Shown in pieces: positions 1-40,386 of a stretch of 40,386 nt of DNA. The notes beneath the pieces were generated by a model. That model saw only the letters and a program-made list of their open reading frames with translations. It did not search any database and was not told the origin of the DNA. Made by a program: the position numbers and the translations under genes. How positions within the stretch are numbered: the first letter of the stretch is position 1; each line of letters begins with the position of its first letter. The stretch covers positions 1 to 40,386 of the IMG/VR virus record IMGVR_UViG_3300021376_000133. One strand, given 5' to 3'. This stretch comes from a virus.

Positions 1-1
1 C

Positions 2-610
2 GGTAAAGAAATGAATGGTACAAATGATTTGGGTAAAGAGATAAATGTAATGATGGAACAACTTGATAAATTTAGTGGTTTTGATAATGTTGTCATTGTT
101 AGATCAAATCACGATGATTTTGTTGACAGATGGTTGAAAAATGAAGATTGGAAAAAACAACCTACATTTAAAAACGCACCATTATATATGGATTTAAGTT
201 CCAGACTTTTAAAACAATACGGTAAAAATCCTAGTGATGTTAAAGGGGTTATACCTGACATCATTAACGAAAGATTCCCTAAATACATTACATTAGGTAG
301 AAACGATTCTTATAAGGTTAAGAATTGGGAGTTAGGTCAACATGGCGATGTAGGTTCAAATGGTAGTAGAGGATCTTTACCTCAGTTTCGTAAATTGAAT
401 ACTAAAATTGTTGTGGGACATTATCATTCACCAGGACGTAAAGATGGGGCATTGGCAGTAGGTACCAGTACTAAATTAAGGGTTGGTTACAATAACGGAC
501 CTAGTGGGTGGTTACAGTCACATGTTATCATTCACAATGATGGTAGGGCACAACATATCATCTTTAGTAGAGATAAAAATAAAGAGATTGGTTTTACTAC
601 TTTAAAATGA
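2..610 (+). CDS. Calcineurin-like metallophosphoesterase, 5' end outside window
   Basis: The reading frame is open from base 2 and the first ATG at 11 is probably internal, so the gene is cut by the window edge. The visible part holds the distal metal-binding motifs of the calcineurin-like phosphoesterase fold: SNHDD (the usual GNHD block) near the start and GHYHS (the GHxH block) about 130 residues further on, followed by a beta-rich end. The first D-x-H block must lie upstream. The substrate cannot be read; phage members of this fold act on nucleic acid ends or nucleotides. The stop overlaps the start of the RNA ligase by 4 bp, so translational coupling to an RNA-repair gene is likely. Confidence 0.7.
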   Translation, partial: GKEMNGTNDLGKEINVMMEQLDKFSGFDNVVIVRSNHDDFVDRWLKNEDWKKQPTFKNAPLYMDLSSRLLKQYGKNPSDVKGVIPDIINERFPKYITLGRNDSYKVKNWELGQHGDVGSNGSRGSLPQFRKLNTKIVVGHYHSPGRKDGALAVGTSTKLRVGYNNGPSGWLQSHVIIHNDGRAQHIIFSRDKNKEIGFTTLK

Positions 611-1662
611 ATAAAATATTAAATGAATACTTTGATAAAGGTTTATTGTATAAACAGGTACATTCTACTTTAGATTTAACTATATGGAATTATACTGAAA
701 AAGTACAATACGAATCTTTATGGGATGATATAACTCTTATGTGTAGAGGATTAGTGACAAATTCTAATGGAGATATTGTTGCCAGACCTTTTAAGAAATT
801 CTTTAATATGGAAGAAGGTAAACACACCCCAACGTCTGAATTCGATGTTTACTATAAAATGGATGGATCATTAGGTATTCTTTTCTACTATAAAGATGAA
901 TGGGTGTTCGCAACCAGAGGTTCTTTTAATTCCGATCAATCCATAAAGGGTTTTGAGATGTTAGAAAAATATAACTACGATAAATTACATAAATATTATA
1001 CTTACTTGTTTGAAATAATATACGATGATAATAGGATAGTAGTGAATTACGATTTTGAAGACATTGTATTATTAGGAATGATAAACACCAAAAGTGGGTA
1101 TGAAGTTGACCTATATAGTGATGGTGATGATATCAGATTAAAAAATTTAATACATAATATAGGATTTAGGGTAGTGAAAAAATATGATGGTATAATTGAT
1201 TATACTACTCTGAAAAATATAATAAAAGATGATGAAGAAGGTTATGTAGTTAAATTTTCTAATGGTGACAGAATGAAGATTAAGGGTGAGGAGTATCTTA
1301 GATTACATAAGATAATGACAAACATATCAACAACTACTGTATGGGAAATTTTGTCTACTGGTGGAAAGATAGAAGACTTACTTAAAGATGTACCTGATGA
1401 ATTTTATAATAAAATTAAATTATACTCTAGTGAATTAGGATATCAATGGTACCAATATTATAATCAATTAGGTAAAACTTATGATTATTTTAGATATGGT
1501 AAATATGGGGATAAGGATCCTGAACCCACTAAAAAAGAATTTGCGGAATTCATAAAAGATAAACAACCTATCGCAAAGGCGATTATGTTTGCGATGTGGG
1601 ATGGTAAAGATTATGATAAAATTATATGGAGTGCATTAAAACCAAAATTTAGAAAATTATGA
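607..1662 (+). CDS. rnlA: T4 RNA ligase 1 (Rnl1)-like RNA ligase
   Basis: ATP-dependent RNA ligase that would seal 5'-phosphate/3'-OH RNA ends, as T4 Rnl1 does when it repairs cleaved tRNA. The nucleotidyltransferase motifs appear in order: motif I KMDGS with the AMP-accepting lysine at K84, motif III FEII at about 135-138, motif IV EGYVVKF at 211-217 and motif V MKIKG at 223-227. The CRGL segment upstream of motif I is also typical. The length of 351 aa is close to T4 Rnl1 (374 aa), so a C-terminal helical domain is present. It overlaps both neighbours by 4 bp. A P-loop kinase (3491) and a HAD domain of the RNA-repair type (17158-18975) complete a possible repair set. Confidence 0.88.
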   Translation: MNKILNEYFDKGLLYKQVHSTLDLTIWNYTEKVQYESLWDDITLMCRGLVTNSNGDIVARPFKKFFNMEEGKHTPTSEFDVYYKMDGSLGILFYYKDEWVFATRGSFNSDQSIKGFEMLEKYNYDKLHKYYTYLFEIIYDDNRIVVNYDFEDIVLLGMINTKSGYEVDLYSDGDDIRLKNLIHNIGFRVVKKYDGIIDYTTLKNIIKDDEEGYVVKFSNGDRMKIKGEEYLRLHKIMTNISTTTVWEILSTGGKIEDLLKDVPDEFYNKIKLYSSELGYQWYQYYNQLGKTYDYFRYGKYGDKDPEPTKKEFAEFIKDKQPIAKAIMFAMWDGKDYDKIIWSALKPKFRKL

Positions 1663-1772
1663 TAGATAATATAGAATTAATTAAACCGTTATTGAATTTT
1701 TCCGATGAAGGGGATTTTTATATGTTGTACGTATTTAAACGTAAGAAAGACCAACCAGACTTCTACCAATAA
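1659..1772 (+). pseudogene. Short ORF, probable N-terminal fragment of a longer gene
   Basis: A 37-codon ORF whose ATG overlaps the RNA ligase stop (ATGA). It begins MIDNIELIKPLLNF, continues with FYMLYVFKRKKDQP and stops abruptly one base before the stop of the convergent YD-repeat gene. The opening looks like the start of a longer phage protein, and a 4-bp overlap with a well-kept upstream gene suggests it was once a full operon member. I read it as a truncated leftover, but a functional micropeptide is not excluded. Confidence 0.45.
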
Positions 1773-1773
1773 G

Positions 1774-2274
1774 TCATCTCTCCCAACTAAAAATACTCCC
1801 ATCAGCATTTTCAGAATATACCATATTACCAACATATGTATATTTCCTCCATTTCCCATTCTCATCTTCAGAATATATCAGATTATCACTTGAATCATAT
1901 TTCATTTTCCGCCAATTTCCAGTTGAATTTTCAGAATATATTCTATTACCTCTTGAATCATATTCTTCTTTTGACCAAGTACGTTCAAATATATTTTCAG
2001 AATATATTCTATTACCTCTTGAATCATATACATTTAGATAATCAAACCCATCTTTATCTTCTTCATAATCTACCTCCTCACCAAATTTTATTGATAATAT
2101 TTTTTCATATAAATGGTAAGGTACACCTAACGAATCTAAATTAAAAAAATATGGTGGTTCAATAAACTTGACTATTTTATTGATAAACCTTTCTTCTTTA
2201 TCTACTTCTTCTTTAATCACTCTGTTAACGATACGAGATAAAGTAATTGTTTTTCTGTCTTTTTTAATTTTCAT
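1774..2274 (-). CDS. Tagged YD-repeat (RHS/MORN-like) protein
   Basis: A 166-aa protein read from ATG 2274. An in-frame ATG 57 bases upstream exists, but the internal start gives the tag shared by many genes here, ending in RIVNRVIKEEVD with VIKE as the putative protease site. After the tag comes a ~50-residue helical module containing EPPYFFNLD that resembles the one in the protein at 31015-31422. The C-terminal half has four YD-type repeats of the form YDSRGNRIYSEN..G.W, which form beta-hairpins in RHS-like proteins. It lies alone on the minus strand between two gene fragments, which suggests insertion. The motif ATATTTATA lies 18 bp upstream. Function unknown. Confidence 0.7.
   Translation of the reverse strand: MKIKKDRKTITLSRIVNRVIKEEVDKEERFINKIVKFIEPPYFFNLDSLGVPYHLYEKILSIKFGEEVDYEEDKDGFDYLNVYDSRGNRIYSENIFERTWSKEEYDSRGNRIYSENSTGNWRKMKYDSSDNLIYSEDENGKWRKYTYVGNMVYSENADGSIFSWER
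1811..2030. repeat. Four tandem imperfect repeats encoding YD units
   Basis: The plus strand shows four copies starting with TCAGAATATA at 1811, 1868, 1931 and 1997, spaced 57, 63 and 66 bp. The last two copies are identical over about 30 bp. Spacings are multiples of three, so the repeat is a coding repeat that can expand or contract in frame. Confidence 0.8.
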
Positions 2275-2291
2275 AATTTTAGTTTTTATTT

Positions 2292-2300
2292 TATAAATAT
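2292..2300 (-). promoter_or_regulatory. ATATTTATA motif, candidate phage promoter element
   Basis: Reads ATATTTATA on the minus strand, about 18 bp upstream of the YD-repeat gene start at 2274. It is one of the strand-oriented copies of a motif found before many genes in this window. Confidence 0.4.
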
Positions 2301-2312
2301 AATAATTTTTTT

Positions 2313-2510
2313 GATAATTTATTACCTTCATGTCCTAGATGTAATAAATGGAAATCCACTTATTCATTAGAAATGTTTCGAAATATTGTTGAGTCATCTA
2401 TTGATAGGTTACAAAGAGATACACCTAATTATAGATTGGCAAAAGATTATGGGTTAATAAAGGTAGAACAAAAACCTGTAATATTTTTTTTTTTGAGAGA
2501 AATAATTTGA
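2313..2510 (+). pseudogene. HNH endonuclease remnant (C-terminal part only)
   Basis: An open frame without a usable start encodes DNLLPSCPRCNKWKSTYSLE, then FRNIVESSIDRLQRDTPNYR, LAKDYGLIKV and KPVIFFF before TGA. This is the second half of a phage HNH endonuclease: DNLxPxCxRCNxxKS is the zinc and ββα-metal part, and the RLxRDxxxxRLAxxYGL tail is typical of the family. The catalytic His-Asn half upstream is missing and the frame is stopped at 2280-2282, where the YD-repeat gene begins on the other strand. The remnant is not frameshifted, so loss may be recent. Its 3' end carries the -33 box of the next gene's promoter. Confidence 0.65.
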
Positions 2511-2537
2511 TTATATAAAAAATTATACTTATATTTG
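2506..2537 (+). promoter_or_regulatory. Bacteroidota-type promoter
   Basis: TTTG at 2506-2509, a 20-bp spacer, then TATATTTG at 2530-2537 match the Bacteroidota primary sigma consensus TTTG-N19/20-TAnnTTTG. The ATG at 2542 lies at or next to the expected transcription start, so the mRNA would be nearly leaderless. Confidence 0.75.
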
Positions 2538-2541
2538 TCTT

Positions 2542-3198
2542 ATGAAATTAGTTTTAGAAAAGGGACAACGTTTATTTTTTACGAGTGATACACACTACAA
2601 TCACGCAAATATTTGTTCTGCAACTACTAAATGGGTAGGTGCGGAAAATCTAACCCGTAAATTTAATTCACTTAATCATATGAACGATACATTAGTGAAT
2701 AACATTAATGAAATTGTTGGTGAAGATGATATACTAATTCATTTAGGTGATTGGAGTTTTGGTGGGTTTGAAAAAATTGAGGAATTTCGTAATAGAATAA
2801 TCTGTAAGAACATTCATTTAACTTATGGTAATCACGATCACCATATCCGTAAAGATAAAGAAGATATACAGAAAATATTTTCATCAACACACGATTATTT
2901 GTTCTTAGATATTCGTAGACCATCGATAGTGGGTAAAAATCAAATGGATAAATATTCATTCGTATGTATGCATTATCCGATTGCGTCTTGGGACAGTATG
3001 AATGATGGTGTCATTCACTTACATGGACACGTACATTTACCACCTAATTTACGATTAGGGGATGGTAAATCATTAGATGTGGGTGTAGATGGTAATAACT
3101 TATATCCAATATCTATGGATGAAATTTTAACTATTGTTAAAAACCAACCAATCAAAAAATTGTGTTTACCAAAAGATCATCACGAAAAAAGAATATAA
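2542..3198 (+). CDS. Calcineurin-like metallophosphoesterase
   Basis: A complete 218-aa metallophosphoesterase with all metal-binding blocks: SDTHYNH near residue 15, HLGDWSFG near 67, GNHDHH near 95, the lone histidine in MHYPI and HGHVH near 160. This composition fits small phage phosphoesterases that hydrolyse phosphodiesters or nucleotides; the substrate cannot be assigned. It has its own host-type promoter, is separated from the degraded region upstream, and starts a run of small genes (3209, 3381, 3491). It is the second gene of this fold in 3 kb, but motif spacing differs from the one at the window start, so they are not close duplicates. Confidence 0.85.
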   Translation: MKLVLEKGQRLFFTSDTHYNHANICSATTKWVGAENLTRKFNSLNHMNDTLVNNINEIVGEDDILIHLGDWSFGGFEKIEEFRNRIICKNIHLTYGNHDHHIRKDKEDIQKIFSSTHDYLFLDIRRPSIVGKNQMDKYSFVCMHYPIASWDSMNDGVIHLHGHVHLPPNLRLGDGKSLDVGVDGNNLYPISMDEILTIVKNQPIKKLCLPKDHHEKRI

Positions 3199-3208
3199 AT
3201 AATAAATT

Positions 3209-3370
3209 ATGAGTGAAAAAAGTTCATCTAGTGGTTTAGGATTGGGTGTGATACTCTTCCTTATTTTTATGGTTTTAAAGTTAACTGATAATATTGATTG
3301 GAGTTGGTGGTGGGTAACTGCACCACTATGGATACCAATATTGATTTTAATATTTTTAATGGATATATAA
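3209..3370 (+). CDS. Small two-helix membrane protein
   Basis: A 53-aa ORF starting MSEKSSSSGLGLGVILFLIF. Two hydrophobic segments flank a short loop containing DWSWWWVTAPLWIP. This pattern is seen in a small phage membrane protein family often labelled transmembrane Fragile-X-F-like. It starts 11 bp after the phosphoesterase gene. Role unknown; an inner membrane location is likely. Confidence 0.6.
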   Translation: MSEKSSSSGLGLGVILFLIFMVLKLTDNIDWSWWWVTAPLWIPILILIFLMDI

Positions 3371-3380
3371 TCTTTAAAAG

Positions 3381-3464
3381 ATGAAAAATTCAAATTTAGT
3401 AACAATAATCATAATTGCTATATGGTTTACTTTTATCACTATTATAGCGATATCCGTATCTTAA
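3381..3464 (+). CDS. Single-pass membrane micropeptide
   Basis: A 27-codon ORF that encodes a six-residue polar start (MKNSNL) followed by one hydrophobic helix to the end. It fits the gap between 3370 and 3491 with normal spacing. Too short for a functional call. Confidence 0.35.
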   Translation: MKNSNLVTIIIIAIWFTFITIIAISVS

Positions 3465-3490
3465 TAAAAACTACCTAAATCAGAATAAAC

Positions 3491-3883
3491 ATGAAAGATA
3501 AAATTTTATATATAGTAAGAGGAATACCAGGTTCAGGTAAATCTACTTTCGCTAAAACATTAACTGAGAATCATGTGGAGGCAGATATGTATTTTTTAGA
3601 TGACACAAGTAATTATGTTTTTGATATCACCAAAATAAAAGATGCACATAGATGGTGTCAAACCATTGTTGAGGAGTGGATGGAATCTGAACAGGAAAAA
3701 ATTTCGGTATCTAATACATTTACTCAAACATGGGAAATGGATACATATTATGAATTGGCGAAAAAATATGGATATAAAGTTTTCAGTATTGTTGTTGAAA
3801 ATAGACACGATGGTGTAAATCAACATGAAGTACCTGAAGATAAAATCCAAATAATGAAAGATAGATTTGATATAAAATTATAA
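3491..3883 (+). CDS. P-loop kinase of the polynucleotide-kinase/AAA type
   Basis: A 130-aa P-loop protein. Walker A is GIPGSGKST at residues 11-19, preceded by a hydrophobic strand (ILYIVR). FLDDT near 35-38 supplies acidic residues expected for metal or substrate binding, and a second half with NTFTQTW and KVFSIVVEN completes a small kinase fold. Phage versions of this RGxPGSGKST family resemble the kinase half of T4 polynucleotide kinase, which phosphorylates 5'-OH RNA ends before Rnl1 ligation. The C-terminal phosphatase half of T4 PNK is absent; a HAD domain at 17158 could take that part. A nucleotide kinase role remains possible. Confidence 0.65.
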   Translation: MKDKILYIVRGIPGSGKSTFAKTLTENHVEADMYFLDDTSNYVFDITKIKDAHRWCQTIVEEWMESEQEKISVSNTFTQTWEMDTYYELAKKYGYKVFSIVVENRHDGVNQHEVPEDKIQIMKDRFDIKL

Positions 3884-3933
3884 TAGTATTGACTATTATT
3901 TTTTTTATCACTATTATTTAAAAAAATTAAAAA

Positions 3934-4356
3934 ATGGCAGTAGAAAATGGTAAGGGTGTAGTTGTCCACTACACAGGAAGATTTGAGGACGGAACAGTAT
4001 TTGACACTTCTTTAACAGAAGGTAGAGAACCTTTAAATGTTGTTTTAGGTCAGGGTTCTTTAATTACTGGTTTTGAAAAAGGTTTATTAGGTTTAAATCA
4101 AGGTGATAAAAAAACTATTGAGATTAATCCAGAGGAAGGGTATGGTGAATACTTAGATGGTTTAGTTACAGTAGTTCCTTCAGATAGAGTACCAGAAGGT
4201 GTTAAGGTTGGTGATTTTTTAGAATCTCATAGTGATAGAGGTACAATTAATGTTATTGTGACTGAAATTAATGAAGAAGGTGTTAAATTAGATGCCAATC
4301 ATCCTATGGCAGGTAAGAAACTAATCTTCGATGTTGAGGTATTAGAAGTAAAATAA
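3934..4356 (+). CDS. FKBP-type peptidyl-prolyl isomerase (SlyD-like)
   Basis: A 140-aa cytoplasmic FKBP. VVVHYTGRFEDGTVFDTS at residues 9-26 and VLGQGSLITGFEKGLLGL at 37-54 are the two signature blocks. Residues 66-120 form the inserted 'flap' of SlyD proteins (EEGYGE then GDFLESHSDRG), and AGKKLIFDVEVLEV closes the fold. The His/Cys-rich metal tail of SlyD is absent. The expected role is folding assistance during infection. A strong terminator follows directly, so this gene ends its transcription unit. Confidence 0.9.
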   Translation: MAVENGKGVVVHYTGRFEDGTVFDTSLTEGREPLNVVLGQGSLITGFEKGLLGLNQGDKKTIEINPEEGYGEYLDGLVTVVPSDRVPEGVKVGDFLESHSDRGTINVIVTEINEEGVKLDANHPMAGKKLIFDVEVLEVK

Positions 4357-4378
4357 AAAAAAATAATAGTGTTTCAGT

Positions 4379-4402
4379 GGGGGGATTTATTCCCCCTTTT
4401 TT
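4379..4402 (+). terminator. Rho-independent terminator
   Basis: GGGGGA (4380-4385), a 5-nt loop and TCCCCC (4391-4396) form a GC-rich stem followed by six T. It closes the FKBP unit. Confidence 0.85.
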
Positions 4403-4411
4403 ATATTTATA
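4403..4411 (+). promoter_or_regulatory. ATATTTATA motif, candidate phage promoter element
   Basis: ATATTTATA immediately after the FKBP terminator and 28 bp upstream of the thioredoxin start. Its place between a terminator and a new gene supports a promoter role. Confidence 0.45.
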
Positions 4412-4439
4412 ATAAATAATAATTAACAAAAACAAAACA

Positions 4440-4730
4440 ATGGAATTAGAAACTTTATTACAATCAGAAAAACCAGTTTTAATAGATTTTTGGGCAGAGT
4501 GGTGTGGTCCGTGTAGAATGATGAATCCTATTATTGAAAGTTTTAAAAAAAATAATAGTGATATTGAAGTAGTCAAAATTAATATCGATAAAGATAGGAA
4601 TATGGCGGCACAGTTTCAAATAAGAAGTATACCAACTTTAGTAATGGTTAAGGAAGGTAAACAAATCTGGAGGAATAGTGGTGTAGTAAGTGAATCCGTC
4701 TTAACAACTAAAATAAAAGAGATTTTATAA
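4440..4730 (+). CDS. trxA: Thioredoxin
   Basis: A compact 96-aa thioredoxin. DFWAEWCGPC carries the WCGPC redox site (C22, C25), IPT near P65 is the cis-proline, and the length and hydrophobic strands match a minimal single-domain thioredoxin. It would reduce protein disulfides or ribonucleotide reductase in the host cytoplasm. It has no N-terminal tag, unlike the thioredoxin-like protein at 38169. It stands alone between two terminators, so it is probably transcribed as a single gene. Confidence 0.92.
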   Translation: MELETLLQSEKPVLIDFWAEWCGPCRMMNPIIESFKKNNSDIEVVKINIDKDRNMAAQFQIRSIPTLVMVKEGKQIWRNSGVVSESVLTTKIKEIL

Positions 4731-4734
4731 TATT

Positions 4735-4760
4735 AAACCCAACATTAGTTGGGTTTTTTA
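4735..4760 (+). terminator. Rho-independent terminator
   Basis: AAACCCAAC (4735-4743), loop ATTA and GTTGGGTTT (4748-4756) give a perfect 9-bp stem running into a T tract, 5 bp after the thioredoxin stop. Confidence 0.85.
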
Positions 4761-4769
4761 TTTTTAAAG

Positions 4770-4778
4770 ATATTTATA
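4770..4778 (+). promoter_or_regulatory. ATATTTATA motif, candidate phage promoter element
   Basis: ATATTTATA follows the thioredoxin terminator and precedes the gene at 4805 by 26 bp. Confidence 0.45.
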
Positions 4779-4804
4779 ATAATAACAAACCTAATGTTTT
4801 ATTT

Positions 4805-5119
4805 ATGAGTAAAAAAATTAAACATATTATGAATATTTTTAAAGACATGTTAACAGAAAAGGGACAATATTCCCAAAGTAGAGTTTATTTGTTATGGGCA
4901 GTAATTGCACATTATATAACATTAGGGGTTTTAATGTTTAAAGGTGTCTCTAAAGATAGTGTGATAGATTTAAATAGATTTGAAATTATTATAGATGCAT
5001 TAGAATATTCTATGGTATTATTTGCTGGTTATACTTTTGGTGGTAAATTTTTAAATGTTATAAAAACTGTTACCGAATCTAGAAATAAAAAAGAAGAATC
5101 AGAAACCAATGAAAATTAG
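4805..5119 (+). CDS. Two-helix membrane protein, holin-like in size
   Basis: A 104-aa protein with a cytoplasmic-type basic start, one hydrophobic helix around residues 27-46 (VYLLWAVIAHYITLGVLMF) and a second around 64-80 (SMVLFAGYTFGGKFL), then a charged tail. Many phages carry such short membrane proteins near tail or lysis genes, but no lysin is visible nearby. DMLTEKG near residue 16 resembles the LTE element of the tags, although the start differs. It overlaps the next gene by 11 bp. Function unknown. Confidence 0.55.
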   Translation: MSKKIKHIMNIFKDMLTEKGQYSQSRVYLLWAVIAHYITLGVLMFKGVSKDSVIDLNRFEIIIDALEYSMVLFAGYTFGGKFLNVIKTVTESRNKKEESETNEN

Positions 5120-5687
5120 ATTAACTGAAAGTCAATATAAAAAATTATTTGAGGATGATAGTGAATCATTATCTATAGGTAATACTATTACCCCAAAGAT
5201 AATAAAGATTATGAGATATCTAAAAAAAGTTTATACTGACACAAATGAAACTACTGAGGATTTAAAAAAAAATTGGGGTTTAAGTGATCTAGATGCGACA
5301 ACAATAATTAATAATTATGAAAAAAGTTTTGAAAACACACCCGAAAGTGAATATGAATCTTTTTTGGGTGAACCATTAGAATTTCAGGGAACTTATATAA
5401 TTAATGTTGCATTACCTGCGATAGTTGAAGCCAGAACATTTTTTGATTATCAAATAACCATAAGGGCTGGATCGAGAGAAGAGGCATTATACAACGCCTC
5501 CCAATTAATCGATAACCCTAGTTTTAAAGTCGATATAATTGATTCAGTTTATAATTCATCAGTTGAATTAGATTGGGAACTTTATGAAGCGAAACTTGAG
5601 AGAGATATGTCAGCCGATATTTTACATGATTTTTATAATGAATGGTCACCAAAACAATTAGAACAGTATATTGATTTAAAAGAATGA
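5109..5687 (+). CDS. Tagged protein with shared helical domain
   Basis: A 192-aa protein starting MKIRLTESQYKKLFEDD, one of the recurrent tags (LTES plus LFE as possible cleavage points). Residues about 25-75 form a helical domain ending in WGLSDLDATTIINNYEKSF that resembles the N-terminal regions of the proteins at 10818, 15066, 18975 (minus) and 28843. The remainder is mixed alpha/beta with an aromatic segment FFDYQITIRAGSREEALYNA. No catalytic motif is visible. It overlaps both neighbours and starts a trio of tagged genes. Confidence 0.65.
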   Translation: MKIRLTESQYKKLFEDDSESLSIGNTITPKIIKIMRYLKKVYTDTNETTEDLKKNWGLSDLDATTIINNYEKSFENTPESEYESFLGEPLEFQGTYIINVALPAIVEARTFFDYQITIRAGSREEALYNASQLIDNPSFKVDIIDSVYNSSVELDWELYEAKLERDMSADILHDFYNEWSPKQLEQYIDLKE

Positions 5688-6037
5688 AAGTTTTAATAAC
5701 CGAAAATCAACTTATAACTGTCTATCAAAAAATAGTTGATATCGCGTTTAATGATTTAAAGGAAATTTGTGAGAATTCCACAGAGGATGATAATTGGGAT
5801 TACTCTGATGAAGATTTGGATTGTGAAACAATTTTAGATACGGTAGAAAATGTTGAGGTTGTAACTGCGTTTGATAATGAAATAGGATTAATAGTTTATA
5901 TTGACACTATTTTTGATACCGCAGATGTAGGTATGTTTTTTTATGATTTAGAAAAACAAATAAAAGAAACAACAGGTAAAGGAAATATAAAAGTTAAACT
6001 TTTAAATGTTATTAATAATAGACAAAGAAATTGGTGA
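5684..6037 (+). CDS. Tagged acidic small protein
   Basis: A 117-aa protein starting MKVLITENQL, with LITE as the putative site after only seven residues. The body is acidic (EDDNWDYSDEDLDCE), followed by a beta-rich part with hydrophobic strands. No recognisable domain. It is coupled to both neighbours by overlaps (ATGA at 5684, TGATG at 6035-6039), so the three tagged genes from 5109 to 6465 form one operon. Confidence 0.6.
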   Translation: MKVLITENQLITVYQKIVDIAFNDLKEICENSTEDDNWDYSDEDLDCETILDTVENVEVVTAFDNEIGLIVYIDTIFDTADVGMFFYDLEKQIKETTGKGNIKVKLLNVINNRQRNW

Positions 6038-6465
6038 TGAAAATAATAATTACAGAAAGTCAATATAAGAAAATACTAATTAGAGAATTTGGTGAGACAA
6101 TCAAAAATCCTAAAAGTTGGTATAAAAAAATACTTAAATGGGTTAATAATGAACCTAAAAAACTTAACTTTGAAAGTAATTCTTATGAAACTGTAGTATA
6201 TGACGATAAAGGAATATATTTGGGGTATTACGATAAGGAAGGTGGATATGGTTTAGTAGTAACCGAATATGGTATAGGTGTAGATGATTACACTAAACAA
6301 TTTGATGAAGAATTGTTAGATGAGGAAGAATCTAGTAGTGCCCCAGCAGGTGCACCCGCAACTGTTTGGCCTCTTAAAGATGTGAATAGAGGAGTTGCGA
6401 ATCCAATAGATAATTCACCTTGGGCGGTAGAACCAGCTAGAGGACCCGCAAATCAACTAACTTAA
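6037..6465 (+). CDS. Tagged small protein with proline/alanine-rich tail
   Basis: The start is ATG 6037, which overlaps the previous stop as TGATG; a TTG six bases upstream is less likely. The protein (142 aa) starts MKIIITESQYKKILIREFGE, a tag of the same type as at 5109. A central beta-rich segment with VVYDDKGIYLGYYDKEGG is followed by an acidic stretch and a low-complexity tail with APAGAPATVWPL and ending PARGPANQLT. Function unknown. Confidence 0.6.
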   Translation: MKIIITESQYKKILIREFGETIKNPKSWYKKILKWVNNEPKKLNFESNSYETVVYDDKGIYLGYYDKEGGYGLVVTEYGIGVDDYTKQFDEELLDEEESSSAPAGAPATVWPLKDVNRGVANPIDNSPWAVEPARGPANQLT

Positions 6466-6564
6466 TTAATTGCCACCGTTTGTTTGAGTACTACCTTGAT
6501 TTGTACTAGTTTCATTAACTGGTTTTGTAGCAACTGGTTTTTTCTTTTTACAACCGCAACCCAT
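6466..6564 (-). CDS. MGCGCKKKK micropeptide
   Basis: A 32-codon ORF starting MGCGCKKKKP, then a Thr/Asn/Gln-rich low-complexity tail ending TNGGN. I recall very similar MGCGC-plus-lysine peptides in other Bacteroidota phages, which argues that it is real despite its size. Two Cys and a lysine run suggest metal or nucleic acid contact, but this is only inference. The ATATTTATA motif on the minus strand lies 30 bp upstream, in line with expression. Confidence 0.6.
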   Translation of the reverse strand: MGCGCKKKKPVATKPVNETSTNQGSTQTNGGN

Positions 6565-6594
6565 TTTAGTAAGTTTTTAATAATTGTTATTATA

Positions 6595-6603
6595 TATAAA
6601 TAT
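6595..6603 (-). promoter_or_regulatory. ATATTTATA motif, candidate phage promoter element
   Basis: Minus-strand ATATTTATA about 30 bp upstream of the MGCGC micropeptide start at 6564. Confidence 0.4.
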
Positions 6604-6643
6604 CGTTAAAAAACGTATTTTGTAAATAATATACCAATAAAAA

Positions 6644-6675
6644 TTTGTTTTTTCGAAATCTATTTACTAAATTTG
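6644..6675 (+). promoter_or_regulatory. Bacteroidota-type promoter
   Basis: TTTG at 6644-6647, a 20-bp spacer and TAAATTTG at 6668-6675 match the consensus fully. It drives the peptidase gene starting at 6690. Confidence 0.8.
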
Positions 6676-6689
6676 TATAAAAATAAGAT

Positions 6690-7661
6690 ATGAATTTAGA
6701 TTTTTTAAAAGAGGTTTTATCGTTACCATCTATTTCAGGTGATGAAAGTATGGTTAGAGACTTCATAATAGAGTTTGCGAAAACTAATAACTTTGATTAC
6801 TACACAGATCAAAAAGGTAACCTTTATGTAACTAAAGGTGAATTATCTGAAGGAGAATATTTTCCTTGTGTAGTTTCACATATGGATACAGTTCATAGGA
6901 CACATGTTTCCTTAATAGAAAACAAAGAACGATTAATCATCAAAGAAAATGATGGAAACTTAACTGCCTTTCACCCTACAACTGAAATTCAAACAGGTAT
7001 TGGTGGTGATGATAAGTGCGGTGTGTTTGTTTGTTTAGAACTCTTCAATAAGGTAGACAAATTAAAAGGGGCGTTTTTCGTTGAGGAAGAAATCGGTATG
7101 AAGGGATCTAAAGAATCTGATGATTCATTTTTCGATAATGTAGGATACGCAATCCAATTTGATGCACCATCAAGTAATTGGATAACTGAAGTTTGTTGGG
7201 GTGTTAATCTTTTTGATTCTGAATTTAAAGAAAAGATAAAAGATAATTTAAATGAATCTGGGTATACTAAGTTTTCTTATGATCCATTTACCGATGTAAA
7301 TCAGTTGGCATCCAAATATGATTTTAATTGCCTTAACTTAGGTTGTGGGTATTATAAACAACATACTAATCAAGAATATGTGGTTATCAGTGAAGTAGAA
7401 TCTTCTTTAAACGCAGGTGAAAAATTAATCTCTCATTTAGGTTTGGTTAAGTACGTTCACAATAAAAAAGTAATTAAAGAATCTTATAGTTATAACTATT
7501 CACCATTTAAAGATGATGATGCCGATGAGGATTTTGACGGTGATTATGTAGATTATATTTCTTACGAAATAGTTGATATAGTAAGTGACCTTGTTAAGTC
7601 AGGTGTCTCTAAAAAAGATATAGTAAAAGAAGTGGCAAAATATTTAGATGATATTATTTAG
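6690..7661 (+). CDS. M20/M28-like zinc metallopeptidase
   Basis: A 323-aa co-catalytic zinc hydrolase. The start (LSLPSISGDES) is typical of M20/peptidase T-like enzymes. Metal and catalytic residues are visible: SHMDTVH (H64, D66), GGDDKCG (D107), VEEEIG (E132/E133), FDAP (D158) and the last histidine in GYYKQHTNQEY (H225). It is shorter than typical M20 enzymes because the lid domain is reduced, and it carries an acidic C-terminal extension (DDDADEDFDGDYVDY). The expected activity is removal of an amino acid from a peptide or a related amide. It has its own host-type promoter and no tag, so it probably acts in the infected cell. Confidence 0.8.
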   Translation: MNLDFLKEVLSLPSISGDESMVRDFIIEFAKTNNFDYYTDQKGNLYVTKGELSEGEYFPCVVSHMDTVHRTHVSLIENKERLIIKENDGNLTAFHPTTEIQTGIGGDDKCGVFVCLELFNKVDKLKGAFFVEEEIGMKGSKESDDSFFDNVGYAIQFDAPSSNWITEVCWGVNLFDSEFKEKIKDNLNESGYTKFSYDPFTDVNQLASKYDFNCLNLGCGYYKQHTNQEYVVISEVESSLNAGEKLISHLGLVKYVHNKKVIKESYSYNYSPFKDDDADEDFDGDYVDYISYEIVDIVSDLVKSGVSKKDIVKEVAKYLDDII

Positions 7662-7662
7662 T

Positions 7663-7854
7663 ATGTTTAATTTTGATGATTTAAATAGGGGTAAAATTAG
7701 GCAATATATTTTGATTGTGGTAATATGCTTTTTTTCATTTTTAACGTTGATAACCATTTTCCCTATAATTCTATATGTGATTTTATTTTTGGGTATAACA
7801 ATACCTTCTTATTTTTTGTATAAAAACTATAAAAATGATAAAGATGACGAATAA
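7663..7854 (+). CDS. Two-helix membrane protein
   Basis: The start at 7663, just after the peptidase stop, gives 63 aa; an in-frame ATG at 7648 inside the peptidase gene is possible. A polar start (MFNFDDLNRGK) is followed by two hydrophobic helices separated by a proline, then a lysine/aspartate-rich tail. No family recognised. Confidence 0.5.
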   Translation: MFNFDDLNRGKIRQYILIVVICFFSFLTLITIFPIILYVILFLGITIPSYFLYKNYKNDKDDE

Positions 7855-9838
7855 TGTTTTAGAAAAAGAATCGTTAGTAAATGATATACTAACTGAGTTA
7901 AGTAAGTATGACACCATACCAAGCTCAGGTTTTTTGGCTGGGGGTGCAGTCGCAAATACTATTTTAAAAATGGTTTGGGGTGGAGATTACCCAATAAATG
8001 ATATAGATATTTTTATTGAGGATAAAAATTATAAAACTACAAACGCAAACACACCAGTTAGATCAGATTCTTTGCACATAGAAGGAGATGGATACATGGT
8101 TACTAAAATAGGTTATGACGCATATACTAGTTATCAAATAGATAAAGTAGAAAGAGAAGGGTTTTTAAATACGATATATATTAAAAAAACTTATCTTGCT
8201 GATAATCCTAAAACAGATTACTATTATGTTTTAAGTGGCTTTGATTTTAATTGTTGTCAGGTAGGTATAGATTTAAGTATAAATAAAATTCTTTATACAG
8301 AAGAATTTAAGAATTTTTTGTATACTAAACAATTAGAAGTTACTGCGATATATACTCCTTCACACACTGCAATCAGATTATTTAAAAAAATAGATGAGTT
8401 AGATTGTTATTGTGATGTTGAGAAATGTATGGAATTATTAAGTCAGCCCTTAATACCTGAAAGTATTATTAAGATGACTAGAAAAAGTTTTGGTATTTAT
8501 TTCGGATTAAAATATAAAGAAATGTATATGAAATACCGATCTAATATCAAAAAGTACTTTACAATATCTAGATTTTTCGATCATAAAAAACATTTATGGA
8601 AGATAAAAAATACACTTATTAATACTGATTTAGATACTAATGAAAATGTTAATTGGTTGGCACCCAATTATAGTATACCGCAACAAGTTTTAGAAAAATG
8701 GGCAAATTTTAATGAAGTTATTTGGACATTGACACCTAAAAAGTATTGCAAACCTAATACTGAAATATTTGCAATATTAGAGAGATTATCATTCAACCCA
8801 CTAACGTTTATGTCTGCCTATAAATTGGTTGGGGGGAATGTTAATAAAAAACAAAAGGCTAAGGCGGAAATTATTTTAAAAAATGGTTATTTCTGTAAAA
8901 TGATTTCTTTGATAAACAAAGAATTTCATAATTGCGATTTTGATAAATCACATATAGATTATATTGAAAAAAATATAGATGCAGAAAGATGGTTAATATT
9001 TGTAATCTTTAAATTTAAAATGAATGTTCAAGAAACACATGTTTTAGTAAAAAATATAAATAAGTTATTTAAAACGGATGGTGAATGGGTATCACCACTT
9101 TTACAAAAATCACTTTTAAGTAGAAATATTTTATTTAAACCGACATATGAAAATATGTTGAATGAACTTAATAGGGAAAAGAAAAAATATAGTGCAGATA
9201 TAATTAAACCTATTAATTTTGGTGATTTAAATTTACCTTACGATATTAAAATTAAAGAATTGACTTCTGAATTAGATTTGAAGTGGGCGGGTAATAAACT
9301 TAACAACTGTATTAACAATTCTGGACAAAATTATAAACTTAAAATTAAGTCTGGTAAAACAAAAATATTTGTTATAATTACACCTAATAATATGTCTGCA
9401 ATCGAAATAGAGGTATTGGAAAATGAAATGTCATATAAAATAATTCAGATACTTTCTTATTGTAATAAAGTGACAAGTGAATATCATAAAAGTATAGGTA
9501 ATTTACTTGTTAACAGATTGAATCATTTATTGTTTGTTGAAAATTATGAGAAAAAATTAAAGTCTTTTGCAGATATTGAGCTTTTAAATAGAGGATTTTT
9601 AATATCGTTGAAAGATGAAGACACTAAAAACAATACAACCAATTTTGGTCTTGCGATGGAAATACCAATTGAACGTGATGTGTATCCTATTATGGAAGAA
9701 GAAGTAGAAAATGAAGAAGAAATCCCAATGCCAGTTGAACTCAATGCAGATGTGGTAGAAGCAGGTAGAGCGATACATATGAGGATAGATAATCAAATTA
9801 CAGATATGTTTAGAAATTTAAATAGAAGAGCATTTTAA
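7835..9838 (+). CDS. Nucleotidyltransferase-like/PcfJ-like fusion protein
   Basis: A 667-aa protein (an in-frame ATG at 7844 is an alternative start). Residues 33-60 read FLAGGAVANTIL then NDIDIFIED, the GG(x)nDxD pattern of the pol-beta nucleotidyltransferase fold (G36, G37, D56, D58). Around residues 478-575 the sequence resembles the PcfJ domain: LKWAGNKLNNCINN, a short β-hairpin with KIFVIITP, then a Q-I strand and a helix with LLVNRLN. PcfJ-like proteins are encoded by many phages and plasmids and have no settled role. The tail is acidic (EEEVENEEE). The combination suggests modification of a nucleic acid or protein by nucleotide transfer, which is inference. Confidence 0.6.
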   Translation: MIKMTNNVLEKESLVNDILTELSKYDTIPSSGFLAGGAVANTILKMVWGGDYPINDIDIFIEDKNYKTTNANTPVRSDSLHIEGDGYMVTKIGYDAYTSYQIDKVEREGFLNTIYIKKTYLADNPKTDYYYVLSGFDFNCCQVGIDLSINKILYTEEFKNFLYTKQLEVTAIYTPSHTAIRLFKKIDELDCYCDVEKCMELLSQPLIPESIIKMTRKSFGIYFGLKYKEMYMKYRSNIKKYFTISRFFDHKKHLWKIKNTLINTDLDTNENVNWLAPNYSIPQQVLEKWANFNEVIWTLTPKKYCKPNTEIFAILERLSFNPLTFMSAYKLVGGNVNKKQKAKAEIILKNGYFCKMISLINKEFHNCDFDKSHIDYIEKNIDAERWLIFVIFKFKMNVQETHVLVKNINKLFKTDGEWVSPLLQKSLLSRNILFKPTYENMLNELNREKKKYSADIIKPINFGDLNLPYDIKIKELTSELDLKWAGNKLNNCINNSGQNYKLKIKSGKTKIFVIITPNNMSAIEIEVLENEMSYKIIQILSYCNKVTSEYHKSIGNLLVNRLNHLLFVENYEKKLKSFADIELLNRGFLISLKDEDTKNNTTNFGLAMEIPIERDVYPIMEEEVENEEEIPMPVELNADVVEAGRAIHMRIDNQITDMFRNLNRRAF

Positions 9839-9847
9839 CCCTTTCAG

Positions 9848-9856
9848 ATATTTATA
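9848..9856 (+). promoter_or_regulatory. ATATTTATA motif, candidate phage promoter element
   Basis: ATATTTATA 16 bp upstream of the ATG at 9873, in the short gap after the 667-aa gene. Confidence 0.4.
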
Positions 9857-9872
9857 TGGAAATGGGTGTGAA

Positions 9873-10061
9873 ATGGAAAATAGTGAACAAAATGATAAGG
9901 CATTATTTTATTTAGGTAAAATAAAACCCGAAGAATTGCAGGAAAATTTTGATAAGATTTATGATGGTTATAAAACTAAGGCACAAAAAAAAGGTTTAGG
10001 TGGTGATATAAAATTTGTTGAGTCTTTAGACTGTATTTATATTTACGCAAAAATAAACTAA
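9873..10061 (+). CDS. Small hypothetical protein
   Basis: A 62-aa charged protein (MENSEQNDKALFYLGKIKPE), predicted helical in the first half, with a short strand IYIYAKIN at the end. Its stop overlaps the stop of the convergent ferritin gene by 4 bp. No family recognised; the position after a motif of the promoter class and the tight fit argue that it is real. Confidence 0.5.
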   Translation: MENSEQNDKALFYLGKIKPEELQENFDKIYDGYKTKAQKKGLGGDIKFVESLDCIYIYAKIN

Positions 10062-10552
10062 GAAATATTCTTATCAAAAAGGTATAAAGATAAACCTCCT
10101 GTGGTATTACCTCCGATAATCTTTAATTCATCAATTAAGGACTTAAATTTAGATTCCTCTTCTCTTTGTTCTTCTATAAACCATTGAATGAAACTTTCGG
10201 TAGTGAAATCACCTAATTCTCTACAAGCATAAATAATTTTATGGAATGAGTTGGTGATTTCTTTTTCATTAAAAAGACTATCCTCAAATATCTTTAATAG
10301 ATTATCAAAATCCAAATCATTATCATTTAAAAATGTAGTTGACGGAATTATTGGTAATCTATCTTGTTCTAAAATGTAATCACATATTTTTAACATGTGT
10401 TCTCTTTCTTCATTTGATTGTTCTCTAAAAAATTTAGATATACCTTTAAAACCTTTTGACTCACATAAAACTGATAGGTTTAAATAATAATGAGATGCTC
10501 TGTTTTCGAACCATATCTGTTCGTTTAATAAATTTAAAACTCTTTCTTCCAT
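10058..10552 (-). CDS. ftnA: Ferritin (bacterial FtnA-like)
   Basis: A 164-aa non-haem ferritin, which stores iron by oxidising Fe(II) at a diiron site inside a 24-mer shell. The four-helix pattern and the ferroxidase ligands are present: E16 in WFENRAS, E49 and H52 in EEREHM, E96 in FNEKEIT, and E128/E131 in EEQREEE. The length is that of bacterial FtnA (about 165 aa). It follows bS21 directly (bS21 TAA, then ATG with no gap), so the two form a minus-strand bicistron. Ferritin in a phage is rare. It could withhold iron, protect DNA from Fenton damage, or supply ferric ion to a virion protein; these are hypotheses. Confidence 0.88.
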   Translation of the reverse strand: MEERVLNLLNEQIWFENRASHYYLNLSVLCESKGFKGISKFFREQSNEEREHMLKICDYILEQDRLPIIPSTTFLNDNDLDFDNLLKIFEDSLFNEKEITNSFHKIIYACRELGDFTTESFIQWFIEEQREEESKFKSLIDELKIIGGNTTGGLSLYLFDKNIS

Positions 10553-10741
10553 TTAATCGTTATTTATTTTTTTATTTTGAATGTATTGTGCCTTTTGTAA
10601 TTGAGATCTTTTTTTAACTGATTTTTTTACAAACTCTTTTCTATTTGCACATTCTTTAGCAATATTGGTTTTTATAAACTTACCTTTAAGTTCTTTAAGT
10701 GCCCTTTCTATATTGCTTTTTTTAACATTTACTATTAACAT
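10553..10741 (-). CDS. rpsU: Ribosomal protein bS21
   Basis: A 62-aa S21 protein of the small ribosomal subunit. MLIVNVKKSNIERALKELK, then KFIKTNIAKECANRKEFVKK and an arginine/lysine-rich helix match bS21 in length and pattern (cellular form: IVNVKDGESIDRALKRYKKKF). bS21 sits near the 16S rRNA 3' end; in Bacteroidota it helps to hide the anti-Shine-Dalgarno. Several large phages carry it, probably to exchange with the host subunit protein and change which mRNAs are initiated. Here it leads a two-gene unit with ferritin and has a plausible minus-strand -7 box upstream. Confidence 0.9.
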   Translation of the reverse strand: MLIVNVKKSNIERALKELKGKFIKTNIAKECANRKEFVKKSVKKRSQLQKAQYIQNKKINND

Positions 10742-10775
10742 AATTAAAATAATTTAATATTGTTCATTTTACTTA

Positions 10776-10783
10776 CAAAAGTA
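10776..10783 (-). promoter_or_regulatory. Possible -7 box for bS21-ferritin
   Basis: The minus strand reads TACTTTTG, a match to TAnnTTTG, 34 bp upstream of the bS21 start. A clear TTTG at the expected -33 distance is not present, so the call is weak. Confidence 0.35.
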
Positions 10784-10817
10784 ATATTTATTATTATAAT
10801 TGTAAATATTAATAAAT

Positions 10818-11918
10818 ATGAAATTAAGTAAACTTATAACAGAAAATACCATCCAACCAATACATAAAAGAGTTCTTAGGGCAATGACACTTTCTTTGGG
10901 GGAAACTGATGATGTTTCCGTAACATGGTCATTTTTAACTAAAGTTTTAAATATCTCTGATATGGATCTTAAAAATGAACTACTTCATTTATTTTTAAAT
11001 CATTTTAATGAAGATGGTAATTATGAAAATTTAACTGATTCAGATTTAGAAGATATGGATGATATTTCTTATTATGATAATGAACATTTGGCATTATCAG
11101 AATTTTTAGATTTACCACCAGTATTGATAATAAAAGAATCTTATAATCATTATGGTTTAAATGTTTATAAGGATTTGGAATCTGATAGATATTATGCAGT
11201 TGGTGATGATGATGACGCAACACGTGCAATGGAACAACGTTTTGACGGGTGGGTTGATGAACTTGGTTTAGATAATATAAATAGTTGGGATTTGGAAGAT
11301 TATCTTGAAATTGATTACTACGTATTGAATGATTTGGCATACGATGAGGCAAATCGAGAAATAGAAGATATGAGTGATGAACAAATAATTAGTAAAGCTG
11401 GTTACGATGAAGATGAAATTAAAAATAATATAGAAGAAATTGAGGCAAAAATAGAGGAAATTTCTGAAGAAATATCTTCATTAGATGATGAGATGAGTGA
11501 TCTGGAAGATGAAAATGAAGATGGGAATCTTGATTCTGATATAGAAAAAATAAGTATTAGAATGAGAGAATTGAGTGATGAACTAAGTGATTTAGAATCC
11601 CAATTAGAGTATAAACAAAATGAATTAGAAGAGTTATTGGATGTCGCTAAAGAAGAATTAATGGAGGAATTGGAAGAAAAATATAAGGAAAGAATTGAAA
11701 GTGAAGGTTTAGATTATTTTACGGATGAAATGGGCTACACTAGAACAGACGCAATAAATAGATTTTTCAATTTTGATCAATCAGGATTTGAAGCGAATTT
11801 AGCAGAAACAGAAGATAGAGGTTCATCACTAGCTGGTTATGATGGACGTGAAGTTATTATCATTTTAAAAGAGGACGAAACGTATAATGGTGAAACATAT
11901 TATATTTATAGAATATAA
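10818..11918 (+). CDS. Tagged coiled-coil protein, paralogue of 15066-16190
   Basis: A 366-aa acidic protein starting MKLSKLITENT (LITE as putative cleavage site). Residues about 15-70 form the shared helical domain (LTKVLNISDMDLKNELLHLF). A middle part with YGLNVYKDLESDRYYAVGDD and a DLEDYLEIDYY segment is followed by a long coiled coil at about 200-290 rich in E, L, I and S, then a compact beta end (REVIIILKEDETYNGETYYI). The order and sizes match the protein at 15066, so they are diverged paralogues. The fold suggests an elongated, possibly multimeric virion or internal protein. A motif variant ATATTTATT lies at 10784. Confidence 0.65.
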   Translation: MKLSKLITENTIQPIHKRVLRAMTLSLGETDDVSVTWSFLTKVLNISDMDLKNELLHLFLNHFNEDGNYENLTDSDLEDMDDISYYDNEHLALSEFLDLPPVLIIKESYNHYGLNVYKDLESDRYYAVGDDDDATRAMEQRFDGWVDELGLDNINSWDLEDYLEIDYYVLNDLAYDEANREIEDMSDEQIISKAGYDEDEIKNNIEEIEAKIEEISEEISSLDDEMSDLEDENEDGNLDSDIEKISIRMRELSDELSDLESQLEYKQNELEELLDVAKEELMEELEEKYKERIESEGLDYFTDEMGYTRTDAINRFFNFDQSGFEANLAETEDRGSSLAGYDGREVIIILKEDETYNGETYYIYRI

Positions 11919-11947
11919 TAAATTAAGAATAGAATAAATTAAGTATT

Positions 11948-13525
11948 ATGAAGATAAAATTAGGTATAGAACAATACAAGAGGTTATTTAATGAAATGAG
12001 GTTTGATGGTAAGTCAACTGGTTTATTTTCAGAAGAAGAACCTAAAGTAGTTAATGAATTTGGTGATAAAATGAAATCCCTTTTTAATAACAAAAAAGAA
12101 GACATGATTAACTCATGGAAAAATTTTGTTAATATCGCAAAAAGAGAAAAGTCTGAAACTGTTGAGGCAGTAAAGATATTAGGTAACTTACTTTCAAACA
12201 AAGAAGTTTCTGAAAGAGATATAAAATTTTTAAAATCACAATCTAAAGATATTGCAAAGATTGTTGCAGTTATGAGTATGGGTGCGGTGTCTATGGCAAT
12301 TCCTATCGCATTAGAAAAGATATTGAATAGGTATGGTATAACTATTATGCCGAATAGTCATAAAGAAGAAGATGAAGAAGGTGTAGAAAATTTAGATGAA
12401 GGTAAAAAGAAAAAATCTAATAAACTATGTGCTAGAGGTGTTAGTGCCGCCAAAAGTAAGTTCGATGTTTATCCATCTGCCTACGCTAATGGATATGCGG
12501 TTCAAGTATGTAAAGGTAAAATTAAAGGATTAGATGGTAAAAAAAGATGTAGTGGAAATTATTGTTCGGGTAGTAAAAACGAATCTTGGTCACCTGAAAT
12601 GGCACAAGATTTAGATTCATTTCACGATATAAAAATTCACGAAGATTTGGCGGTATGGTTTGGTACTAAGAAAAAAGGTAAAGGTAGTAAACAACCACAA
12701 GGACCTTGGGTAAACATATGTAGAAAAAAAGAAGGTGGTGGTCATCCTGAATGTGGTAGAGGTGATTCCGATAAAGGAGGTTACCCAGTTTGTAGAGCAA
12801 AGAGTGTGGCAGCTAATATGAGTCAATCTGCAAAAGATTCGGCTTGTAGACGTAAGAGAGAAAAAGAAAAGAATGACGGTAAATCAGGTAAAGGACAATC
12901 TCCTAGTCCGATTAAAATTAAAGGATATAAATCTAAAAAGAATGAATCTTTAAACTATGATAGAATGTTACTAACTGAAAGTAGAACTATCATTAGTGAA
13001 GGTTTAAAATATCACGTAGACAATCAAATACCTTTAACGGAAACAGTTTATAGATACGGAAGTAAATCCTTTTTCAATTTAATAAATGAAGTTAGGGATT
13101 TATATTTAAAGGGTAAAGTAGATTTATCTCAAAATGATTTAGAAATGATTAAAACCGACATAGGTAAACAAGGTTTATATGAAGGTAAATTAGTATGGTT
13201 AGACATACCTAACGAATATTATGATTTAAATGAGGCAGAATATAAAGGTAAAAAAGTAGAACTTAGTAAACCTAAAAGAGGTGGTTCTAAGAAATTTTAT
13301 GTTTATGTAATGTGTAACGGTAAAGTTAAAAAAGTATCCTTTGGTGCAAAATCTGGTGGAGGTAATTTGGCAGTTAAACTTAGAGATCCTAAGGCTAGGA
13401 AGGCGTTTTCTGATAGACATAATTGCCCCCAAAAGAATGATAAATGTAGTGCAGGTTATTGGAGTTGTAGACTACCTAGATACGCAAAACAATTAGGATT
13501 ATCAGGTGGAGGAACTTGGTGGTAA
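11948..13525 (+). CDS. Tagged multidomain Cys-rich protein
   Basis: A 525-aa composite protein. It starts MKIKLGIEQYKRLFNE, a tag variant. Residues 60-130 are helical, with a membrane-like stretch AVMSMGAVSMAIPIALEKIL near 109-128. Then come a module with CARGVSAAKSKFDVYPSAYA (near 157), a basic module with WFGTKKKGKGSK and GGGHPECGRGDSDKGGYPVC (near 235-290) that resembles DUF6321-like segments of large viruses, a helical module preceded by LLTES and ISEG, and a C-terminal module VKKVSFGAKSGGG with RHNC and AGYWSCRLPRYAK. Several internal L/I-x-E sites separate the modules. It may be a structural or nucleic-acid binding polyprotein; function unproven. Confidence 0.6.
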   Translation: MKIKLGIEQYKRLFNEMRFDGKSTGLFSEEEPKVVNEFGDKMKSLFNNKKEDMINSWKNFVNIAKREKSETVEAVKILGNLLSNKEVSERDIKFLKSQSKDIAKIVAVMSMGAVSMAIPIALEKILNRYGITIMPNSHKEEDEEGVENLDEGKKKKSNKLCARGVSAAKSKFDVYPSAYANGYAVQVCKGKIKGLDGKKRCSGNYCSGSKNESWSPEMAQDLDSFHDIKIHEDLAVWFGTKKKGKGSKQPQGPWVNICRKKEGGGHPECGRGDSDKGGYPVCRAKSVAANMSQSAKDSACRRKREKEKNDGKSGKGQSPSPIKIKGYKSKKNESLNYDRMLLTESRTIISEGLKYHVDNQIPLTETVYRYGSKSFFNLINEVRDLYLKGKVDLSQNDLEMIKTDIGKQGLYEGKLVWLDIPNEYYDLNEAEYKGKKVELSKPKRGGSKKFYVYVMCNGKVKKVSFGAKSGGGNLAVKLRDPKARKAFSDRHNCPQKNDKCSAGYWSCRLPRYAKQLGLSGGGTWW

Positions 13526-13536
13526 AAAAATAAGAT

Positions 13537-13923
13537 ATGAAAAAAGTAACATTAACAGAAAAAGATCTTTATAGAATAGTTATAGAGACTTTAAATGAAG
13601 AATCTAAAGGTGAAAACTATATGTTTTTTAGTAACCTAACTCAAATGAGAAGACAATTAGATATTATGATTAAAGAATTTGATCCTAATAAAGTAAATGA
13701 CATTTTAAATGATGGACATGATTGGGCAGATGATCACATAACTGAGGCTAAGGTTAATATCGATCAAGTATTTGATTTCTTTATGAATAAATTAAAAGGT
13801 GAAAAGATGTCTTCTGATATGTTGGAAGAAAAATGGTCTCAGAAGTATAAGAAATCTATTGATTGTAATAACCCAAAAGGTTTTTCACAAAGGGCACATT
13901 GTCAAGGACGTAAAAAGAAATAA
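13537..13923 (+). CDS. Tagged small protein with CNNPKGFSQRAHC tail
   Basis: A 128-aa protein starting MKKVTLTEKDLYRIVIETLNEES, the long class of tag with TLNE as the site. A helical core with QLDIMIKEFDPNKVNDIL and DWADDHITEAK ends in a short Cys-containing basic tail CNNPKGFSQRAHCQGRKKK. That tail recurs at the C-terminus of many proteins of large phages, where it has no known function; two Cys and one His could bind a metal. Placed 12 bp after the Cys-rich composite gene, which carries related basic Cys motifs. Confidence 0.65.
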   Translation: MKKVTLTEKDLYRIVIETLNEESKGENYMFFSNLTQMRRQLDIMIKEFDPNKVNDILNDGHDWADDHITEAKVNIDQVFDFFMNKLKGEKMSSDMLEEKWSQKYKKSIDCNNPKGFSQRAHCQGRKKK

Positions 13924-13924
13924 T

Positions 13925-14188
13925 ATGAATTTTCCTTTTGATGAAAATGTTGTAGATGGTTATCACATTAGAAAATTTTCTGAAGGTGTAGATAATAGTG
14001 AATTAGTATGGCATAGAGACAAGGAAGATAGAATTGTTGAGAGTGTGGGAGATACTGATTGGATGATACAAATCGACAATGAATTACCAATACCATTAAC
14101 TGAAAGGACATTAATCCCTAAAGGTGTATATCATAGGGTTATTAAAGGTAGTGGTGATTTAACTGTAAAAGTAAAAAAATTATTATGA
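13925..14188 (+). CDS. Small cupin-like protein
   Basis: Read from ATG 13925, directly after the previous stop; a longer frame start at 13799 would lie inside the preceding gene. The 87-aa product contains VWHRDKEDRIVE and, after a turn, IPKGVYHRVIKG, which resemble the two histidine-bearing motifs of a cupin barrel. Similar small proteins with a W-H-R-D-x-E-D-R motif occur in other phages. Metal binding is plausible; no substrate is suggested. No tag. It overlaps the next gene by 4 bp. Confidence 0.6.
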   Translation: MNFPFDENVVDGYHIRKFSEGVDNSELVWHRDKEDRIVESVGDTDWMIQIDNELPIPLTERTLIPKGVYHRVIKGSGDLTVKVKKLL

Positions 14189-15069
14189 AGTTTATTAATA
14201 TAATCAATGAAAATACTGATACTTTTAATTTAGATAATACCTTTTATCGAAAATGTTTAAATTTGTTTTCTAATAACCACCCAAAATTAAAAAATTATTT
14301 TTTAACAAAAATAAATTGTTCTGATTGTTATGAAGATCATTCACTAGTCCTTACATCAGAATTTAGAGAATTAAGGAATTTTTTTCAAGATGAATTACAT
14401 TTAAGTGTGAAACAAACTAATGATTTAATTTTTTTATTTATCATTAATTTAAATGTAGACAATTTTTTAACTGATAGACTCTCCACTGGTGAGGAATACA
14501 CTTTAACGTACATAACTACTACCGATGAGATTAAAGAAGATTATAGGGATTTAACTGAAAGATGTGATGATTGTGATGGTCAAGGTGAAGTAGAATGTAC
14601 TACTTGTGATGGAGAGGGTAGTTTAGAATGTGGTTATTGCGGTGGTAGTGGTGTGGAAATGGAAACAGATGATGAGGGTGAAGAACAAGAAATAGAATGT
14701 AGTGAATGTAGAGGTGCGAGTAACGAAACTTGTAATGATTGTGATGGACATGGAAAAATAACTTGTAGTTATTGTGATGGATCTGGTGAATGGTACGATA
14801 GAGAACATTATTATTTATTAGAAGAGATACAGTATACTGTACTGAATATAGGTAAATTAAAAGATCCTGGTAATGGAGATGTTACAGATTTTTTCGAAAT
14901 TAATAAAGACAACATATATATGATCATTAGAAAAGATTATACACAAACTTTTGATGAGGTATATGAAAATGATTTACCTCATGGTTCTAATGAAGTTACT
15001 GATATTGAGAGTTACAATAACTATATTACACATTTTAGTGTAACATCAGTATTTGGGCCAGGTATATGA
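14185..15069 (+). CDS. Tagged protein with DnaJ-type zinc-finger repeats
   Basis: A 294-aa protein starting MKFINIINENT (IINE as site). An N-terminal helical domain (about 15-110) is followed at residues 127-201 by six CxxC units: CDDCDGQG, CTTCDGEG, CGYCGGSG, CSECRGAS, CNDCDGHG and CSYCDGSG. DnaJ has four CxxCxGxG units binding two zinc ions; six would bind three. An acidic loop splits units three and four. No J-domain is present. DnaJ zinc fingers bind unfolded peptides and can have disulfide activity, so a chaperone-like role inside the virion or after entry is possible. It overlaps both neighbours by 4 bp. Confidence 0.75.
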   Translation: MKFINIINENTDTFNLDNTFYRKCLNLFSNNHPKLKNYFLTKINCSDCYEDHSLVLTSEFRELRNFFQDELHLSVKQTNDLIFLFIINLNVDNFLTDRLSTGEEYTLTYITTTDEIKEDYRDLTERCDDCDGQGEVECTTCDGEGSLECGYCGGSGVEMETDDEGEEQEIECSECRGASNETCNDCDGHGKITCSYCDGSGEWYDREHYYLLEEIQYTVLNIGKLKDPGNGDVTDFFEINKDNIYMIIRKDYTQTFDEVYENDLPHGSNEVTDIESYNNYITHFSVTSVFGPGI

Positions 15070-16190
15070 AATTGCGAGGATTAATAAAAGAAGACATTAA
15101 TAATGTTAATAAAGTAGAATTAAAATTACTTAATTATCTACATAAAAATTCTATATCGAAAAATTCAACAGATATATATAAAACTTTAAATAAAGAATTA
15201 CATATTGATGATAAAGATATTATTAGTAGAGTCATAAAGTTATATAAAAATAATTCAGTTGGGGATGATGAAATGTATGACGAAACTATTAATTGGGTTG
15301 TACCATCAGAAAATGATTATAGTGATGAAGTTAGAGCGATTGCCCAATCACTAAATGTTGATCCAGAATTATTTGTTTTTAGGGGAATTACCTATGATTT
15401 AGAAATATATAACTATATACCAAATAATAATTTATATGAAGTTGGTACATATGACGATTTAGTTAGAAGTATTAGAGAAAAAATGGTTCAAACTGAATTT
15501 GATGGTTATAGTGTTTGGATATTAGAAAAATACATGAAATTAAATGAGGAAATATTAGATTACAATATAACTGAAATAATTGAGGAGGAGATAACTAATA
15601 TGTCACCATATAAAATGTTAAATTATATCGGTGATGGGAATACTATTGAAGATATTGAATATAATAAAGAAATGGTAGAGGAAAATGAAGTTGAATTAAA
15701 AATTAGTAATAAAAATAAAAATTCAATACTTAAAAAAATAGATAAGTTGGAATCTGAAAAATTAATTATACTACAACAAATAGATGATGAAGATGATTCC
15801 GATGAGTACACTAAATATTTAGATATCATAGAAACTAAAATAAATGAATTAAGTGAGGAATATAATAATTTATTAATGTATATCTCAAGTTTAGAGGATG
15901 AGATAGAAGATCTGAAAGAAAAAACCCCATCGAAAGAAGATATCATTAAAATGTATACCCATTATAGATATGAAGAAATATATGAAGATTATATGGGCAA
16001 TCCTTATGACTATATTAGAGGGTCGGAATTAACAATAGAAGAGGCAATAGAAGAAAATGTTATTGAATTTGATGAGATGGGTATGATAAAAGAGATGATT
16101 GGTAATGCGTTAAACACTGATCACTTAATGACAGTCGATATAGACAACCAAAGTTATTTTGTAGTAAATAATTTCCACCATATATTTTAA
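15066..16190 (+). CDS. Tagged coiled-coil protein, paralogue of 10818-11918
   Basis: A 374-aa protein starting MKLRGLIKED (LIKE as site). The following helical domain (LLNYLHKNSISKNSTDIYKT then LNKELHIDDKDII) matches the shared domain. A middle segment (YNYIPNNNLYEVGTYDD, VWILEKYMKL) aligns in order with the 10818 protein. A coiled coil spans about residues 195-300, and a short beta end (MTVDIDNQSYFVVNNF) closes it. Identity to its paralogue is low by eye, but architecture and length are the same, so the duplication is old. Function unknown. Confidence 0.65.
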   Translation: MKLRGLIKEDINNVNKVELKLLNYLHKNSISKNSTDIYKTLNKELHIDDKDIISRVIKLYKNNSVGDDEMYDETINWVVPSENDYSDEVRAIAQSLNVDPELFVFRGITYDLEIYNYIPNNNLYEVGTYDDLVRSIREKMVQTEFDGYSVWILEKYMKLNEEILDYNITEIIEEEITNMSPYKMLNYIGDGNTIEDIEYNKEMVEENEVELKISNKNKNSILKKIDKLESEKLIILQQIDDEDDSDEYTKYLDIIETKINELSEEYNNLLMYISSLEDEIEDLKEKTPSKEDIIKMYTHYRYEEIYEDYMGNPYDYIRGSELTIEEAIEENVIEFDEMGMIKEMIGNALNTDHLMTVDIDNQSYFVVNNFHHIF

Positions 16191-16197
16191 AAATATA

Positions 16198-16226
16198 TTG
16201 ACATTTAAGTAAAAAATCCATATTAT
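16198..16226 (+). promoter_or_regulatory. Possible sigma70-like promoter
   Basis: TTGACA (16198-16203), 17 bp and TATTAT (16221-16226) match the classical sigma70 layout, 15 bp upstream of the DUF3310 gene. Against the Bacteroidota consensus it has mismatches in both boxes. Confidence 0.4.
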
Positions 16227-16240
16227 TAAAACAAAAAAAT

Positions 16241-16465
16241 ATGGATAAACCTATTAGTACAAACGAAAGAGTTGTTCACCCATTACATTATAATAAGGGT
16301 ATCGAAATGTGGGATTATGCCCATTCACATAATTTAGATTTTTTTGAGGGAAATATTGTTAAATATGTTACCAGATGGAAACATAAAAATGGTATAGAAG
16401 ATCTTAAGAAGGCAAAACAATATTTAGATAAATTAATCGAATTAGAGAGTAGAAATAACCAATGA
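16241..16465 (+). CDS. DUF3310 (SaV-like) phage protein
   Basis: A 74-aa protein with the full DUF3310 pattern: VVHPLHYNKGIEMWDYAHSH, FEGNIVKYVTRWKHKNGIED and LKKAKQYLDKLIELE. These small proteins are widespread in phages, often close to replication and nucleotide genes, and their function is not established. It overlaps the DUF2493 gene by 4 bp, so the two are co-translated. Confidence 0.85.
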   Translation: MDKPISTNERVVHPLHYNKGIEMWDYAHSHNLDFFEGNIVKYVTRWKHKNGIEDLKKAKQYLDKLIELESRNNQ

Positions 16466-16809
16466 AAGTCATAGTTGCAGGTAGTAGAACATTTAATGAC
16501 TATGAACTTTTAAAAAAGAAATTAGATTACTTTCTACAAAATCAAAAAGACATAACTATTATATCTGGAAAAGCCAGAGGTGCAGATTCATTAGGTGAAG
16601 ATTATGCACACCAAAACCATCATAAAGTCGAAGAATACCCTGCAATGTGGGATTTATACGGCAAAAGGGCAGGTTATATGAGAAATGAAGAGATGGCTAA
16701 AGTGGCTGATGGTGCAATTATTTTTTGGGATGGAGAAAGTAAGGGTACTAAACATATGATAGATCTTTGTAAAAAATTTAAATTAAAATTGCGTGTTGTT
16801 AAATTTTAG
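16462..16809 (+). CDS. DUF2493/YspA-type SLOG-family protein
   Basis: A 115-aa Rossmann-like protein. VIVAGSRTFNDYELL at the start, ISGKARGADSLGEDYA at about 35-50 and GRNE-type AGYMRNEEMAKVADGAIIFWDGES are the hallmarks of the DUF2493 branch of the SLOG superfamily, which also includes DprA and LOG-like nucleotide-binding proteins. Members are proposed to bind or process nucleotide-derived ligands. Common in phages; co-operonic with DUF3310. Confidence 0.85.
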   Translation: MKVIVAGSRTFNDYELLKKKLDYFLQNQKDITIISGKARGADSLGEDYAHQNHHKVEEYPAMWDLYGKRAGYMRNEEMAKVADGAIIFWDGESKGTKHMIDLCKKFKLKLRVVKF

Positions 16810-16832
16810 CATATTTATTTCCAAAATATGTT

Positions 16833-17153
16833 ATGAATTACACAATACAAGAGATTTATGATATTATTTGTGACTCAGATAATATCCTTACGTTAATTTT
16901 TAAAGTGGAAGGTGATGGTGATGACTATTACAGAGAATTAGTGGATAGTGATTACTACAACTGGTGTTATGAACATTACATAACCGAAGGACAGGATAAT
17001 TTAGACTACAATGATGAAGAAGAACTTATACCTGATTATTTTGGTTATGATAAATGGAATATGTATTACTGTAATGAAGATATGATTATGGATTATCTTT
17101 ATGACAATTACAGTGATTTTAAAGATTTACCCTCACCTAAAACAGATGAATAA
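16833..17153 (+). CDS. Acidic Tyr-rich hypothetical protein
   Basis: A 106-aa strongly acidic protein, rich in D, E and Y, starting MNYTIQEIYDIICDSDN. Helical start, then YYNWCYEHYITEG and DYFGYDKWNMYYC. No catalytic motif. Its charge recalls DNA-mimic proteins, but composition alone is weak evidence in this AT-rich genome. A motif variant ATATTTATT at 16811-16819 precedes it by 13 bp. It ends 4 bp before the stop of the convergent 605-aa gene. Confidence 0.5.
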   Translation: MNYTIQEIYDIICDSDNILTLIFKVEGDGDDYYRELVDSDYYNWCYEHYITEGQDNLDYNDEEELIPDYFGYDKWNMYYCNEDMIMDYLYDNYSDFKDLPSPKTDE

Positions 17154-17157
17154 ATAT

Positions 17158-18975
17158 TTATCTTTTTACTACTAAATTAACTTTTAAAGGGATACCATTT
17201 TCTTTACCCCATTTTCTAAATTCTATTGCGTGAGGTTCTCTATCTTCCCACATCTCAATAGATTCCACCGTAGGATATTTAATAAGTAAGGTTCTAATAG
17301 TATTTAACTTACTACCTAAAGTATCTCCATTCCCTTTATAATGATATTCATCGAAATAAATTCCGTTTGATGATAATAAACCTTCTACTTGTTTATGTTG
17401 TTGAGGTAATCTACCCGTTAACATCACTAACAATGTATTAGGATTTTCTTTTTCTCTTTCATACGCATTAACTGTAGGTGGTATAGTTTTAATATCGAAT
17501 ATTTCAGTATCTAAAGATTCTGGTTTACTCCACCATCCGATGTGTGGGTATTTTGTACCTGTCTTTTCTTCCCATATTACTTTACCTTCTTCTGGGTGAG
17601 GTGTAGACATAAGTGTACCATCAAAATCAAATATTGATATTTTATTTACGATATTTTTATTTTCTTTTAGTAATTTAGTTTTATTGTATCTAACACTTTC
17701 ATTTAAATCTAAAACACTTCCTTGTACCCAATCACTTAAATTTTCTATTGGAACTAAATGTGATTTACCTTCATATGTAAATTTAATTTTATCATTTTCA
17801 AAATCCACATCCAACATGTAAAAATGAATCTTATCATCCTTACTTTTGTACCAGTCACCCTTTTCATTTGTCTGAGATACTAAAACAAAACCTAAATCTT
17901 TAATATATTTATAAAAATTTTGTCTTTTTTCCATTAATTCAGTAAGATCAATATCATCATTTTCAATAATACTATCAATAATTCTACTTAAAGTTCTATT
18001 AAATTCAGTTTTAATAGTTTCTATTTGTTCATCGTCTACCCACGACTCATAATAAACACCTTCTAAATTAACATATGGTTGTATTTCCGCATCTTTTAAT
18101 TCAGATAAATTAATTAAACCTTTTTCTGTTATAATATCAATTAAATCATCATAAGGTATCTCAATACAATAAGAACCTGAATTACATGATGCATCATCTG
18201 TATTATATTTTATTTCACTTTTATATTCTTCTTTTGCGGCAGTTTCTCTAGATCTAGTAACCGCATAACCAACTTCGGTTAAATAATCATTTTTTATATC
18301 TTCATATTTATCTGTTGGTAAAATACCTTCTAAAAATTCTGAAACTTCACCTTGTTCTATATTTTTATTATCTTTACCAGGCCAAGTATTTTTACCACCG
18401 ATTAGTGCCAATGTTTTAAATAATTCTTCAGTTTCTTCATTAGTATAAACATAATCGAATTCTTCATCACTTACCTCTTCATAATCACTTCCGTAATCAC
18501 TAAAAATACTATCATAAATATATAAATCTTGTTCATATAAACCAGAAAAATGTTCTTTCCATTCGTTATACTCTAGTTCTAATGTTATGTAATCATCATT
18601 CCATACAATACAGGGTGTAGAACTTCTCCAACCACCGCAACGGATATTAATCCATTCACCATATATTTTTTCTAATTTCTCATATTCATCATCATATAAT
18701 AAATCTAAATACTCTTCTCTTTCAGAATTACGACTAAATGAACTCATTTTTCTAATAAAAGAAACTAAAGCATTTTCATCATCATATTCCACCTCACTAT
18801 AATCTTTATCACCTTTACTATGATACCAAACACTATATAGGTGTGCAGCCTCTTTAGAATCTAAACCTAAATCATTTTTTAATATTCTAAAGGCTTCTGT
18901 TTTGTCAAATACATCATCTAAATGTTGATCTAAATATGTTAGAAATCTTATCTCCGCTCTGTTTAATTTTCTCAT
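17158..18975 (-). CDS. Helical-domain protein fused to Swiss-Army-Knife-type HAD domain
   Basis: A 605-aa protein. Residues 1-65 (LNRAEIRFLTYLDQHLDDVF, LGLDSKEAAHLYSVWY) carry the helical domain shared with several tagged proteins, though without a clear tag before it. The middle is acidic and of unknown fold. From about 443 there is a HAD hydrolase: FDFDGTL with catalytic D450 and D452, GWWSKPESL, LTGR and WEDREPHA. The TP..GWW..P.SL block identifies the HAD type found in 'Swiss Army Knife' RNA-repair proteins, where it would act as a phosphatase on RNA ends. Just before it, LNES (424-427) and LLKEN (435-439) look like a buried tag. The RNA ligase and P-loop kinase in the window fit the same pathway. 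Confidence 0.75.
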   Translation of the reverse strand: MRKLNRAEIRFLTYLDQHLDDVFDKTEAFRILKNDLGLDSKEAAHLYSVWYHSKGDKDYSEVEYDDENALVSFIRKMSSFSRNSEREEYLDLLYDDEYEKLEKIYGEWINIRCGGWRSSTPCIVWNDDYITLELEYNEWKEHFSGLYEQDLYIYDSIFSDYGSDYEEVSDEEFDYVYTNEETEELFKTLALIGGKNTWPGKDNKNIEQGEVSEFLEGILPTDKYEDIKNDYLTEVGYAVTRSRETAAKEEYKSEIKYNTDDASCNSGSYCIEIPYDDLIDIITEKGLINLSELKDAEIQPYVNLEGVYYESWVDDEQIETIKTEFNRTLSRIIDSIIENDDIDLTELMEKRQNFYKYIKDLGFVLVSQTNEKGDWYKSKDDKIHFYMLDVDFENDKIKFTYEGKSHLVPIENLSDWVQGSVLDLNESVRYNKTKLLKENKNIVNKISIFDFDGTLMSTPHPEEGKVIWEEKTGTKYPHIGWWSKPESLDTEIFDIKTIPPTVNAYEREKENPNTLLVMLTGRLPQQHKQVEGLLSSNGIYFDEYHYKGNGDTLGSKLNTIRTLLIKYPTVESIEMWEDREPHAIEFRKWGKENGIPLKVNLVVKR

Positions 18976-19020
18976 AGATACAATAATATAAAATAAATAT
19001 TAAAAAAAAAGGTTAAAATG

Positions 19021-19052
19021 TTTGGTGGATTAAAAAATAATGATTAGATTTG
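19021..19052 (+). promoter_or_regulatory. Bacteroidota-type promoter
   Basis: TTTG at 19021-19024, a 20-bp spacer and TAGATTTG at 19045-19052 match the consensus fully, 23 bp before the DUF932 start. Confidence 0.8.
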
Positions 19053-19075
19053 TATATAACTAAAAAATAATAATT

Positions 19076-19870
19076 ATGAATTATCTAAGTTTAAATGAGA
19101 TTGGTTCGATTTGTCCATCGGCTTTAACGCAAGCCCCATCAAATCATTTGTCACATGTTTATCGTTTTATTCCTACTACGGAAGTGATTGACATCTTAAA
19201 TGAACAAGGTTGGTTACCTACAAAGGCTATGCAATCGGGAAGTAGAAAAGGTAAGGAGGCTAAGAGTCCATTTAAGAAACATATGTTACGATTCAGAAAT
19301 GAAAGTAATACCCAAATCGCCAGAGAAATAGGTGATACACATCCCGAAATTCTTTTGACTAATTCTCACGATGGTTCTTCATCATTTAAATTTCATGTAG
19401 GACTTTTCAGATTAGTATGTTCTAACGGATTAGTTATCGCAGATAAAACTTTTGATGAATTCAGAGTGATGCATAAAGGATTCCAAAAAGAAGACATTCT
19501 TAATGTCATCAATATGTCTACTGAAAAAATCCCACAAGTTGTTGGTCAAGTTCAAAGAATGATGTCTAAAGAACTTACTCAAACACAACAGTATGATTTC
19601 GCAAAAATGATTGCGGATAATCGTTGGGGTGAGAACAAAATGGTAGATCTTAATCAGATGTTATCTATCCGTAGACAAGAAGATTCTGGTAACGATTTAT
19701 GGAGTGTATTCAACAGAGTTCAAGAAAATATGTTACAAGGTGGGACTCTGATTGTGACACCAAAAGACAACGGTAGTGTTAGGAGATCTAGAAGTAGATT
19801 AATTCGTTCCATTGAACAAAATTTAGAAGTAAATAAAATGTTGTGGACGGCTTCAGAATTAATTCTCTGA
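19076..19870 (+). CDS. DUF932-like phage/plasmid protein
   Basis: A 264-aa protein of the DUF932 type: SHVYRFIPTTEVIDILNEQG, FRNESNTQI-like strand, HPEILLTNSHDGSSSFKFHV and GLFRLVCSNGLVI. These proteins are common in phages and plasmids; some are near recombination or replication genes, and their activity is not established. It has its own promoter and terminator. G+C and codon choice are somewhat higher than in neighbours, which fits a conserved, highly expressed gene. Confidence 0.8.
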   Translation: MNYLSLNEIGSICPSALTQAPSNHLSHVYRFIPTTEVIDILNEQGWLPTKAMQSGSRKGKEAKSPFKKHMLRFRNESNTQIAREIGDTHPEILLTNSHDGSSSFKFHVGLFRLVCSNGLVIADKTFDEFRVMHKGFQKEDILNVINMSTEKIPQVVGQVQRMMSKELTQTQQYDFAKMIADNRWGENKMVDLNQMLSIRRQEDSGNDLWSVFNRVQENMLQGGTLIVTPKDNGSVRRSRSRLIRSIEQNLEVNKMLWTASELIL

Positions 19871-19892
19871 TAATCATATATAAATAAAAAAG

Positions 19893-19919
19893 TGGGGGTT
19901 ATTGACTCCCATTTTTTTT
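19893..19919 (+). terminator. Rho-independent terminator
   Basis: TGGGGGT (19893-19899), loop TATTG and ACTCCCA (19905-19911) pair with one G-T wobble and are followed by eight T. It closes the DUF932 unit. Confidence 0.8.
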
Positions 19920-19949
19920 GCCCAATATAATACTTTTTACTTAGAGATT

Positions 19950-19958
19950 ATATTTATA
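19950..19958 (+). promoter_or_regulatory. ATATTTATA motif, candidate phage promoter element
   Basis: ATATTTATA 15 bp upstream of the gene at 19974 and 30 bp after the DUF932 terminator. Confidence 0.45.
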
Positions 19959-19973
19959 ATATAAACGTTTAAT

Positions 19974-20576
19974 ATGGCTGAAATTACAATCGCATTCATA
20001 ACTGGAGTAATAAGTCCAATTGCATTATTATTAGTTAAGAACTGGTTAGATAAAAAGAAAAATAAAAAAGACCCAATCACAGAAACACTTTTATTAGGTG
20101 AACAAGTTACACATAAAATAGATGAAATTAGAGAGGGTGTTAAATCGGATAGGGTTTGGATAACCCAATTCCATAATGGAGGACACTTTTACCCAACTGG
20201 TAAATCCATTACCAAATTTTCTATTATTTATGAAAGTGTATCAATAAATGTTAATTCAATACAACACAGTTTACAGAATATACCTGTAAATATATTTTCT
20301 AGGGCATTAAATAGATTAGTTACAAATGATGTAATTGAGATTTATAATTATAAAGATGAAACTATTGCTACCTTTGGTTTAAAAGATATTGCGGAAACTA
20401 ACGGATGTAAATCAGGTTATATATTTGCAATAAAAACTATTGACGATAAATTTATTGGTGTATTAGGTATTGACTACACAAAAGAATTAGTTAAACTGGA
20501 TGACGATGTTATAAATAACATTATGGTGCAAGTATCTTCTCTTGGTGGTGTACTGATGAATCATTTAAAGGGGTAA
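19974..20576 (+). CDS. Membrane-anchored GAF-like protein
   Basis: A 200-aa protein with one N-terminal membrane helix (AFITGVISPIALLLVKNWL, residues 7-25), a basic linker, and a domain beginning DRVWITQFHNGGHFYPTGKS. The later strands (GYIFAIKTIDDKFIGVLGID) resemble a GAF fold, the small-molecule sensing fold. Similar one-helix proteins with ITQFHNGG occur in other phages. The cytoplasmic domain would lie under the host membrane. Its last 56 bp overlap the convergent gene. Confidence 0.55.
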   Translation: MAEITIAFITGVISPIALLLVKNWLDKKKNKKDPITETLLLGEQVTHKIDEIREGVKSDRVWITQFHNGGHFYPTGKSITKFSIIYESVSINVNSIQHSLQNIPVNIFSRALNRLVTNDVIEIYNYKDETIATFGLKDIAETNGCKSGYIFAIKTIDDKFIGVLGIDYTKELVKLDDDVINNIMVQVSSLGGVLMNHLKG

Positions 20577-21042
20577 ACCAAAAAGGTATTTCCCTATTAG
20601 TCCACTTACTAAAATCTTTTTTATACATAATATAGTATTTTCTATAAGATTCTACCGCTTCACCAGTAATCTTACATTCATCAGGCATTGCCAAAGGAAA
20701 TGGTGTGATATCACCTAACTCTTTAATATTTGGTTTATGTATCATACACCATTCGATTATATCTTGTGATTTATGTCTTTTACCATATCTGTGAGTATAT
20801 TCTTTACATAATTCCATCCCTAAATCACACAACCAAATATAATTTTCTAAACATTCTCTAACCCATATAGAACAGGGATGATTTTTATGGGACAGTTTAT
20901 ATGGTGCAACATGATTACTACCCAACATCCAATGAGAACCACATAGTAGTTGCGCGTACTCCACACACATTTTTACAACATGACAATTTACATGATATTC
21001 CGCACATTTTTTAGTGTCTAAATCTAATACAAATATATTCAT
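20521..21042 (-). CDS. Conserved phage protein of the NIFVLD/HVVKM type
   Basis: A 173-aa protein starting MNIFVLDLDTKKCAEYHVNC, then HVVKMCVEYAQLLCGSHW, KNHPCSIWVRECLENYIWL, EYTHRYGKRHKS and TPFPLAMPDECK, ending with WTNREIPFWF. This is a well-conserved phage family, sometimes annotated as related to pyrimidine dimer DNA glycosylase; I know of no firm biochemical proof. The conserved part ends near residue 155 and the last residues overlap the neighbouring gene. It has a perfect host-type promoter on the minus strand. Confidence 0.65.
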   Translation of the reverse strand: MNIFVLDLDTKKCAEYHVNCHVVKMCVEYAQLLCGSHWMLGSNHVAPYKLSHKNHPCSIWVRECLENYIWLCDLGMELCKEYTHRYGKRHKSQDIIEWCMIHKPNIKELGDITPFPLAMPDECKITGEAVESYRKYYIMYKKDFSKWTNREIPFWFTPLNDSSVHHQEKILAP

Positions 21043-21066
21043 ATATAGTTATTTATTTTGTTTGTA

Positions 21067-21098
21067 CAAATGTAAACATAAGATTTCGATAAAACAAA
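21067..21098 (-). promoter_or_regulatory. Bacteroidota-type promoter
   Basis: On the minus strand TTTG (21095-21098), a 20-bp spacer and TACATTTG (21067-21074) match the consensus fully, 25 bp upstream of the start at 21042. Confidence 0.8.
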
Positions 21099-22067
21099 TT
21101 AATGATTATATCTTTCTATTATTTTTAATGTTTTTTCATTAACTTTAACAATTCCAGATTCGATTAAATCTAATATTTTAGTTTTTTCTATATAGGGTAC
21201 TTCTTTTTCAGTGATAATTTTATATTTACCACCATATAATTCTAAACCCTTATTAATTTTTAATTCATTATCTTTGTATTTAAGTAATTTAGTTGGTTTA
21301 ATTTCATAAATATTATCACCATCAGTATAATCTGGATAATAAACTTTTTGTTTACCATCTTTATCATATATTATTTTATATTGATTTCTTTCACAACTAA
21401 TAAATGTTGTATGACTATTTAAAACTAAAAAAGATAATTCTAATGAACTTCTAAAATATAACCCATTATACCAACCACAAAAATGTTTATTATTATTTGA
21501 CTTAGAAATATATTTTTCTCTATCTAAATTTGACAAATAATACTTATTGATGCCATCCCTAATTTTATTTTTAGTTTCTTCGGAGTGATTTAAAGTCCCA
21601 TTTTTTCTTTTTGATTTAATAATTTTATTTTGCCATTTATTGGTTCTAGGTTTACCAACACCTTTAAGTGATTTACTAATTTTAATTTTAATTGAATCTA
21701 ATTTAGTTGGATTGGTTACACCATACTTTTTCATATTAGATAACTCCCAATTCAACTGTTTAGTTTTTTGGTTTGTATTTTGAACCCTTTTAGTTATAGT
21801 TTCTTTTGATTGACGTTTACCTTTCCAATAATCACGTTTGATTGTTTTATTTTTATCTCTACACTCTAGTGAACAATTTTTTAAATAACCAACACCAAAA
21901 TTTCGGTAAGTAGTTTGGTTACCACAAACAGTACATTGCCCTTCATCTTCTTTTTTCAGATATTTATCATAGTATTTTTTACTACTAATATTATGTTTAG
22001 CATTAACATGATTACTTAACCCTTTTAGGTTGTTAAAAGTTTCTTTACAAATTTTACAAGTTTCCAT
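21099..22067 (-). CDS. Freestanding homing endonuclease (NUMOD3 plus PD-(D/E)xK-like)
   Basis: A 322-aa protein. It starts with a C2H2-type finger (CKICKETFNNLKGLSNHVNA, then KH), followed by a second CxxC pair (CTVCGNQ, CSLEC). Short NUMOD3-like DNA-binding repeats follow (YWKGKRQSKETITKR; KWQNKI..K; HSEETKNKIRDGINKYY). The catalytic part has FRSSLELSFLVLN, then YYPDYTDGDNIYEIKPTK, the E..PD..ExK pattern of PD-(D/E)xK/Vsr-like nucleases. Such genes spread by cutting alleles that lack them. It sits on the minus strand between unrelated genes; the target is probably an adjacent gene. ATATTTATA lies 12 bp upstream. Confidence 0.8.
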   Translation of the reverse strand: METCKICKETFNNLKGLSNHVNAKHNISSKKYYDKYLKKEDEGQCTVCGNQTTYRNFGVGYLKNCSLECRDKNKTIKRDYWKGKRQSKETITKRVQNTNQKTKQLNWELSNMKKYGVTNPTKLDSIKIKISKSLKGVGKPRTNKWQNKIIKSKRKNGTLNHSEETKNKIRDGINKYYLSNLDREKYISKSNNNKHFCGWYNGLYFRSSLELSFLVLNSHTTFISCERNQYKIIYDKDGKQKVYYPDYTDGDNIYEIKPTKLLKYKDNELKINKGLELYGGKYKIITEKEVPYIEKTKILDLIESGIVKVNEKTLKIIERYNH

Positions 22068-22078
22068 ATCTTTTTATT

Positions 22079-22087
22079 TATAAATAT
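22079..22087 (-). promoter_or_regulatory. ATATTTATA motif, candidate phage promoter element
   Basis: Minus-strand ATATTTATA about 12 bp upstream of the homing endonuclease start. Confidence 0.4.
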
Positions 22088-22153
22088 GAAGAACTTTATA
22101 AAAGTCTCTAAAAACATTTTAACATTATGTGTATCATACATTAAATAATAAAA

Positions 22154-22185
22154 GTTGATTTTTTTAAATAAAATTAATATTATTG
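22154..22185 (+). promoter_or_regulatory. Weak Bacteroidota-type promoter
   Basis: GTTG (22154-22157), 20 bp and TATTATTG (22178-22185) match the host layout with one mismatch per box, just before the ATG at 22189. Confidence 0.45.
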
Positions 22186-22188
22186 TGT

Positions 22189-22608
22189 ATGGAAAATACA
22201 AATCTAATCAATGCCTTAGTAAAACATCTTAGTAAAGATAACAATTTAAATGAGAATTTTTTGAATACTGTTAGGGATAAAGTCAATGATATTAAAATTC
22301 AAAGAGATAATATAGATAGGTTATTAGATGAATTAAAAATATCTATTATTAAAAGTAGTTCACATCTATTATTAGAAAAAATACATAAAGGTGATAAAGA
22401 GGCTTCTTTAACTATATTAAATAATACCAGAGATAGATCAGTATTTTATGATTTTGTTGATAGTTTAAATAACCTATTAGTAGAATATGAAAAGTATTAC
22501 CAAAACTATGAGTTAAACGCATCAGAACTTTTAGATTGTAAAGAAAGATTAGGATTAAATGATCATAGATTACATAAATTAATTAACGAAATTAATTTGG
22601 ATAATTAA
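22189..22608 (+). CDS. Helical hypothetical protein
   Basis: Read from ATG 22189; a TTG six bases upstream is less likely. The 139-aa product is almost all helical with a coiled-coil tendency (DKVNDIKIQRDNIDRLLDEL) and charged throughout, with a second helical bundle at NNLLVEYEKYYQNYELNASE. No motif or tag. It is the first gene of a plus-strand series leading to the IMPDH-like gene. Confidence 0.5.
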   Translation: MENTNLINALVKHLSKDNNLNENFLNTVRDKVNDIKIQRDNIDRLLDELKISIIKSSSHLLLEKIHKGDKEASLTILNNTRDRSVFYDFVDSLNNLLVEYEKYYQNYELNASELLDCKERLGLNDHRLHKLINEINLDN

Positions 22609-22627
22609 AATAATATTTCTATATTTG
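22596..22627 (+). promoter_or_regulatory. Bacteroidota-type promoter
   Basis: TTTG at 22596-22599, a 20-bp spacer and TATATTTG at 22620-22627 match the consensus fully; the -33 box lies in the end of the preceding gene. It serves the gene at 22643 and the operon behind it. Confidence 0.8.
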
Positions 22628-22642
22628 TTTAAAATATATGTT

Positions 22643-22927
22643 ATGGATATCTTGAACACAAAAAATTTATTTGATAAAATGTCTAAATTTTTGGGTAATG
22701 GTTATGAACCAGTATACGATAACAAAGGATTACCCTCAAAAATAAAAACTTCATTAGATGGTAAAGTATATGATTTAACCACTCAATATAGTAGAAATAT
22801 TTTACATAGAAGTATTTCTAGTGATTTGTGTTCTTTAGGGGTTGACCCTATCTCATCTAAAACTATATGTGAGATGTACGTATCAAAATTATATGATGAC
22901 TATAAAAAGGCAGTATTATCTTTATGA
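22643..22927 (+). CDS. Small hypothetical protein
   Basis: The ATG at 22643 lies about 15 bp after the -7 box, giving 94 aa; an upstream TTG is inside the promoter and was rejected. The protein starts MDILNTKNLFDKMSKFLGNG and contains a short β-hairpin (IKTSLDGKVYDLTTQYS), then a helical end. No family recognised. Overlaps the next gene by 4 bp. Confidence 0.5.
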   Translation: MDILNTKNLFDKMSKFLGNGYEPVYDNKGLPSKIKTSLDGKVYDLTTQYSRNILHRSISSDLCSLGVDPISSKTICEMYVSKLYDDYKKAVLSL

Positions 22928-23226
22928 AAGATTTTTATTTTAGTAATGAAGACGATAAAAAAAATTTCTTTTTAGAAAATAAATGGTTAATACACTCACT
23001 AATTGTTGAGTGTGTGAGAAAATGCATAGATGAAGGTTTAGATTCTTTGGTTATTTTTAGAATCATTAACCCATTAGACGATTTCATATTAACAACAGAA
23101 TTATATAAAAAAGATTGGGGGGAAAGTTTGGGTAAATCTTTGGAGTATTATGAATCTATTGAAGAATATGAGATGTGTGATAAAATAATAAAATTATTAA
23201 AAATTATTAAAGGTGGAACTTCTTAA
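22924..23226 (+). CDS. Small hypothetical protein
   Basis: A 100-aa helical protein starting MKDFYFSNEDDKKNFFLEN with a central SLIVECVRKCIDEGLDSLVI helix-turn-helix-like stretch, ending in KIIKLLKIIKGGTS. No catalytic motif. It is coupled to the genes on both sides by overlaps. Confidence 0.5.
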   Translation: MKDFYFSNEDDKKNFFLENKWLIHSLIVECVRKCIDEGLDSLVIFRIINPLDDFILTTELYKKDWGESLGKSLEYYESIEEYEMCDKIIKLLKIIKGGTS

Positions 23227-23389
23227 ACAAATTGAGGCTAAACAAAAATGTGTTTCAGTTATAGATAGTTGTATTAATAGGGAACAATTAAAACTTGCCT
23301 GTAATTATGTAAAACTTTATTATGATAAGTTTGAAGATTTTTTAGGGTATAATGAGTTAATAAGAATGATAAAAAAAAAGTATGAGTAA
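23213..23389 (+). CDS. Small hypothetical protein with GTG start
   Basis: A 58-codon ORF starting GTG inside the end of the preceding gene: VELLKQIEAKQKCVSVIDSC, then INREQLKLACNYVKLYYDKF. The sequence is amphipathic, and no ATG is available in frame. It fills the gap before 23382 and ends in an 8-bp overlap, so it belongs to the operon. Function unknown. Confidence 0.5.
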   Translation: MELLKQIEAKQKCVSVIDSCINREQLKLACNYVKLYYDKFEDFLGYNELIRMIKKKYE

Positions 23390-23546
23390 AGAAAAAACAA
23401 TTAAAGTATGCACAGGTATCGGGTTAAATATGTTTTTCCCTGATTACGTAGAAGTCACCATCCCAACGGATAATGATGATGTGGAAGGAGACGTAAATAA
23501 TAATAAAGAAGTAAAACGTAAAAGAAAAAATAAAAAAGATGAGTAA
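23382..23546 (+). CDS. Small hypothetical protein with basic tail
   Basis: A 54-aa ORF (MSKEKTIKVCTGIGLNMFFP, then an acidic stretch VEGDVNNNKEV and a lysine/arginine-rich end KRKRKNKKDE). It overlaps both neighbours by 8 bp. No recognised family. Confidence 0.45.
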   Translation: MSKEKTIKVCTGIGLNMFFPDYVEVTIPTDNDDVEGDVNNNKEVKRKRKNKKDE

Positions 23547-23709
23547 GTTCCTATATTGGGTATTAAAAATAATATCTATACTATTTTTAGTAATACCTAT
23601 AATTTTATGTTTACCAGGTATAATATTTCACGTATTATCTGAAGAACTAGAAGAGAGAATAGAAAAAAAATCATTAAGACAGAAAATAAATGAAGAAGAT
23701 GGGGAATAA
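23539..23709 (+). CDS. Small membrane protein
   Basis: A 56-aa ORF starting MSKFLYWVLKIISILFLVIP, with one long or two short membrane helices and a charged tail (SEELEERIEKKSLRQKINEE). It overlaps the start of the IMPDH-like gene. Role unknown. Confidence 0.5.
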   Translation: MSKFLYWVLKIISILFLVIPIILCLPGIIFHVLSEELEERIEKKSLRQKINEEDGE

Positions 23710-24784
23710 AATAAAAAAAAGTAGTTTAACATACGATGATGTGTTATTAGAACCTAAATATTCGGATATTGGTAGTAGATCACATATTAGTTTAAGTACT
23801 AAAGTTAGTAGAAGATATGGTATATTAAGTCCTTATGTTGCATCTTGTATGGATACAGTTTGTGAATCTGAAATGGCAATTAAAATGGCAGAATTAGGTG
23901 GTGTAGGTTGCATTCATAGGTTTATGACTATAGAGGAACAATGTGAAGAAGTTAGAAAGGTTAAAAAACATTTTAATAATATCTCACTATACGAAAGTTG
24001 GGGTGTTATGTATGATAATTGGCATACAGAAATTCAGGATATTCCTATTATGGCAGCGATTGGGGTAATGTCTTCCGATATTGATAGAGCAATTAAGTTG
24101 GTTGAATCAGGTGTAAACATATTAATTATAGATGTCGCACATGGTCACCATGCCAATGTTAAGAATATGATTTCTGAACTTAAAAATATTCTACCTAATC
24201 ACGTAGACATTATCGCGGGTAACATATCAACTACGGTGTCCGCATTAGATTTAATCGAATGGGGTGCGGATGGTTTAAGAGTTGGTATCGGTGGGGGCAG
24301 TCTTTGTACGACAAGAATTAAAACTGGACACGGAATACCCAACATTACGTCAATAATGGATTGTGATGTTAGTCCAGACATACCAGTTATGGCGGATGGT
24401 GGTATAAGAAATAGTGGTGATATCGCAAAGGCTTTAGGTATTGGCGCATCTTGTGTGATGTTAGGATCATTGTTGGCGGGTACAACTGAATCTCCAGGGA
24501 AAATAGTTGAGAAGGGTAATGGGTCACTATATAAAAGATATAGAGGTTCTGCTAGTCTAGAAACTAAATCTAGTCATGGGCAAGTTCAAAGAAACATTGA
24601 GGGTGAATCAACACTTATACCCTTCAAAGGTGGGGTTAAATATATAATTGAAAGTTTGAGTGATGGGGTTAGATCTGCACTATCTTATAGTGGTTGTAGA
24701 ACTATATCAGAATTTAACGAAAAGGCTACTTTTGTTGAGATAACTAATTCAGGAATGGTAGAATCAAAACCACATTTATTGTGA
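23699..24784 (+). CDS. guaB: IMP dehydrogenase/GMP reductase family enzyme without CBS domains
   Basis: A 361-aa TIM-barrel enzyme (from 23699; an ATG at 23690 adds three residues). LTYDDVLLEPKYSD at the start, MDTVCESEMA, GVGCIHRFMT, DVAHGHHANVKN, AGNISTT, GADGLRVGIGGGSLCTTR with the catalytic Cys (about C203) and VMADGGIRNSGDIAKALGIG are family signatures. The CBS pair of bacterial IMPDH is missing, as in GMP reductases, but MDTV and the C-terminal end are more IMPDH-like. The usual GPGS is GGGS, and the Arg-Tyr flap seen in IMPDH is not visible. It would adjust guanine nucleotide supply. The stop overlaps the next GTG start. Confidence 0.82.
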   Translation: MGNKIKKSSLTYDDVLLEPKYSDIGSRSHISLSTKVSRRYGILSPYVASCMDTVCESEMAIKMAELGGVGCIHRFMTIEEQCEEVRKVKKHFNNISLYESWGVMYDNWHTEIQDIPIMAAIGVMSSDIDRAIKLVESGVNILIIDVAHGHHANVKNMISELKNILPNHVDIIAGNISTTVSALDLIEWGADGLRVGIGGGSLCTTRIKTGHGIPNITSIMDCDVSPDIPVMADGGIRNSGDIAKALGIGASCVMLGSLLAGTTESPGKIVEKGNGSLYKRYRGSASLETKSSHGQVQRNIEGESTLIPFKGGVKYIIESLSDGVRSALSYSGCRTISEFNEKATFVEITNSGMVESKPHLL

Positions 24785-25170
24785 TAAAAAAATATCCTGA
24801 CAACATAGTATATAACGATGAAACTGGTAAGTTTGATGCTAGTTTAAAACAATACCCAACAACTGTGGGAACACAAAAGTTTAACCCCATAGTTGTTGAT
24901 AAAAGTGAAGGTTTAAAGGCGGATAAATTTTTTAACAGTAGGTTAAGTGAAATCAAAAAAGAATATGAAGAATTAGTATCTAAATACGTCAATACTAAAT
25001 TAATTTATGATTCTGACTATAACTTCCAACCAATAGTTGGTGAGGTGTATCATTTATATGAGAGGGATAACGGTACACATTTTTTGAGTATTATTTCACC
25101 TAAAGAGTGGGATAAAAAATATGTAAATTCCTATATCTTATTAAATAACGGTACTTGGGATAAATTATAA
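24781..25170 (+). CDS. DUF2452-like protein
   Basis: A 129-aa protein with a GTG start overlapping the IMPDH stop (GTGA). It has the pattern of Bacteroidota DUF2452 proteins: NPIVVDKSEGLKADKFFNSR, a helix IKKEYEELVSKY, LIYDSDYNFQPIVGEVYHLY, then GTHFLSIISPKEWD. The family is mostly found in Bacteroidota, which supports the host assignment. Function unknown. Confidence 0.7.
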   Translation: MIKKYPDNIVYNDETGKFDASLKQYPTTVGTQKFNPIVVDKSEGLKADKFFNSRLSEIKKEYEELVSKYVNTKLIYDSDYNFQPIVGEVYHLYERDNGTHFLSIISPKEWDKKYVNSYILLNNGTWDKL

Positions 25171-25590
25171 CTCTTTAGTGCCTAAAACAACTGCACCGAT
25201 ACCATAATTTTTAAGAGTTATTTCTTCTTCGTGTGGATATAAAATGTTGTTCGATAGCGTTTCCATTACATGTATTAATGATTTATCTGCAGATACAGTT
25301 AAAAGAAATACCTTTTCACCTCTACAATCACCTGCAATACTACCTCTTCTATAGTGATTGGTTGTAAGATTTTCTTTATTAAGTGAAAAATGGGATCCGA
25401 CTTTTGATAGGTTAATCCCCTCTTTATTATCTGAACAAATTATTCTATATAAAGTTAGTGGTGATTTTAAATTATTAAGATATGAAACTAAATCTACTAA
25501 ATCATCTATTGCCGATTCTTCATCATAACCCATATATTCATAATCAGATAATAATCTACCAATTTCTTCTTTACTTAACTTATATTTCAT
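25165..25590 (-). CDS. Possible small ADP-ribosyltransferase
   Basis: A 141-aa protein. After a helical start, LYRIICSD supplies a strand with Arg, GSHFSLNKENLT resembles the aromatic-S central motif, and YPHEEEITLKNYGIGAVV supplies an ExE motif followed by a strand: together the R-S-E layout of ADP-ribosyltransferases such as T4 Alt/ModA. The protein is shorter than typical members and the middle Ser-Thr-Ser is not perfect, so this is a hypothesis. Such enzymes modify host RNA polymerase or other host proteins. It overlaps the convergent DUF2452 gene by 6 bp. No tag. Confidence 0.45.
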   Translation of the reverse strand: MKYKLSKEEIGRLLSDYEYMGYDEESAIDDLVDLVSYLNNLKSPLTLYRIICSDNKEGINLSKVGSHFSLNKENLTTNHYRRGSIAGDCRGEKVFLLTVSADKSLIHVMETLSNNILYPHEEEITLKNYGIGAVVLGTKEL

Positions 25591-25642
25591 ATCTTATCAC
25601 TTTATTTTATAATAATAAATACTTATACTTATAAAAAAAATT

Positions 25643-26218
25643 ATGGCAAAGTTACATTTTAGATACTCAACTATGGGTGCAGGAAAATCATTAGATCTAT
25701 TGAAAACGGCTTACAACTATGAAGAAAGGGAAAGAAATATTATACTTTTCACTTCATGTTTGGACGATAGGTACGGTAAAAATAAAATTGCCTCCAGAAT
25801 AGGTATTAGTAGGGAAGCATATTGTTTTGACGAATCTACTAATTTATTTGAATTTGTTTCCGAAAATTGTTTCGGATGTGATTGTGTTTTTATCGATGAA
25901 TCACAGTTCCTAACTAAAAGTCAGGTTTGGCAACTTACTGATATAGTCGATGAATTAGACTGTGATGTGATTGTATATGGGTTAAGATCAGATTTTAAAG
26001 GAGAACCTTTTGAGGGATCCATTTATCTTATGACTTTGGCAGATGAAATAGAAGAATTAAAAACAGTTTGTCGGTACGATGATAAAACATCTATGAATAT
26101 GAGAATGAATGATGGTATACCTGTTTTTTCTGGTAACAAAGTTATGATAGGTGGTAATGATTCTTATGAACCTGTCGGTAGAAAGTATTATAAAAAAATG
26201 AAAAAAGAATATGAATGA
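25643..26218 (+). CDS. tdk: Thymidine kinase (TK1 type), zinc site lost
   Basis: A 191-aa type II thymidine kinase that phosphorylates thymidine to dTMP. STMGAGKS (Walker A, residues 9-16), FIDESQFL (E86 catalytic, with Q88 and F89), VYGLRSDFKGEPF and ELADEIEELKTVC are the family signatures, with GGNDSYEPVGRKYY forming the lasso near the end. Usual family members bind zinc with four Cys; here only C143 remains, the second position is Asp and VCRKHY has become VGRKYY. The lasso must be stabilised otherwise. Overlaps the thioesterase gene by 8 bp. Confidence 0.9.
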   Translation: MAKLHFRYSTMGAGKSLDLLKTAYNYEERERNIILFTSCLDDRYGKNKIASRIGISREAYCFDESTNLFEFVSENCFGCDCVFIDESQFLTKSQVWQLTDIVDELDCDVIVYGLRSDFKGEPFEGSIYLMTLADEIEELKTVCRYDDKTSMNMRMNDGIPVFSGNKVMIGGNDSYEPVGRKYYKKMKKEYE

Positions 26219-26606
26219 TTTTAATTTAATCTCGACACACCCGATTAAAAAATCGGATTTAGGATTTCATGGTAATTTATTTGGTGGTAAATTATTGGCT
26301 TGGTTAGACGCTGCAGGTGCTGCCTATGCAATGGAAGTATCTGATACACCTAGAATGGTTACAGTTAAAATAGATGAATGTATATTTAAAAAACCAGCCA
26401 AAGAAGGTCAGTTAATAAAAATATATGGTAAGGTATTGGGTATTGGGGATACTTCTTTAACTTTACATTTAGAAGCTAGATCACATAACGTGTATTCTGG
26501 CACACAAAATGTAGTCCTAAGTACAAATATAAAATTTGTTAGGATTGATGAGAATGGTGACCCAATCCCTATATCAGAAAAGGTAAAGATAAAATATAAT
26601 CATTAA
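26211..26606 (+). CDS. Hotdog-fold acyl-CoA thioesterase (YciA-like)
   Basis: A 131-aa single hotdog domain. HPIKKSDLGFHGNLFGGKLL, AWLDAAGAAYAMEVSDT and the strand VTVKIDECIFKKPAKEGQLI match bacterial acyl-CoA hydrolases of the YciA/cytosolic long-chain type, with the N-x-x-G-G-x-x-x-x-x-x-D active-site helix intact. It would hydrolyse acyl-CoA thioesters. Rare in phages; it may alter host lipid metabolism or be a moonlighting acquisition. It is coupled to thymidine kinase. Confidence 0.82.
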   Translation: MNDFNLISTHPIKKSDLGFHGNLFGGKLLAWLDAAGAAYAMEVSDTPRMVTVKIDECIFKKPAKEGQLIKIYGKVLGIGDTSLTLHLEARSHNVYSGTQNVVLSTNIKFVRIDENGDPIPISEKVKIKYNH

Positions 26607-26648
26607 ATGCTCATTTATTTGTGTCTTTACATTTTTTTAAATATAAAT

Positions 26649-26819
26649 ATGAAAAAATTATTGTCACTTTTATTTGGGTTTATCTTTTTACTGAATGTGG
26701 ATGTTTTGTCACAATGCAATCAATACTTAATATACGAAAGTTTTAGTAGTACATTGACAACTCAAGGATTACTTATAGAAGTATATGATGACGGCACAAT
26801 CAGAAAAATAATTAATTAA
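26649..26819 (+). CDS. Small exported protein
   Basis: Read from ATG 26649, which starts a good signal peptide (MKKLLSLLFGFIFLLNVDVL followed by SQCNQ); an upstream ATG at 26607 would add an unlikely second hydrophobic segment. The cysteine after LSQ resembles a lipobox position, so a lipoprotein is possible. The mature part is about 34 residues with a short strand pair (LLIEVYDDGTIRKIIN). Function unknown. Confidence 0.5.
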   Translation: MKKLLSLLFGFIFLLNVDVLSQCNQYLIYESFSSTLTTQGLLIEVYDDGTIRKIIN

Positions 26820-26823
26820 AAAT

Positions 26824-26854
26824 TTTGTTTTAATTATTTTTTTAATTATCTTTG
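26824..26854 (+). promoter_or_regulatory. Bacteroidota-type promoter
   Basis: TTTG at 26824-26827, a 19-bp spacer and TATCTTTG at 26847-26854 match the consensus. It drives the sigma factor gene, so that gene is probably read by the unmodified host polymerase. Confidence 0.8.
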
Positions 26855-26873
26855 AAACCTAATTATGTTTTAT

Positions 26874-27401
26874 ATGGAAATAAATGAAGTAATTGAAGGT
26901 TGTAAAAAAGGAGATAAAATTTCTCAATCTGAATTATACCGATGCTACCAAAAGTTAGCCTATAACACTATACAGTCAATTATTAAAAATGATATGGATA
27001 GTGAAGATATATTACAAAATGGTTTCTTAAAACTATACAAATGTATTGATCAATATAACGGTAAGGGTAATTTTGAAGGATGGGTATATAGAATTTTTAA
27101 AAATTTGTCTATCGATTTTTTAAGGAAAAAAAAATATTCTGTTGAGTTCTGTGATAATATAGATTTCGTTATCGATGAAGATAAAGATTTTAGAGAAGAA
27201 AAATTTAATGATATTGAATTTGTATTGGAATCGTTACCAAAATCATATAAGACAGTAATGACTATGTATTATTATGAAAATTTACAACATAAAGAAATTG
27301 CTAAAATATTAAAAATTAATGAAGGAACTTCTAAGTCCCATTTACATAGGGCAAAACAAAAAATGATGAAAGAATTAAAAAATAAAGTTTATGAATCGTA
27401 A
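26874..27401 (+). CDS. ECF-type RNA polymerase sigma factor
   Basis: A 175-aa sigma70-family factor (from ATG 26874; ATG 26865 is an alternative). Region 2 is clear: ALFRCYQ-like SELYRCYQKLAYNTI, then DMDSEDILQNGFLKLYKCID and GNFEGWVYRIFKNLSIDFLR. Region 4 contains LPKSYKTVMTMYYYENLQHK, EIAKILKINEGTSKSHLHRA and a basic end. Region 1 and region 3 are absent, as in ECF factors. It would redirect host core polymerase to phage promoters; the ATATTTATA motif is an obvious candidate target. It overlaps the next lipoprotein gene by 11 bp. Confidence 0.88.
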   Translation: MEINEVIEGCKKGDKISQSELYRCYQKLAYNTIQSIIKNDMDSEDILQNGFLKLYKCIDQYNGKGNFEGWVYRIFKNLSIDFLRKKKYSVEFCDNIDFVIDEDKDFREEKFNDIEFVLESLPKSYKTVMTMYYYENLQHKEIAKILKINEGTSKSHLHRAKQKMMKELKNKVYES

Positions 27402-27525
27402 AGTAATTTATTTAATAATCGCAATATCAATGATTATAATTAGTTGCAAGACTACCAAAAAGGCTGATTGTGATGCTTATGGTAAAATTCAGCATAAAAA
27501 AATAGAAAAAGTTTCTAAAAAATAA
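27391..27525 (+). CDS. Small lipoprotein
   Basis: A 44-aa ORF starting MNRKVIYLIIAISMIIISCK: a signal peptide with lipobox IISC, giving a mature lipoprotein of about 26 residues (CKTTKKADCDAYG, then a lysine-rich end). CDAYG recurs in small lipoproteins of other Bacteroidota phages in my recollection. Periplasmic or outer-membrane small lipoproteins of phages can block superinfection; this is inference. Confidence 0.6.
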   Translation: MNRKVIYLIIAISMIIISCKTTKKADCDAYGKIQHKKIEKVSKK

Positions 27526-27529
27526 AAAT

Positions 27530-27769
27530 ATGTTAGACAAAATTTTAGAATGGTTTCCCGAAGATGAGATACTTAAAGCGGATGGTTTTGATGATGCAAT
27601 AATAGGTATTGATCAACACTCAATGAGATTAATCTATTCCGTAAGTAAGTGTATAGATATTTTATCTATTGAAATGACAGAAGAAGAGGCTTTAGAGTAT
27701 TTCCACTTCAATGTTATGGGTAGTTATGTAGGTGAAAAAACACCTATATGGTGTTTAGATGATTTATAA
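27530..27769 (+). CDS. Conserved small phage protein
   Basis: A 79-aa protein with a pattern I recognise in other phages but not by function: DEILKADGFDDAIIGIDQHS, MRLIYSVSKCIDIL, then EEALEYFHFNVMGSY and GEKTPIWCLDDL. The conservation of the ending is typical for the family. No enzymatic motif is evident. Confidence 0.65.
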   Translation: MLDKILEWFPEDEILKADGFDDAIIGIDQHSMRLIYSVSKCIDILSIEMTEEEALEYFHFNVMGSYVGEKTPIWCLDDL

Positions 27770-27777
27770 AAAATAAT

Positions 27778-27786
27778 ATATTTATA
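27778..27786 (+). promoter_or_regulatory. ATATTTATA motif, candidate phage promoter element
   Basis: ATATTTATA 9 bp upstream of the micropeptide ATG at 27796, at the head of a long run of tagged genes. Confidence 0.45.
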
Positions 27787-27795
27787 TTATATAAC

Positions 27796-27882
27796 ATGGA
27801 AGAATTAGAAGAAAAATTATGGTACATTTTTATGTGTATAATGATGGCACTTTTAATCACTGCTTATGGATTTGTAGTATGA
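27796..27882 (+). CDS. Membrane micropeptide
   Basis: A 28-codon ORF: acidic start MEELEEKLWY and one hydrophobic helix IFMCIMMALLITAYGFVV to the end. It overlaps the next gene's start as ATGA (27879-27882), which supports translation. Confidence 0.45.
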   Translation: MEELEEKLWYIFMCIMMALLITAYGFVV

Positions 27883-28529
27883 AAAATATTTTAAACGAAG
27901 AGGTAGAGAAAATCAAATCAATGATGGGATTAGAATTAGATGATAATTCTATTGAGGATATGGGTGATCATCAATTAGAAAAATCTAAAAAATACATTGT
28001 TAGTAAACCAAATAACGACACCAATCAGGCAACAGTTATATATGGCGGTTTATTAGACACACCAGAAGAATTACTGAAAGATATACCAGAAGAATTATTA
28101 AAAAGTAAAATAGTTATTTTATCTAGATTTGATAAGGGTTTTAATGATTTAATTAAAGACGTTCAAAAATTAACACAACAAAAAAATTCTATTTTATATA
28201 ATACAAATAATTTAGATATAACTTCTGTAAATGGTTTTTCCACAGGATCTTTAAAAATACAAAATGTTTTAAATGATTACGATTTTGTTGGACTGATAGA
28301 TCCTTGGTTAACTAAGGGATTACTAAAAAAAATAGAATCTAGTGGTAGTGATATAGAATCTTGGTTCTCTAAAAAGTTTTGGAAAGAACAATTAGGTAAA
28401 TATACCAACACCATTAATCTACACGATGAGTTAAAATCAATACTGAAAGATAGGGCAATTGAATTACCCAACTACGAACATGAAAATGTTAAAAAAGATT
28501 TTTTAAAAAATAATTGGCAAAAAATGTAA
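27879..28529 (+). CDS. Tagged alpha/beta protein, possible serine hydrolase
   Basis: The start is ATG 27879, which gives the tag MKNILNEEVEKIKSMMGLEL; upstream ATG 27819 lies in the preceding micropeptide frame region and is rejected. The 216-aa body has alternating strands and helices: ATVIYGGLLDTPEELL, IVILSRFDKGFN, NGFSTGSLKIQNVL and FVGLIDPWL. NGFSTGS resembles the G-x-S-x-G nucleophile elbow of alpha/beta hydrolases, with an Asp in LIDP and a late His as possible partners. The fold assignment is tentative. First enzyme-like gene of the tagged cluster. Confidence 0.5.
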   Translation: MKNILNEEVEKIKSMMGLELDDNSIEDMGDHQLEKSKKYIVSKPNNDTNQATVIYGGLLDTPEELLKDIPEELLKSKIVILSRFDKGFNDLIKDVQKLTQQKNSILYNTNNLDITSVNGFSTGSLKIQNVLNDYDFVGLIDPWLTKGLLKKIESSGSDIESWFSKKFWKEQLGKYTNTINLHDELKSILKDRAIELPNYEHENVKKDFLKNNWQKM

Positions 28530-28547
28530 TTTTTGATTTGATTAAAC

Positions 28548-28556
28548 ATATTTATA
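28548..28556 (+). promoter_or_regulatory. ATATTTATA motif, candidate phage promoter element
   Basis: ATATTTATA 31 bp upstream of the holin-like gene at 28588. Confidence 0.45.
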
Positions 28557-28587
28557 GGTATAATAACAAATAACTAAAATAAAAAAA

Positions 28588-28758
28588 ATGAGTAAAGAAC
28601 AAATTTTAGGCTTAATTAGACACATACTTACAAGTGTAGGTGGTGCAGTGGTTATGTTAGGATATTTTGATGAAACATTAGTAACCGAAGTTACTGGTGG
28701 TTTAATGACGGCTATTGGTTTTGTTTGGTCATTTATTGACAAAATTAAAAAATCTTAG
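28588..28758 (+). CDS. Pam3-gp28-like putative holin
   Basis: A 56-aa protein starting MSKEQILGLIRHILTSVGGA. It has two hydrophobic segments with VVMLGYFDET between them and GGLMTAIGFVWSFIDKIKK at the end. This layout (RHxLTxxGG ... GxxxTxIGFVWSxI) is that of the Pam3-gp28 family of putative phage holins. Holins open the inner membrane for lysis. No endolysin was recognised next to it. It is a single-gene unit between an ATATTTATA motif and a terminator. Confidence 0.7.
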   Translation: MSKEQILGLIRHILTSVGGAVVMLGYFDETLVTEVTGGLMTAIGFVWSFIDKIKKS

Positions 28759-28779
28759 TAATTTTACTATTACAAATAA

Positions 28780-28806
28780 AAATCCATACTTAGTGTGGAT
28801 TTTTTT
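28780..28806 (+). terminator. Rho-independent terminator
   Basis: AAATCCATAC (28780-28789), loop TTA and GTGTGGATTT (28793-28802) pair over ten positions with one wobble, followed by a T tract. Confidence 0.8.
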
Positions 28807-28830
28807 ATGCAATTATTTTAAAAATTTATT

Positions 28831-28839
28831 ATATTTATA
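28831..28839 (+). promoter_or_regulatory. ATATTTATA motif, candidate phage promoter element
   Basis: ATATTTATA 3 bp before the ATG at 28843 and just after the holin terminator. Confidence 0.4.
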
Positions 28840-28842
28840 TAT

Positions 28843-29373
28843 ATGAAAAATACTATCAGAAAAATATTAAAAGAGGAAGTTGATGACAGAAAAGAAAAAT
28901 TAGAGAAATATGTTATCAAAACATTAAAAGATGAGGGTTTTGACCTTAAAACTCCATATAGTAAAATTATTCAGTTTATTGATAAAAACTTTGGGTTTTC
29001 TGGGTTAGATGCGTTTGAATTATTTCAATTATTCAAAGATAATTATTTTAAAGATGAATACGATGAATTAATTAGAACTGATGTTACTAAAAAAAAGTTA
29101 TCTACTAGTAATTCAACAGGAAGAGATTTAGTTACCGCAAAAATACCTTTTAAAGGTAGTAACACACACGCAAACTATGTGAAAGGTGTGTATGTAGTTT
29201 ATTCTTATAATTGGTACCCAATATTTGTTAATAAAGATGGTCAATGGTTTGAAAATGAAAATAGATATTCAGTGTCTACCGCAAAACAAATGAGTCAATT
29301 AAGACCTTATAATCAAGGGGAAATAATTAAAGTATCTAAAAGAAAACTTGAAGAAATAATATATGGTAAGTAA
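28843..29373 (+). CDS. Tagged protein with shared helical domain
   Basis: A 176-aa protein starting MKNTIRKILKEEVDD (ILKE as site). Residues 18-75 resemble the shared helical domain (KIIQFIDKNFGFSGLDAFEL then FQLFKDNYF). The C-terminal half is beta-rich and aromatic, with GVYVVYSYNWYPIFVNKDGQ and WFENENRYSVS, and ends in a basic helix. No catalytic residues recognised. It is followed after 8 bp by the SGNH hydrolase. Confidence 0.6.
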   Translation: MKNTIRKILKEEVDDRKEKLEKYVIKTLKDEGFDLKTPYSKIIQFIDKNFGFSGLDAFELFQLFKDNYFKDEYDELIRTDVTKKKLSTSNSTGRDLVTAKIPFKGSNTHANYVKGVYVVYSYNWYPIFVNKDGQWFENENRYSVSTAKQMSQLRPYNQGEIIKVSKRKLEEIIYGK

Positions 29374-29381
29374 TTTTACTG

Positions 29382-30035
29382 ATGAGGAATTTAAATGAGG
29401 AAATAAATAAAATTAAACATCTTATTGAATACAGTAGTGGAGTTTTATTTACCAAAATGGGTGCGGATGAAGGTGGTTCTGGAGACAAAACTGATTATAT
29501 TGGTAGTGAATTATGGAAGGGTATAAAAAAGGATAATTCAAAAGAACAAAACACTGAAGAAGGTAAAACACCAAAAAATATAATTATAGGGGACTCACAA
29601 ACAAAATACGTCGCAAAAAGGACAAGTAAAGCACAAATGATATCAGGTTCTGAAGGGGAATCAACTTTACAAAAAGGAAGTACAACTGTAAATTGGTTAA
29701 GAGATTCTGTAAAAAAATACCCAGTAAGTCCTGAAGTTCAAAATGTAATTCTTTGTACGGGAACTAATGGTGGTTATTCTAATTTTGAAAACGATATTGA
29801 TGGATTATTTTCTGCAGTTAAAAAAACATTTCCTAATGCTAAAATATTTGCAGTGCAAGGATCGTGGGGATGGGGAGGATTGACAAAATATAACGAATCT
29901 TCTGTAAGAAATTATTATAAAAAATATCAAGCACTTGGGGCGACACTAATTGAACCACCAATTGGTGGAATTGAACCACATGGGGATAGACCCGTTTATA
30001 AATTAATTGGTGCAGACATAGATTCTAAACTTTAA
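29382..30035 (+). CDS. Tagged SGNH/GDSL hydrolase
   Basis: A 217-aa protein starting MRNLNEEINKIKHLIEYSSG (LIE as possible site). After a polar linker the SGNH blocks appear: IIIGDSQT with nucleophile S72 (block I), CTGTNGG with N129 (block III) and GGIEPHGDRPVY with H200 (block V). Block II Gly lies in the GSEGEST region. SGNH enzymes are esterases or O-deacetylases; in phages they often act on acetylated surface polysaccharide or peptidoglycan. The GTNG form and EPHG order fit the phage branch. With a tag, it may be packaged in the virion. Confidence 0.8.
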   Translation: MRNLNEEINKIKHLIEYSSGVLFTKMGADEGGSGDKTDYIGSELWKGIKKDNSKEQNTEEGKTPKNIIIGDSQTKYVAKRTSKAQMISGSEGESTLQKGSTTVNWLRDSVKKYPVSPEVQNVILCTGTNGGYSNFENDIDGLFSAVKKTFPNAKIFAVQGSWGWGGLTKYNESSVRNYYKKYQALGATLIEPPIGGIEPHGDRPVYKLIGADIDSKL

Positions 30036-30037
30036 TA

Positions 30038-30046
30038 ATATTTATA
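30038..30046 (+). promoter_or_regulatory. ATATTTATA motif, candidate phage promoter element
   Basis: ATATTTATA 3 bp before the orphan tag ORF at 30050. Confidence 0.4.
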
Positions 30047-30049
30047 GAT

Positions 30050-30091
30050 ATGAATATAGAAAATATAATTAGAAAAGTATTAAAAGAATAA
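30050..30091 (+). pseudogene. Orphan tag ORF
   Basis: A 13-codon ORF, MNIENIIRKVLKE followed by TAA. It is exactly a tag up to and including the expected cleavage Glu, with its own ATATTTATA motif and no cargo behind it. A deletion or point mutation may have removed the cargo gene. The 30 bp after it have no continuing frame. Confidence 0.5.
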
Positions 30092-30121
30092 ACTTCTAAA
30101 AAGAAAGACATTTGTAATATT

Positions 30122-30349
30122 ATGAGTGTAGATACATATGAAGAAGGTATAGAATTATTAGAAAACCATATAGGGACAATGAAAGAAAATCCTAAGATGT
30201 GGGATAAAATAAAAAAACCTTTAAGAATGTGGAAAGAATCGACTATTGAAATAAGAAAGGAATTGGATGAGTATGGTATGACAGGTAATTCAGAAGTAGA
30301 TGAATCAGATACTTGGTGGTCAGCAATACAAAGTACAATATGTAAATAA
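30122..30349 (+). CDS. Small helical hypothetical protein
   Basis: A 75-aa protein (MSVDTYEEGIELLENHIGTM, then KIKKPLRMWKESTIEIRKEL and a Ser/Asp-rich end with SDTWWSAIQSTICK). Helical and charged, with no tag and no recognised family. It follows the orphan tag after 30 bp; it could be the former cargo in a different frame context, but no continuous frame joins them. Confidence 0.5.
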   Translation: MSVDTYEEGIELLENHIGTMKENPKMWDKIKKPLRMWKESTIEIRKELDEYGMTGNSEVDESDTWWSAIQSTICK

Positions 30350-30369
30350 AAAAAAGAAAAAAAATTGTT

Positions 30370-31011
30370 ATGGGAAGAATTAGTAAAATAAAACGAGAGT
30401 TAATATTAGAGGCGAATAAAAAATTACTTAAAGAATATGATATAGATGATGACAATAAAATGTCATTTATGGATGAATTAAAATCAGATGGTGGTGAAGA
30501 AATAATGAATGAAATAGGTATATCCCTAACCAACCAAGAAGACGTAATTAATTCATTAGACAATACAGAAATTTGTCAAATGTCTGATATGGATTCATAT
30601 GTTGAAAAGAAATTCGGTCAAGTTGTTAAAGAAAAATTTAAAGATAAGGCAACAGAAATATTAAATATTATAAAAGAATATATAAATAAGTTTGTGGACT
30701 TTTTAAATACTTTAACAGTTAAAGATTTAAAAAAGTTATTTAAAAATTTAAAAGCTAAAAAATCTGAAGCAGAAAAAACTGAATCAGGTGATGAAGAAGT
30801 TTTAAAAGAATTTTTTGGAACTTCTATGGCACTTGTTACACTATTTGGTAGTTTTACTATGCCAGCTTTAGTATTAACTATTGCTAGTGTAGTATTAGTA
30901 ACTTTAATAGGTTTATGGTTGGTAAATGCAATACTATGTGCGTTTAACATAAGTGTGACTAGTAAAAAAAGATGTAGAGTAAGAAGTTTCGAATGGGGTC
31001 AATGTAAATAA
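30370..31011 (+). CDS. Tagged membrane protein
   Basis: A 213-aa protein starting MGRISKIKRELILEANKKLL followed by KEYD, a basic tag with LILE and LLKE sites. The middle is acidic then helical and lysine-rich (KDLKKLFKNLKAKKSEAEK). At about 145 there is a second site-like VLKEF, followed by two hydrophobic helices (FGTSMALVTLFGSFTMPALV and LTIASVVLVTLIGLWLVNAI) and a Cys-containing basic end. Cleavage at both sites would free a hydrophobic peptide. Membrane insertion during or after DNA entry is an attractive guess. Confidence 0.6.
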   Translation: MGRISKIKRELILEANKKLLKEYDIDDDNKMSFMDELKSDGGEEIMNEIGISLTNQEDVINSLDNTEICQMSDMDSYVEKKFGQVVKEKFKDKATEILNIIKEYINKFVDFLNTLTVKDLKKLFKNLKAKKSEAEKTESGDEEVLKEFFGTSMALVTLFGSFTMPALVLTIASVVLVTLIGLWLVNAILCAFNISVTSKKRCRVRSFEWGQCK

Positions 31012-31014
31012 AAA

Positions 31015-31422
31015 ATGATTAATAGAAAAAAAATTAATTATATCATAAAGGAAGAGGTCGATAATATAAACCAACTTAAAAAAGTTGCATTTTTAATTTC
31101 GCCCCCATATCTAAAAGACATTTATTATAATTTTAATATTACTGATGATGAAAAAATAATGTTTATTTTAGAAACTTTATTTATGCAAAAAATTAAACCT
31201 GAAAAAAATATATCACAAAAAATTAAAAACGGTAGTGATGTATTTTTGGTGGATGTTAATCCAATAAACGGAAAACATTACTGGTTTTATTATGAAAATG
31301 AAAATGCTTGGCAAGTAGGAGTTCGAAATGATAATGGTAATAATGTTAAAACCTATGGTCATGATGGAGACGAATATTGGGAGGAGTATTATGATGATAA
31401 TGATGTTGAGTATAATGGTTAA
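31015..31422 (+). CDS. Tagged small protein related to the YD-repeat protein
   Basis: A 135-aa protein starting MINRKKINYIIKEEVDN (IIKE as site). The module VAFLISPPYLKDIYYNFNIT then IMFILETLFMQK resembles residues 30-75 of the minus-strand YD-repeat protein (IEPPYFF..., ILSIKFGEEV). The end is a single YD-like unit with WQVGVRNDNGNNVKTYGHDG and an acidic Tyr-rich tail. Its last 95 bases are part of the 130-bp direct repeat, so a copy of its 3' end lies again at 32309-32403. Confidence 0.6.
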   Translation: MINRKKINYIIKEEVDNINQLKKVAFLISPPYLKDIYYNFNITDDEKIMFILETLFMQKIKPEKNISQKIKNGSDVFLVDVNPINGKHYWFYYENENAWQVGVRNDNGNNVKTYGHDGDEYWEEYYDDNDVEYNG

Positions 31423-31457
31423 TACGATATGAAAAATTTACAAGAAGAAATAAAAAG
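31328..31457. repeat. 130-bp perfect direct repeat, copy 1
   Basis: Identical by eye to 32309-32438, offset 981 bp. It covers the last 95 bases of the gene at 31015, the intergenic bases and the first ten codons of a tagged gene starting MKNLQEEIKR. In this copy the tag runs into unrelated sequence. Confidence 0.9.
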
Positions 31458-31491
31458 GGTGGAAGTTTTAATTCTTAATATTTATATATAA
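31429..31491 (+). pseudogene. Truncated tag ORF created by the duplication
   Basis: A 20-codon ORF, MKNLQEEIKR then ten unrelated residues and TAA. Its first ten codons are identical to the start of the gene at 32410 and lie in repeat copy 1. It is the broken first copy of that gene's start. Confidence 0.75.
31478..31486 (+). promoter_or_regulatory. ATATTTATA motif, candidate phage promoter element
   Basis: ATATTTATA 13 bp upstream of the ATG at 31500, inside the inserted segment, so the insert brings its own candidate promoter. Confidence 0.4.
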
Positions 31492-31499
31492 AAGAAAAG

Positions 31500-32234
31500 A
31501 TGAAAGATTTGAGAAAATTTATTAAAACCAAGATAAGAGAGTTTTTAGTTGAAAGCGATGATAAAAAATTAAACTTTGCTAAAGATTTTTATAATTATTT
31601 TCTTAAATATTGTAGAAATAATATAGACGAAATAGTAAATACGTTATTAACAGAAGGTTATTATAGTTTTTACTTATACGAAATTAATGTAGAAATAACT
31701 ATTGACGATTTAGTTGGTTCTCTTGGAGAATATGACGATGATGCAAAAAAACTCACAATAGGATTATTCAAAATATTCAAACAATTTTTATCAAAAATAG
31801 ACGATTTGGAAGAATTGGAAGATTATGAAAAAGAGCTATTATATGATGGTATAAAAAAAGTGTTAACGGATGAAAATTCCACATATCTAAAGGAGATAAG
31901 AGAGATTTTCATACACGAAATAACACACCATTATGATAATATAAATTATGGTTTTGGTTATAGAAATAATGTTGAGAAATTAGAAAGAATTAGGAAAGAA
32001 ATAGAAGATGAAGAAAAAAGAAATAATTTCTATCTTAATATGCACCATGAGATAAATGCGAGAATTATCACTGCTTTAGACCAATTAATTGATAACCATG
32101 GAACAGGATTTGGAGACTTTGATACTTTCTTTCGAATGACTTTAGATTATTTTCCTTACTATCATAAATTAAGTTATGAAAATAAACAAAAAGTTCAAAA
32201 AAGATTATATAAATTTTTTCAAAAATTGAATTAA
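31500..32234 (+). CDS. Tagged HExxH metallopeptidase-like protein, on inserted segment
   Basis: A 244-aa protein starting MKDLRKFIKTKIREFLVES, a tag with FLVE as site. A helical region is followed by IFIHEITHHYDNINYG with H139-E140-H143 as zinc-binding HExxH and MHHEINARI (E184) as a likely third ligand, the arrangement of a gluzincin or a related metallopeptidase. The rest is helical (YYHKLSYENKQKVQKRLYKF). The gene lies entirely between the two copies of the 130-bp repeat, so it was probably gained as a unit. Confidence 0.68.
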   Translation: MKDLRKFIKTKIREFLVESDDKKLNFAKDFYNYFLKYCRNNIDEIVNTLLTEGYYSFYLYEINVEITIDDLVGSLGEYDDDAKKLTIGLFKIFKQFLSKIDDLEELEDYEKELLYDGIKKVLTDENSTYLKEIREIFIHEITHHYDNINYGFGYRNNVEKLERIRKEIEDEEKRNNFYLNMHHEINARIITALDQLIDNHGTGFGDFDTFFRMTLDYFPYYHKLSYENKQKVQKRLYKFFQKLN

Positions 32235-32308
32235 GTAGTGTGTTTCTTTTAAAATTTTCAACCGAAATGATGATTAGAACGATGAACAGAACACTTACAC
32301 ATAACGAG

Positions 32309-32438
32309 ATGATAATGGTAATAATGTTAAAACCTATGGTCATGATGGAGACGAATATTGGGAGGAGTATTATGATGATAATGATGTTGAGTATAATGGT
32401 TAATACGATATGAAAAATTTACAAGAAGAAATAAAAAG
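32309..32438. repeat. 130-bp perfect direct repeat, copy 2
   Basis: Second copy of 31328-31457. Here the first 95 bases are an orphaned 3' end of the gene at 31015, and the last 29 bases are the true start of the 469-aa gene at 32410. The segment 32235-32308 between the metallopeptidase gene and this copy holds no gene. Confidence 0.9.
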
Positions 32439-33819
32439 AATGAAAGAAATGATGGGCATTATAACAGAAACTAATGTTTATCAAAATAATTTAATTACTG
32501 AATCTATTGAAGGTAAAAGATGTTGGTATTATAAAAAAATTGCTGATGGTTCTTACAACAGTGATGAAAGAGTGCCTAACCCTAATAATGGGGCTGGTGA
32601 CGTACAAGAATTTTTGATTAAAGTGGGGTATAAGATCACAAAAGATTGGGACTTTGGTAATGGTACTGCTAAGGCATTAGGTACTTGGGCATATGGAGCT
32701 AAAGAAGGTATTGATAGTGTTGATAAATTATGGGCTAGAATGAAAAAGTCTGGTTGGGATGTCGGTACAACTAGTGGTTATGGTCCTAAAATGATGAAAG
32801 CGGTTGCGGATATGATAATAAAAATGTGTAAGTCCTTATCTAAAACTTGTAAGGTTGATCAACAAACTTTATTTGATATGGATTTTGATTTAGTCCCTAA
32901 AGAAGTATCGGATGCAAAAAATATTACTATACCTGCGGAATTAAATAAAAGTTTTAAATATGCAGTAGGTTACTGGAGGAAATATTTAAATACCCCAAAA
33001 GTACAAAAAAAAATATATGCCAATATGACTACTACGGATTATTTAAAAGATATGTTTTCTTTAGATAGTATAATAGAAAAATATTTAAATGCTTTAGATG
33101 AAGTAGAAAAAAAAGGTTGGTTAGATTATACCAAAAGAGCAGAAGAAATTGGTGCTTCTATGTATGTTAGTGGGAGTTGCCCAAGATACACAGTTTGTGT
33201 TAATATTAATTCATATTACTATTATTTTAAAGAAGGGATAGAAACTTTAAAAGAAAAATCTAAAAATACCTTTGTTCATGAAATACAACATATTTTATGG
33301 GCAGAAGTACGAAATTTAAATTCTACCATAACCATACAACAAGCCTTTCCTGCGGCATATGATTATTATGGTACAGAAGAAAAGGAAATGGAGAATAGAG
33401 CTTCAATCGAAATTATACCTGTCGAAGCTAAAAATGAATTAGATTCTAAAGGTATCAATCATAGGGATTTGATAAATTATTATAGTACTGAAAATTGGAA
33501 AAGTGGTTATAATTGTGATTGGAATGAAAAATTATCTAATTTGGCAGCATATAGAAGTTATTTAGGTGAGAAAGGTTTGATTAAAACGGGTGAGGATATT
33601 CCATTAAGTATAATAACTAAACATATAAAATCTATATTAAATGGTGAGGATATATCAGGTGATTTAGAACGTATGATAGGTTGTTGGGTTATAGGTAATT
33701 TTGAACCAAAATTATCCGTATTTGTGAAAGAACTTAACGAACTAGCTAAAAATGATATAGACTCAAAAGAAAAAGATTTTAAAAACCCTAACCAAATAGA
33801 TAAAACAACAGATGCCTAA
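32410..33819 (+). CDS. Tagged HExxH metallopeptidase with PG-binding-like domain
   Basis: A 469-aa protein starting MKNLQEEIKRMKEMMGIITE, a long amphipathic tag with IITE as site. Residues 60-95 (GAGDVQEFLIKVGYKITKDW, GNGTAKALGTW) resemble a peptidoglycan-binding repeat. After a helical region, NTFVHEIQHILWAE gives HExxH at H290-E291-H294, and ENRASIEI near 328-335 is a candidate third ligand. Possible roles are cell-wall peptide cleavage at entry or digestion of a host protein. It overlaps the next gene by 8 bp or less; the upstream copy of its start was broken by the insertion. Confidence 0.68.
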   Translation: MKNLQEEIKRMKEMMGIITETNVYQNNLITESIEGKRCWYYKKIADGSYNSDERVPNPNNGAGDVQEFLIKVGYKITKDWDFGNGTAKALGTWAYGAKEGIDSVDKLWARMKKSGWDVGTTSGYGPKMMKAVADMIIKMCKSLSKTCKVDQQTLFDMDFDLVPKEVSDAKNITIPAELNKSFKYAVGYWRKYLNTPKVQKKIYANMTTTDYLKDMFSLDSIIEKYLNALDEVEKKGWLDYTKRAEEIGASMYVSGSCPRYTVCVNINSYYYYFKEGIETLKEKSKNTFVHEIQHILWAEVRNLNSTITIQQAFPAAYDYYGTEEKEMENRASIEIIPVEAKNELDSKGINHRDLINYYSTENWKSGYNCDWNEKLSNLAAYRSYLGEKGLIKTGEDIPLSIITKHIKSILNGEDISGDLERMIGCWVIGNFEPKLSVFVKELNELAKNDIDSKEKDFKNPNQIDKTTDA

Positions 33820-33820
33820 C

Positions 33821-34762
33821 ATGAAAAATATTAATGAAGAAATAAATAGAATTCAAAATATAATGGGAATTTCACCCAAAAATTTCATGAATGAATGTAC
33901 AATTGCGGGAGTTAAATTAGAGGACACAATTGTATTGGCAAAAAATAGAGATAGGGGTTATAAAGCGAAAATAGAATTGGTGCATGAAATAGTTGACGAT
34001 ATTGAAATTGCCTATTGGAGAGATATTGATACTGATTGGAGTGAGGGTATGAATGAATATGGAATAGGTATTGTTAATTCAAGTTTAGCGGTTAAAGAAG
34101 ACGAAAAAGAAGGTGAAAATATAAATAATTTTCGTGAAAATGATTCTACAGAAAAAAAAATGAAATCGTATAACGGTAAAAAAATTAGAAAAGCATTATC
34201 CTATAAAACAATAGAAAAAGTTATAAAATCTATTGTTTCTTACACTGGCGAAGATAAATATGACGTTGGATTGAAGGGTGAGACGTTAGTTGCAGATGAT
34301 GAAAATATTTATGTCATTGAAATGACGAGAATTCATAATCATATAATAAAAAAATTAAAAAAAAATTCAAAACTTATTGTAAGAACTAATCACGGCATCT
34401 ATCAAAAAGATGCTGGGTATACAAAAGGTGAAAAAAGGAAATCATCTTTATCTAGAATGAAATTGGCGAAAAAACATTTAAAAGATGCTAAAACTGATAT
34501 TGATGTTATTGATAAGTTAAAACAAAAATATGAGGATGATCCATTTTTAAACCCTTATAGAACTAAAAATATGTACAATATGTCTACTGTTGGGCAAATT
34601 ATGTTGAACATAGAAAAAAAAGAAATTGTTGTTAGAATAGATAATGAAATGGGTGAATTTGTTGGTATAGAAAACAAATTACCTAAAGATTATACACCTA
34701 AGATTAAAATTAGGGTAGAAAATGAAAAAACTCACCTTGATGGTGAGAAATTACCTACTTAA
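33821..34762 (+). CDS. Tagged Ntn-hydrolase (choloylglycine hydrolase/C45/NRDE-like)
   Basis: A 313-aa protein from ATG 33821 (MKNINEEINRIQNIMGISPK), with FMNE just before CTIAGVKLEDTIVLAKNRDR. Cys26 followed by a strand and then NRD matches N-terminal nucleophile hydrolases with Cys, which need a free N-terminal Cys. EYGIGIVNSSL (the 'GLaisln' strand), GETLVADDENIYVIEMT and VRTNHGIY (the 'tNH' motif) extend the match to penicillin acylase, C45 and related families. Cleavage after FMNE would give precisely that Cys as residue 1. It would hydrolyse an amide, for example an N-acyl compound. An upstream ATG at 33812 is possible but spoils the tag. Confidence 0.68.
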   Translation: MKNINEEINRIQNIMGISPKNFMNECTIAGVKLEDTIVLAKNRDRGYKAKIELVHEIVDDIEIAYWRDIDTDWSEGMNEYGIGIVNSSLAVKEDEKEGENINNFRENDSTEKKMKSYNGKKIRKALSYKTIEKVIKSIVSYTGEDKYDVGLKGETLVADDENIYVIEMTRIHNHIIKKLKKNSKLIVRTNHGIYQKDAGYTKGEKRKSSLSRMKLAKKHLKDAKTDIDVIDKLKQKYEDDPFLNPYRTKNMYNMSTVGQIMLNIEKKEIVVRIDNEMGEFVGIENKLPKDYTPKIKIRVENEKTHLDGEKLPT

Positions 34763-34776
34763 TCCTTAAAAATTTA

Positions 34777-34808
34777 TTTGACATTTCAAAAATAAATCAA
34801 TAATATTG
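34777..34808 (+). promoter_or_regulatory. Promoter with host-type and sigma70-like boxes
   Basis: TTTG (34777-34780), 20 bp and TAATATTG (34801-34808) match the Bacteroidota layout with one mismatch; the same stretch reads TTGACA-N17-TAATAT. The DoxX-like gene starts 4 bp downstream. Confidence 0.6.
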
Positions 34809-34812
34809 GTTT

Positions 34813-35157
34813 ATGAGAAATATATTTACATTAAAAAACTTAGGGTGGTTGGTAACCTCACTAGTTTCGTTTATGCTACTAATGTCTGGTATAAACAAAG
34901 TAATTGGTTCAGAAGAAATGATTAATAACTTTACTGCAACTAATTTATTACCTTATTTAGGTTTAGTTGGTGTATTAGAGATTGTTTCTGTCTGTTTATT
35001 GGTACATCCTAGAACAACACTTATTGGTGCGATTGGGATTACTTCTATTATGTCTGCAGCTGCAGTAATCCATTTATCTTATATGGGTGGCGCAGGTGTA
35101 CTGGTACCGATACTATTAGGTGTATTTTCTTGGTTAGCACATTTTCTAAGAAAATAA
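34813..35157 (+). CDS. DoxX-like membrane protein
   Basis: A 114-aa integral membrane protein with four predicted helices: LVTSLVSFMLLMSGINKVIG, LLPYLGLVGVLEIVSVCLLV, TLIGAIGITSIMSAAAVIHL and GAGVLVPILLGVFSWLAHFL. The SGINKVIG and LGLVGVLEI patterns are those of DoxX-like proteins in Bacteroidota. DoxX-type proteins act in membrane redox or thiol stress in bacteria. It is flanked by its own promoter and terminator and has no tag, so it looks like a host-derived cassette placed between phage operons. Confidence 0.75.
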   Translation: MRNIFTLKNLGWLVTSLVSFMLLMSGINKVIGSEEMINNFTATNLLPYLGLVGVLEIVSVCLLVHPRTTLIGAIGITSIMSAAAVIHLSYMGGAGVLVPILLGVFSWLAHFLRK

Positions 35158-35161
35158 AATT

Positions 35162-35193
35162 AAACCTCCACAAAAAAAGTGGAGGTTTTTTTT
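35162..35193 (+). terminator. Rho-independent terminator
   Basis: AAACCTCCAC (35162-35171), a loop of seven A and GTGGAGGTTT (35179-35188) form a perfect 10-bp stem followed by more T. It closes the DoxX-like unit. Confidence 0.9.
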
Positions 35194-35222
35194 GTTTATA
35201 AGAAAAATAATTTATATTTTTG
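35191..35222 (+). promoter_or_regulatory. Bacteroidota-type promoter
   Basis: TTTG (35191-35194), 20 bp and TATTTTTG (35215-35222) match the consensus. The -33 box uses the end of the preceding terminator's T tract. The leader to ATG 35275 is about 45 nt. Confidence 0.7.
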
Positions 35223-35274
35223 TCTTAAAATAAATAAAATGTATTAATGAATTTTTAAATAAAAAATAAAGGTT

Positions 35275-35478
35275 ATGGAAGAAGGAATTACAGTAAATCA
35301 TCATTTAGTTCAAACAGTAATTGACATACTAAATAAAATAGAAGTTGATGGGGAAACAATACAACACATTCTCAAAGAAACAGAAATGGAATGGCAAATG
35401 CTTCGTCAATTGATTATGACATTACCAATTGAACAAGTAGAGTATTTAATTGAAGAACGTAAAGATTTAGGACTATGA
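35275..35478 (+). CDS. Small hypothetical protein
   Basis: A 67-aa helical protein (MEEGITVNHHLVQTVIDILN, then DGETIQHILKETEMEWQMLR and IEQVEYLIEERKDLGL). The pattern is conserved-looking but I cannot name a family. First gene of a run of small untagged genes under a host-type promoter; overlaps the next gene by 4 bp. Confidence 0.55.
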   Translation: MEEGITVNHHLVQTVIDILNKIEVDGETIQHILKETEMEWQMLRQLIMTLPIEQVEYLIEERKDLGL

Positions 35479-35720
35479 TAAGTATTGAAGAAATTAAACA
35501 AATAATCATCAAAAATGAAACTGGATGGATTGAAGAAATCCATACTAAAGATGAAGCTCAAATGTATATTGATGGGATGAAAGAGGATATAAATAAATGT
35601 GAAACACTTTATGATATAGTTAGTTTTTACCATGATTGTGGTTACACTATAGAAATGGGGTGGGAAGCTATTGTTGCATTATTGAGAGAAAATACTCAAA
35701 TAAAGGACGAAAGTAAGTAA
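35475..35720 (+). CDS. Small acidic hypothetical protein
   Basis: An 81-aa protein (MISIEEIKQIIIKNETGWIE, MYIDGMKEDINKC, IVSFYHDCGYTIEMGWEAIV). Helical, acidic, no motif recognised. Coupled to the gene before it. Confidence 0.5.
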   Translation: MISIEEIKQIIIKNETGWIEEIHTKDEAQMYIDGMKEDINKCETLYDIVSFYHDCGYTIEMGWEAIVALLRENTQIKDESK

Positions 35721-35768
35721 AAGATCTTTTGTATATTAAAGTAAATAAAAAAGAAAAAAATAAAAGTT

Positions 35769-35861
35769 ATGGAAAATTTAGAATTTAATTTTAATGAAGG
35801 TAAAGAGTATTGTGATATAACAGAACAAAGAATAAAAGAAAAAGTAGGATGTTTAAATTAA
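35769..35861 (+). CDS. Micropeptide
   Basis: A 30-codon ORF (MENLEFNFNEGKEYCDITEQ, then RIKEKVGCLN). It overlaps the next start by 13 bp, which fits the packing of this operon. No function can be read. Confidence 0.35.
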   Translation: MENLEFNFNEGKEYCDITEQRIKEKVGCLN

Positions 35862-36019
35862 TATACGATTTTTTTAGGTTGTGGATTAAATGGGGTAGCA
35901 TTAAAGAAGCGTGGGAAGATGCCAAATTCATCAACGATAAAAAGATTCAAAAGGAACTGGAAGAACAAGGATACGAAATAGAAGAAATGTTACAGAAATT
36001 AAATAAAAAAGATGAATAG
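35849..36019 (+). CDS. Small hypothetical protein
   Basis: A 56-aa ORF starting MFKLIYDFFRLWIKWGSIKE, then an amphipathic helix with KKIQKELEEQGYEIEEMLQK. The aromatic start could sit at the membrane. It overlaps the next gene by 8 bp. Confidence 0.5.
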   Translation: MFKLIYDFFRLWIKWGSIKEAWEDAKFINDKKIQKELEEQGYEIEEMLQKLNKKDE

Positions 36020-36227
36020 AGAAGAATTAGAAGAACAATTAGAAAATTGGCATAATGTCGATTATAGAATGAATAATGAGGGATTTGAGTATTGTTTTAA
36101 ACAATATAGTTCATTTAGTGAAATAAAGGATGAAGAATTCCATAACCTTAGATTAACACTAATAAATCAAATGGAAAATATGAGAAAATTGGTACACGAT
36201 AGAATAGAAACATTCACAATACAATAG
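36012..36227 (+). CDS. Small helical hypothetical protein
   Basis: A 71-aa charged helical protein (MNREELEEQLENWHNVDYRM, ... HNLRLTLINQMENMRKLVHD). No motif. Member of the small-gene run 35275-36957. Confidence 0.5.
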   Translation: MNREELEEQLENWHNVDYRMNNEGFEYCFKQYSSFSEIKDEEFHNLRLTLINQMENMRKLVHDRIETFTIQ

Positions 36228-36239
36228 ATGAATTAGAAG

Positions 36240-36425
36240 ATGAGTAATTTGAAAAAAATATTATTTTTGGTATTACTCACGTCTTGTTCACCAAAGGTAC
36301 GTGTAGAAAGAATACATGTTCACTTTTATAATCACAATACATGTGAATGGAGTTGTTTAGATTTGAACGATACTATTATCCCCAAAAAAGAATGGAAAGA
36401 ATATAAAAAATTTAATATAAAATAA
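36240..36425 (+). CDS. Small lipoprotein
   Basis: A 61-aa protein starting MSNLKKILFLVLLTSCSPKV, a signal peptide with lipobox LTSC, so it should be lipidated at C16. The mature part has His- and Cys-containing segments (HVHFYNHNTCEWSCLDLND) and a basic end. Candidate periplasmic or outer membrane surface factor; superinfection exclusion is one possibility. Confidence 0.65.
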   Translation: MSNLKKILFLVLLTSCSPKVRVERIHVHFYNHNTCEWSCLDLNDTIIPKKEWKEYKKFNIK

Positions 36426-36427
36426 CT

Positions 36428-36727
36428 ATGTTTAAAACTAAATTAAATTATTGGAATCCTATAAATGAAACCGTTGTAACTGAATCAGGGTTTCGTTATT
36501 TGGATACCACATCGGTTATCACAAACACAAAGGACATCGAAGACACAACTGATATAGGTTTGTTTGAACAGTTCTATAAACTTAATAATAGTCTGAGATA
36601 TTGTAATGGAAGTTACTATGAATTTCAAGATAAAATAGTAGAACAAAAATATAAAGAATGGTTAAAGTCAGATGATTATAATAAAAAAAGTTTTTACTTA
36701 TACTATGGTAATGGTGTAGTAGATTAA
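36428..36727 (+). CDS. Small hypothetical protein
   Basis: A 99-aa protein starting MFKTKLNYWNPINETVVTES, with a Thr-rich middle and an aromatic end (SFYLYYGNGVVD). No recognised family, no tag. It starts 2 bp after the lipoprotein stop. Confidence 0.5.
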   Translation: MFKTKLNYWNPINETVVTESGFRYLDTTSVITNTKDIEDTTDIGLFEQFYKLNNSLRYCNGSYYEFQDKIVEQKYKEWLKSDDYNKKSFYLYYGNGVVD

Positions 36728-36753
36728 TTAAATTAAATAAAGTATTTTATGAT

Positions 36754-36957
36754 ATGAAAAATTATAGTCAATTAACTATGAGTAAAACTGTAAGATTAAT
36801 GACTTGGGAAGAACAAGTTCAATGGGTGATGAGAAACACTGATGTTGAGTGGGAGAATCTTTATATCACAGAAGAAGTATTTAAAGATACTACACCTACA
36901 CATATTGTAACTACACAAATAGGTGAGGAGATAGTAACCACATATACAAGAGAATAA
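36754..36957 (+). CDS. Small hypothetical protein
   Basis: A 67-aa protein (MKNYSQLTMSKTVRLMTWEE, QVQWVMRNTDVEWENLYITE, then a Thr-rich strand end). It has an alternative start at the internal ATG in LTMSK. Last gene before the terminator. Confidence 0.5.
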   Translation: MKNYSQLTMSKTVRLMTWEEQVQWVMRNTDVEWENLYITEEVFKDTTPTHIVTTQIGEEIVTTYTRE

Positions 36958-36976
36958 TAACCATTAATAAAAATAT

Positions 36977-37004
36977 AACCCTTATAGAAATGTAAGGGTT
37001 TTTT
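36977..37004 (+). terminator. Rho-independent terminator
   Basis: AACCCTTA (36977-36984), an 8-nt loop and TAAGGGTT (36993-37000) form an 8-bp stem followed by T. Confidence 0.85.
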
Positions 37005-37014
37005 GTTTTATTAA

Positions 37015-37023
37015 ATATTTATA
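37015..37023 (+). promoter_or_regulatory. ATATTTATA motif, candidate phage promoter element
   Basis: ATATTTATA 3 bp before ATG 37027, after the preceding terminator. The short distance would make the mRNA leaderless if this is a -10 element, so a translation role is an alternative. Confidence 0.45.
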
Positions 37024-37026
37024 AAT

Positions 37027-38172
37027 ATGAAACTACAAGAAGAAATAAAAAGAATTAAATCAATTATGGGAATTCTAAACGAACAACGGTGGTTGGATGA
37101 TATTATTAATTCCGCCAAAAATTTAGACGCTAGTAAAAATATTCCAGACTTCAAATCAATTTTAACATCTATAGGTAAAAGTTTTGATGATTTTTTATTT
37201 ATTGGTAACGATATTTTTAAAAAATTAGAAATAGAATCACTAATAACTAAATCAGAATTTACTGCATTCAGAAGTCAATGGGATAAAACTATTAAAGATT
37301 TAATTTTGAGGAATGTTGGGATAAAAGATATTCCTAATATCGATTTAATTGATTTTGTGAAAGGAAAAGAATTATCTGGTGAAAATTTAAAAAAAATAGA
37401 CACTGATGATTTAGAATATCTTGTTAGTTTACAAGTATTAAACAGACATGTGGTTTATAAAATAGATGAAATTGAAAATGGTTTTAATAAATTATTTGCG
37501 GAAAAATTAAATGAATATATTAGAATTAATGGTAAAGAAAGTTACGATCAATTAAAAAACGATTTAATATCTGGTAAAAAAACTTCGGAAGAGGTGTGGG
37601 ATAGTATAAAAAACCCAACAAAAATTAATGTTACATCCGATTTAACTCAACTACTCAAATCCTATCAGATACCCATATCTGAGTGGGGGAAAGGTTATGC
37701 AAAAACAATAGGTCATTTACAAAAAGAAATAGATAGTAAAGAATGTAATTTAATTGTTGAAGGTGGCACTTTAATAAGAGAAATAGAATTTGTTATGTGT
37801 GAAATAATACATGTAGAAAATAACAAAATATATAAACTTATAGAAGAAAAACAAATTTTTACTGATGGAAGAACGAGAACTAGAAATAAAGAATCGTCTA
37901 TGTCTGAAAAAATGAAAATAGGTGAAGATCCTTTACAATCTTTAATTAGGGGTGTGGAAGAAGAACTAGGTTTATTATTGGATCAAACACAAATACAAAA
38001 ACAAAAAAATATATACGAAAATGAAATGTCTAATTCTTTTCCTGGTTTAATGACAAGATATAATGGTCATAATTTTTCTTGCCAACTTACAAAAGAACAA
38101 TTTAATCCTAATGGTTATATCGAAACTCAGTCAGATAAAATAACATATTTTAAATGGAAATTAATTGAATGA
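37027..38172 (+). CDS. Tagged protein with Nudix-like C-terminal domain
   Basis: A 381-aa protein starting MKLQEEIKRIKSIMGILNEQ (ILNE as site). Residues 25-200 are helical and charged with no known fold. The C-terminal part from about 200 has strands (NLIVEGGTLIREIEFVMCEI) and, near 299-316, GEDPLQSLIRGVEEELGLLL, close to the Nudix box RExxEExGx although the first Gly is displaced. The segment GRTRTRNKESSMSEKMK before it resembles a Nudix-like family of eukaryotes and large viruses. Activity on a nucleoside diphosphate derivative is possible. It overlaps the next gene by 4 bp. Confidence 0.6.
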   Translation: MKLQEEIKRIKSIMGILNEQRWLDDIINSAKNLDASKNIPDFKSILTSIGKSFDDFLFIGNDIFKKLEIESLITKSEFTAFRSQWDKTIKDLILRNVGIKDIPNIDLIDFVKGKELSGENLKKIDTDDLEYLVSLQVLNRHVVYKIDEIENGFNKLFAEKLNEYIRINGKESYDQLKNDLISGKKTSEEVWDSIKNPTKINVTSDLTQLLKSYQIPISEWGKGYAKTIGHLQKEIDSKECNLIVEGGTLIREIEFVMCEIIHVENNKIYKLIEEKQIFTDGRTRTRNKESSMSEKMKIGEDPLQSLIRGVEEELGLLLDQTQIQKQKNIYENEMSNSFPGLMTRYNGHNFSCQLTKEQFNPNGYIETQSDKITYFKWKLIE

Positions 38173-38705
38173 GGAATTTACAAGAACAAATAGGTAGAAT
38201 TAAACAAATGATGGGACTGAACGAGCAATCAAATAACCCATTAGGGTTTATAACTGACCCAACTCATATGGATTATAATAAATTTAATTATAACCCTAAA
38301 GACAAACAACCAATAAATGATCAACCAAAAAATGTTACTATCGATTGGGTTGATTCATTTGATAAGATACAGGATAAGAATAAAAAAATATTTTTATACC
38401 TTACCGCCAGAAGTTGTTCAATATGTAGAGTAATAGAAAAAGAATTCTTTAACACAAAAGAATTTTACGATTTTATAAAAACAAAAAATGTAAACTTAGT
38501 AAAAATAGATATCACTAAACACAGAGATTTTTTAGAAAAGTTTAACGCAACTGGAGTTCCTGAAGTTTTTTTAACTGATTATGATATTTCATTTAAAAAG
38601 AAATTAAGGACAAATGAAAATCCTTTTATACATAATGCGGGTAGTATGCCTGAAATCTATACTGATGTTAAAAAGGCAATAGACTTATTAGATAAAGAAA
38701 TATAA
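38169..38705 (+). CDS. Tagged thioredoxin-fold protein
   Basis: A 178-aa protein starting MRNLQEQIGRIKQMMGLNEQ (GLNE as site). After a Pro/Asn-rich linker, residues 60-178 form a thioredoxin-like domain: KIFLYLTARSCSICRVIEKE with redox pair C83/C86, VNLVKIDITKH and TGVPEVFLTD with cis-Pro P131. CSIC differs from the CGPC of the cytoplasmic thioredoxin at 4440, closer to thioredoxin-like proteins of the periplasm. No signal peptide, so delivery with the virion would explain a non-cytoplasmic type of redox site. Confidence 0.75.
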   Translation: MRNLQEQIGRIKQMMGLNEQSNNPLGFITDPTHMDYNKFNYNPKDKQPINDQPKNVTIDWVDSFDKIQDKNKKIFLYLTARSCSICRVIEKEFFNTKEFYDFIKTKNVNLVKIDITKHRDFLEKFNATGVPEVFLTDYDISFKKKLRTNENPFIHNAGSMPEIYTDVKKAIDLLDKEI

Positions 38706-38714
38706 AAAAATGGT

Positions 38715-39107
38715 ATGGATATAATTAATAGAGTAGAATACGATTTACTGTTAAGTGAAAATCCTTGTGAAGTATTTAGATATTTTAATGTGGAAGAGAT
38801 GCATGGATTAAGTCTTAACGAATGTATGTCACATACTAATAATGATGAAAGTAGTTATATTTGTGGTTGGTGTAATTACATACCAAAACCAGAAAAGGAT
38901 TATAATTCTAATGATAGGTACTTTGTTTTTATTAACCTTAAAAGATGTAATAGTGATATAGAAATGTTTGGGCATTTATTTCACGAATTAATGCACCTCA
39001 GTATTAATTTACATGAAAGAGATTTAGATAAAGAAGAAGAGATAATTACTTGGGCAGAGATGGAAACACATAAAGTATATGGGTTAATAAAATACCCACA
39101 TATTTAA
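38715..39107 (+). CDS. Small untagged HExxH protein
   Basis: A 130-aa protein. FGHLFHELMHLSINLH carries HExxH (H90, E91, H94) and EEEIITWAEME about 15 residues later gives a possible third acidic ligand. The upstream part includes CGWCNYIP and a strand RYFVFINLKR. The size is that of minimal phage metallopeptidases that act as toxins or anti-toxin factors. Unlike the two other HExxH proteins it has no tag, so if it is active it should act in the producing cell. Confidence 0.6.
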   Translation: MDIINRVEYDLLLSENPCEVFRYFNVEEMHGLSLNECMSHTNNDESSYICGWCNYIPKPEKDYNSNDRYFVFINLKRCNSDIEMFGHLFHELMHLSINLHERDLDKEEEIITWAEMETHKVYGLIKYPHI

Positions 39108-39133
39108 AGAAAAAAAATAAGATATTTATTAAT

Positions 39134-39919
39134 ATGAACCTACAAGAAGAAATAAATAGAATTAAACAAATGATGGGACTTCTTACTGAAGTAACTAATC
39201 CATATAAAGTAGAATGGGAAGTACCAACGCAAGAATATTTTACACAGGAACTTAGTGAGTTATTGGGTAATCCAGGAAGATTCACAGAAAAAGAGTTCTT
39301 CAACCCAGAAAACTACAACACCGTATATAATATTATGCCAAACACATTTAAAACAATTGCGGAGTTTGCTAAAGGTGAAGATGTGGAAAATGAAAGTGAA
39401 ATTAAAGATATATTATTGAATCAAAATATGATATCTCTTTTAAAAGAAGAAGAAAGATGGAATGAATTAAAAAACATATTAATGAATGACCCACAATGTA
39501 TAGAAGAAGGGTATAATTTCTTTGGTCTTGGTGAAATGAAAGTATGGAAAGGAACAGATCCAGAAACAGGCGAATATATAGATAATGTTAAAGACACTGA
39601 TTATATGGGTAAAATATCAGATTTCTTATGGAGTCAATCACCAGAAAAAGGTGTATCATCAAGGGTATCACAAAGATTAAAAGATTCAGGTGAAGAAGAC
39701 CCAAAAAGACTAGCAGGAAATATGGACCAATATAGAGAATACGCAAGGAAAGGTGAAGAAAGAAAACTACCTGCAGCATTTGTTGTAAAATACTTTACAA
39801 AAAAAGATGGTAATGAATATGTTTTAATTGGCGGATTCAAAAGAACATCAACCGCACTACAAATGGGAATTGAACCAATAAAAGTTTGGTTTATAGATTT
39901 AACTAAGAATAAGAAATAA
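39134..39919 (+). CDS. Tagged protein with ParB/Srx-like C-terminal part
   Basis: A 261-aa protein starting MNLQEEINRIKQMMGLLTEV (LLTE as site). The middle is helical and charged. The C-terminal stretch KLPAAFVVKYFTKKDGNEYV then LIGGFKRTSTALQMGIEPIK and VWFIDLTK resembles the ParB N-terminal/sulfiredoxin fold, whose family pattern is 'vlxGxxRxxaaxxlG..vpvxvid'. Members bind CTP or act as nucleases or phosphotransferases. The R of the FKRT motif matches the GxxR/K box. ATATTTATT lies 3 bp before the start. Confidence 0.55.
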   Translation: MNLQEEINRIKQMMGLLTEVTNPYKVEWEVPTQEYFTQELSELLGNPGRFTEKEFFNPENYNTVYNIMPNTFKTIAEFAKGEDVENESEIKDILLNQNMISLLKEEERWNELKNILMNDPQCIEEGYNFFGLGEMKVWKGTDPETGEYIDNVKDTDYMGKISDFLWSQSPEKGVSSRVSQRLKDSGEEDPKRLAGNMDQYREYARKGEERKLPAAFVVKYFTKKDGNEYVLIGGFKRTSTALQMGIEPIKVWFIDLTKNKK

Positions 39920-39931
39920 AAAATATATGAT

Positions 39932-40285
39932 ATGAAAAAAGTAATAAGATTAACAGAATCAGATTTAGAACGAATCACCAAAAAAGTATTAAAAGAAAAT
40001 AGAGGTATGTCCGATGATGAGGCGATTGGTATCTTTAAAAAATTAGAGAGAAACGGACAAGATATAGATAGTGTAATAATGAAAGTTAAAAGAGGTAAAG
40101 ACTCATTAAACGAATTATTAAAAAAACACATACAAAGAAGTACTGCCTCACAAGTATTTGATGAAAGACAAAGAACACCTAATGATGTATTAGAAAGTGT
40201 GGCGTTATTAAATAGTGGTTTAAATCAATTGGAGTTATTAATATCTGATTATAAAAAACTGATTAGAAGAAGTATTAGTATGTAA
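39932..40285 (+). CDS. Tagged small helical protein
   Basis: A 117-aa protein starting MKKVIRLTESDLERITKKVL then KEN: the long tag class with LTE and VLKE. The body is helical: EAIGIFKKLERNGQDIDSVI, then DSLNELLKKHIQRSTASQVF and LNSGLNQLELLISDYKKL. No known fold. It follows the ParB-like gene after 12 bp. Confidence 0.6.
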   Translation: MKKVIRLTESDLERITKKVLKENRGMSDDEAIGIFKKLERNGQDIDSVIMKVKRGKDSLNELLKKHIQRSTASQVFDERQRTPNDVLESVALLNSGLNQLELLISDYKKLIRRSISM

Positions 40286-40288
40286 GTT

Positions 40289-40386
40289 ATGAACCTACAA
40301 GAATCCATAAGAAGAATATTAAGGGAAGAATTTACCGAAGATAAGAATCTTTATGGTAATAAACTTAAAGTCTGCTCAACAAAACC
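40289..40386 (+). CDS. Tagged gene, 3' end outside window
   Basis: The reading frame starts MNLQESIRRILREEFTED and is open to the window end. ILRE is the putative site. After the tag, NLYGNKLKVCSTKP is visible, too little for a domain call. Confidence 0.55.
   Translation, partial: MNLQESIRRILREEFTEDKNLYGNKLKVCSTK

Follow-up and report, generated by a model that had tools for sequence, protein, structure and literature searches.

A perfect 130-bp boundary repeat brackets a probably recently gained tagged gene in a hypervariable cargo slot of a T4-like phage

Repoila et al. 1994 reportedly described hypervariable internal-protein (IP) genes with capsid-targeting sequences in T-even phages, and Comeau et al. 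(cited in PMC4503421) are said to have described PeSL cassettes, promoter-terminator units by which genes of T4-type phages are shuffled. The internal proteins of T4 are diverse, injected and aimed at host defence (PMC3012670, PMC12373910); they possess targeting propeptides of 10-20 residues, and T4-type proteases cut after Glu (PMC5694885). T4 also recombines at short homologies, with tandem units as the outcome (PMC9391042).

The locus reported here is a new form of a kind of locus familiar from T4-type phages, hypervariable and with capsid-targeted cargo, and the pattern is real, recent and recurring. It lies in the IMG/VR virus record IMGVR_UViG_3300021376_000133, of which the whole analysed stretch of 40,386 bp is termed the window. 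With the T-even IP loci (PMC3012670, PMC12373910) it shares diverse, swappable small genes with a common N-terminal propeptide, here predicted to be cut after Glu, and a related phage, G005, has the T4-type gp21 and gp23 families. It differs from those loci in its several tag classes, dozens of tagged genes and enzyme-like cargo, in the exchange of tags between bodies, and in the perfect duplication of a boundary round the newest gene. The tandem amplifications of T4 tifA (PMC9391042) are comparable in their illegitimate joining during T4-type replication and their directly repeated units; however, the tifA unit is a repeated native segment, whereas the repeat here brackets a non-duplicated new gene. 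The likeness to PeSL elements lies in the use of conserved regulatory DNA at gene boundaries as shuffling seams, most visibly in a repeat of G005 described below. In the window, by contrast, the seam is mainly tag-coding DNA plus the 3' end of the upstream gene, and a search of 30900-32700 for a PeSL element (early promoter plus stem-loop terminator) found no terminator-like site. The features of the locus are the following:

30370..31011, + strand: syntenic gene upstream of gene A; body conserved, tag different between the window and relatives
31015..31422, + strand: upstream gene A (ORF with homologues), 135 aa, tag MINRKKINYIIKEE; its 3' end forms the first 95 nt of the repeat
31328..31457, + strand: repeat copy 1, consisting of the terminal 95 nt of gene 31015 in their native place, TACGAT and a 29-nt piece of tag; 100% identical to copy 2
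31429..31491, + strand: tag stub, by translation MKNLQEEIKR/VEVLILNIYI-stop, a truncated copy of the 32410 tag
31458..32308, + strand: unique segment between the copies (from G+C and contig comparison), 851 bp, 24.4% G+C
31478..31486, + strand: promoter-like ATATTTATA ahead of the insert gene (from a pattern count)
31500..32234, + strand: bracketed cargo gene X (ORF), 244 aa, tag MKDLRKFIKTKIREFLVE, HEITHH, candidate zincin
32309..32438, + strand: repeat copy 2, consisting of the orphan 95 nt of the gene 31015 3' end, TACGAT and the genuine opening 29 nt of 32410; 100% identical to copy 1
32410..33819, + strand: downstream gene B, 469 aa, tag MKNLQEEIKRMKEMMGIITE, conserved HEIQHILW, 54-58% identity to relatives
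33812..34762, + strand: tagged Ntn-hydrolase-fold gene further downstream, with a conserved hydrophobic-x-Glu/Cys

The two stretches 31328-31457 and 32309-32438 had been judged identical in the initial annotation, and this holds to the base (130/130): across the whole window they form a maximal exact repeat of 130 bp with zero mismatches and a spacing of 981 bp. As the next-longest exact repeats in the window are just 37, 24 and 22 bp long, a chance origin is excluded. The translations likewise agree with the composition proposed for each copy. Copy 1 is the end of gene 31015 followed by ten codons of an ATG-started tag, which reads MKNLQEEIKR and then runs into foreign codons until the stop at 31491. 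Copy 2 joins an orphan 3' end of 31015, upstream of which this segment has no open frame of its own, to the genuine start of 32410. Copy 1 is also present in G001 (IMGVR_UViG_3300020190_002979), an independent and near-identical contig of the same virus, whose alignment to window positions 1-31604 shows 16 mismatches, each of them close to the left end. G001 supports copy 1 and the left joint of the insert; since it ends inside gene 31500, the right joint (32308/32309) is known from the window contig alone. As a separate observation, all 16 differences between the two contigs fall within 127-481 (355 bp), the contigs being otherwise identical, and this cluster suggests a local exchange between strains.

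The segment between the copies, first described as about 850 bp with a motif and a tagged gene of its own, proves to be 851 bp, with ATATTTATA at 31478 and 31500-32234 as its sole ORF. Among nine related contigs 31458-32308 has no significant match except in the window and G001, and seven related records that do not belong to the same virus, including L009-L011, L012/L013, L025 and L026, lack gene 31500. A search for its donor or relatives in viral contigs, phage records and genome contigs, collections that may omit records very close to the window, matched the same virus only. Against Pfam, NCBIfam and PDB sequences the protein gave no match; its best PHROG match is unannotated (E 0.003) and its single-sequence fold model is poor (pLDDT 51). 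Of the original metallopeptidase assignment, then, the HExxH motif stands, being present in the translation as HEITHH, but no family or structure-sequence match accompanies it, and the protein is a candidate zincin metallopeptidase by this motif. The promoter-like ATATTTATA occurs 17 times in the window, more often than the 6.6 expected. Its core, ATATTTAT, was rejected as a mark of tagged genes: it is not enriched before them (29% vs 23% before others, p = 0.36). Base composition was uninformative as a sign of foreign origin, the G+C content being 24.4% in the insert, 23.3% in gene 31015 and 27.8% in the window.

The initial annotation also held that 31015 and 32410 were formerly adjacent, and comparison with relatives that have no insert bears this out. 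Homologues of 32410 (54-58% identity) occur in two lineages, L009-L011 and L012/L013, in which the 30370-, 31015- and 32410-like genes are directly adjacent in that order and 31500 is absent. Hence, adjacency is likely to be the older state, although perfect repeats could be removed by clean excision, so that the empty site alone gives no direction. The homologues of gene A are 33-36% identical; those of L011 and L012 immediately precede the 32410 homologue, and in L026 one more slot lies between the two; a profile search for further 31015 relatives found none, and genome contigs had no relatives of 32410. Across the 32410 relatives it is the bodies that align while the tags do not, and both the 32410 and 30370 bodies bear different tags in the window and in the relatives.

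The copies differ at 0 of 130 positions (95% upper bound 2.3%), in line with the claim of a recent event. G007, the closest relative by backbone, differs from the window by ~20% at the nucleotide level, and a repeat as old as that split would show zero differences with a probability of ~2.5e-13. The duplication is therefore younger than this split, absent gene conversion.

Other relatives differ in the same slot. Between its 31015 and 32410 homologues, L026 carries an unrelated tagged gene (5503-5958) with no long repeat; a relative of this gene is found after the 32410 homologue in L010/L011, with a partial match in window gene 29382. L025 has the 31015 tag fused straight onto the 32410 body. 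By these comparisons the slot between 31015 and 32410 is a polymorphic hotspot. The extra gene of L026 indicates that gene addition does not require duplication. The suggestion that the locus shows how the payload set may be extended is supported with a caveat: other relatives change the slot without a long duplication, and repeat-bracketed gain is one route of extension among several.

Comparable arrangements are seen in two other phages, G005 and L054, where perfect repeats of 61 and 70 bp bracket one tagged gene within an array of tagged genes. In G005 (166 kb) the 61-bp repeat (103224/104912, spacing 1688) brackets the tagged gene 103331-104911; it begins 20 nt past the stop of the upstream gene, with no 3' coding end inside, and finishes with a terminator-like hairpin, after which comes a promoter-like motif. 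Adjoining it is a 65-bp perfect tag repeat (105027/105696) ahead of two unrelated bodies. The 70-bp repeat of L054 (11934/12647, spacing 713) brackets the tagged gene 12007-12621 and leads into the tagged gene 12720; it comprises the last 44 nt of the tagged gene 11468-11977 plus a promoter-like stretch, and so the order seen in the window recurs: the end of a gene, a tagged gene, an orphaned gene end and a further tagged gene.

Alleles that differ in cargo can also be observed between close siblings, these like all the related records being metagenome virus contigs in which assembly errors of their own are possible. G002 and G003/G004 (L009 9401-9668 vs L010/L011) are 99.99% identical over 9,449 bp and then part immediately behind the tag MRLHESIRRILREET, where their cargo becomes unrelated, a case to be treated cautiously as the L009 contig ends 219 bp past the divergence. 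Between L100 (3137-3346) and L101 (5252-5974), siblings with 98-99.7% identity, ~514 bp of cargo is present or absent, and the left breakpoint lies inside the tag after codon 5 (MIKLK). L122 (8437-9297) differs from L120, to which it is otherwise 99% identical, by an 871-bp insertion that brings in an untagged gene and has a 7-bp direct copy, AACACTA, on its flanks.

On balance, we lean towards a recent gain of one capsid-targeted tagged cargo gene in the hypervariable slot of a T4-like phage by allele stacking. In the proposed ancestor, genes A (31015) and B (32410) would have been adjacent, with the slot after A polymorphic, and X (31500) would have filled that slot in a sibling phage, its joint lying inside the tag of B. 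During a mixed infection, a genome that still had B may have gained X by one illegitimate exchange, which linked the end of X to a point within the 3' end of A and produced A-J-X-J-B (J denotes the shared boundary). On the right, J would then end where the X and B alleles diverge, inside the tag, and on the left wherever the exchange happened to land in A. The right edge is indeed inside the tag in the window, and just before the start codon in L054; the left edge lies 95 nt inside A in the window, 44 nt inside the gene in L054 and 20 nt past the stop in G005. The observed sibling pairs with different cargo at a shared tag (G002 vs G003/G004; L100 vs L101) support stacking. The donor allele with a single occupant, A-J-X, was not seen; near-identical siblings show many cargo changes but none of them is an A-J-X allele of the 31015/32410 locus, and G001, which stops within X, cannot decide the matter. 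Besides the stacking route, we infer injection of the products and an instability of the 981-bp unit, which the repeat would allow to be lost or amplified by homologous recombination.

The same end product could arise by a one-step insertion, in which a fragment with X was captured at a break, or through template switching in join-copy replication, with the return joint 130 bp upstream of the exit point and the boundary thereby duplicated. No earlier A-J-X allele would be needed, and the insertion that distinguishes L120 and L122 has the same layout in miniature. Stacking, however, yields two boundary copies round a single-copy gene with one new joint where one-step capture requires two, and the tag-seam cargo alleles that stacking requires are observed directly; we regard one-step capture as a serious but rather unlikely route. 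Tandem segmental duplications at short homologies arise readily in T4 (PMC9391042), which would accommodate a tandem duplication of J-B in which X later took the place of the first B copy. That order of events appears improbable to us: it takes two events, and of the first B copy nothing is left past 29 nt.

Alternatively, two strain variants might have been joined through their shared boundary during assembly. The window is a virus contig, G001 ends within X, and a repeat length of 130 bp is near common maximal assembly k-mers. Against this, the reads must contain each of the two joints to X, the left one was independently assembled in G001, like structures are present in G005 and L054, and empty sites exist. 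We therefore consider an artefact unlikely, indeed very much so for the locus as a whole, and what doubt there is concerns the right joint. Flanking direct repeats would also be expected of a mobile element that inserted itself, be it a transposon with target-site copy, a homing element or an integron-like cassette; but the 851 bp contain no transposase, integrase or nuclease ORF and no terminal inverted repeats, and the repeats of 130, 61 and 70 bp differ in sequence between phages, which speaks against a fixed site. Such an element is barely credible here, and a transposon with target-site duplication was rejected, with 31500 the only ORF and no inverted repeat pair at the insert ends.

The capsid-targeted character of the cargo in the stacking account derives from the tags. 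Forty-eight tagged proteins in four contigs fall into three tag classes, in which a short N-terminal propeptide is common to otherwise unrelated proteins. The tag ends in [LIVMF]xE in 17/21 members of the QEEI class (background 0.19) and 13/13 of the TESDL class (background 0.11), counted in the two classes for which the motif is not itself part of the search pattern. The prohead protease and capsid protein are absent from the window fragment and were found only in the relative G005, which has a T4-type prohead protease of family PF03420 and a Gp23 capsid protein of family PF07068, each scoring over the cut-off; its capsid protein shows LLNE/STSA at about residue 60. Judged by sequence, the tags are most likely T4-like capsid-targeting propeptides that would be cut after hydrophobic-x-Glu by the prohead protease; the tagged proteins would thus be packaged in the head, and their mature forms are probably injected with the DNA.

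The best support for tag cleavage comes from the gene at 33812, which belongs to a family with 79 related loci (L054-L132). A hydrophobic-x-Glu stands directly before an invariant Cys in 47/48 distinct homologues. Two members of the family match Pfam AAT above the cut-off, and Foldseek matches the model of 33812 (pLDDT 85.7) to structures of isopenicillin N acyltransferase and bile salt hydrolase, which are Ntn hydrolases. Removal of the tag by the prohead protease would expose the predicted catalytic Cys, and the family is possibly an enzyme switched on by capsid maturation.

More tentatively, a broad phage group may keep arrays of genes for head-packaged proteins in which tag-coding DNA serves as the recombination seam. 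A single unequal exchange could stack cargo alleles, so that the old payload is kept and a new one gained, while the perfect repeats permit quick loss or amplification. The window captures, soon after the event, the enlargement of a probably injected protein set, an event with counterparts in two other phages. This raises a testable question: is cargo swapped behind a fixed delivery tag, with both versions kept by stacking? If so, the tags would list the injected effectors of uncultured phages and the repeats would mark the newest ones.

The first 52 residues of the tagged protein encoded at 29382-30035 in the window match a HAD-like tagged protein of L010/L011/L026 and the remainder does not; this gene appears to be a chimera, or a truncated and refilled cargo. 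At 30053-30349, the tag MNIENIIRKVLKE is followed by an in-frame TAA and then by a gene body (ORF 30122), a tagged gene interrupted right behind its tag; the counterpart in L025 (5676-5969) is open from tag through body. On the opposite strand, 1774-2331 (-) is a gene with a KEEVDKEE tag, YDSRGNRIYSEN-type repeats and a 37-bp exact direct repeat (1927/1993).

Follow-up and report, generated by a model that had tools for sequence, protein, structure and literature searches.

Capsid maturation proteases trim scaffold, shell and cargo. In phage T4, the protease gp21 (peptidase S77) cuts after L/I-X-E, the internal proteins carry propeptides of 10–19 residues that target cargo into the head, and the core cargo (internal proteins and Alt) leaves the head by ejection into the host (PMC9026906). 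Among Ntn hydrolases, C. perfringens CBAH has the catalytic residues C2, R18, D21, N82, N175, and R228 (PMC3289653, PMC8066178). Here we follow up an earlier note on a viral locus at which these two kinds of system may meet, in that removal of an N-terminal tag was proposed to expose the catalytic Cys of an Ntn hydrolase.

The window (the whole 40,386-base stretch of DNA that was analysed; virus record IMGVR_UViG_3300021376_000133, G+C content of 28%) encodes the predicted pro-form of a Cys-Ntn hydrolase of 313 amino acids on the + strand (33821..34762). Translation from the ATG at 33821 yields MKNINEEINRIQNIMGISPKNFMNE↓C followed by TIAG (the arrow marks the proposed cut), that is, residues M23-N24-E25↓C26-T-I-A-G, with K-N-R-D-R at 33941, which is the sequence that the earlier note had quoted (MNE↓CTIAG, then NRDR). 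An ORF caller would place the start at 33812 (MPN-MKN...), 9 bases further upstream; the start at 33821 is favoured because the only tag Met of the nearest relative (L024) sits at MKNINEE. The 25-residue propeptide (33821..33895, +) comprises the tag MKNINEEINRIQNIMG, which is common to other ORFs of the window, and the linker ISPKNFMNE. Within the linker, M-N-E (33887..33895, +) falls at the conserved junction and would represent P3–P1 of a prohead protease site, with the cut after 33895. The codon for Cys26, the predicted nucleophile and mature residue 1, follows at 33896..33898 (+) and opens the mature Ntn hydrolase domain of 288 amino acids (33896..34759, +). Alignment of homologues revealed in this domain an invariant K-N-R-D-R motif (33941..33955, +) that adjoins the active site, an invariant D-W-S-E-G-M-N-E motif (34034..34057, +), and an R-T-N-H-G motif (34382..34396, +) in which R, N, H, and G are invariant. 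By analogy with choloylglycine hydrolases, the Asn of the last motif is a candidate oxyanion-hole residue.

When the window protein alone was used as a query, no significant match was detected in Pfam or PHROGs, and its family membership is visible only through homologues. The Pfam AAT family (PF03417), which we take to be MEROPS C45, matches 17 of 28 members, with L071 (26.6 bits) and L075 (27.0 bits) over the cut-off of 23.2 and the window member below it. No Pfam match to the choloylglycine hydrolase family was found in the phage enzymes. A profile search of PDB sequences returned chance matches only, and fold comparison was needed instead. In the AF2 model of the mature form (pLDDT 90.2, pTM 0.90), Cys as residue 1 precedes the first strand (residues 2–7), and the model together with Foldseek identifies the four-layer alpha-beta-beta-alpha fold of Ntn enzymes. 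Foldseek matches in the PDB (probability 1.00 to Ntn enzymes) included 3gvz (E = 7.9e-11), isopenicillin N acyltransferase (2x1d; E = 3.8e-9, TM 0.59–0.64, 15% identity), bile salt hydrolases (best E = 3.5e-7, TM 0.46–0.53), and penicillin V acylases. More distant viral fold homologues were observed in BFVD (A0A1B1IVH7, 944 amino acids, 34% identity; A0A8S5L6I8, 355 amino acids, 27% identity).

The full-length model, in which the tag forms a low-confidence helix (residues 2–14) and residues 16–23 are disordered, has an unchanged core. Predictions with and without residues 1–25 had been suggested as a check, and the structure that would have spoken against the idea, with Cys26 away from the Ntn active site, did not appear. 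The disorder modelled for residues 16–23 fits an accessible cut site and is not evidence of cutting. The invariant residues K16-N17-R18-D19, N61, N165, R187, and R222 (mature numbering) occur in the same order as the CBAH catalytic set in a comparison of residue order, and a motif-level equivalence of catalytic residues with choloylglycine hydrolases is plausible. Collectively, the confident model of the mature protein is that of a Cys-Ntn hydrolase with Cys26 as its first residue, of the same type as acyl-CoA:isopenicillin N acyltransferase and the bile salt hydrolases, in agreement with the earlier note, and its putative substrate is an N-acyl or peptide amide.

Homologues were compiled from two overlapping IMG/VR scans (near-copies included) and one isolated phage, and all were viral. 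Two genome scans recovered no cellular homologues and hence no cellular outgroup for the junction. The expectation that a cleavage site lies directly before the Cys was borne out: among 157 readable junctions, 145 were [LIMFV]-x-E↓C, of the prohead type, and the remaining 12 were initiator M↓C, with no other state (one further junction, in L151, is unreadable where the contig end truncates the ORF). Clustering at 80% identity left 44 xxE↓C junctions, 5 M↓C junctions, and no others; these counts describe related sequences rather than independent events. The Cys is an invariant column of the homologue alignment. P1 was Glu in all 44 clustered propeptides and P3 was Leu or Ile in 42 of them, such that [LI]xE fell exactly at the junction in 42/44 non-redundant propeptides versus 33 of 1523 (2.2%) other triplets of the same propeptides. 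Both Glu codons are used at P1 (GAA 103, GAG 42) and 11 codons at P3, which indicates that the constraint acts at the protein level. Met at P3 is restricted to the window protein, since L024, with the same tag, reads INE↓C; what had been described as a slight deviation is a variant confined to one genome in a family that otherwise has [LI]xE.

Upstream of the junction, the sequences are mutually unrelated (about 25 dissimilar contexts) and include the window's MMG tag, an LIRxILNE tag, an LTESQ tag, leaders of 4–12 residues, and polyproteins. The same contrast is apparent in the entropy, which is 0 bits at P1, 1.3 bits at P3, and 2.9–3.7 bits at positions -4 to -15. This pattern bears on the possibility that [LI]xE is kept for tag structure or for chaperone or partner binding, and that the protein functions without being cut, or that a host protease trims it. 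The tags are predicted to be helical, and nothing specific favours this possibility. We consider it very improbable, given that conservation is limited to P3 and P1 of otherwise unrelated tags, that the junction falls exactly at the Cys save in M↓C members, and that an internal Cys cannot supply a free alpha-amino group. In polyprotein members (L048, L049, L056, L067, and L095), the Cys lies 97–486 residues past the start of the open frame, and these members therefore need a cut to free it. At the other extreme, the shortest leaders have 4 residues (MINE↓C, MLNE↓C, and MISE↓C), which is too short for a targeting tag and counts against tag-directed packaging of such members. In one homologue (L164), the Ntn ORF is only 93 amino acids, yet the match is full length, which points to a frameshift or nonsense change.

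Homologues that start with Met-Cys are L080, L098-L101, L124-L128, L154, L165, and L166. In M↓C members, the Met before the Cys is the sole upstream Met, and ordinary methionine removal would therefore free the Cys. These homologues, a minority, would be active without a prohead protease. In a tree of mature domains (quick method, SH-aLRT support), they are nested among the xxE members and imply two or more changes of state. The proposal that M↓C marks phages that lack S77 was unsupported, in that one contig (L154/G020) has both and the rest of the M↓C contigs are too short to tell; the coexistence of an M↓C member with S77 in at least this one contig suggests that latency is not universally needed. 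Nevertheless, the M↓C state supports exposure of the Cys as the constrained feature, because the sole alternative state also exposes it, by Met removal. As read from these sequences, the junction rule is that the Cys should always be open to exposure, through either Met removal or a cut after [LI]xE.

A 290-kb relative (G002) carries homologues of 17 of the 56 predicted ORFs in the window, which places the window in the broad group of large phages to which that relative belongs. The carrier is probably a T4-like jumbo phage of Bacteroidota. No head genes were recognised in the window, a 40-kb fragment. In the 290-kb relative, genes for the terminase (gp17-like), gp20 portal, S77, and gp23-like proteins are clustered, and the Ntn gene lies about 3 kb from a homologue of a tagged ORF of the window (39134-39919). 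The link to capsid maturation that had been suggested gains support from the presence of a gp21-like S77 protease in relatives: S77 exceeded the Pfam cut-off in 13/17, 8/20, and 4/14 relatives' records, which are mostly fragmentary, and it was not found in several of these records. In all 12 readable gp23-like capsid proteins (11 contigs and the cultured Chryseobacterium phage MA9V-1, without close copies), the conserved mature region is immediately preceded by [LIV]xE, as in FLINE↓A, QLVSE↓A, QLLDE↓A, and FLNE↓S. In one contig (L193, G012), two TAA codons fall within the gp23 match although a 551-amino-acid frame is open, possibly owing to an intron, an insertion, or alternative decoding.

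MA9V-1 also encodes S77, and the junction of its Ntn protein is MTSANNNEFLNE↓C, of the LNE↓C type; a cut after MTSANNNEFLNE would leave the mature N-terminus CVIAAKKFDGHF. Its S77 domain is part of a larger protein with about 1,347 residues (L081 / OR050627.1 126501-130544), perhaps fused to a scaffold or core protein. The published annotation of MA9V-1 includes a prohead core serine protease, and the virion protein data in that paper consist of an SDS-PAGE gel only (PMC10537231).

The same site was detected in cargo unrelated to Ntn hydrolases. A DLxxWFG domain starts right after [LIV]xE in each of the 12 distinct true cases, leaving out of the count one chance match of the search pattern in L124; an EYxG domain begins 1–2 residues behind [LIV]xE in 6/6 cases; and a KNVP domain lies mostly behind FLE, LLE, or LSE. 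One multidomain ORF of the window (11948..13525, +) has [LI]xE at its domain starts, with IHE↓DLAVWFG (cut after 12643), LNE↓AEYKG (cut after 13234), and LDE at 12392-12400. Other modular multidomain proteins in which domains start right behind [LIVF]xE are L048, L095, L155, and L171; their domains, like those of window ORF 11948-13525, include DLxxWFG, KNVP/FDVYPSAYAN, and EYxG (phrog_23735, phrog_27331, and phrog_7595). Judged from their sequences, these modular proteins look like chains meant for cutting apart.

Among 15 non-redundant tagged ORFs, 12 have the site no more than 17 residues from the tag, versus 34% in untagged ORFs (nominal binomial P of about 4e-4). In the window, tagged ORFs include that upstream of the Ntn gene (MKNLQEEIKRMKEMMGIITE↓TN...; 32410..33819, +), which shares 8 nt with the start of the 33812 ORF; an ORF with ...MGILNE↓QRW (37027..38172, +; cut after 37083); a thioredoxin-like ORF (Pfam Thioredoxin_7) with ...MMGLNE↓QSN (38169..38705, +; cut after 38225); and an ORF with ...MMGLLTE↓VTN (39134..39919, +; cut after 39190), whose homologue near the Ntn gene of the 290-kb relative is 74% identical. 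The upstream ORF (32410..33819) has a HEIQH motif at 33277, is metallopeptidase-like by eye only, and has no Pfam match. Besides the MMG tag, other recurring N-terminal tags were observed at 5109-6465, 13537, and 39932 in the window and in L181-L185 of G002; they are of the types LTESxL/ITESQY, LIRxILNE, and RLTESDLxRIVRRVI, and many of them end in [LI]xE.

These observations bear on whether E↓C is a self-cleavage site of the precursor, with [LI]xE as a requirement in cis and no involvement of a prohead protease. Isopenicillin N acyltransferase, the structurally closest characterised enzyme, self-processes at Gly102-Cys103 (PMC2692852), Ntn hydrolases generally self-process (PMC3289653), bile salt hydrolases and their kin mature autocatalytically or via Met loss, and the 4-residue leaders, which need no tag, keep autocatalysis in play. 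Yet the motif matches the gp21 consensus and not a Gly-Cys type of junction, and [LIV]xE also precedes non-Ntn domains, tagged proteins, and capsid proteins, to which Ntn autocatalysis cannot apply. Because unrelated domains and tagged proteins carry the site, it appears to reflect an outside protease rather than a quirk of Ntn self-cleavage; autocatalysis accordingly ranks second to cleavage by a prohead protease, and we regard it as quite unlikely.

We therefore favour, with a probability of about 0.78, a reading in which the protein is a zymogen cargo: a Cys-Ntn hydrolase whose nucleophile would be exposed by the prohead protease and which would be delivered with the DNA. The computed basis of this reading is the Ntn fold, the invariant junction, the S77 proteases of relatives with their matching capsid sites, and the recurrence of this junction in cargo of unrelated kinds; we infer that S77 makes the cut, that the enzyme is packaged and later delivered, and that it is latent in the cell that produces it. 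Under the preferred reading, the N-terminal tag would take the precursor into the prohead core, where a gp21-like S77 protease would cut after [LI]xE (MNE in the window), just ahead of Cys26, during head maturation. The cut would free the alpha-amino group of the Cys, which Ntn catalysis requires, and the enzyme would lie silent in the producing cell, becoming competent only once in the maturing head. The mature enzyme would then ride in the head and enter the next host together with the DNA. The position of the Cys, always behind a head-maturation protease site or a start Met, strongly suggests that building the head would switch the enzyme on.

A variant of this reading, compatible with its cleavage step, is that the prohead protease cuts the precursor and the enzyme acts in head assembly or in the producing cell, without injection, the tag serving for core placement only. 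T4 propeptides do place proteins in the core (PMC9026906), and delivery is a presumed step of the preferred reading. However, the T4 internal proteins and Alt go into the host (PMC9026906), and an acyl-amide hydrolase has no apparent substrate in assembly; we thus find action without injection rather unlikely. Returning to activation by the prohead protease with subsequent delivery, it seems fairly likely that this Ntn family has handed activation from self-cleavage to the capsid-maturation protease, with head maturation setting the moment at which a delivered enzyme is turned on, and that, more broadly, the cargo of these phages consists of modular chains in which every domain begins exactly behind an [LIV]xE cut site.

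If the preferred reading is true, head assembly would be an enzyme-activation step in which a protease cut creates the catalytic nucleophile, a simple safeguard by which a potentially harmful amidase would stay silent in the cell that makes it. The sequence rule, that is, a catalytic residue or domain start right after [LI]xE, could guide a search for delivered effectors in the unannotated gene content of large phages, and the reading itself is testable in Chryseobacterium phages, which are already cultured. Collectively, the idea of the earlier note is well supported by comparative evidence, and no test that was run contradicted it. Among papers accessible without subscription, no precedent was found for an Ntn hydrolase activated by a prohead protease.

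The phage enzyme resembles the T4 proteins IPI, IPII, IPIII, and Alt in its short N-terminal propeptide, its L/I-x-E site, and the many cargo proteins that share its tag, and relatives' genomes likewise encode an S77 protease and a gp23-type capsid protein. The described role of the T4 propeptide is targeting and release, whereas here, as deduced from sequence, the cut would have the further role of creating the catalytic residue. With isopenicillin N acyltransferase and the AAT family, the enzyme shares its fold, Cys as first residue, and the Pfam AAT match in 17/28 members; that acyltransferase, however, self-cleaves at Gly↓Cys, while the phage junction is [LI]xE↓Cys and identity is 15%. Choloylglycine hydrolases (bile salt hydrolase and penicillin V acylase; C59) are alike in their Cys-Ntn fold, and their Met-Cys start resembles that of M↓C members, but they yield no Pfam match and lower TM-scores (0.46–0.53). 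Polyvalent proteins of phages and plasmids (PMC5512222) are also multidomain cargo, some fused to this Ntn domain and possibly processed and delivered; it is [LIV]xE that separates the domains here, in place of an internal peptidase, and a term search of that paper did not find an Ntn hydrolase activated by a prohead protease. The proposed system is best described as a variant that combines two known kinds, T4-type processed head cargo and Cys-Ntn hydrolases.
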